Source: Anaerolineae bacterium (GTDB lineage Bacteria; Chloroflexota; Anaerolineae; 4572-78; J111). Taken from it: a stretch of DNA of 34,149 bases. A model generated the notes under the pieces. It saw only the letters and a program-made list of their open reading frames with translations, was not told the origin of the DNA and made no database searches. Each line of letters starts with the position of its first letter. The first letter of the stretch is position 1. Where the stretch lies: NCBI GenBank assembly GCA_016931895.1, contig JAFGDY010000154.1, positions 1-34,149 on the forward strand. The letters run 5' to 3'. Positions 1-34,149 of the stretch are shown here, one piece after another. The translations under genes and the position numbers were made by a program.

Positions 1-83
1 AAATAGCCTGGACCCGATAAATTTTAACGGCCAATTTTTATTTCGTGCTCAAAAAAGTGTCAACTAAATTGTGAACCATCCCC
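1..83 (-). repeat. Left copy of 83-bp inverted terminal repeat (probable mobile-element end)
   Basis: Positions 1-83 are the reverse complement of 34064-34146; 82 of 83 positions agree, and the only difference is position 30 against 34117. Read on the minus strand the repeat contains TTGACA, a 17-base spacer and TAAAAA, a promoter pointing off the left edge. The repeat ends about 28 bases before the ribosome binding site of citrate synthase. The likeliest reading is the end of an insertion sequence whose transposase lies outside the window. No transposase is visible, so the family cannot be named. Confidence 0.8.
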
Positions 84-125
84 CAAAAACCTTTTCAAAT
101 TAAATTAATAAGGAGACCTGCACCA

Positions 126-1262
126 ATGGCTGATATTAAAACTGGATTAGACGGCATTGTTGTTGCTCAACAAGATATTTCTTTTATTGATGGAGAGAAG
201 GGTGATCTGGTTTACCGGGGGTATCATATCAACGAACTGGCTCCGGCTGCCACCTACGAAGAAATTGTTTATTTACTATGGCATCGTAAATTGCCCAATA
301 AAAGTGAAGCAACTGAATTACATGAAAGGTTGGTCACCCGGCGGGCCTTACATGATGACCATTTGAACCTGATCATGTCTATGCCCAGGTCGGCCCGGCC
401 TATGTCTGTTTGCCGGACCGGGGTTTCGCAGATTGGTTTGTACGACCCCGAACCGATGGTTTACGATAAAGAAGTAAATCAACTTAAAGCCGACGACATC
501 CTGGCCAAAATGCCCACCATTATGGCCGCTTTTTCCCGCCATCGCCGGGGCCTGGAGCCTATCCCCCCCCGCGAAGATTTGAGCCACGCCGCCAATTTTT
601 TGTGGATGTTAAATGGCGAAGAACCAACGCCGGAAGCAGAAAAAGGGCTGGACCTTTACCTGGTTCTGCTGGCCGAACACGGCTTTAACGCTTCTACGTT
701 TTCCTGCCGCGTCACCGCCGCCACCTGGGCCGGGATGTATTCCGCCGTTGTCAGCGGCATCAGCACTTTGAGCGGGCCTGCTCACGGCGGGGCCGTGCAA
801 GAAGCCATGAACCAATTTCAGGAAATTGGCAACGTTGATAATGTGGAAGCATGGTTTGAAGGGGCCTTACAAACCAAAAAACGGATTATGGGCATTGGCC
901 ATCGCGTTTATAAAACCCTGGATCCGCGCGCCCCCCATCTAAAAGCCAGAGTAGAGGAATTGGCGGCTCAATCTGACCGCTGCAAATGGTACCAAATTGC
1001 GGCCAAACTCGAAGCCCTGGCCGCCGCACACCCTTATTTTCAGGAACGCAATCTTTATCCCAATGTTGACTACTATTCCGCCCCGCTGCTTTGTATGTTG
1101 GGTCTGGAGCCGGATATGTTTACGCCCATGTTTGCCATCAGCCGGGTAGCGGGTTGGGCCGTTCACATTATGGCCCAATATGAGGATAATCGTCTCATCC
1201 GTCCTCGCGCCGAATATATCGGCCCCAAAGGCTTAACCTGGACGCCGATTGAAGAACGGTAG
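126..1262 (+). CDS. gltA: Citrate synthase
   Basis: Condenses acetyl-CoA with oxaloacetate to citrate, the entry step of the TCA cycle, in the cytosol. The 378-residue length fits the short bacterial/archaeal citrate synthase type; a 2-methylcitrate synthase role cannot be excluded from sequence alone. The catalytic triad is visible: His220 in the GPAHGG motif, His259 in GIGHRVYK and Asp315 in NVDYYSAP. Other conserved segments are LAEHGFNAST (around 182-191) and the substrate-binding arginines near 260, 340 and 360. The start is an ATG with AGGAG at 111-115, 10 bases upstream. The native promoter is not visible because the terminal repeat lies directly upstream, so transcription may depend on sequence at or beyond the repeat. 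The next gene points the other way. Confidence 0.96.
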   Translation: MADIKTGLDGIVVAQQDISFIDGEKGDLVYRGYHINELAPAATYEEIVYLLWHRKLPNKSEATELHERLVTRRALHDDHLNLIMSMPRSARPMSVCRTGVSQIGLYDPEPMVYDKEVNQLKADDILAKMPTIMAAFSRHRRGLEPIPPREDLSHAANFLWMLNGEEPTPEAEKGLDLYLVLLAEHGFNASTFSCRVTAATWAGMYSAVVSGISTLSGPAHGGAVQEAMNQFQEIGNVDNVEAWFEGALQTKKRIMGIGHRVYKTLDPRAPHLKARVEELAAQSDRCKWYQIAAKLEALAAAHPYFQERNLYPNVDYYSAPLLCMLGLEPDMFTPMFAISRVAGWAVHIMAQYEDNRLIRPRAEYIGPKGLTWTPIEER

Positions 1263-1338
1263 ACAGCTTCGTGACTATTCAGGTCATGCTCTGAGGGTTC
1301 CATCAGGCCGGGACCTTATTCAATCAGAAAAGAAACTA

Positions 1339-1456
1339 TTGGGGGGACACCCCCCAAGCCCCCCGGCCTACCGGCAGTTTCTTAGTAGCGAGGAACGAGC
1401 GAAGAATCTCCATGAAATGTATCAAAACCGACGCAACGGCCGCATGGAGATTCTTC
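1339..1456. repeat. Palindromic REP-like intergenic element
   Basis: The 263-base gap between citrate synthase and the convergent mmdB gene holds two perfect inverted repeats. One has an 8-bp stem with a 3-base loop (1339-1346 with 1350-1357, TTGGGGGG/CCCCCCAA). The other has a 14-bp stem with a 28-base loop (1401-1414 with 1443-1456, GAAGAATCTCCATG and its complement). Neither is followed by a T-run, so they do not look like simple intrinsic terminators. Their form is that of a REP or small non-autonomous palindromic element. Short ORFs overlapping this region look non-coding. Confidence 0.55.
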
Positions 1457-1525
1457 TGCCCCTGGCCTCAGAGCAACTGTGACAAAGTGAATAGTGCAAA
1501 TCCTTTTTCACACCCCAAAAACCCT

Positions 1526-2650
1526 CTAAATCATCCCGGCCAACAAAGCCAGCACGACCCCCCCGGCAATCACGCTGCCAAGCTGGCCGGCAGTATTGGC
1601 CCCCATGGCGTGCATGAGCAAAAAGTTTTGGAAATCATACTCCTGCCCCATCCGCTGCACAATCCGCGCCGACATTGGAAAAGCGCTGATCCCCGCTGCG
1701 CCAATGAGGGGATTGAATTGTTTGTTAGAGAGAACATACATCAGCTTGCCAAACAAAACCCCTCCGGTGGTGTCTAACACAAAAGCCAATAGGCCAATGG
1801 CCAAAATCAACAGCGTATCTAGCCGAATAAAGTTGGCCCCGGTCATAGTGCTGCCGATGGTCAAACCCAAGAAGATGGTGGTGACATTGGCAATCTCATT
1901 CTGGGCCGACTCGCTCAACCGCTCTACCACCAGCGATTCGCGCAGCAAGTTGCCAAACATCAGGGTGGCAATCAGCGGCGAAGCTACCGGCGCCAGCAAC
2001 GACACAATGACCGTAACAATGATGGGGAAAAGAATCCGGGCCAGGCGGGACACTTCTCGTTGGGTGTAAGGCATGCGCACTTTGCGCTCGGCGTCGGTGG
2101 TGAGCAGGCGCATTACCGGCGGTTGGATGATGGGCACTAGCGACATGTAACTGTACGCCGCCACCGCAATTGGCCCCAGCAGGTGGGGGGCCAGCTTGGT
2201 GGATACGTAAATGGCGGTGGGGCCGTCAATCGCCCCGATAATGCCAATTGAAGCAGCCTCGTTCAACTGGAATCCCAACAACAAGGCCAGCATCAACGCG
2301 CCAAAAATGCCAAATTGTCCGGCCGCGCCCAGTAAAGCCATTTTGGGATTTTCCAACAGTGGGCCAAAATCGGTCATGGCTCCCACGCCAATGAAGATGA
2401 GCAGGGGAAAAAGTTCTGTTCTTATGCCGGCCTCGTAGAGCAGTCCTAACAAGCCATTTTCACTGGCAATGCCCGTCAGCGGCAGGTTGGTCAAAATGGC
2501 CCCAAAGCCAATGGGAATCAACAATACCGGCTCGTAATCTTTGGCAATGCCCAGGTAAATGAGCACGCCGCCGGCCATCATCATCACGGCCATCTGCCAC
2601 GTGAGCAAGGTTGGGGCCTGCAAAAGTTGAAGAAGATTATCTAATTCCAT
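1526..2650 (-). CDS. mmdB: Na+-translocating decarboxylase beta subunit (MmdB/OadB/GcdB family)
   Basis: Integral membrane subunit that couples decarboxylation of carboxybiotin to Na+ export. The 374-residue protein is almost entirely hydrophobic, with about nine membrane segments. It carries the family's conserved motifs: GAIDGPTAIYVS near 140-150 with the functionally essential Asp, IGAAGISAFPMSARIVQ near 320-335, and GANTAGQLGS near the C-terminus. It is the last gene of the mmdA-D-C-B operon; its ATG follows the biotin carrier stop by nine bases, and GAGG overlaps that stop as ribosome binding site (7-base spacer). The substrate (methylmalonyl-CoA, glutaconyl-CoA or oxaloacetate) is set by the alpha subunit, here of acyl-CoA type, so methylmalonyl-CoA decarboxylase is the best call. 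Confidence 0.95.
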   Translation of the reverse strand: MELDNLLQLLQAPTLLTWQMAVMMMAGGVLIYLGIAKDYEPVLLIPIGFGAILTNLPLTGIASENGLLGLLYEAGIRTELFPLLIFIGVGAMTDFGPLLENPKMALLGAAGQFGIFGALMLALLLGFQLNEAASIGIIGAIDGPTAIYVSTKLAPHLLGPIAVAAYSYMSLVPIIQPPVMRLLTTDAERKVRMPYTQREVSRLARILFPIIVTVIVSLLAPVASPLIATLMFGNLLRESLVVERLSESAQNEIANVTTIFLGLTIGSTMTGANFIRLDTLLILAIGLLAFVLDTTGGVLFGKLMYVLSNKQFNPLIGAAGISAFPMSARIVQRMGQEYDFQNFLLMHAMGANTAGQLGSVIAGGVVLALLAGMI

Positions 2651-2659
2651 TATGCCGCC

Positions 2660-3130
2660 TCACGCAAACGTAACCAGCACATCGCCGTAAGCCACGGCTT
2701 GTCCCAAGCTCACCGCCACCTCGGCCACAATCCCGGCCCGGTGCGCGCGAATAGCGTTTTTCATTTTCATTGCCTCCAAAGAGCAAAGTTCCTGCCCTAC
2801 ATTAACCTCGTCGCCCGGTTGAACCGAGATATGAACAATGTGGCCGGGCATGGGCGCTTTAACCGCTTTGCTGTTAACCGTAACCGGGGTTGCCACTATT
2901 TTCTCCGAGGCGGGAGTTTGAGGCATAATGGTCTGGGGCAGCGCCGTCTTCTCAACCGGCGCCGATTCCTTCGCCGCCGGGTCAATAGTCACCCGGTAGG
3001 GTTGCCCGTTGACTTTGACCGTCAGCGGCGAAGTTGAAGGGTCTTCTACCTCCACTAAATATTCTTTGTCATTAACGGTTATCTTCAAACTGCGGTGATT
3101 AGTTGTTGATTCCACGGTTAATCTCTCCAT
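2660..3130 (-). CDS. mmdC: Biotin carboxyl carrier subunit of Na+-pumping decarboxylase
   Basis: Carries the carboxyl group on biotin between the carboxyltransferase and the membrane beta subunit. Starting at the ATG at 3130 the protein has 156 residues: an N-terminal segment of about 60 residues, a Pro/Ala/Thr-rich flexible linker (about 50-85), and a C-terminal biotinyl domain with the EAMKMKN motif, in which Lys122 is the biotinylation site. The frame is open further upstream to 3187, but those extra residues fall inside the previous gene and are unlike the family. The chosen ATG overlaps the end of the small membrane subunit gene by 13 bases, which suggests translational coupling. The domain order (linker then biotinyl) is typical of gamma subunits of this pump. 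Confidence 0.93.
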   Translation of the reverse strand: MERLTVESTTNHRSLKITVNDKEYLVEVEDPSTSPLTVKVNGQPYRVTIDPAAKESAPVEKTALPQTIMPQTPASEKIVATPVTVNSKAVKAPMPGHIVHISVQPGDEVNVGQELCSLEAMKMKNAIRAHRAGIVAEVAVSLGQAVAYGDVLVTFA

Positions 3131-3489
3131 CCGGTTGTTCTTGAAGTAGTAACAGACTGCAACCTGGCCCGGCCCACGGCCCACCACCCGCCGGGACCGG
3201 CCTCGAGGGCTGCGCCCAGGTTAGCGGGGTATACCTCTGCCGCCGGGCGCAGGTGAGCCAGAGCCGCCGCAATGGCGGCCACAACCGCTTCATCCGCCGG
3301 GCCTGGCTGCGGGTCAATCGGCTCTACCGTTTCTGCCGGTTCCATTTCAGCAGGCCCGGATGGCTGTGGTTTGGGCCGGGTGAAACGCTCCAACAAGATC
3401 ATCATCAACACCAGCAGGCCCAGGGCCAAAAAGGTCAAGCTCATGCCCAGCAAGCTAATGGTCAAGCCCTGTCTTAAAATCTCAGACAC
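3118..3489 (-). CDS. mmdD: Small membrane subunit of Na+-pumping decarboxylase (OadG/MmdD-like)
   Basis: A 123-residue protein with one N-terminal membrane segment (about residues 9-34) followed by a Pro/Glu/Ala-rich cytoplasmic stretch and a short C-terminal region. This is the build of OadG/MmdD subunits, which hold the soluble carboxyltransferase on the membrane complex. Sequence conservation in this family is low, so the call rests on topology and gene order. The start is a GTG with GGGGAGG six bases upstream (3496-3502), overlapping the 3' end of mmdA. Its 3' end overlaps the biotin carrier gene by 13 bases. Confidence 0.82.
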   Translation of the reverse strand: MSEILRQGLTISLLGMSLTFLALGLLVLMMILLERFTRPKPQPSGPAEMEPAETVEPIDPQPGPADEAVVAAIAAALAHLRPAAEVYPANLGAALEAGPGGWWAVGRARLQSVTTSRTTGWRD

Positions 3490-3502
3490 AATGCGCCTCC
3501 CC

Positions 3503-5146
3503 TCAAACCGGCATCACGCCGTGTTTTTTGGGGGGCGAGGTGACCTGTTTATCGCGCAAGAGTTCCAGCGCGGCAATCAGGCGGGGGCGGGTCTCGGCGG
3601 GAATGAGGATATCGTCAATGTGGCCGCTGGCGGCCGGGGTGTAAGGTTTGCCAAACTTATCCCGAAACAGCGCGGCCAACTGCGCCCGTTCGGCCTCCGG
3701 GTCTGCGGCTGCTTTGAGTTGTTTGCGGTAGAGAATATTGACCGCCCCCTCGGCCCCCATCACGGCAATTTCGGCCGTGGGCCAGGCAAAGGTCAAGTCG
3801 GTGCGGATGTATTTGCTGCTCATCACAATGTAGGCTCCCCCATAAGCCTTGCGCGTGACCACCGACAATTTGGGCACCGTGGCCTCGGAATAGGCATACA
3901 CAATTTTGGCCCCATGCCGGATGATGCCGCCGTGTTCCTGGGCCACGCCCGGCATAAACCCCGGCGAGTCGACAAATGTGATCAGGGGGATGTTGAATGC
4001 ATCGCAGAAACGAATGAACCGGCTCATTTTATCGGAGGCGTTAATGTCGATCACGCCGGCCAGAACGGACGGCTGCTGGGCCACCACGCCCACCACCTGC
4101 CCATGCAAGCGGGCAAACCCAACAATGGCGTTTTGGGCAAAATTTGGCAGCACCTCCATAAAACTATCCAGGTCAAAAATCTTGCGGATAACGGCCTTCA
4201 TGTCGTAAGCCTGGTTGGGGTCGGTGGGCACAAGGGTATTGAGGTCCGGGTCCATCCGCCAGGGGTCATCGGTGGGGGTGATACCTGGCGGCGGCTCGGC
4301 GTTATTGGCAGGCAGATAACCCAGCAGTTGGCGGGTCAGGGCCAGGGCGTGGTCTTCGTTATCGGCGGCAAAATGGGCTACCCCGCTGACGGTGCTGTGG
4401 GTGGCGGCTCCGCCCAGGGTCTCCAAATCCACCTCTTCGCGGGTAACGGTTTTGATCACTTCCGGGCCGGTGATGAACATGTGGCTGGTCTGCCGGGTCA
4501 TGATCACAAAATCGGTCAGGGCCGGGGAGTAAACCGAGCCTCCGGCGCACGGGCCGAGCATCACGCTAATCTGCGGGATCACTCCGCTGGCCTGGGTATT
4601 GTGCCAGAAGAGGTCGCCATAACCGGCCAAACCGTAAACGCCCTCCTGGATCCGCGCCCCTACCGAGTCGTTCAATCCAATAACCGGCACGCCGGCCTGT
4701 AAGGCCAGGTCCATGGCCTTGACCACTTTTTGACTCTGCGCCTCAGAAAAAGAACCGCCCAAAACCGTGAAGTCTTGGGCGTATAAACACACTCTGCGTC
4801 CGTTGATTTTACCAAAGCCGATGATCACGCTATCACCCGGATAGCACTGCTCATCCATGCCAAAATCACGGTGCCGATGGGTGACATAAGCGTCTATCTC
4901 CTGGAAACTGCCCTCATCCAATAAGCGCGTAATCCGCTCGCGGGCGGTGAGTTTACCTTTAGCGTGTTGGGTTTCGATCCGTCTAGGGCCGCCGCCCTGC
5001 CTGATCTTTTCTCGCTGCGTTTGTAGTTCGGTGATTAATGTTTGGTGCTCGTCAACATCCTCGTGGTTCTTGTTTTTCGTGGAAATATTTTGGTCTGATT
5101 TCACGTTACCCCCTTGGTAGAATCGGCCCTGGTCATCCAGCGCCAC
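3503..5146 (-). CDS. mmdA: Acyl-CoA carboxyltransferase subunit, methylmalonyl-CoA decarboxylase alpha (MmdA/PccB family)
   Basis: Transfers the carboxyl group of an acyl-CoA (probably methylmalonyl-CoA) to the biotin carrier. The protein shows the two crotonase-like halves of the carboxyltransferase family, with N-terminal motifs RIETQHAKGKLTARERI and GLNDSVGARIQEGV and C-terminal motifs ITFVDSPGFMPGVAQE and KAYGGAYIVM. No biotin carboxylase gene is nearby, and the next genes are the membrane pump subunits, which argues for a Na+-pumping decarboxylase rather than a propionyl-CoA carboxylase. The start is uncertain. The open frame begins at GTG 5146 with AAGG seven bases upstream; a second in-frame GTG at 5104 has a G-rich AAGGGGG four bases upstream and would remove 14 poorly conserved residues. 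Gene order A-D-C-B matches the order known for methylmalonyl-CoA decarboxylase operons. Confidence 0.93.
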   Translation of the reverse strand: MALDDQGRFYQGGNVKSDQNISTKNKNHEDVDEHQTLITELQTQREKIRQGGGPRRIETQHAKGKLTARERITRLLDEGSFQEIDAYVTHRHRDFGMDEQCYPGDSVIIGFGKINGRRVCLYAQDFTVLGGSFSEAQSQKVVKAMDLALQAGVPVIGLNDSVGARIQEGVYGLAGYGDLFWHNTQASGVIPQISVMLGPCAGGSVYSPALTDFVIMTRQTSHMFITGPEVIKTVTREEVDLETLGGAATHSTVSGVAHFAADNEDHALALTRQLLGYLPANNAEPPPGITPTDDPWRMDPDLNTLVPTDPNQAYDMKAVIRKIFDLDSFMEVLPNFAQNAIVGFARLHGQVVGVVAQQPSVLAGVIDINASDKMSRFIRFCDAFNIPLITFVDSPGFMPGVAQEHGGIIRHGAKIVYAYSEATVPKLSVVTRKAYGGAYIVMSSKYIRTDLTFAWPTAEIAVMGAEGAVNILYRKQLKAAADPEAERAQLAALFRDKFGKPYTPAASGHIDDILIPAETRPRLIAALELLRDKQVTSPPKKHGVMPV

Positions 5147-5244
5147 ATTTTGACCTTATTTTTATCAACTCTCACTTTCCAAAATAAATCTCAAGTCAAA
5201 ATCAATCTGTCACCATGTGTTCCCCCCTCCTGAAAATTCTGACC

Positions 5245-5273
5245 ATTTTAGCACACCTCTCCTTGAACAACAA
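5245..5273 (-). promoter_or_regulatory. Candidate promoter of the mmdADCB operon
   Basis: On the minus strand TTGTTG (5273-5268) is separated by exactly 17 bases from TAAAAT (5250-5245), which is preceded by TGC as an extended -10. The predicted start is near 5238, giving a leader of about 90 bases. An inverted repeat TGAAC-N6-GTTCA (5264-5279) overlaps the -35 box and could be an operator. The rest of the 343-base gap 5147-5489 holds only the terminator of the next gene. Confidence 0.5.
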
Positions 5274-5443
5274 TGTTCAGCAAACGCTGTGTTAGATTAA
5301 ACTCTCTTGGCAGGATTTAGTTTCGGTGGGGGATCGCAGAAGCAAGATCACAAATTTGCTGGCTATCGTTTCCAGAGATGGCGGCCCTGGACCGGATTTA
5401 GGCCATTTTGGCAGGGGAATGTGCAACGCGGTGTTGATGAATC

Positions 5444-5481
5444 AAAACGACCGTGTTCAAACAAACGATCACGGTCGTTGT
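5444..5481 (-). terminator. Intrinsic terminator after the cohesin-domain gene
   Basis: A perfect 10-bp stem AACGACCGTG/CACGGTCGTT (5446-5455 with 5470-5479) with a 14-base loop lies 10 bases beyond the stop codon at 5490. On the minus strand the stem runs into TTTT, as expected for a terminator of the minus-strand gene. Confidence 0.7.
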
Positions 5482-5489
5482 TTTCAGGA

Positions 5490-6332
5490 TTAATTCAAAA
5501 TCACATGCCGACTGGCAAATCGGGCCGGTATCCGGCGATAACGATGCCACTTGTATCTTTTAACCAGGCTGAACACCAATAGGCCGCCACTGCCCATCAC
5601 AAAAATACTGCCTAATATTGAAACACCCGAAGCCGTCACCGCTACCACCATCACCTGTCGCCAAGAAAAACCGCCGCCATGCACAACAATTTTGGGCTTA
5701 GAGGCCAAAGGCTCACCCCATAGAGGAGGTGTTTCATCACCACCAACACCGGAAGTAATCTCACCGCCAACATCCAGGCCAACATTATCCCCATCGCCCG
5801 ATCCATTAAACTTATTGCCCAAAGCCAAGCCGGCCGTTTGGCAGGGAATAGTGTGTAAATCAAAGGCGACCAGTTTGGCATGTTCAACGTCAAGCGTAGA
5901 TGGCCTCTGTTGCAATACTTTAAAAGTTACTCGCGCCAGCGGGCCATCTTGGGCGATAGGCGGGGCCGGGTTGAGCAAGGAAACGGCAAAGGTGATTATT
6001 CCCCCGGCCTCATCAACCTGGTTGGCTACCACAAAAATTTGGTCGGCAGATAATAAACTCCCGCCTTCAATCTGAACGCCCCCTTGTTCGGTTTCCAAAT
6101 CCTGCACAGCCAGCGCAGCGGGATCATACTTCAACCGAAATTCCACTCCATACAGGTCTGTTACATTTTCAACCATAACTTCAACAATTATAGTCTCATT
6201 GGTAGCGCTAACCACCTGCGGATAGACCCGCGCCTCTGCCTGGGCAAATGCCGGCAAGGGACTGCAAAGCAAGGCCAAACCTATTAATCCTGAAAGCATA
6301 GTCTTGTTTAAGAAATATCTGGCAAGGATCAT
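5490..6332 (-). CDS. Membrane-anchored cohesin-domain protein
   Basis: A 280-residue exported protein. Residues 1-31 form a signal peptide ending in AFAQA. Residues about 34-155 look like a cohesin fold: repeated short beta strands, with the typical phrases YGVEFRLKYDPAALAVQD and ARVTFKVL. A Gly/Asp-rich linker follows (about 172-215), then one membrane segment (about 228-257) and a short, strongly basic cytoplasmic tail (KRYKWHRYRR). The predicted topology puts the cohesin domain outside the cell. Cohesins bind dockerin modules; no dockerin or glycoside hydrolase is present in the window, so partner and role are unknown. The ATG has AGGA ten bases upstream. It is transcribed alone, between a candidate promoter and a terminator. 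Confidence 0.82.
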   Translation of the reverse strand: MILARYFLNKTMLSGLIGLALLCSPLPAFAQAEARVYPQVVSATNETIIVEVMVENVTDLYGVEFRLKYDPAALAVQDLETEQGGVQIEGGSLLSADQIFVVANQVDEAGGIITFAVSLLNPAPPIAQDGPLARVTFKVLQQRPSTLDVEHAKLVAFDLHTIPCQTAGLALGNKFNGSGDGDNVGLDVGGEITSGVGGDETPPLWGEPLASKPKIVVHGGGFSWRQVMVVAVTASGVSILGSIFVMGSGGLLVFSLVKRYKWHRYRRIPARFASRHVILN

Positions 6333-6406
6333 GGTTCGTTTTTCCTGTGATAATCTTTCTGCTTTTTCTATTTATTCCAGGCCCCGGAGATTTCAGGAAC
6401 AATTTC

Positions 6407-6435
6407 AGTATATTAATAGATTTAACATTTGGGAA
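6407..6435 (-). promoter_or_regulatory. Candidate promoter of the cohesin-domain gene
   Basis: On the minus strand TTCCCA (6435-6430), 17 bases, then TATACT (6412-6407). The -10 is good and the -35 is weak. The leader would be about 70 bases. Confidence 0.4.
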
Positions 6436-6489
6436 GCGTAAAATATTCGGATTTCTGAGCCAATATCTCTAGGGGAAAATCACCGGGAG

Positions 6490-6525
6490 AAAAAATCACC
6501 GGCTCTGTAGAAACTACGGAGCCGG
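6490..6525 (-). terminator. Intrinsic terminator downstream of the SDR gene
   Basis: A 12-bp stem with one G-U pair, CCGGCTCTGTAG/CTACGGAGCCGG (6499-6510 with 6514-6525), and an AAA loop. On the minus strand it is followed by TGA and six T's (6495-6490). It lies about 190 bases past the SDR stop codon. A weaker T-run on the other side means it could also work for plus-strand transcripts. Confidence 0.68.
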
Positions 6526-6557
6526 CCGGTCAATAAAATTATTTTTTGAGGAGGGCT

Positions 6558-6821
6558 ATGTTTTTGGACAGCAGGGGCTTGTTACCCTTAACCCAACCGG
6601 GCCACAAGCCCCCACCGATTGACGAAACCCAGTATACCGCCAATCCCGGCATGGTACTTGACGCTCCGGCAACGCTGACGCGGTGGAAAACCTACGTCCC
6701 AAAAATTCTGCTTAAGAATCCTTGCGCCCCGGACATCTGGCGGTTAAAAATGATCTTTGGCCGGGAGGGTCTGCTACAATTTCAACAGGCGGGAGTGTTT
6801 GACCGGCCAGCCATCGTTTAA
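6558..6821 (+). CDS. Possible small protein of unknown function
   Basis: An 87-residue open frame starting at an ATG with AGGAGG (6549-6554) three bases upstream, a shorter gap than usual. I do not recognise the protein; it has no signal peptide or membrane segment. Its last third overlaps the 3' end of the SDR gene on the other strand by 110 bases, which argues against it or makes it a recent arrival. The well-formed ribosome binding site and the lack of any other gene at 6526-6711 are the only reasons to list it. Confidence 0.22.
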   Translation: MFLDSRGLLPLTQPGHKPPPIDETQYTANPGMVLDAPATLTRWKTYVPKILLKNPCAPDIWRLKMIFGREGLLQFQQAGVFDRPAIV

Positions 6822-7587
6822 AACGATGACCCTCCCAATTTTGCAACATCCGGCGCAAAAAAGGCAGAAATCGCTCAAAAAAACGAAACAACCTGAAACG
6901 GCGGGAGGGATAAACGGCCGTCCAATTCTGTTCAATGCCTCTGATCACGGCCCGGGCCACTGTCTCGGCGGGTTGATTGGGCCAGGGCAGCGGCACATTT
7001 TTCCCGGCGTTGTCAAAAAAATTGGTGCGCGTGGCAATGGGATAAACCAGCATCAGGGCATTGGGATCGGCCAATTCAAAACGGTAGGCCTCGGCAAAAC
7101 GGTGCAGCGCGGCTTTGGTGGCCGCATAAACGGCATATCCGGGTAGCGAAATATGACCAATAGCCGAAGCCGTCATCACCACTTTATACGCTCGCCCCGC
7201 ATTGAGCGCCTGCATTTTTTCAGCCGAATAAATGGCCGAAAGAACGTTAAGTTGGAAAATTTGGGCAAGGTGGTCCCAATCGGGCGTTTCTATTTTTTCG
7301 TAATAGGCATAACCGGCGTTGGCAATAAACAGATCAATGCCCCCCATCACCTTGACCGCATGCTCAAACAAGGCATCCACATTCGCCGGCCGGGATAAGT
7401 CGGCAAAATAGGGGATGATTGTGGCCCGGGCAGAGGGCAGCGCGCCAAGAGCAACCTGGAGCGCATTCTGCTTGATGTCTACCGCCACAATCCGGGCCGG
7501 ATAGAGGGCTAATTGATTGAGCAAGGCGCGACCAATACCCGAAGCAGCGCCGGTGAGCACGATGCGACAATTGTTAAGTTCCATCAC
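6712..7587 (-). CDS. Short-chain dehydrogenase/reductase (SDR), classical type
   Basis: A 291-residue NAD(P)-dependent oxidoreductase. The Rossmann motif TGAASGIG is at residues 12-19, NAG at 90-92, the catalytic Ser at 141 and YxxxK as Tyr154/Lys158. The C-terminus is about 30-40 residues longer than a typical classical SDR, with an Arg/Phe-rich stretch (RRFRLFRFFERFLPFLRR) that could lie on a membrane surface; this suggests a lipid-like substrate but does not prove it. The frame opens with GTG at 7587 followed at once by ATG at 7584; the ATG is as likely a start. It follows the acetoacetate decarboxylase-like gene by nine bases on the same strand, so both are probably co-transcribed. Confidence 0.9.
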   Translation of the reverse strand: MMELNNCRIVLTGAASGIGRALLNQLALYPARIVAVDIKQNALQVALGALPSARATIIPYFADLSRPANVDALFEHAVKVMGGIDLFIANAGYAYYEKIETPDWDHLAQIFQLNVLSAIYSAEKMQALNAGRAYKVVMTASAIGHISLPGYAVYAATKAALHRFAEAYRFELADPNALMLVYPIATRTNFFDNAGKNVPLPWPNQPAETVARAVIRGIEQNWTAVYPSRRFRLFRFFERFLPFLRRMLQNWEGHRFKRWLAGQTLPPVEIVADPPGQRSFLTARCPGRKDS

Positions 7588-7596
7588 TAAATCAAG

Positions 7597-8271
7597 TTAA
7601 TATGGTGTTATATCAGCAGGGGGGAAGGTCATACTGAAGTGGCTGACCTTTAACGCTCCCCCTAAACGGGCCCGGTCCAGATTGGGGAAAAAGTCCGGCT
7701 CAATTTCAGCTTCCGGGCACTTGGCTATTTTGATTTTACCGCCCCCCCGGAGTCTGGTAAATAGGATATGGGTATGGTGAAGTTGGCCCAGGGTTCGCCA
7801 GGCGGGAGGAATAAGAGACGATGACACCGGGCAGGCCGGGCCTACGGCTTTTAAAACAAAACGGGCAAAACACTGGCCGTTTCGGCTAACGCGAATCCGC
7901 TCCAGGCCAAGCTCATCTTTGCGCCACTCAAAATCGGCCTGCTCTTTGGGAATGGCCCAATTTTTCCGGCCATTGACCACGCTGGCCCGGGTTGATACGT
8001 AAATTTTGGTAATTGAAAAAACCCGTCGTTTTTGATAGATAAACCGGCCCGGAATAAAAAGCAGTTCCTGATAGGGTCCCGCCTCAGAATGGTGGTAGTT
8101 GACCAGCATCACCACACTGGGGCCGCTGCTAAAGCCGGCTATCTGCTGGGCGGGGATAAAGCCATTTTCCAAAATAAACGCTTTGGGAAACCAATATATT
8201 AATATAAATCCCTCCCCGTTGAGTTGCCAGGGGGCAGGCACAAGAGAAGGCTGGGAATCAGAAATTTCCAA
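7597..8271 (-). CDS. Acetoacetate decarboxylase-like (ADC superfamily) protein
   Basis: A 224-residue protein when started at the TTG at 8271. This start has AGGAAGG five bases upstream (8277-8283), begins just before the conserved region, and lies about 46 bases after a good promoter; the frame is open up to 8580, but those residues would overlap the divergent helicase gene and look unlike protein. Recognisable family features are PAPWQLNGEGFILIYWFPKA at the N-terminus, LLFIPGRF, ITKIYVSTRASVVNGRKNWAIPKEQADF in the middle, and a C-terminal half rich in beta strands. Members of this superfamily include acetoacetate decarboxylase and related enzymes acting on keto acids or pigments; many lack the classical activity. 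Pairing with an SDR suggests a two-step conversion of an unknown small or lipid-like substrate. Confidence 0.78.
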   Translation of the reverse strand: MEISDSQPSLVPAPWQLNGEGFILIYWFPKAFILENGFIPAQQIAGFSSGPSVVMLVNYHHSEAGPYQELLFIPGRFIYQKRRVFSITKIYVSTRASVVNGRKNWAIPKEQADFEWRKDELGLERIRVSRNGQCFARFVLKAVGPACPVSSSLIPPAWRTLGQLHHTHILFTRLRGGGKIKIAKCPEAEIEPDFFPNLDRARLGGALKVSHFSMTFPPADITPY

Positions 8272-8323
8272 AACGACCTTCCTAACAAAATATCCATCCT
8301 GATGGAGCCAAATGCTGAAGGCG

Positions 8324-8352
8324 AGTATACCACTCCCTTTCCGGTCAATCAA
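8324..8352 (-). promoter_or_regulatory. Promoter of the ADC-like/SDR unit
   Basis: On the minus strand TTGATT (8352-8347), 17 bases, then TATACT (8329-8324) with a TGG extended -10. The predicted start near 8317 leaves a leader of about 46 bases before the TTG at 8271, which supports that start codon. Confidence 0.62.
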
Positions 8353-8369
8353 AATTTCAAATCCATTTA

Positions 8370-8399
8370 TTGGCAAAGCGGGGATTGCATGGTTAAATA
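8370..8399 (+). promoter_or_regulatory. Weak candidate promoter of the nuclease-helicase gene
   Basis: TTGGCA (8370-8375), 18 bases, then TAAATA (8394-8399), ending 46 bases before the ATG. The -35 is good and the -10 poor. It lies back to back with the minus-strand promoter. Confidence 0.3.
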
Positions 8400-8445
8400 T
8401 GATCCCCATCTGTCCAAAGCATAACGTTTCCGGCAGGAGAGTCTC

Positions 8446-11400
8446 ATGAAATTTGTGGCCGACGTTCACATTCATTCTCACTATTCCCGCGCTACCAGCA
8501 AAAATTTGGATTTTGAGCGCCTTGCTCAATGGGCGCAGTTGAAGGGCATTCACATGGTGGGCACGGGCGACATTTCTCATCCCGGCTGGCTACAAGAAAT
8601 GAAAGACAAACTGGAATCTGCCGAAGAAGGTCTATTTCAACTCAAAAGTGAGATTGCCACCAAAATTCAAACCAACGTTCCGCCAGCCTGCCACCAGACC
8701 GTGCGCTTTATCCTGGCCGGTGAAATCAGCAGCATTTACAAAAAAAACAACAAAGTCCGCAAAATTCACAACGTTATTTTTGCGCCCACGCTGGCGGCCG
8801 TGGAAAAAATCCAGGCCGCCCTGGAAAAGATCGGCAACATTCGCTCCGATGGCCGGCCCATTTTGGGCCTGGACTCGCGCGACCTGCTGGAGATCATCCT
8901 GGACATTGATGACCAGGCTTACCTTATCCCGGCCCACATTTGGACGCCGTGGTTTTCGCTGCTCGGCTCAAAATCAGGCTTTGACTCCATTGAAGAATGT
9001 TTTGAGGATCTGACCCCGCACATTTTTGCCCTGGAAACCGGGCTTTCTTCCGACCCGCCCATGAACTGGCGCGTATCGTCGCTGGACGATTACACCCTGG
9101 TTTCCAACTCCGACGCCCACTCGCCCCAAAAACTGGGCCGCGAGGCCAATATTTTTAACACCGACCTTTCCTACCCGGGCTTTTTTGCGGCCCTAAAAAC
9201 CGGCGACCCGGACCGTTTTTTAGGCACGCTTGAATTCTTCCCCGAAGAAGGCAAATACCACCACGACGGCCACCGCAAATGCGGCATCAACTGGAAACCC
9301 AAAATCACGCTGCAACACAACGGCCTCTGCCCCGTCTGCGGCAAACCGGTCACCGTAGGCGTTTCCCACCGGGTGGAACTCCTGGCCGACCGGGAGGAAG
9401 GGGGAAAACCGGCCCGGCGCCATCCCTTTACCAGTTTAATTGCCCTGCCAGAACTGCTGGGGGAGGTATACGGCGTCGGTTCCAATTCCAAACGGGTCAA
9501 CCAGGCTTACCACACATTATTGAGCGCCCTGGGGCCTGAACTGTCTATTTTGCTCGACGCGCCGCTGGAAGACATCAAGCAGGCCGGGGGGTCGCTGCTG
9601 GCCGAAGGTATCCGCCGCATGCGCTGCGGCCAAGTGATCACCACCGCGGGCTACGACGGCGAGTACGGCGTTATCAGGGTGTTTGGGGAGGGGGAAAAGG
9701 AATCGTTTTCGGCGCAGTTGAGTTTTCTGCCCGCTCCGGCCGGGCAAAAACCAAGCCCGGCAAAACCGGCCATGCCCCAAACTCCCAACCGGCAACAGGC
9801 GGGCCTTTTTGCCGGAGTGGAAGCCCAACCGGATCCAAAACCGGCAACCCCTCACCCGCCGGCCCCACCCGATAACCTTATGTCCGGTCTCAACCCGCAA
9901 CAACAAGCAGCCGTGCAATGCAGCGATGTTCCCCTCCTCATTGTGGCCGGGCCGGGCACGGGCAAAACCCGCACGCTCACTTATCGCTTGGCTTATCTCG
10001 TCACTCAAAAGGGGGTGGCCCCGGAACACATTCTAGCCATCACTTTTACCAACAAGGCTGCCGAAGAGATGGCCCAGCGACTGACCGGCTTGTTGGGCCA
10101 GGATCTTGTTGAACGAATGGTGCTCAAAACTTTCCACGCCTTTGGGTCTATGATCTTGCGCCAGGAAGGAGTACACCTGGGCTTGAGTCCCCGGTTCTTG
10201 ATTTGCGGCGATAATGAACGGCAGGCCCTGCTCAAAACCCTCTACCCGGATTTACCCGGCAAAACCATTACCCAAACCCTGGACCAAATTTCGAGCCTCA
10301 AAAACCAATTGCTGTCACCCTCGTCGCCGCAGGTAAAAACGGAATACGATCCGCAATTTGTCCAGATGTATCGCCGCTACGAGGCGACCTTGCAAAAAAG
10401 CCAGATACTGGATTTTGACGATCTGATCACCCAAACGGTCTGTTTGTTTGACACGCGCCCGGAAACGCTGGCTAAATACCGGCAGCGCTTTCGCTGGATT
10501 TCGGTAGACGAGTACCAGGACATCAATTTTGCCCAATACCAACTCTTGCAATTACTGACGCCGCGAGAAACCAATCTGTGCGCCATTGGCGACCCCGACC
10601 AGGCTATTTATGGGTTCCGCGGGGCCGACCGCGCCTTTTTTTGGCAATTTCAGGCAGACTTTCCCCAGGCCAAACTTTTGCACTTGAGCCGAAATTACCG
10701 CTCCACTCAATTGATTTTGGATGCTTCGGCCCAGGTTATTGAAAAAAGCCCGGCCCCGGAACGCGTCAAAATTTGGTCTGATTTTGCCGATAAAACCAAA
10801 ATTGAGGTGTATCACGCCGCCAGTGACCGCGCCGAAGCCGAGTATGCCGTGCACGAGATTGAAAAAATGGTGGGGGGAACCAGCTATTTTTCCCTTGACT
10901 CGGAGCGCGTGAACGATGACGGTTTAGCCAGCCTGAGTTTTGCCGACTTTGCGGTGTTGTACCGCCTCAACGCCCAAAGCCGGCCGTTAAGCGAAGCCTT
11001 TCAACGCTCCGGGATACCCTATCAAACCATCGGGCAAACCCCGCTGGTGGAGTATAAGGAAATCAAGGCCGTCCTGGCCTGCCTGTGGTTTCTCTATAAT
11101 CCCGGCAGCGCCTTCCCGTTGGAACAAATGGCCTCCAAAAAACAGGGGCAGATGGTGGTCCCCTTCCTATCCGCGCTTGAAGATAACAGTTCTATCACGC
11201 CGGTGTCAGATTTGATTGAAAAAATTCAGCAATTTTTGGCCGAGCAGTCGGTTGTCTCGGTTGATGAAAAAAGAAATGAGCGTTTTGAACAATTGAAACG
11301 GCGAGCGATTCCTTTTGAAAATCGCCTGGGGGAGTTTCTGGAGACAATGGCCCTGCAAAAAGAGACCGACCTTTACGACCCGCGCGCCGACCGGGTGACG

Positions 11401-11730
11401 TTGATGACGCTGCACGCGGCCAAGGGCTTGGAATTTCCGGTGGTATTTATTGTGGGCTGCGAGGAAGGTTTGCTGCCCTATCAACGCGGCGATGAGGAAT
11501 TGGACCTGGCAGAGGAACGCCGCCTTTTTTATGTGGGCATGACCCGTGCCCGGCAGCGACTTATTTTAACCCACGCCACAAGCAGGTATCTGTTTGGGCA
11601 GCAGATAAATAATCCCGCTTCTCGTTTTTTGGACGATATTGAGCATGCCTTGAAGGAGCTTAAACAGACGGCCTGGCGTCAGTCAATCAAAAAAGAAGCA
11701 ACAGATTCGGCGCAGTTGAAGTTATTTTAA
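8446..11730 (+). CDS. Fusion of EndoQ-like PHP nuclease and UvrD/PcrA-type helicase
   Basis: A 1094-residue two-part protein. Residues 1 to about 430 are a PHP-family metal-dependent nuclease of the EndoQ type: HIHSHYSRA with His8/His10, GTGDISHP with Asp42/His45, Glu93, His108, and NSDAH with Asp223/His225. A zinc-ribbon-like insert follows (His276, Cys279, Cys295, Cys298). EndoQ enzymes cut DNA next to deaminated bases. After a Pro-rich linker (about 435-480) comes a superfamily 1 helicase: Walker A AGPGTGKT (Lys507), DEYQD at 688-692, GDPDQAIYGFRGAD, YRSTQ, TLHAAKGLEFPVVF and FYVGMTRARQR. The helicase half is shorter than free UvrD, mainly in the 2B region. The ATG has AGGAGA five bases upstream. 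The fusion suggests a single enzyme that nicks damaged DNA and unwinds from the nick. Confidence 0.93.
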   Translation: MKFVADVHIHSHYSRATSKNLDFERLAQWAQLKGIHMVGTGDISHPGWLQEMKDKLESAEEGLFQLKSEIATKIQTNVPPACHQTVRFILAGEISSIYKKNNKVRKIHNVIFAPTLAAVEKIQAALEKIGNIRSDGRPILGLDSRDLLEIILDIDDQAYLIPAHIWTPWFSLLGSKSGFDSIEECFEDLTPHIFALETGLSSDPPMNWRVSSLDDYTLVSNSDAHSPQKLGREANIFNTDLSYPGFFAALKTGDPDRFLGTLEFFPEEGKYHHDGHRKCGINWKPKITLQHNGLCPVCGKPVTVGVSHRVELLADREEGGKPARRHPFTSLIALPELLGEVYGVGSNSKRVNQAYHTLLSALGPELSILLDAPLEDIKQAGGSLLAEGIRRMRCGQVITTAGYDGEYGVIRVFGEGEKESFSAQLSFLPAPAGQKPSPAKPAMPQTPNRQQAGLFAGVEAQPDPKPATPHPPAPPDNLMSGLNPQQQAAVQCSDVPLLIVAGPGTGKTRTLTYRLAYLVTQKGVAPEHILAITFTNKAAEEMAQRLTGLLGQDLVERMVLKTFHAFGSMILRQEGVHLGLSPRFLICGDNERQALLKTLYPDLPGKTITQTLDQISSLKNQLLSPSSPQVKTEYDPQFVQMYRRYEATLQKSQILDFDDLITQTVCLFDTRPETLAKYRQRFRWISVDEYQDINFAQYQLLQLLTPRETNLCAIGDPDQAIYGFRGADRAFFWQFQADFPQAKLLHLSRNYRSTQLILDASAQVIEKSPAPERVKIWSDFADKTKIEVYHAASDRAEAEYAVHEIEKMVGGTSYFSLDSERVNDDGLASLSFADFAVLYRLNAQSRPLSEAFQRSGIPYQTIGQTPLVEYKEIKAVLACLWFLYNPGSAFPLEQMASKKQGQMVVPFLSALEDNSSITPVSDLIEKIQQFLAEQSVVSVDEKRNERFEQLKRRAIPFENRLGEFLETMALQKETDLYDPRADRVTLMTLHAAKGLEFPVVFIVGCEEGLLPYQRGDEELDLAEERRLFYVGMTRARQRLILTHATSRYLFGQQINNPASRFLDDIEHALKELKQTAWRQSIKKEATDSAQLKLF

Positions 11731-11757
11731 ATTCGAGCGGCCTTACGGAGGGCGGCT

Positions 11758-13404
11758 CTAACGCAACACCGCCAGGGCATAATTGGGCGATAGTTCAACG
11801 GCCTGGCCGTCCATAGTGAGGATGGAGGTGCCGATATTGCCAAATTCATCCACCGAGCCATAGGCCAGGCGATTTTCGTCCACCCACTCCCACACCGCGG
11901 CCACGCTGTTATCGGTCAACAAAATTTGGGGCGGCCCCGCGTAAGGCGGCTCGATGAAAACAATATACCCCGGATTGGGCAGGGGCAGTTCATCGCCGGA
12001 AGGTTGGGAAAGGGTGGCCGAAACAAAAGCCAGGTTGCCCGTAGGCCCAAATACGGCCGGGCCAACATAATCCATCGCCGGAGGAGTGAGCGCACCCAAC
12101 AAAGCGCCGTCGCGGCTGATGATGTTCACCAACCCAGACTCGGCATAGGTGAGGGCATTGCCGGTGGCAGCCACATCGCCAATACAAATTGGGTTTTCAG
12201 TGGTGGGACAGGCAAAAATCAATTGGGCCGGTTCCCCTGTTACCAGGACGCTGTAGACAGTGTCGTAACGCCCGCTAAAGGCAAAAATGGGACCGCCCAA
12301 GCCGTCGGGTTGTAAGGCATAGAATAGCTCATTGTTATCCGGCGAAAAACGGATCGGCTCTACGTAACGCCGGTCTGTATTTTCGACTTGCTCCATAAGA
12401 GTCACCTGGTTTGAGCCGTCAATATTGGCCACCCAAAAATCGGTGCGATAAGTGGGCGGTTCTACATCGGGATTAATCAACGTCCGCGCCCAGGCTATTT
12501 TGGAGCCGTCGCCGGAAAGGGCAAAGGTGACCGGGCCAAATTGTTCCATCTTGAGCGTAGTAAACGCCAATGGGATTTGTTCGCCGTTGGGGCCGAGCCG
12601 CCAGATGGTAACAGTCTGGACAGCGGGGTCATAAACAGGATAATAAATACTGCCCGCCGCCGTCATAATGCGGCCAAAGGGAGGCTGATCAAGCAAAAAC
12701 TCACATTGTGCCTGGTTATCGGGGTCAATCAAGGTCAGGCTGTTGGGGTCGTGATAATTGGCAATCACCAGGGCCGGGCGGTTGATGTTGGGGCAAAGGC
12801 CATCGGGGCCAATCAGCGGCGGGGTGGGCGTTGGCGGCGCTTCAACCGACTGCGGGCGGAGGCGAATGAACAAACCATTCACCCAATCAAAAATCATTTT
12901 TTGTTGGGCTTCATCGGCCTGACCGCTGCCTGTACCATTGAAAATTAAATTGGTGATCATATTGTCCGGGCCAGCGGGATTGCCGGGCAAAGAAAGTTGA
13001 AAAGCGGCCAGTTCGTTGGCCCAGGCATGCAGTGCGTCCAGGTCAGCTTGTTCCAGTACGCCCGTGGTTGTTTCCCCGGCGCAGGATTGCAGGGTATAGG
13101 CCCCCCCGCCCCGCACTGTTAAGGTATCGCAAAAACCAACAATCCCCCCGGAAATATCAAACGTGATAAGTTCAGCTTGAGGATCAGGCGTTTCCGCGGG
13201 CGGCATTGTGGCGGAGGGCAATACTTCGTTTGAGGCCGGGGTTGGGGTTGCCTCAATAGAAGGAGGAGGCGGAGTAATCGCCTGGCCCGGCGAGTCTCCC
13301 ACCGGCTCAATATCGCCGGGGCGGGGAGCCGGCCCGCAAGCCGCTAAAAGCAAAATGGCAAACATTACCACTCTAAAAAAACGAAGGATGCGTTGATGAG
13401 TCAC
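11758..13404 (-). CDS. Beta-propeller lipoprotein of unknown function
   Basis: A 548-residue exported lipoprotein. A basic, hydrophobic N-terminus ends in the lipobox LLAAC, with Cys23 as the lipidation site, followed by a Pro/Thr/Ser-rich linker (to about 75) typical of Chloroflexota surface lipoproteins. Residues about 78-190 form a small domain I do not recognise, with two Cys that could form a disulphide; a second Pro/Thr linker follows. The C-terminal 340 residues carry repeated strands of the TolB/WD40-like propeller type (FALSGDGSKIAWAR, IRFSPDNNELFYAL, FGPTGNLAFVS). No catalytic motif is seen. The start codon is GTG with GAGG eight bases upstream. It is transcribed towards the helicase gene, 27 bases away, with no obvious terminator between them. 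Confidence 0.85.
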   Translation of the reverse strand: MTHQRILRFFRVVMFAILLLAACGPAPRPGDIEPVGDSPGQAITPPPPSIEATPTPASNEVLPSATMPPAETPDPQAELITFDISGGIVGFCDTLTVRGGGAYTLQSCAGETTTGVLEQADLDALHAWANELAAFQLSLPGNPAGPDNMITNLIFNGTGSGQADEAQQKMIFDWVNGLFIRLRPQSVEAPPTPTPPLIGPDGLCPNINRPALVIANYHDPNSLTLIDPDNQAQCEFLLDQPPFGRIMTAAGSIYYPVYDPAVQTVTIWRLGPNGEQIPLAFTTLKMEQFGPVTFALSGDGSKIAWARTLINPDVEPPTYRTDFWVANIDGSNQVTLMEQVENTDRRYVEPIRFSPDNNELFYALQPDGLGGPIFAFSGRYDTVYSVLVTGEPAQLIFACPTTENPICIGDVAATGNALTYAESGLVNIISRDGALLGALTPPAMDYVGPAVFGPTGNLAFVSATLSQPSGDELPLPNPGYIVFIEPPYAGPPQILLTDNSVAAVWEWVDENRLAYGSVDEFGNIGTSILTMDGQAVELSPNYALAVLR

Positions 13405-13443
13405 AATGAAATCCTCTGCCGAGAGTTAAGATTCAGACAAAAG

Positions 13444-13472
13444 AATGTAACAGGTTGCCGGTTTTTTGGCAA
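13444..13472 (-). promoter_or_regulatory. Promoter of the lipoprotein gene
   Basis: On the minus strand TTGCCA (13472-13467), exactly 17 bases, then TACATT (13449-13444). The leader would be about 35 bases. Confidence 0.55.
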
Positions 13473-13504
13473 ATCGGCGCGGGCAAGCTTTCTTTCGCCG
13501 CTTC

Positions 13505-13534
13505 TTGGCCGGCCAGCTAAAGCAAAGATATAAT
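13505..13534 (+). promoter_or_regulatory. Promoter of the thioesterase gene
   Basis: TTGGCC (13505-13510), 18 bases, then a perfect TATAAT (13529-13534). The start near 13541 leaves about 40 bases to ATG 13581 or about 73 bases to TTG 13614. This promoter and that of the lipoprotein are divergent, 32 bases apart. Confidence 0.55.
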
Positions 13535-13580
13535 TGCCGCAGCGACCAGGGAAACTTTCAATCCAAAAGAGTGTTTGAAC

Positions 13581-14375
13581 ATGGCAGAAATCCGAAATGT
13601 TCAAGGAGGAATTTTGCAAAACAATCCCCCAAATCCCATTTACGTATGGCAAGACGAATACAGAATTCACTCTTACGAAGTGGATGCCAAAGGTCAACTT
13701 ACCATCCCTTTTCTCTGCCAATTCATGCAGGAATCGGCCTGGCATCATGCCGAAAATCTGGGGGTTGGCTACGCGGCGCTCCTGGAAAAGAATTCGGCCT
13801 GGGTGTTAGCGCGGCAATGGGTGGCTATGGATGCGTTTCCGCGCTGGGGAGATACCATAAAGATTTTTACCTGGCCGACCGGCAAGGACCGGCTGTTCTG
13901 GTACCGCGATTTCAAAATTCTGGATGAGGCCAGCGCCCTCATTGGCCGCGCCACAACCGCCTGGCTGGTGATAGACTTGAGCAAACGCAGGCCCCAACGC
14001 GCCAATTCGCTTAACCTCAACCTGCCCGTTGACCTTGAGCGAATGTTTCCCCGCCGCCCCGGCAAAATTGACTCCTTGAGTCAGGGACTGCCGGGTTATA
14101 CGGTTCAGGTAGGGTATCGAGATTTGGATGTCAACCAACACGTCAACAATGTGCGCTATATTGATTGGATTCTGGACGCTTTTGACCTGGATTTTCTCAA
14201 GGCGCACAACCTGCAAGAACTTGAGATCAATTACATGGCTGAAGCGGCTTACGGTGACGAGGTTTCTGTGCTTCAGGAAGCCGGAGAGAACCTGGGGTTC
14301 CGGCATTGTCTGGAACGCAAGGGTGATAACCTGGAATTTTGCCGGGCCAGAACAGGATGGGGCACATCAGGTTAA
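13581..14375 (+). CDS. Acyl-ACP thioesterase (FatA/FatB-like)
   Basis: Releases fatty acids from acyl carrier protein by hydrolysis, in the cytosol. The 264-residue protein has the double hotdog build of the acyl-ACP thioesterase family: the N-terminal half contains YRIHSYEVD, LCQFMQESAWHHAE and WVLARQWV; the C-terminal half contains the strongly conserved VGYRDLDVNQHVNNVRYIDWI, which includes the catalytic Asn and His. Start choice is open. ATG 13581 has only a weak ribosome binding site; an in-frame TTG at 13614 has AAGGAGG (13603-13609) four bases upstream and still begins before the conserved domain. Its stop overlaps the stop of the convergent histidine kinase gene by four bases (TTAA). 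Product chain length cannot be told from sequence. Confidence 0.92.
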   Translation: MAEIRNVQGGILQNNPPNPIYVWQDEYRIHSYEVDAKGQLTIPFLCQFMQESAWHHAENLGVGYAALLEKNSAWVLARQWVAMDAFPRWGDTIKIFTWPTGKDRLFWYRDFKILDEASALIGRATTAWLVIDLSKRRPQRANSLNLNLPVDLERMFPRRPGKIDSLSQGLPGYTVQVGYRDLDVNQHVNNVRYIDWILDAFDLDFLKAHNLQELEINYMAEAAYGDEVSVLQEAGENLGFRHCLERKGDNLEFCRARTGWGTSG

Positions 14376-15523
14376 CCCGTTTCTTTTACACCGGGTAAAG
14401 TGAAATAAAAGGTGCTGCCCGCGCCAACCGTACTCTCTACCCCCACCTGTCCGCCCAATTTTTCAACAATCCGCCGGACAATGGACAAGCCCAAACCGTG
14501 GCCGGCCACCCGCAATTCATCGAGCCGGACAAATTCAACAAAGAGGCAAGCCTGTTCTGCCGGGGTTATTCCCGGCCCGTTATCTTTTATCCAAAAACGG
14601 ATCATGCCATCCGGCTGTGGCGTGGCCCCAAGTTCCAGGCGGGGTGGATGTCCTCCATACTTCAACCCATTGCTCAGATAATTCACCCACACTTCTTCTA
14701 CCCAAGGAGCATAACCCTTAGCCGGCGGCCAGCTTTGGGGTTGAATGATCTCGCCTTGATATTTTTCTATTTCTAACCCCAAACGTTGCCGCCCCTGGGC
14801 CACAATCTCGGCCATATCCAGCGGCTTCAAGTCTACCTCGCCGCGGCGCACGCCGGCCAGCAAAAGCAGGTTCTCAATGATGCTATCCATTTTTCGCCCG
14901 GCCTGCTTGATTTTGTCCAGCACTTCCAGCGCTTCTGCTAACTCCATCTTGGGTAGATCTTCAAAGAGAACATGCGCATAACTAATGACCATACCCAATG
15001 GGTTTTGCAAATCATGGGCTACGGTATGCACAAAAGCGTCTAGCTCTTTATTCTGCTTCCGCAGTTCTTCTTCTATTTGCCGGCGTTTGATATTTTCCAT
15101 TTGTAAACGCTCATTCTGTTCGCGCAGGTTTTTTTGTAGCTTACGGATGGTCAGATGGGTATTAATGCGGGCCAATACTTCTTCATGTTGGAGCGGTTTG
15201 GTTACATAATCCACTGCGCCCAGCTTAAGCCCCCTCACTTTGTCTACCGCGTCAGATAGCGCGGTCATAAAGATGACGGGAATATCACGGGTTTCTTCAT
15301 TGTCTTTCAATTGTTGGCACGTTTCAAAACCGTTCCAGCCGGGCATCATTACGTCTAAAAGAATGATGTCGGGCTGGGTATAACCGGCCCGTTGTAAAGC
15401 CACCTCTCCATCTTCAGCTACCAGAACTTTAAAACCCGAACCCTGTAAATAATCAAATAAAACCCCCAAATTGGTCGGGTTATCATCAACAATGAGGATG
15501 GTTTCCTGTGTCTGCTGGCTCAT
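14372..15523 (-). CDS. Response regulator-histidine kinase (REC-HisKA-HATPase)
   Basis: A 383-residue cytoplasmic signalling protein. An N-terminal receiver domain (about 8-122) has the acidic pocket DD, phosphoacceptor Asp57 in LLDVMMPG and Lys109 in the KP motif. A coiled-coil linker (about 125-162) leads to a histidine kinase core with His170 in TVAHDLQNPLG, an N box (YLSNGLKYGG), DNGPG and GHGLGLSIV. There is no membrane segment or DNA-binding domain. The ATG overlaps the stop of the upstream hybrid kinase by four bases (ATGA), so translation is probably coupled. As the last gene of the operon it may receive phosphate from the receiver or kinase upstream and pass it on by its own kinase core; no output protein is encoded nearby. 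Confidence 0.93.
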   Translation of the reverse strand: MSQQTQETILIVDDNPTNLGVLFDYLQGSGFKVLVAEDGEVALQRAGYTQPDIILLDVMMPGWNGFETCQQLKDNEETRDIPVIFMTALSDAVDKVRGLKLGAVDYVTKPLQHEEVLARINTHLTIRKLQKNLREQNERLQMENIKRRQIEEELRKQNKELDAFVHTVAHDLQNPLGMVISYAHVLFEDLPKMELAEALEVLDKIKQAGRKMDSIIENLLLLAGVRRGEVDLKPLDMAEIVAQGRQRLGLEIEKYQGEIIQPQSWPPAKGYAPWVEEVWVNYLSNGLKYGGHPPRLELGATPQPDGMIRFWIKDNGPGITPAEQACLFVEFVRLDELRVAGHGLGLSIVRRIVEKLGGQVGVESTVGAGSTFYFTLPGVKETG

Positions 15524-18500
15524 TGAGGCTCAGCCTCCAGATACGGCCTGAGAAATTCACACAGCTTATTTATTTGAAACCGTTTAACCAGATCACGCAA
15601 TTCTGCCACAAACGGCTCAAATTGCTCGTCTAACCGGGCTAACCGATCCAACTCTTCTTGAATGGCGGTCACGTCTCCCATCAGGGCCAGGCCAAACAAA
15701 GGGGATAGTGCTGCGGCAGGCGGCGAGATGAGCAACTCACGCTTCAGCGAAAGCGCGACTTTTTCTTCCCCGGCCAAGGCCCTTTCTGCATAAACCCATT
15801 CCAATCCCAGACAACGCTGTAATTGCTCCAGGAGATGCTCCACCTGAATTGGCTTGGGAATAAAACCGTTGCAGCCGGCAGACACACATTCCTGCTGGTC
15901 GTCTTCAAATACCCGGCCCGAAGTGGCGATGATGACAATATCTTTAAGGAGGGGAGTATGTCGAATTTGTCGGATCAGTTCAAAGCCATTCATTTTGGGC
16001 AAAACTAAATCTACCAGCATGGTTTCGGGTTGATGTTGTATGGCCTGTTCCAGGCCCTCAACCCCATCGGCCGCCTCCACCACCTCAAAACCCAATGGCG
16101 AGAGTAAATCAACCAACATGGCCCGATTTTCTTCGTTATCGTCTACAATGAGAATTTTAGGGGCGCTTCCCTGCAAACCCACAATCGTGCGTTCCTTTAC
16201 CTGGGCCGTCTCCAGCCACTCTAGCGCCCCAGGTAAATCCAAATCAAACCAAAAGATGCTGCCTTGCCCGGGCGTGCTCTGCACCTTTAATTCCCCGCCC
16301 ATCACCTGCACAATATCCTGGCTGATCGTCAGACCCAAGCCTGTGCCTTCTATTTGCCGATATCGGTCGCCTATTTGTTGGAAAGGTTGGAAAATTGTTT
16401 CCAACTGTTCCGGGAGAATCCCAAGCCCGGTATCTTCTACTTGAAAACGAAGCCGCCAACTGTTAGGGTTAGATTTGGCTTGTTTACGTATTTTGGGTAT
16501 TTGATCGGTGGCCTCCTGGCTTGGGCCAACTTTGAACGTTACAGTGCCGGCCTGGGTAAATTTGACGGCATTGCCCAGCAAATTGATGAGCACCTGGCGC
16601 AGTCGTATCTCATCGCCATGAACACCGGCCACCGGCAGGCGGTCAAGAGGGACGTTTTGGATAAAATCAAACGGCTGGAATAAAAAATACAACCCCTTAT
16701 GATCGGCCCGCAAGCGCATGATTTCGGCAATGTTTTTCAAGAGGTTGGGTAAATCAAAATCTGTCAGATATAGTTCCATTTTACCGGCTTCTATCTTGGC
16801 CATGTCGAGCACATCGTTGATCAGGGTTAAAAGATGCTGGCCGCTTTGTTCAATAATATCCAACCCGCTGACCTGCTGCTCAGTGACCGCCGGGTCGCGT
16901 TTGAGAATTTGAGCATATCCCAAGATGCCATTCAGTGGCGTGCGCAATTCATGACTCATAGTGGCCAAAAACGCGCTCTTGGCCCGGTTAGCCTGCTCGG
17001 CGGCCTCTTTGGCCTGCTGGGCTTCATCAAACAATTGGGCGTTTTTGACAGCGCCGGCCGCCGCCGCCGCAATTGGCTCTAATAGAGTCAAATCGTCTGC
17101 GGTAAAACGCCCCGTCCTGGTATCGGCCAGATTGAGCACGCCAATAACTTCACCCTTTGTCCGCAAAGGGATACTCAGCAGAGAACGCAATTCTACGCCA
17201 ATTTGTTTATCAATCTGGCCAAAGTGTTGTCCCTCGGCCCAGGTATCGGCCACTATCAACAGTTCCCCACTTTGCGCCACCTGGCCGGCAAAACCTTGCC
17301 CCGGGGCCAGCCGCCAGCCGAGAATTGTCTCGCTGCCGGGGCCGGTGGCCCGTTGGCAAACCAACTCACCCGTCCCCGGCTTAAGCAGCCAAAATGAAGT
17401 AGCCGCAATACCCAGCAGTTGATGCATCTCCTCCAAAATCGTCTGCAGCACCTGGCCCAATTCCAGGGTAGAGCTGAAAGCCTGGCTGGCCTGATTGATC
17501 AAGGCCAATTCCAGGCTTCGTTGCCGGACCGCTTCTTCGGCTTGCTTGCGCTCGGTTACATCTTCACCCGAACTCAACGCGCCAATAATCCGCCCTTTGT
17601 TGTCTTTAATTAAACTATTATGCCAGCGAATAACTTTTTCATGCCCTTTTCCGGTTAAAACAACACCCTCAAGGTCCTCAAATTTTTCAATATCACCCTC
17701 AATTATCTGCGCAAATGATGCTCTCACGGACTCTATTTTTTCTGGGGGTAAAAAAGTGTTAAACCAATTCCGGCCAATAACTTCCTCTTGTTCACATTCC
17801 AGAATGGCGCTGCCTTCCCGATTAAGCAGGGTAATACGACCTCTTAAATCCAGAGCCAAAATAATGGAAGGCGTAATGTTTAAATACTGCTGCGCTCTAT
17901 CCCTCTCTTTACGCACCCTCTCTTCTGCCCGAATCCGTTCGGTGATCTCCTGTTCCAATTGTTGGATGGCAATGGTCAGTTCGGCGGTGCGTTCTTCAAC
18001 TCGTGTCTCTAAATCATGGCGGGTTTCTTGGAGTTCCTGAAATAACCGGGCATTTTCAATGGCCACTGCCGCCTGATTGGCTAGAATCACCAAAAGCGAC
18101 ATATCTTCTTCTTTAAAACGCTCGCGAATTGAACGATTCTCAACATAAATGGCGCCAATGGTATTACCCCGAGAAATGAGCGGCACACACATAATGGAAC
18201 GTAAACCAAGAATAACCACACTCTCGGCCGCCCCAAAGCGGGAGTCATGCTGCGCATCCAGGAGGATAAGGGGTTGGCCGGTTTCCATAACCTGCTTGAG
18301 CACCGAACGGCTCACCTGGTCTTCCGCCGCGGTCAACTCCTGACCCATCTCGCCCCGCTTCACTCGAAAATCCAACAAACCATCAGAGCGCGCCAAAACC
18401 ACAAAACCACGTTCCGCCCCAACCAGGGTAATGGCTTCGTCCATTACGTCGTTCAACAGGGGATCAATCTCCCGGGTTTCAGCCAGCCGGTGGCTGACGC

Positions 18501-18531
18501 TCAAGATATATTCAAATAGATTCTGGTCCAT
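15520..18531 (-). CDS. Multi-sensor hybrid histidine kinase (GAF-PAS-GAF-HisKA-HATPase-REC)
   Basis: A 1003-residue soluble sensor kinase. Domains in order: GAF (about 20-165), coiled coil (165-212), PAS (about 212-330), coiled coil, GAF (about 345-500), HisKA with phosphorylated His527 in MSHELRTPLNG, HATPase (N box LLGNAVKFTQ at 651-660, DTGLGI, GTGLGLTIS), receiver (about 792-905) with Asp841 and Lys893, and a helical C-terminal segment of about 95 residues. That last segment has no clear HPt motif. No membrane segments, so it senses cytoplasmic signals, perhaps small molecules or redox state through GAF/PAS. It starts 17 bases after the Ser/Thr kinase gene, with GAGAGA as ribosome binding site, and its stop overlaps the next start. 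Confidence 0.94.
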   Translation of the reverse strand: MDQNLFEYILSVSHRLAETREIDPLLNDVMDEAITLVGAERGFVVLARSDGLLDFRVKRGEMGQELTAAEDQVSRSVLKQVMETGQPLILLDAQHDSRFGAAESVVILGLRSIMCVPLISRGNTIGAIYVENRSIRERFKEEDMSLLVILANQAAVAIENARLFQELQETRHDLETRVEERTAELTIAIQQLEQEITERIRAEERVRKERDRAQQYLNITPSIILALDLRGRITLLNREGSAILECEQEEVIGRNWFNTFLPPEKIESVRASFAQIIEGDIEKFEDLEGVVLTGKGHEKVIRWHNSLIKDNKGRIIGALSSGEDVTERKQAEEAVRQRSLELALINQASQAFSSTLELGQVLQTILEEMHQLLGIAATSFWLLKPGTGELVCQRATGPGSETILGWRLAPGQGFAGQVAQSGELLIVADTWAEGQHFGQIDKQIGVELRSLLSIPLRTKGEVIGVLNLADTRTGRFTADDLTLLEPIAAAAAGAVKNAQLFDEAQQAKEAAEQANRAKSAFLATMSHELRTPLNGILGYAQILKRDPAVTEQQVSGLDIIEQSGQHLLTLINDVLDMAKIEAGKMELYLTDFDLPNLLKNIAEIMRLRADHKGLYFLFQPFDFIQNVPLDRLPVAGVHGDEIRLRQVLINLLGNAVKFTQAGTVTFKVGPSQEATDQIPKIRKQAKSNPNSWRLRFQVEDTGLGILPEQLETIFQPFQQIGDRYRQIEGTGLGLTISQDIVQVMGGELKVQSTPGQGSIFWFDLDLPGALEWLETAQVKERTIVGLQGSAPKILIVDDNEENRAMLVDLLSPLGFEVVEAADGVEGLEQAIQHQPETMLVDLVLPKMNGFELIRQIRHTPLLKDIVIIATSGRVFEDDQQECVSAGCNGFIPKPIQVEHLLEQLQRCLGLEWVYAERALAGEEKVALSLKRELLISPPAAALSPLFGLALMGDVTAIQEELDRLARLDEQFEPFVAELRDLVKRFQINKLCEFLRPYLEAEPQ

Positions 18532-18548
18532 AAATTTTTCTCTCAGAC

Positions 18549-21500
18549 TTAATCGGCAGGCAACTCAGGGCAGGTAAGCTGATAAGGGGTTTCAGGGCCA
18601 ACAAGATGATGCCATTCTTCCTCAGTCAAATTACGGTTGGCCATGCGACAAGCCCAAATTGGCCACTGTTTAAAGTTTAGGTTGGTTTGGCGAATGGTAT
18701 TGCCTTTACCGCGTGAGGCAACCACCTGGTCAACGGGGCTAAAGGCGACGTTCCAAATTACTTCATCACAACCCACCACTTGCACCATGCGTTGATCGCC
18801 GGCGTTTGAGCTTTGGCTTACGTCCCACAACATGATGGTTTGATCCAGAGACCCACTAACCAAATGTGTGCCAGCAGCGTTGTAGGCCACACTGGTCACC
18901 GCGTCGGTGTGCCCGCGCAAGGTGGTGAGGAGTTGACCACTGGCTACATCCCATAGAATGATGGTTTGATCACTGGAGCCGGTAGCCAGTTGGCGGCCAT
19001 CAGGGCTGTAAACCAGCCGATTAATAGTATTAGTATGTCCCTCCAATGTGGCCAGGGATTGGCCGCTGGCCACATCCCAGATAATAACTTTTTGGCCCTT
19101 TCCCGCTGCGGCCAGCCGGGTGCCATCCGGGCTAAAAGCCACCGTTGTTGCTGCGATAGTATTTTCCTCTAGAATTTTCAGGGCCTGACCAAATGATGGC
19201 CCATCGCTCACATCCCACACAATAACTTTATTGTCTATCCCTGCTGTGGCCACCTGGTTCCCAACGGGGCTGTAGGCCACATCATAAACCCAACCGCTAT
19301 GACCCCGGAGCGTGGCCAAAATTTTGCCGGTAACCGAGTCCCAAACAATAGCCGACCCATCATCTGAGGCGGTTACTAATTGAAGCCCATCTGGACGATA
19401 AGCAACACTATTGACCGGGCCGGTATGACCCTGGAGGACAGTGGTGGCTTGAAGATGGCCGTTGCTTAGATCCCACAAAATAACCGTCTGATCGGCTGAC
19501 CCCGTGGCCAATTGGCCTCCATCTGGACGGTAAGCTATCCCAATAACCTGGTCGCTATGCTTCTCCAGGGGAATATCGAGCAAACTCCAAAGGATAACGC
19601 TGTGGTCGGCGGAAGCGGTAGCCAGTTGGGCGCCGTCCGGGCTGTAGGCAATACTGGTCACGCCGCCGTCATGCTCCACCAGGGTAGCAATTGGCTGGCT
19701 GCTGTCAACGTCCCACAGGGTAACCGTTTTATTCCACGTGCCCGTAGCCAGTTGGCGGCCATCCGGGCTGTAGGCCAACCCATCAATGGGTTGAGATTCC
19801 TCAAGGGTGGCCAGAGGTTCACCGCTGCCGGTATCCCAGATCATCACGGTATTGTCAAGCGCCCCGGTAGCCAATTGCGTTCCATCCGGGCTGTAGGCCA
19901 GGGTTAAGATGATGTCCGTATGACCGGCCAAGGTCATTAGGGGTTGGCCAAACGATGATGCGTCATCCATATTCCAGAGGATAACCGTTTTATCAAACGA
20001 GCCGGTGGCCAACTGGTCGCCGGTAGGACTATAAGCCAGATCATAAATGATATCGGTATGTCCTTTTAGGGTAGTTATTTGCTGCCCACTCGCCGCGTTC
20101 CAGATAATGGCCGTTTGATCTTCCGAACCGGAGGCCAACCAAAGGCCGTCGGGGCTGTAGGCCACGCTATTGACCGGCGCGGTGTGCCCGCGTAAAGTCA
20201 GAAAACGCTGGCCGCTGGCGACATCCCAAACAATCACTGTCTTATCCCACGAGGCTGTTGCCAATTGGGTGCCGTCCGGCCTATAGGCCACACTGCTCAC
20301 CGGGCCGGTATGCCCTTTCAGCGTTGCAAACCGTTGTCCGGTGACTACATCCCAGATAATGGCCGTCTGGTCCTCTGCGCCGGTGGCCAATTGAGTGCCA
20401 TCCGGGTTGTAAGCCACGGTATAAACCACATTTGTATGCCCTTGCAAAAAAGTGGTCAGGGCCGGGTTATAGGTCAGGCTGGCCAATAAACTGCTTCTGG
20501 TGCCAATAGTATCCAGAATCTGGTTCGCTTGTAAACTTAATAATACCGCCAGGTCAAGGCGTTTATCCAATTGGTTACCGGCCTGAACCATCAACTGGCG
20601 GGCCAGGGCCAAACGCGCCTGCTGCTCGGCCCGACTTCTTTCGGCCTCGGCCGTGGCCTGGGCCTTATTGGCTTGCAGGTGTTCCATTTCAGCCACAGCT
20701 TGAGCCGTGGCTCTGGCTTGAACTTCGGCCTCTATCTTGGCCTGGGCTGTGGCCCGGACTATCGCTTCGGCTTCAGCCGTTTGTTGGGCGGCTACTGCTT
20801 TGGCTTGAGATACCTCAGCTATGTTCTGGCGGGACTCGGCAGTGGCAGCCTGCCGCTGCGCTTCCTGCTGCTGGCCCATGGCCAAAAACGCGGCCACAAC
20901 CGCTGCCAGAAAAACCACGCCCAATCCGCCCGCCAGCCAACGCAACCACCGGCTCGTTCGGATTTGTTCCTCGGCCCGCTGATGCTCTAGTTGGGCCAAT
21001 GCCTGCGCTTGAGCCAACTCTCGCTGCCGGACGGTCTCTTTTTCCCGTTCTACCGCCTCCACTGCCTCGCGGCTGGCCTTGAGAAAGGCCACTTCTAATG
21101 CGTTTAAATCTTGTGGATGAGTTCCCGCCCAATCTTCGGCCTGGACTAAACGTCCTCCATGATACAAATAACTGGGGTCACGGTTATTCTCTTCCCATAC
21201 CTCTGTAGCCTCAGTCAACTGGTGGTGCAGCCGCAAAGCGGTTCGGTCTTCGTCAAGCCAACGCCGCAAACGTCCCCAGCCCCGGATCAACGCCTCATGC
21301 GAAACATCCACCATTTCTTCGTCGCTGGCCATATCGCGGCTGGTGGTAATTAAACGCGCATCGGCTAACTGTTGCAATATCTGTTCAACCTGGCCTGGCT
21401 GTCCCAGGCCGGAGAGTAATTGTCGCCTGCGCACCCGCCGCCGCGTATCCTCTGTGCCCTCGCCGGGATGGGTCAAGCGCAACATAATCCGCCGCACAAT

Positions 21501-23303
21501 GGCCCGCTCTTTTTCCCCAAAACTCTCATACACACTGTCGGCCCGCTGCGCAATGGCGCCCGAAACCCCGCCACTGGCGCGATAAGCTTTGAGGGTCAGC
21601 CGCCCCCCCTGCCGCCGTTCCCATAATTCTAACAAGGCATGCTGTAACAGCGGCAATGCCCCCGGCTCTTGCCCCACATCACCCAGGATGGTACCAATGA
21701 GTCCCGGCTCAAACTGTAAGTCCACTTGCCGGGCCGGTTGCTCAATGGCCCGTCGCAACTCAGCTTCATTCATTGGCCCCACCAATAGTTGCTGTTTACA
21801 GATCCGGCCGGCCAAATCCCGATAGGCCGCGCAGTGATGATAGAAATCCGCCCGCATGGTCAATACCACCAGCACCCGCCCATCGTTAACGGCCGTAGCA
21901 TACAACAAGTTCTCAGTGAAACGCCGCCGCTCCTCTTCATCGTCACAAAGGGTGAAGACCTCTTCAAACTGATCAACCACCAGCAGCAAACGCTGTTCCA
22001 AGGAATCATCCGGCCAGGCCCGGCGCACTATCCGATGCAGGGACCGTCCCTCGGTCAAAAGCTCATGATGTAAGGTCTGGAGCGTCTCCGGGCGGTCCGA
22101 TTTATCAAGCAAAATAAGGGCCAATCGAGCCGCCAATTCGGCCAAAGGCCGATTGCCGGGCCGCATCACTTCAATCATCCAATCGGCGCTGCCCGGCACT
22201 TCTCCCCGGCGCAAGGCCGGCACCAACCCTGCCCGCACCAATGACGACTTACCGCTGCCCGACGCCCCCAACACTGTCAGGAATTGTGCCGGACGTGTCA
22301 AATCAACCTCAACCCCCCTTTCGACCGGCGTAAACTTTTCTACCAATTGGCCGACCAGTGCCTCCCGCCCAAAGTAGAAATCGGCATGCTCTTCCTCAAA
22401 CACCTGCAATCCTCGATACGGGCATCGCCTATCCCTACGGGCAACCACCCTTTCGGCTGTTTTCAACTGCGGCGTCTGCACCTCGATCAAGGCCATCAGC
22501 AATGCTTCTGCGGTTTGAAAGCGAACAGCCGGGGTTTTGGCCAAGGCTTTTTCAATGACCTGGGTTATGCTCTCCGGCAGGTCAGGCCGGATTGAACGCG
22601 GCGGGGGCAGAGGATCATCCAGATGTTTCAGGATAATGTCAAGAGGGCTATCGCCGCTGAAGGGGGGAATACCTGTAACCAATTCGTACAGCATTACGCC
22701 CAAAGAATAGATGTCACTCCGTTCATCTCCGGCTTCCCCCGCAGCCTGTTCCGGCGAGATGTAAGCCGGCGTGCCCACAATAGTCCCCAATTCGGTCAGC
22801 AGCCTGCTCCCCACTATTTTGGATAAACCAAAGTCGGTCAATACCGGTTGGCCATCTCTGGTGAGTAGCACATTAGCCGGTTTTAGGTCGCGGTGGATCA
22901 CACCCTGCTGGTGCGCATACGCTACCGCTCCCACTACCAATCGAAACAACAGCAAGGCATCTGTCAAAGGCAAGCGCCGGCCGCGCTGATGCAAGTTAAG
23001 CAGACGTTCTTTTAAACTCTCCCCGGCCACATACTCAATAACCATGTAGCAGGCGCCCTCCTCTACATCAAAGTCATACACCTGCACAATGCCGGGATGG
23101 CGCAGCCCGGCCACAATCCTGGCTTCGTGTTGAAAACGTTCAATAAATTGAGGGTCTGCCGAAAGATGGGGATGAATGATTTTTATGGCTACATCACGCT
23201 CCAGGGTGGGCTGATAGGCTCTATACACCTCGGCCATGGCTCCACGCCCCAAAAATTCAGTGATACGATATTTGCCAAGCTGTTTGTCAAGCCAGTCGGT
23301 CAT
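18549..23303 (-). CDS. Ser/Thr protein kinase with nSTAND NTPase, membrane segment and WD40 propellers
   Basis: A 1584-residue transmembrane signalling protein. The kinase domain (about 12-275) is complete: GRGAMAEV glycine loop, Lys41, Glu60, HRDLKPAN with Asp139, DFG at 157-159 and TPAYISPEQ. A STAND-type NTPase (nSTAND1-like, about 295-760) follows, starting with CPYRGLQVF; Walker A GASGSGKSS has Lys352 and Walker B LVVDQFEE has Asp444. One membrane segment (about 789-811) leads to an Ala/Gln/Glu-rich coiled coil (about 815-930), then 13 full and one degenerate WD40 repeats (about 950-1545), enough for two seven-bladed propellers, and a tail with ANRNLTEEEW. The start is ATG 23303 with GGAGGAG six bases upstream; the frame is open 21 codons further but without such a site. 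First gene of a three-gene signalling operon. Confidence 0.94.
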   Translation of the reverse strand: MTDWLDKQLGKYRITEFLGRGAMAEVYRAYQPTLERDVAIKIIHPHLSADPQFIERFQHEARIVAGLRHPGIVQVYDFDVEEGACYMVIEYVAGESLKERLLNLHQRGRRLPLTDALLLFRLVVGAVAYAHQQGVIHRDLKPANVLLTRDGQPVLTDFGLSKIVGSRLLTELGTIVGTPAYISPEQAAGEAGDERSDIYSLGVMLYELVTGIPPFSGDSPLDIILKHLDDPLPPPRSIRPDLPESITQVIEKALAKTPAVRFQTAEALLMALIEVQTPQLKTAERVVARRDRRCPYRGLQVFEEEHADFYFGREALVGQLVEKFTPVERGVEVDLTRPAQFLTVLGASGSGKSSLVRAGLVPALRRGEVPGSADWMIEVMRPGNRPLAELAARLALILLDKSDRPETLQTLHHELLTEGRSLHRIVRRAWPDDSLEQRLLLVVDQFEEVFTLCDDEEERRRFTENLLYATAVNDGRVLVVLTMRADFYHHCAAYRDLAGRICKQQLLVGPMNEAELRRAIEQPARQVDLQFEPGLIGTILGDVGQEPGALPLLQHALLELWERRQGGRLTLKAYRASGGVSGAIAQRADSVYESFGEKERAIVRRIMLRLTHPGEGTEDTRRRVRRRQLLSGLGQPGQVEQILQQLADARLITTSRDMASDEEMVDVSHEALIRGWGRLRRWLDEDRTALRLHHQLTEATEVWEENNRDPSYLYHGGRLVQAEDWAGTHPQDLNALEVAFLKASREAVEAVEREKETVRQRELAQAQALAQLEHQRAEEQIRTSRWLRWLAGGLGVVFLAAVVAAFLAMGQQQEAQRQAATAESRQNIAEVSQAKAVAAQQTAEAEAIVRATAQAKIEAEVQARATAQAVAEMEHLQANKAQATAEAERSRAEQQARLALARQLMVQAGNQLDKRLDLAVLLSLQANQILDTIGTRSSLLASLTYNPALTTFLQGHTNVVYTVAYNPDGTQLATGAEDQTAIIWDVVTGQRFATLKGHTGPVSSVAYRPDGTQLATASWDKTVIVWDVASGQRFLTLRGHTAPVNSVAYSPDGLWLASGSEDQTAIIWNAASGQQITTLKGHTDIIYDLAYSPTGDQLATGSFDKTVILWNMDDASSFGQPLMTLAGHTDIILTLAYSPDGTQLATGALDNTVMIWDTGSGEPLATLEESQPIDGLAYSPDGRQLATGTWNKTVTLWDVDSSQPIATLVEHDGGVTSIAYSPDGAQLATASADHSVILWSLLDIPLEKHSDQVIGIAYRPDGGQLATGSADQTVILWDLSNGHLQATTVLQGHTGPVNSVAYRPDGLQLVTASDDGSAIVWDSVTGKILATLRGHSGWVYDVAYSPVGNQVATAGIDNKVIVWDVSDGPSFGQALKILEENTIAATTVAFSPDGTRLAAAGKGQKVIIWDVASGQSLATLEGHTNTINRLVYSPDGRQLATGSSDQTIILWDVASGQLLTTLRGHTDAVTSVAYNAAGTHLVSGSLDQTIMLWDVSQSSNAGDQRMVQVVGCDEVIWNVAFSPVDQVVASRGKGNTIRQTNLNFKQWPIWACRMANRNLTEEEWHHLVGPETPYQLTCPELPAD
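18670..20452 (-). repeat. In-gene WD40 repeat array
   Basis: Fourteen units of about 42-46 codons encode the WD40 blades of the kinase, each with a GH near the start, AYSPDGxQLATGSxD in the middle and a WD near the end. The last unit has lost its WD. The units differ clearly in DNA sequence, so this is an old, diverged array rather than a recent expansion. Confidence 0.9.
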
Positions 23304-23354
23304 GTTCAACTCCTCCGGTAGCGGCAAGAGGGCTTTGGGGGAACAGTTAAAGAA

Positions 23355-23383
23355 ATTATGCCCCAAATTGTGGAGATGGTCAA
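23355..23383 (-). promoter_or_regulatory. Promoter of the kinase operon
   Basis: On the minus strand TTGACC (23383-23378), 17 bases, then CATAAT (23360-23355), each one base from consensus. The leader to the chosen ATG is about 45 bases. It would drive all three signalling genes. Confidence 0.65.
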
Positions 23384-23421
23384 CAGAAGGTTACCCTATA
23401 GGTGCGCCCCAAAATTCTGAC

Positions 23422-23453
23422 GGTAGAGACAGGAACAATGTCCTGTTTCTACC
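23422..23453. repeat. REP-like palindrome
   Basis: A 13-bp stem with one G-U pair (23422-23434 with 23441-23453, GGTAGAGACAGGA on the left arm) and a 6-base loop. It lies between divergent genes and has no T-run, so termination is unlikely. Similar GTAGAGACAGG palindromes are common dispersed repeats in several bacterial genomes. Confidence 0.55.
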
Positions 23454-23685
23454 CTATGGCCTAAAAATTAAGACAGACCCCTATCCTATCCGGGCGTGTT
23501 TGGATTTAGGCCGATCAAGGCCCGGCCGGGCCTTATGTAGAAAACAGATTTGCCAACAAATCTACTTTCAGGCACAATGGTGTTTCCGGGGAGAGGGATG
23601 AAGCAAAGGCGCCCTGGCTACTTCCTGTTCCCCGCACGTTTGTGCCCAACACTTAAAATTTATCAGAATATGGAGGATATATCTT
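23454..23685 (+). other. Leader region of ilvC1 with palindromes and a candidate promoter
   Basis: The 232 bases before ilvC1 contain a perfect 18-base palindrome AAGGCCCGGCCGGGCCTT (23517-23534), a 7-bp hairpin AGATTTG/CAAATCT (23546-23552 with 23557-23563), and a candidate promoter TTGCCA (23550-23555), 17 bases, CACAAT (23573-23578) overlapping that hairpin. No T-box, terminator or leucine/valine-rich peptide is visible here, unlike in front of ilvB. Confidence 0.4.
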
Positions 23686-24783
23686 ATGGCAATTATTGAT
23701 TTTGGCGGCGTGAAAGAAGAAGTTATTACCCGGGAAGAGTTTCCGGTGGAAAAAGCGCTGGAAGTGCTCAAAGACGAAACCATCGCCGTCATTGGCTATG
23801 GCGTACAAGGCCCGGCCCAGGCTTTAAATATGAAAGACAACGGTTGCAAGGTAATTGTGGGCCAGGCCAAACGCTTTGAAAAGGATTGGAATCGGGCAGT
23901 GGAAGACGGCTGGGTGCCGGGGGAAACCCTGTTTGAAATTGAAGAGGCAGCCCAAAAAGGCACTATTATCCAAATGCTCGTGTCCGACGCAGCGCAAAAA
24001 GCCATCTGGCCCACCATCAAAAAATGTCTCAAGCCGGGTGACGCCCTGTATTTCTCGCATGGATTCTCCATTGTTTATAAAGACCAGACCGGCGTTATTC
24101 CACCGGATAACGTTGACGTCATCCTGGTTGCGCCCAAGGGGTCAGGGACGTCGGTGCGGCGTAATTTTCTCTCCGGCGCGGGCATCAATTCCAGCTTTGC
24201 CGTGGCCCAGGATTACACGGGCCGGGCCAGAGAACGCTGTATTGCCATTGGCATTGCCATTGGCTCCGGCTATCTTTTCCCCACCACCTTCCAGGGCGAG
24301 GTTTACAGCGATCTGACCGGCGAGCGGGGCGTGCTGATGGGCGCCCTGGCCGGCATTATGGAAGCCCAATACGACGTGCTGCGCGAGAACGGCCACAGCC
24401 CCAGCGAAGCCTTTAACGAAACGGTTGAAGAACTCACCGAAAGTTTAATTAAACTGGTGGCGGAAAACGGTATGGATTGGATGTACGTCAACTGCTCGGC
24501 CACGGCCCAGCGCGGCGCGCTGGATTGGAAGCCAAAGTTCAAAGCGGCGGTGCTGCCTATGTTCAAAGAACTCTACCAACGGGTTGCTTCCGGCGTGGAA
24601 ACCGAACGGGTACTGACGACTTGCGGCGCGCCCGATTACCAGGAACAGTTAGGCAAAGAGTTGGCCGAAATGGGCAGTTCAGAGATGTGGCAGGCGGGGG
24701 CGGCTACCCGCGCTTTGCGGCCCAAAGAAGCGGCTAAAGAGATTTCGGCGGCAACTAAAGGCGTAGGCGGGCGGAAATATTAA
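23686..24783 (+). CDS. ilvC: Ketol-acid reductoisomerase, yeast-like short form
   Basis: Converts acetolactate or acetohydroxybutyrate to the dihydroxy acid with NAD(P)H, second step of valine/isoleucine synthesis. The 365-residue protein closely resembles fungal mitochondrial Ilv5 type enzymes throughout (FGGVKEEVITREEFP, IAVIGYGVQGPAQALN, YFSHGFSIVYKDQTG, NGMDWMYVNCSATAQRGALDW, SEMWQAGAATRALRP). The Rossmann motif GYGVQG is at 37-42; the cofactor loop after beta-2 carries Lys/Arg, which points to NADPH; Mg ligands Asp209 and Glu213 are in SDLTGERG. The ATG has GGAGG nine bases upstream. It heads the branched-chain cluster but is separated from ilvB by a 465-base gap with its own promoter. 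Confidence 0.96.
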   Translation: MAIIDFGGVKEEVITREEFPVEKALEVLKDETIAVIGYGVQGPAQALNMKDNGCKVIVGQAKRFEKDWNRAVEDGWVPGETLFEIEEAAQKGTIIQMLVSDAAQKAIWPTIKKCLKPGDALYFSHGFSIVYKDQTGVIPPDNVDVILVAPKGSGTSVRRNFLSGAGINSSFAVAQDYTGRARERCIAIGIAIGSGYLFPTTFQGEVYSDLTGERGVLMGALAGIMEAQYDVLRENGHSPSEAFNETVEELTESLIKLVAENGMDWMYVNCSATAQRGALDWKPKFKAAVLPMFKELYQRVASGVETERVLTTCGAPDYQEQLGKELAEMGSSEMWQAGAATRALRPKEAAKEISAATKGVGGRKY

Positions 24784-24908
24784 ACCTTAACCTGTTGACG
24801 GTCCAGGCCAGCCTCTCCCGCCTCCCCCTGCCTGTTCAACCAAAATTGGCGAAAGAGGACGTACCGGCAGGAGTTTATTAAAATTTTGGCCTTAACCCGA
24901 CAAATGGC

Positions 24909-24937
24909 TTGACATCTATCTTTACCTGTGTTAAGAT
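24909..24937 (+). promoter_or_regulatory. Promoter of the ilvBN attenuator
   Basis: A perfect TTGACA (24909-24914), 17 bases, then TAAGAT (24932-24937). The predicted start near 24944 gives a 55-base leader to the regulatory peptide and about 305 bases to ilvB. Confidence 0.78.
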
Positions 24938-24998
24938 ACCGGCTATTACAGTAAGGTTTGTAATTTTTAGCAGCATCAATCAACGGCAGATAATCCAA

Positions 24999-25088
24999 AT
25001 GATGAACTTGCTTGTGGTCGTAGTTGTTGTACTTAGCCTCCTCCTTGTACTTATTAACAAGGGGGCGTTTGCTGCTGGCACTACCTAA
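24999..25088 (+). CDS. ilv leader (attenuator) peptide, 29 residues
   Basis: A short open frame (ATG at 24999, or the adjoining ATG at 25002; TAA at 25086-25088). Residues 4-19 contain 7 Leu, 7 Val and 1 Ile; the only other residue there is a Ser. Its run of six consecutive Val codons uses all of GTG, GTC, GTA and GTT. Such runs are the mark of attenuation leader peptides, where the ribosome stalls when charged Leu, Val or Ile tRNA is scarce. The Shine-Dalgarno is weak (GGCAGA some ten bases upstream). The peptide probably has no function after translation. An alternative reading as a tiny membrane protein is less likely because the reading frame overlaps the antiterminator helix. Confidence 0.85.
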   Translation: MMNLLVVVVVVLSLLLVLINKGAFAAGTT

Positions 25089-25154
25089 CCGACCACAACC
25101 GGACATCAATTAACGCAAAAAAACGCCTCCTACCTCAAAGGAGGCGTTTTTTTT
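25040..25154 (+). promoter_or_regulatory. Transcription attenuator of ilvBN (mutually exclusive RNA helices)
   Basis: Helix 1:2 pairs 25040-25048 with 25057-25065 (9 bp, one G-U). Helix 2:3, the antiterminator, pairs GGGGGCGTTT (25061-25070) with AAACGCCTCC (25121-25130): 10 bp with one G-U. Helix 3:4, the terminator, pairs 25121-25130 with 25140-25149. Segment 1 lies inside the Leu/Val/Leu codons of the leader peptide (25038-25052). A ribosome stalled there would cover segment 1, free segment 2 to pair with segment 3, and let transcription continue into ilvB. With ample Leu/Val/Ile the ribosome moves on and the terminator forms. Confidence 0.85.
25117..25154 (+). terminator. Attenuator terminator hairpin
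   Basis: A perfect stem AAACGCCTCC/GGAGGCGTTT, extended by further A-U pairs, with a 9-base loop (25131-25139) and eight T's (25147-25154). It lies 28 bases after the leader peptide stop and about 95 bases before ilvB. Confidence 0.9.
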
Positions 25155-25155
25155 A

Positions 25156-25206
25156 TTGACCGGGATTACCGGAGCAACGTTGCCGGCAATCCGGCCGGCC
25201 GGTCAA
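25156..25206. repeat. Imperfect palindrome between attenuator and ilvB
   Basis: Outer arms TTGACCGG/CCGGTCAA (25156-25163 with 25199-25206), an inner imperfect arm pair ending in CCGG, and CAACGTTG at the centre. It follows the terminator T-run directly. It may stabilise the ilvBN message or be a dispersed repeat. Confidence 0.4.
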
Positions 25207-25248
25207 ACATGTCTAATTATCAATAAATAAAATTATAGGAGAAAAAAA

Positions 25249-26964
25249 ATGGGAGAAATCAAAACCGGCGCAGAAATTGTGTGGGAGTGTCTTATCCGCG
25301 AGGGAGTTAAGGTGGTATTTGGCTATCCCGGCGGAGCGACCCTGCCCCTTTACGATGCGCTCACCAAGTATCAAGACAAAATAAAACACGTGCTCACCCG
25401 CCACGAGCAAGGCGCCACCCACGCCGCCGACGGCTATGCCCGCGCCAGTGGCAAGGTGGGTGTGGCCATGGCCACCTCCGGCCCTGGCGCCACCAATATG
25501 GTTACCGGCATTGCCACGGCGATGATGGACTCCTCGCCCCTGGTGTGCATTACCGGCCAGGTAGGCACGGCGGCCATTGGCGGCGACGCCTTTCAGGAAA
25601 CGGACGTGACCGGCGTCACCCTGCCCATCACCAAACACAACTATTTGATCGGCAGCATTGAGGAGCTGGCCGAAAGCATCCGCGAAGCCTTTTTCATTGC
25701 CCGCACCGGCCGGCCCGGCCCGGTGCTGATTGATATCCCCAAGGATATTCAAAACCAAACCATTGAGTTTGAATATCCCACCGAGCCAATTGACCTGCCG
25801 GGTTACCATCCCCCGGCCAAAGCGTCCGACGAAGCGGTGGCGGCGGCGCTGGAAATGATCAACAACGCTGAGCGGCCCGTGATCTTGGCCGGTCACGGGG
25901 TGATGATGTCGGGAGCGATGAAGGAACTGCGCGAACTGGCCGAAAAAGGCTCTATCCCGGTTACCGTGACCCTGTTGGGCATTGGCTGCATGCCCGATAG
26001 TCATCCTTTTAATATTGGTATGATGGGTCACCATGGCGAAGCCGCTCCCAACCAGGCCATCCAGGAAGCCGATCTGCTCATTGCCTGCGGCATGCGTTTT
26101 GACGACCGAGTGACCGGCAATCTTAAAACCTATTCCCCCAAATCCAAAAAAATTCACATTGATATTGACGCCTCTGAGATCAACAAAAACATCCGGGTTG
26201 ACCTGGGTATTCACGCCGACCTGGGCGCGGTACTCCGGCAAATCAACCCCGGGGTCACCGCCCGCAATCGCGCCGAATGGTGGGGCAAAATCAAAGACTG
26301 GCAGGAAGATTCCAATGAACGAGATATTTTGCAGGCTCAAACCCCCGTCTTGATGGCCGCCCAGGCTATCCGCGCCATCTGGGAAGGCACCGGTGGCCAG
26401 GCGGTGGTCGTCTCCGACGTGGGCCAGCACCAAATGCTTACGGCCCAATACTATGACCACGAGGAGCCTTACACCCTGCTCACATCCGGCGGTCTGGGCA
26501 CAATGGGCTTCAGTTTGCCCGCGGCCATTGGGGCCAGCTTTCACGTGAAAGACAAAGAGGTATGGGTGATTGTGGGCGACGGCTCCATTCAAATGACCAT
26601 TACCGAATTGGCCACCGCCGTCCAGGAAAACGCCAACATCAAAATTGCCATCATGAATAACGGCTACCTGGGCATGGTGCGCCAGTGGCAGCAACTCTTC
26701 TACGAAGCCCGTTACACCGAAACGCCCATTTTTAGCCCCGATTACGTTAAATTGGCCGAGGCTTACGGCATGCCCGGCTATCGCATTGAAAAAAAGGAAG
26801 ACATTATGCCCATTATGCGTCAAGCTCAAGCCCACCACGGCCCCGTACTGATAGAGTTTGTGGTAGAGCAGCACGATATGGTGTACCCCATGGTCCCTGC
26901 CGGAGCCGATTTGCACCAGATGCTCCGCCGGCCTCATCCCAGATTTGAAAACATGGAAATATAG
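25249..26964 (+). CDS. ilvB: Acetolactate synthase large (catalytic) subunit
   Basis: Makes acetolactate from two pyruvates, or acetohydroxybutyrate from pyruvate and ketobutyrate; thiamine diphosphate, FAD and Mg dependent; first common step of branched-chain synthesis. The 571-residue length is usual. Glu53 in TRHEQGATHAADGYAR activates the thiamine. The first half also shows GYPGGATLPLYDAL and GRPGPVLIDIPKDIQ; the thiamine diphosphate motif starts with GDGSIQM at 443 and ends with NN. The ATG has AGGAG seven A's upstream. It lies behind the attenuator described above and 13 bases before ilvN; the two subunits are clearly co-transcribed. Confidence 0.97.
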   Translation: MGEIKTGAEIVWECLIREGVKVVFGYPGGATLPLYDALTKYQDKIKHVLTRHEQGATHAADGYARASGKVGVAMATSGPGATNMVTGIATAMMDSSPLVCITGQVGTAAIGGDAFQETDVTGVTLPITKHNYLIGSIEELAESIREAFFIARTGRPGPVLIDIPKDIQNQTIEFEYPTEPIDLPGYHPPAKASDEAVAAALEMINNAERPVILAGHGVMMSGAMKELRELAEKGSIPVTVTLLGIGCMPDSHPFNIGMMGHHGEAAPNQAIQEADLLIACGMRFDDRVTGNLKTYSPKSKKIHIDIDASEINKNIRVDLGIHADLGAVLRQINPGVTARNRAEWWGKIKDWQEDSNERDILQAQTPVLMAAQAIRAIWEGTGGQAVVVSDVGQHQMLTAQYYDHEEPYTLLTSGGLGTMGFSLPAAIGASFHVKDKEVWVIVGDGSIQMTITELATAVQENANIKIAIMNNGYLGMVRQWQQLFYEARYTETPIFSPDYVKLAEAYGMPGYRIEKKEDIMPIMRQAQAHHGPVLIEFVVEQHDMVYPMVPAGADLHQMLRRPHPRFENMEI

Positions 26965-26977
26965 GGAGGAATGAATC

Positions 26978-27502
26978 ATGAAACAAACCTTAATTGCCCA
27001 AGTGGAAGACAAACCCGGCGTGTTGAATCGGGTGGCCAGCCTGTTTCGCCGCCGCAACTTTAACATCCAGAGCCTGGCCGTTGGCCACAGCGAAACGCCC
27101 GGCGTCAGCCGCATGACCATTGTCACCGACGAGGAGGAATTGTTGCGGCGCAACGTCATTCGGACCAACCTGCTCAAACTCATCAACGTGATTGATGTGC
27201 AAGACGTTACCGAGCAGCCGTGCGTCATCCGGGAGACTGCCCTGGTTAAGATCAAGGCCGGCGCCTCCCAACGCGGCCAGGTAATGGACGTGGCCGAAAT
27301 GTATCGCGCCCGCATTGTGGACGTGGCCACCGAAACCCTGATTGTGGAAGTGACCGGCGAATCCAGTAAAATTGAATCGCTCATTGGCGTGCTGGAGCCG
27401 TTTGGCATTTTGGAAATCATGCGCACCGGCCAAATTGCCATGACCCGCGGTGTGGTGCTGCCGCGCAACGGCTCCGGTTCTACCGGCAACGGCAAGCATT
27501 AA
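26978..27502 (+). CDS. ilvN: Acetolactate synthase small (regulatory) subunit
   Basis: Activates the large subunit and gives valine feedback inhibition. The 174-residue protein has an N-terminal ACT domain (about 1-78: VEDKPGVLNRVASLFRRRNFNIQSLAVG) and a C-terminal ACT-like domain (about 80-160, ending with VLEPFGILEIMRTGQIAMTRG), the standard long form. The ribosome binding site GGGAGGA sits seven bases before the ATG and starts at the ilvB stop codon. It is followed by a stem-loop that may end the ilvBN message. Confidence 0.96.
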   Translation: MKQTLIAQVEDKPGVLNRVASLFRRRNFNIQSLAVGHSETPGVSRMTIVTDEEELLRRNVIRTNLLKLINVIDVQDVTEQPCVIRETALVKIKAGASQRGQVMDVAEMYRARIVDVATETLIVEVTGESSKIESLIGVLEPFGILEIMRTGQIAMTRGVVLPRNGSGSTGNGKH

Positions 27503-27515
27503 CCCATGATCGTAG

Positions 27516-29099
<1,584 letters not shown>

Positions 29100-29129
29100 T
29101 TTGTAAAAAAACAAAAACGAAAGGGGGTG

Positions 29130-29147
29130 ATGGCGAGTGACAGATGA
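29130..29147 (+). CDS. Possible mini-ORF in the leuA leader (5 residues)
   Basis: ATG at 29130 directly after AAGGGGG-type sequence, encoding MASDR and stopping at 29147. Its stop overlaps the start of the next mini-ORF (ATGA). May serve only to deliver ribosomes to that frame. Confidence 0.25.
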   Translation: MASDR

Positions 29148-29206
29148 CCTTAGCGACTTGTGTCGCCGTGTCCTTTATCATCGGAACCCTGGTTGTCAAT
29201 ATTTAA
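29144..29206 (+). CDS. Possible leader peptide of leuA (20 residues)
   Basis: A 20-codon frame, ATG 29144 to TAA 29206, with 9 of 20 residues Leu, Val or Ile (VAVSFIIGTLVVNI at the end). It could be a leader peptide for leuA, but it lacks a run of Leu codons, and no terminator lies between it and leuA, so classical attenuation is not supported. It could equally be chance. Confidence 0.3.
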   Translation: MTLATCVAVSFIIGTLVVNI

Positions 29207-29234
29207 ATTTAAAAAATCGTAATTTCAAGCAACT

Positions 29235-29305
29235 GGGATGGTTGGCTGGCAAAAGGCTATGAGGGTAAGCTAAAAACTCGTGGTCAGTTGCCAGCCACTC
29301 ATCCC
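29235..29305 (+). promoter_or_regulatory. Long stem-loop in the leuA leader
   Basis: Arms GGGATG and TGGCTGGCAA (29235-29240, 29243-29252) pair with TTGCCAGCCA and CATCCC (29288-29297, 29300-29305), separated by a two-base internal loop; the apical loop is 35 bases. No T-run follows; the leuA ribosome binding site lies 18 bases downstream and stays free. The 238-base gap 29100-29337 otherwise holds only the two mini-ORFs. Confidence 0.45.
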
Positions 29306-29337
29306 CTTAACCTCAAAACAAAAAGGAGAAACAAATC

Positions 29338-31020
29338 ATGAGCACCGACGGAGATGTAGCGGTAGAGGTAGACGTACCCAAAGGAGCGCCTGCCAAAAAA
29401 GAGAAACTGGTTATCTTTGACACCACCCTGCGCGACGGCGAACAATCGCCCGGCGCAACGTTGAACATTGAAGAGAAGTTGGAAATTGCCCGGCAACTTT
29501 CCCGGCTGGGCGTAGACGTGTGCGAAGCCGGTTTTCCCATCGCCTCACCGGGCGACTTTGAAGCCGTCCGCCGTATTGCCCAAGAAGTTGGCCCGCTGAC
29601 CGAAGGGCGTAAAAGCGGCCGGCCAATGATTATTGCCGGGCTGGCCCGGGCCAATGAGCTGGATATTGACCGGGCCTACGAGGCGGTTAAGGTTGCGCCG
29701 CGCCACCGCATTCACACCTTTCTAGCCACCAGCGACATTCACCTGAAACACAAATTAAAAATCGATCGCGAAGGCTGCGTTGATCAGGTCATCAAGGCCG
29801 TCAGCTACGCCAAGAGCAAATGCGACGACGTGGAGTTTTCGCCGGAAGACGCCGGGCGCAGCGACCCGGAATTTTTGACCGTGGTGCTGGCCGAAGCCAT
29901 CAAGGCCGGGGCCACCACGCTCAACATTCCCGATACCGTGGGTTACACCACCCCCGAAGAATTCGGCTGGCTGATAAAGTATCTCATTGAAAATACGCCG
30001 GGCGCGGAGAAAGTGATCTGGTCTACTCACTGCCACAACGACCTGGGCCTGGCCACGGCCAATACCCTGGCCGGGGTACAAAACGGCGCGCGACAGGTTG
30101 AGGTCACCATTAACGGCATTGGCGAACGCGCCGGTAACACCAGTTTGGAAGAAATTGTGATGACTGTGCATACCCGGCCGCAAAACTTTTCGGTGGAGAG
30201 CAACATTGATACCACCCAAATCATGCGTACCAGCCGCATGGTCAGCGCCTACACCGGCATCCCGGTGCAGCCCAATAAAGCCGTTGTGGGCAGCAACGCT
30301 TTTGCCCACGAGGCCGGGATTCACCAGGATGGAATGTTAAAACATCACACCACTTATGAAATCATGCGGCCGGAAACCATTGGCCTGACCGAGAGCGCGC
30401 TGGTGTTGGGCAAACACTCCGGGCGACACGCCTTCCGCCGGCACCTGGAAGCGATGGGCCACGACGACCTGAGCAAAGAGGAACTCAACCAGGCCTTTGA
30501 CCGCTTTAAGCGCGTGGCCGACAAAAAGAAAGTGGTCTCCGACGCCGACATTGAGGCCATCATCACCGACGAATTTTATCAACCCAAAGAAATCTGGAAA
30601 CTTAACAGCGTGGCGGTCTCCTGCGGCGATAAGGTGAAAGCTACGGCCACCGTCAGCCTGACCGACCCCAATGGCGACGAAATCACCGATGCCGCCATCG
30701 GCACCGGGCCGGTGGATGCGGTGTACAAGGCCATCAATCGCATTGTGAATGTGCCCAATACTCTCACCGAGTTCATCGTCCAGGCCGTGACCGAAGGCAT
30801 TGACGCGCTGGGCGAGGTCACCATCCGCATCCAACCGGAAAACGGCGAAGATTACGAAACCAACTTGCAAACCGGCCAGCAGGTGATGCGCACCTACAGC
30901 GGCCACGGCGCCAGCACCGACATTATTGTGGCCAGCGCCCGCGCCTATATGAGCGCGCTCAACAAAATGCTAACCGAGCGCCAAGAACAGGCGGCCACCG
31001 TGCATCAAAAATCGGCTTAG
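29338..31020 (+). CDS. leuA: 2-isopropylmalate synthase
   Basis: Condenses acetyl-CoA with 2-ketoisovalerate, the first step specific to leucine synthesis. The 560-residue protein has a TIM-barrel with [13 protein letters not shown] (Asp28-Gly39), metal ligands in HCHNDLG (His231, His233) and NGIGERAGN, a linker, and a C-terminal LeuA dimer/regulatory domain (about 425-545) that would bind leucine for feedback inhibition. The first 20 residues are an extra acidic/Ala-rich stretch not found in most homologues. The ATG has AAGGAG nine bases upstream. Citramalate or homocitrate synthase is less likely given the neighbouring ilv genes and the HMG-like motifs. Confidence 0.95.
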
Positions 31021-31035
31021 GACCGAGTTTTTTTT
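31007..31035 (+). terminator. Candidate terminator of leuA, overlapping its stop codon
   Basis: AAAAATCGG (31007-31015) can pair with CCGA and the T's after one bulged G (31023-31032); eight T's follow at 31028-31035. A second hairpin, CCCAAAC/GTTTGGG (31055-31061 with 31065-31071), is followed after 11 bases by another T-run. Together they could stop leuA transcripts before the transporter genes. Confidence 0.5.
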
Positions 31036-31106
31036 GTGCTCAAATTGGTTTGCACCCAAACTTAGTTTGGGCACAAGAAATGTTTTTTTCCTTATTTCAA
31101 TAAACG

Positions 31107-31115
31107 TGCTATAAT
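31107..31115 (+). promoter_or_regulatory. Extended -10 promoter of the ECF transporter genes
   Basis: A perfect TATAAT (31110-31115) preceded by TGC, the extended -10 signature. No good -35 lies 16-18 bases upstream. The start would be near 31122, the first base of a structured leader. Confidence 0.55.
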
Positions 31116-31121
31116 TCTCCA

Positions 31122-31310
31122 GCCAACGGTTTTTGTTGGCCGTCATTGACTGGCATCAGACCAGCAGTGAACCAAAAATCACAAACATACCTCACCATAA
31201 CGGTGCGAAGTCGCTTGGACCCAAGCCGGGCCGAGACGGCGCTCAGAGCATCACCAGAATTCATTTCCGCTATGCCCATGAGCCTCGCGGCTTCCGCTGC
31301 GAGGCTTTTT
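31122..31310 (+). ncRNA. Structured leader RNA upstream of ecfA (candidate riboswitch, class unknown)
   Basis: From the predicted start onwards: hairpin GCCAAC/GTTGGC (31122-31127 with 31135-31140); hairpin 31144-31169 with one bulge; CACC (31193-31196) and CACC (31252-31255), either of which can pair with GGTG (31202-31205); between them GCTTG/CAAGC (31213-31217 with 31222-31226), GCCG/CGGC (31225-31228 with 31237-31240) and a small GCT/AGC hairpin; then an intrinsic terminator. The two choices for GGTG look like a switch. I could not match it to the TPP, cobalamin, FMN, THF, T-box or other consensus cores I know. Confidence 0.45.
31281..31310 (+). terminator. Terminator hairpin in the ecfA leader
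   Basis: AGCCTCGC/GCGAGGCT (31281-31288 with 31299-31306), an inner GG/CC continuation, and TTTTT at 31306-31310. It lies 36 bases before the ecfA start, so it would block the transporter genes unless overcome. Confidence 0.72.
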
Positions 31311-31346
31311 GTTTGCCTTACGGCTTGAGGGCGAATAGTCGAGAAA

Positions 31347-33164
31347 ATGGCTTTGAGTCCAATCATTCACCTCAAAAACGTGCATTATACATATCAGCCA
31401 GACAGCGGCCAGGCGGTCAAAGCCCTGGCCGGAATTGACCTGGCCGTCCAAACCGGCGAATACCTGACCATCCTGGGTCATAACGGCTCCGGCAAATCCA
31501 CGCTGGCCAAACACTTGAACGGCTTACTTCTGCCCACCGAGGGCGAGGTGTGGGTTAAAACGTGGAATACAAAAGAGCCCCGGCATCTCCGGGACATTCG
31601 CTCAACGGTGGGCATGGTGTTTCAAAATCCCGACAACCAGTTGGTGGCCACCATTGTGGAAGAGGATGTTGCCTTTGGGCCGGAAAATTTAGGGCTGGCT
31701 CACCCTGAGATTGTCAGACGGGTGGCCTGGTCGCTGGAACAGGTGAGCATGCAGGCTTTCCGCCGCCGGTCGCCGCATTTGCTGTCGAGCGGGCAGAAGC
31801 AGCGGATTTGCCTGGCCGGGATGTTGGCCATGCAGCCGGAAGTGCTGGTGCTGGACGAAGCCACCGCCATGTTGGATCCCCTGGGGCGGCGCGAAGTGTT
31901 GGAGATTGCCCACCGGCTCAACCGGGAACAGGGCGTAACCGTTATCGCCATCACCCATTTTATGGAAGAGGCGGTTGACGCAGACCGGGTAGTGGTGTTG
32001 GCCGGGGGTCGCATTGTTCTGCAAGGCCCGCCGTCTGCCGTATTTGGCCAGGCGGAACAGTTGCGCCAATGGCAAATGGACGTGCCGCCGATTACCCAAC
32101 TGGCCCTGGCCCTGCGCCAACGTTTAGCCGACTTCCCCCAAGATATTTTGCAGGCGGACGCATTTGTGGCGGCAATACGGCAACGCCATCCCCGGCAAAA
32201 TGGCCGACCCAAACCGGCGCAGACGCCTCAGGAGGTTTCATCCGCCGGGAATGTTTTTGACCCGCAACCGGCAGCGGCCAACCAAAATGGCGTTACGGTT
32301 CCGCCGGAGATCGAACCCGTCATCCGGGCCAAAAACCTCTCGCATTACTACATGCGCGACACGCCTCTGCAAGTGCAAGCCGTAACAGAGGTCAACCTGG
32401 AAATTTACCGGGGGGAGATATTGGGTATTATCGGCCACACGGGGTCGGGCAAATCAACCATTATTCAGCACTTTAACGCGTTGCTGCGTCCCCACGCCGG
32501 GCAGGTGGTTATTTTTGGGCAAGACGCCAACGCCAAACAATTGGATGTCAAAAATATCCGGGCCAGGGTGGGCCTGGTTTTTCAACAGCCTGAAACGCAA
32601 TTATTTGAGCATTACGTAGGGGACGATATTGCCTATGGGCCGCGCAACTTGAAACTGTCCAGAGAAGAGGTGCGGGCCAGGGTAAAACGGGCGATGGAAT
32701 CGGTGGGGCTTGGTTTTGCCGAATTCAAAGACCGGTTAACCTTCAGCCTGAGCGGGGGCGAAATGCGCCGGGTAGCCCTGGCCGGGGTGCTGGCCCTGGA
32801 GCCGGAAGTACTGGTGCTGGACGAACCGACCGCCGGCCTTGACCCCCAAGGGCGTCAACAATTATTGGCCTATATTTTACAGCGCCAGCGAGAACAAAAT
32901 CTAACACTGGTGTTGGTGTCGCATAATATGGAGGAACTGGCCCGCGTGTGTGATCGAATTTGCGTGGTCAGCAGCGGGCAAGTGGTGCTGACCGGCCCGC
33001 CGGCCGAGGTGTTTGGCCGGCCGCAAATACTCCGCGATTTTGGCCTGGATGCGCCCGCGGTAACCGACGCCGTGGCCCGGTTACGAGACGCAGGTCTCAT
33101 TGAACAAACAGACACAGCTTTAACGGTAGAACAGGCCGTAGAGATTTTGGCAAACATTTTATGA
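31347..33164 (+). CDS. ecfA: ECF transporter ATPase, fused EcfA1-EcfA2
   Basis: Energises uptake of a vitamin or metal through an energy-coupling-factor transporter. The 605-residue protein is two ABC ATPases in one chain. First (about 5-270): Walker A GHNGSGKS with Lys50, signature LSSGQKQR, Walker B VLVLDEATAMLD. A linker rich in Pro/Gln (about 275-325) follows. Second (about 327-600): Walker A GHTGSGKS with Lys369, signature LSGGEMRR, Walker B VLVLDEPTAGLD. Each half keeps Q-loop and H-loop (AITHFMEE, LVSHNMEE), so both sites look active. This fusion is also found in YkoD-type thiamine precursor systems. The ATG has only a weak ribosome binding site. The 326-base gap upstream holds the terminators, promoter and leader RNA described above. 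Confidence 0.94.
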   Translation: MALSPIIHLKNVHYTYQPDSGQAVKALAGIDLAVQTGEYLTILGHNGSGKSTLAKHLNGLLLPTEGEVWVKTWNTKEPRHLRDIRSTVGMVFQNPDNQLVATIVEEDVAFGPENLGLAHPEIVRRVAWSLEQVSMQAFRRRSPHLLSSGQKQRICLAGMLAMQPEVLVLDEATAMLDPLGRREVLEIAHRLNREQGVTVIAITHFMEEAVDADRVVVLAGGRIVLQGPPSAVFGQAEQLRQWQMDVPPITQLALALRQRLADFPQDILQADAFVAAIRQRHPRQNGRPKPAQTPQEVSSAGNVFDPQPAAANQNGVTVPPEIEPVIRAKNLSHYYMRDTPLQVQAVTEVNLEIYRGEILGIIGHTGSGKSTIIQHFNALLRPHAGQVVIFGQDANAKQLDVKNIRARVGLVFQQPETQLFEHYVGDDIAYGPRNLKLSREEVRARVKRAMESVGLGFAEFKDRLTFSLSGGEMRRVALAGVLALEPEVLVLDEPTAGLDPQGRQQLLAYILQRQREQNLTLVLVSHNMEELARVCDRICVVSSGQVVLTGPPAEVFGRPQILRDFGLDAPAVTDAVARLRDAGLIEQTDTALTVEQAVEILANIL

Positions 33165-34039
33165 GCAACTTTGAGCTTTTACGCAACGTGACCATTGGCC
33201 AGTACATCCCCACAAATTCGGGGGTGCATCAGCTCGACCCGCGCCTTAAAATAGTGGCCGCGCTGGCCCTGGTGCTGGCGGTTTCACTGGCGCAGGCGCT
33301 GGTCCCGCTGACCATCTTGCTGGCAGGCACACTGCTGATCGCTCGAATAGCGCGAGTGCCTCTCAATTATCTGCTGCGAGGCCTTGTGTTAGGGTTGCCA
33401 ATTCTGGCCCTCATTTTTGTCACTCAACTTCTCTTTCAGGGTTGGAGCGAGCCGGCGGGACAGGTTTACCTGGAATGGGGCTGGCTGCGCCTGACCCATT
33501 TTAGCCTGCACCTGGTTCTCATTGGCCTGCTGCGCATTATTTGTTTTATCTTTATCACCAGTCTGCTGACCATGACCACCACCACCACCGAACTGACTCA
33601 TGGGGTGGAGAAACTGCTCAACCCCTTCCGGCGTTTGGGCGTGCCCTCCCACGAGCTGGCCCTGATCAACATGATTGCCCTGCGTTTTGTGCCCACGTTT
33701 GCCGGGGAGATGGAGCAGGTAATGAAAGCTCAGGCCAGCCGGGGCGCCGATTTTGGCCAAACAAAAGTCTGGCGGCCCGATAAGGCGGCCCGGTTGTATT
33801 TGCCCTTGATTGTGCCGCTTTTCATCAATGCCTTTCGCCGGGCCGAGGAGTTGATTTGGGCCATGGAAGCGCGCTGTTATTTGGGCGGCGCAGGACGCAC
33901 CAAGTTCATTATTCTCAAAAGCGGCAAACGGGATTACCTGGTTGGCCTGGCCGTATTAATCTTTTGTTTGATCATCATATTTATTCCCTGGCCGTCGGCG
34001 CGCGATATTTTGTTTCTGATGGGCGTGGGGAATGGATGA
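33161..34039 (+). CDS. ecfT: ECF transporter transmembrane coupling protein EcfT
   Basis: Membrane scaffold linking the ATPases to a substrate-binding S-component. The 292-residue protein has about six membrane segments and two coupling motifs before the last segments, AxxRG-like QASRGAD and EARCYLGG, which contact the ATPase grooves. Its ATG overlaps the ecfA stop by four bases (ATGA). No S-component (such as ThiT, BioY, RibU or YkoE types) is in the window; it could lie elsewhere, as in group II systems, or be the gene cut off after ecfT. Confidence 0.94.
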   Translation: MSNFELLRNVTIGQYIPTNSGVHQLDPRLKIVAALALVLAVSLAQALVPLTILLAGTLLIARIARVPLNYLLRGLVLGLPILALIFVTQLLFQGWSEPAGQVYLEWGWLRLTHFSLHLVLIGLLRIICFIFITSLLTMTTTTTELTHGVEKLLNPFRRLGVPSHELALINMIALRFVPTFAGEMEQVMKAQASRGADFGQTKVWRPDKAARLYLPLIVPLFINAFRRAEELIWAMEARCYLGGAGRTKFIILKSGKRDYLVGLAVLIFCLIIIFIPWPSARDILFLMGVGNG

Positions 34040-34083
34040 TAAATTCAATTCAATTACCAAAATGGGGATGGTTCACAATTTAG
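34036..34083 (+). pseudogene. Start of a truncated ORF overlapping ecfT
   Basis: An ATG overlaps the ecfT stop (ATGA) in the same way that ecfT overlaps ecfA. The frame stops after 15 codons, of which about the last seven are formed by the terminal repeat. This fits a third operon gene that lost all but its first codons to an element insertion, but it is too short to prove. Confidence 0.3.
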
Positions 34084-34146
34084 TTGACACTTTTTTGAGC
34101 ACGAAATAAAAATTGGTCGTTAAAATTTATCGGGTCCAGGCTATTT
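34064..34146 (+). repeat. Right copy of 83-bp inverted terminal repeat
   Basis: Reverse complement of 1-83 apart from position 34117. It contains TTGACA (34084-34089), 17 bases and TAAAAA (34107-34112), a promoter reading off the right edge. It begins 24 bases after the ecfT stop. Only three bases lie beyond it, so the window breaks off inside or at the end of the repeated element. Confidence 0.8.
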
Positions 34147-34149
34147 TCT

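Follow-up and report, generated by a model that had tools for sequence, protein, structure and literature searches.

A predicted leader-peptide attenuator before ilvBN in an Anaerolineae bacterium, and its counterparts in Chloroflexota

Leader-peptide attenuation has long been described chiefly from Proteobacteria and Actinobacteria (PMC2965389), and a comparative study has proposed that attenuators arose in gammaproteobacteria and were transferred only a few times (PMC3766115); leader-peptide attenuators have already been predicted in other phyla as well (PMC10272879). In Corynebacterium, the ilvB-II motif or ilvBNC attenuator (PMC10272879; for C. glutamicum, PMC11857589) has a Leu/Val/Ile-rich ORF before ilvB together with a terminator and an antiterminator, as does the element that we describe here, but its upstream ORF usually has 15–17 codons and it belongs to Actinobacteria. 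The ilvB-OMG and Leptospira ilvB motifs (PMC10272879) share with our element predicted Leu/Val/Ile-rich upstream ORFs before ilvB. T-box leaders (RF00230) also respond to uncharged tRNA through a choice between terminator and antiterminator, but they read the tRNA directly, without a translated leader. For Chloroflexi or Anaerolineae we found no report of leader-peptide attenuation in the literature searched, and an earlier prediction may exist (Lopatovskaya, Seliverstov and Lyubetsky 2010, Mol Biol 44:128).

The DNA considered here, which we call the window, is the whole stretch of 34,149 nucleotides that makes up contig 154 of a 6.06-Mb genome. Its nearest named relatives are Anaerolineae and Chloroflexi MAGs, and a genome of the same genus, in which ilvB is split across two contigs (L047, L055; 93–95% identical), is an Anaerolineae MAG, in keeping with the Chloroflexota source that a preliminary description had thought probable. 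We are highly confident in the computational prediction that the element in front of the ilvBN operon is a ribosome-mediated (leader-peptide) transcription attenuator.

The element and its operon

The preliminary description had proposed a promoter, a 29-codon leader, three helices and eight T's, and every one of these is present where it had been placed (Table 1), the U-tract of the terminator being the T's at 25147–25154. Within the leader ORF, 15 of the 16 consecutive residues of LLVVVVVVLSLLLVLI are Leu, Val or Ile, the same count as had been claimed. The three helices, proposed to be mutually exclusive, pair without a single mismatch (G-U allowed), and through their shared segments the 1:2 hairpin excludes the antiterminator and the antiterminator excludes the terminator. 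The fold of the leader RNA beats 200 of 200 dinucleotide shuffles (z = -4.5), and the terminator, with 15 pairs and a 7-nt loop, was caught as the 3:4 hairpin by a custom script, having been missed by the generic terminator pattern of our sequence scan. Its position between the leader ORF and the first structural gene fits the attenuator class, and the short ORF, with its run of codons for the operon's own amino acids, is predicted to be translated, as a leader of this class would be; no Shine-Dalgarno sequence is evident upstream of the leader start.

Table 1. Features of the predicted attenuator and its first genes, with the valS counterpart in a related genome
Feature	Position	Strand	Details	Basis
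Promoter	TTGACA 24909-24914; TAAGAT 24932-24937	+	17-nt spacer; extended TG 24929-24930	sequence scan
Leader peptide ORF	24999-25088	+	29 codons, MMNLLVVVVVVLSLLLVLINKGAFAAGTT (stop)	ORF translation; Leu/Val/Ile-rich equivalents in relatives
Predicted control codons 11-18	25029..25052	+	V L S L L L V L	constrained-folding model
1:2 protector hairpin	25040-25048 with 25057-25065	+		pairing check; homologue hairpins; synonymous-shuffle test
2:3 antiterminator	25061-25070 with 25121-25130	+		pairing check; covariation; synonymous-shuffle test
3:4 intrinsic terminator	25117..25154	+	core 25121-25130 with 25140-25149	folding, pairing check, covariation
ilvB, first gene controlled	25249..26964	+	acetolactate synthase large subunit	TIGR00118, 728 bits, cut-off 538
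ilvN	26978..27502	+	acetolactate synthase small subunit	TIGR00119, 166 bits, cut-off 57
Leader and terminator before valS (L182)	G008:C54:1-2600		leader 146-217, terminator ~269-301	leader ORF and terminator; R1 match

The proposed target is borne out by the matches of ilvB and ilvN above the family cut-offs. On the 3' side of the attenuator the order is ilvB, ilvN, a ketol-acid-reductoisomerase (KARI)-like gene and leuA, with ilvC on the upstream side, and we infer that ilvB and ilvN are on the same transcript and that the whole run as far as leuA forms a single one. The second KARI-like gene (27546-29099, 517 residues) scores just below the TIGR00465 cut-off, at 214 bits against 226, and with it KARI genes flank ilvBN on both sides. 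In front of ilvC the window showed no leader, and a 20-residue leader candidate upstream of leuA was rejected, there being no terminator after it. Matches to the amino-acid leaders of Rfam (Thr_leader, Phe_leader) were also rejected, since the best of them reached 28.5 bits against a cut-off of 55 and none occurred in 40 homologous loci; these weak matches are probably driven by the terminator.

Predicted switching by a stalled ribosome

RNA polymerase would start near 24945, and a ribosome would then translate the leader. With charged Leu and Val tRNA plentiful, this ribosome should run beyond segment 2, and once it is past, or if none is present, the 1:2 hairpin would hold segment 2 and the 3:4 terminator would end transcription at about 25154. 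With charged tRNA scarce, the ribosome is expected to stall at codons 11–18 and cover segment 1, whereupon segment 2 could pair with segment 3 ahead of the emergence of segment 4 and transcription would continue into ilvB. The operon is very probably switched on when Leu, Val and Ile run short.

To model stalling, 29 nt were blocked as the footprint of a ribosome and the RNA was folded as far as segment 3, an equilibrium treatment with no kinetics. The probability of the antiterminator, P(2:3), is 0.91–0.98 in this model for stalls at codons 11–17 and 0.68 at codon 18, and it is at most 0.02 for stalls at codons 3–10 or 19–28, or without a ribosome. The earlier claim that a ribosome stalled on Leu or Val codons frees the antiterminator consequently holds in the footprint model for codons 11–18, mainly Leu, and fails for the Val run at codons 6–10, which lies too far upstream, making Leu probably the main sensor of the window leader. 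With the ribosome parked on the stop codon, P(2:3) is 0.97 in the window, and many homologues likewise favour the antiterminator under equilibrium, so that termination in plenty requires either that 1:2 forms first or that the ribosome is quickly released; with 1:2 forming before segment 3 exists, a ribosome at the stop codon is a possible source of basal read-through. Homologues mostly respond to modelled stalling alike, L010 and L041 fitting the position rule poorly, and the ribosome-free RNA favours 2:3 in 5 of 17. Leu, Val and Ile are enriched at the modelled switch codons (odds ratio 6.8), a figure that we set aside as proof because the run of these residues is mid-leader anyway.

Termination would also yield a free RNA of about 210 nt, and this RNA or its peptide might act in trans as well as in cis, like peTrpL of Sinorhizobium meliloti (PMC7298713). 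We consider this additional role unlikely, the peptide being unconserved outside its control run.

Recurrence and conservation at the RNA level

A comparison with relatives, which the preliminary description had put forward as a check, comes out in favour of the attenuator. The leader test asked for a short ORF with at least 8 of 12 residues Leu, Val or Ile and a terminator no more than 90 nt after the ORF, and of the 68 Anaerolineae regions 39 have such a pair upstream of ilvB; the opposite strand gives 0/68 and Markov shuffles give 0/340, so that the pairing of leader and terminator before ilvB is far above chance expectation. A TTGACA-like promoter scoring at least 9/12 lies upstream of 73% of the homologous leaders, as against 10% of shuffles. 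The element is absent directly before ilvB in 29 of the 68 regions, several of which have it at the operon head. Indeed, a covariance model (R1) built on families f1 and f3 has matches at E < 1e-7 in 11 genomes, which belong to nine families other than these two, with a Leu/Val/Ile-rich leader detected at 9 of these 11 loci, six before an ilvD-like start. Several R1 matches sit 1.7–2.2 kb 5' of ilvB, ahead of a gene with such a start, which means that at least some of the apparent absences represent a changed operon head. The overall R1 tally, 58 of 100 genomes, is an upper bound in which terminator-only partial matches are counted. A similar test in other families of the phylum, beyond the class, found leader and terminator in 14 of 40 regions and none on the opposite strand, a few of the 14 being weaker elements, either long or distant from ilvB. 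These comparisons support the view that the design recurs through Anaerolineae and other Chloroflexota classes rather than being a lone import from enterobacteria, much as the preliminary description had suspected in proposing that it evolved or spread outside the Proteobacteria.

The covariation that had been proposed as a second check is also found. Across 17 loci, 96.3% of antiterminator cells are paired, with double changes at two pairs and a covariation score reached by 3 of 500 shuffles; for the terminator the figures are 97.3%, five pairs and 0 of 500. A change of GCG to GTA in segment 2, for example, is compensated in segment 3 fully in L009 and partly in L008. Each of the 17 order-level loci has a 1:2 hairpin of 8–11 pairs, and in most cases the 5' arm overlaps the Leu/Val/Ile codons that come immediately before segment 2; MAFFT left segment 1 unaligned because loop lengths differ, and 1:2 was therefore compared by script, without a covariation count. 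When codons were shuffled synonymously in 12 representatives, the real 2:3 helix beat nearly all alternatives (Fisher p = 1e-11) and 1:2 was favoured (Fisher p = 1e-5) except in L003, L007 and L008, these p-values overstating independence because the loci share ancestry. Codon choice favours the antiterminator more than the peptide alone demands.

All of this bears on the notion that the hairpin merely ends transcription from ilvC upstream and that the small ORF is an accident. It is true that the last base of ilvC, 24783, is only about 330 bp 5' of the hairpin, but there is a promoter in the interval from ilvC to the leader, the pair of leader and terminator recurs before ilvB, ilvD and valS, the null rate in the ilvB comparison is 0/340, and the antiterminator both covaries and outdoes its synonymous-codon alternatives, leaving this explanation very improbable. 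Just as hard to sustain is the proposal that the hydrophobic peptide has a function of its own as a small (membrane) protein, with the terminator incidental: a Leu/Val/Ile-rich stretch is present in every relative with the element, but the leaders range from 20 to 55 residues with no conservation of the peptide outside that run, and in the f1/f3 set the peptide tail KGAF/KEAF doubles as the antiterminator strand. Differences between sister leaders show no excess at third codon positions (58/60/58), so that the substitution pattern gives no sign of coding constraint while the RNA pairing is conserved. Control of the terminator by a metabolite-binding riboswitch or a T-box is hardly credible: T-boxes are common in these genomes, yet the Rfam search gave nothing above cut-off in the whole window, a T-box (RF00230) before ilvB included, or in 40 homologous loci, two tRNA genes aside, its weak matches up to E = 10 contain no T-box and no ilvB-named family, and no conserved aptamer-like block is evident between promoter and leader.

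Possible re-use of the attenuator and comparison with known systems

The predicted attenuator stands beside T-boxes, which are present in 58 of the 61 genomes searched. The window's own genome has five, before thrS, trpE, serS, valS and a trpB-like gene, the last judged by eye. Of 13 valS loci from the family and order, 10 have a T-box that scores above cut-off, and neither T-box nor leader was found at those of G004 and G021. The valS of G008 is preceded by a Val-rich leader, MLLNFNPVVVNVVVVLVSFLPER, and then by a terminator of the ilvB-attenuator type (R1 E = 7e-12), with no T-box within the 361 bases 5' of the gene or elsewhere in this 80%-complete genome; here valS carries a Val-rich attenuator in place of a T-box. 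That codon content follows the gene, Val-rich before valS, is the best functional evidence short of experiment, and the exchange offers a natural experiment on the replacement of one regulatory logic by another.

R1 gives one strong match in each of ten f1 genomes, and extra matches are confined to G004, where a second ilvB is preceded by two copies in tandem, and G008, where they stand before a second ilvB and before valS; the lone ilvB paralogues of both genomes have Ile-rich leaders. We lean, if only slightly, towards regarding the Chloroflexota attenuator as an old, re-usable module beside T-boxes, which would have been copied within genomes, had its codon run retuned (Val-rich for valS, Ile-rich for lone ilvB paralogues) and replaced the valS T-box in the G008 lineage.

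Tandem pairs of leader-terminator units stand before ilvB at L049 (G004:C1) and L025 (G028:C512); both leaders at L049 are Ile-rich, and the ilvB there, a second copy, has no evident ilvN next to it. A similar leader and terminator precede a small protein of about 140–150 residues at L178 (G036:C241) and L181 (G071:C242), the L178 copy, which was the one searched, having no NCBIfam match. At L180 (G030:C88:26700-29500) they precede an ORF that starts ilvD-like (MRSNTV) and then diverges, again with no NCBIfam match. The IlvB of Neomarinimicrobiota (L038-L051, L057, L058) is 64–74% identical to that of the window, a likeness that suggests gene transfer between phyla, and no attenuator leader was found at those ilvB loci, so that gene and attenuator would have travelled separately in that case.

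Among known systems, ilvL of E. coli K-12 (ilvXGMEDA operon) resembles the window in its Leu/Val/Ile-rich leader, MTALLRVISLVVISVVVIIIPPCGAALGRGKA, and a terminator 20 nt past the stop codon, and the same script finds its layout alike, which agrees with the enterobacterial ilv/leu design that had been recognised at the outset. It differs in its helix sequences and first gene, and it scores only 13.5 bits against R1 (E = 0.034), leaving common descent without support. The predicted mechanism is that of the enterobacterial ilv attenuators and is already known; the Chloroflexota instance has no Rfam match. An attenuator conserved across Anaerolineae and in other Chloroflexota classes, in genomes that also have T-boxes, speaks for origins that are older or repeated.
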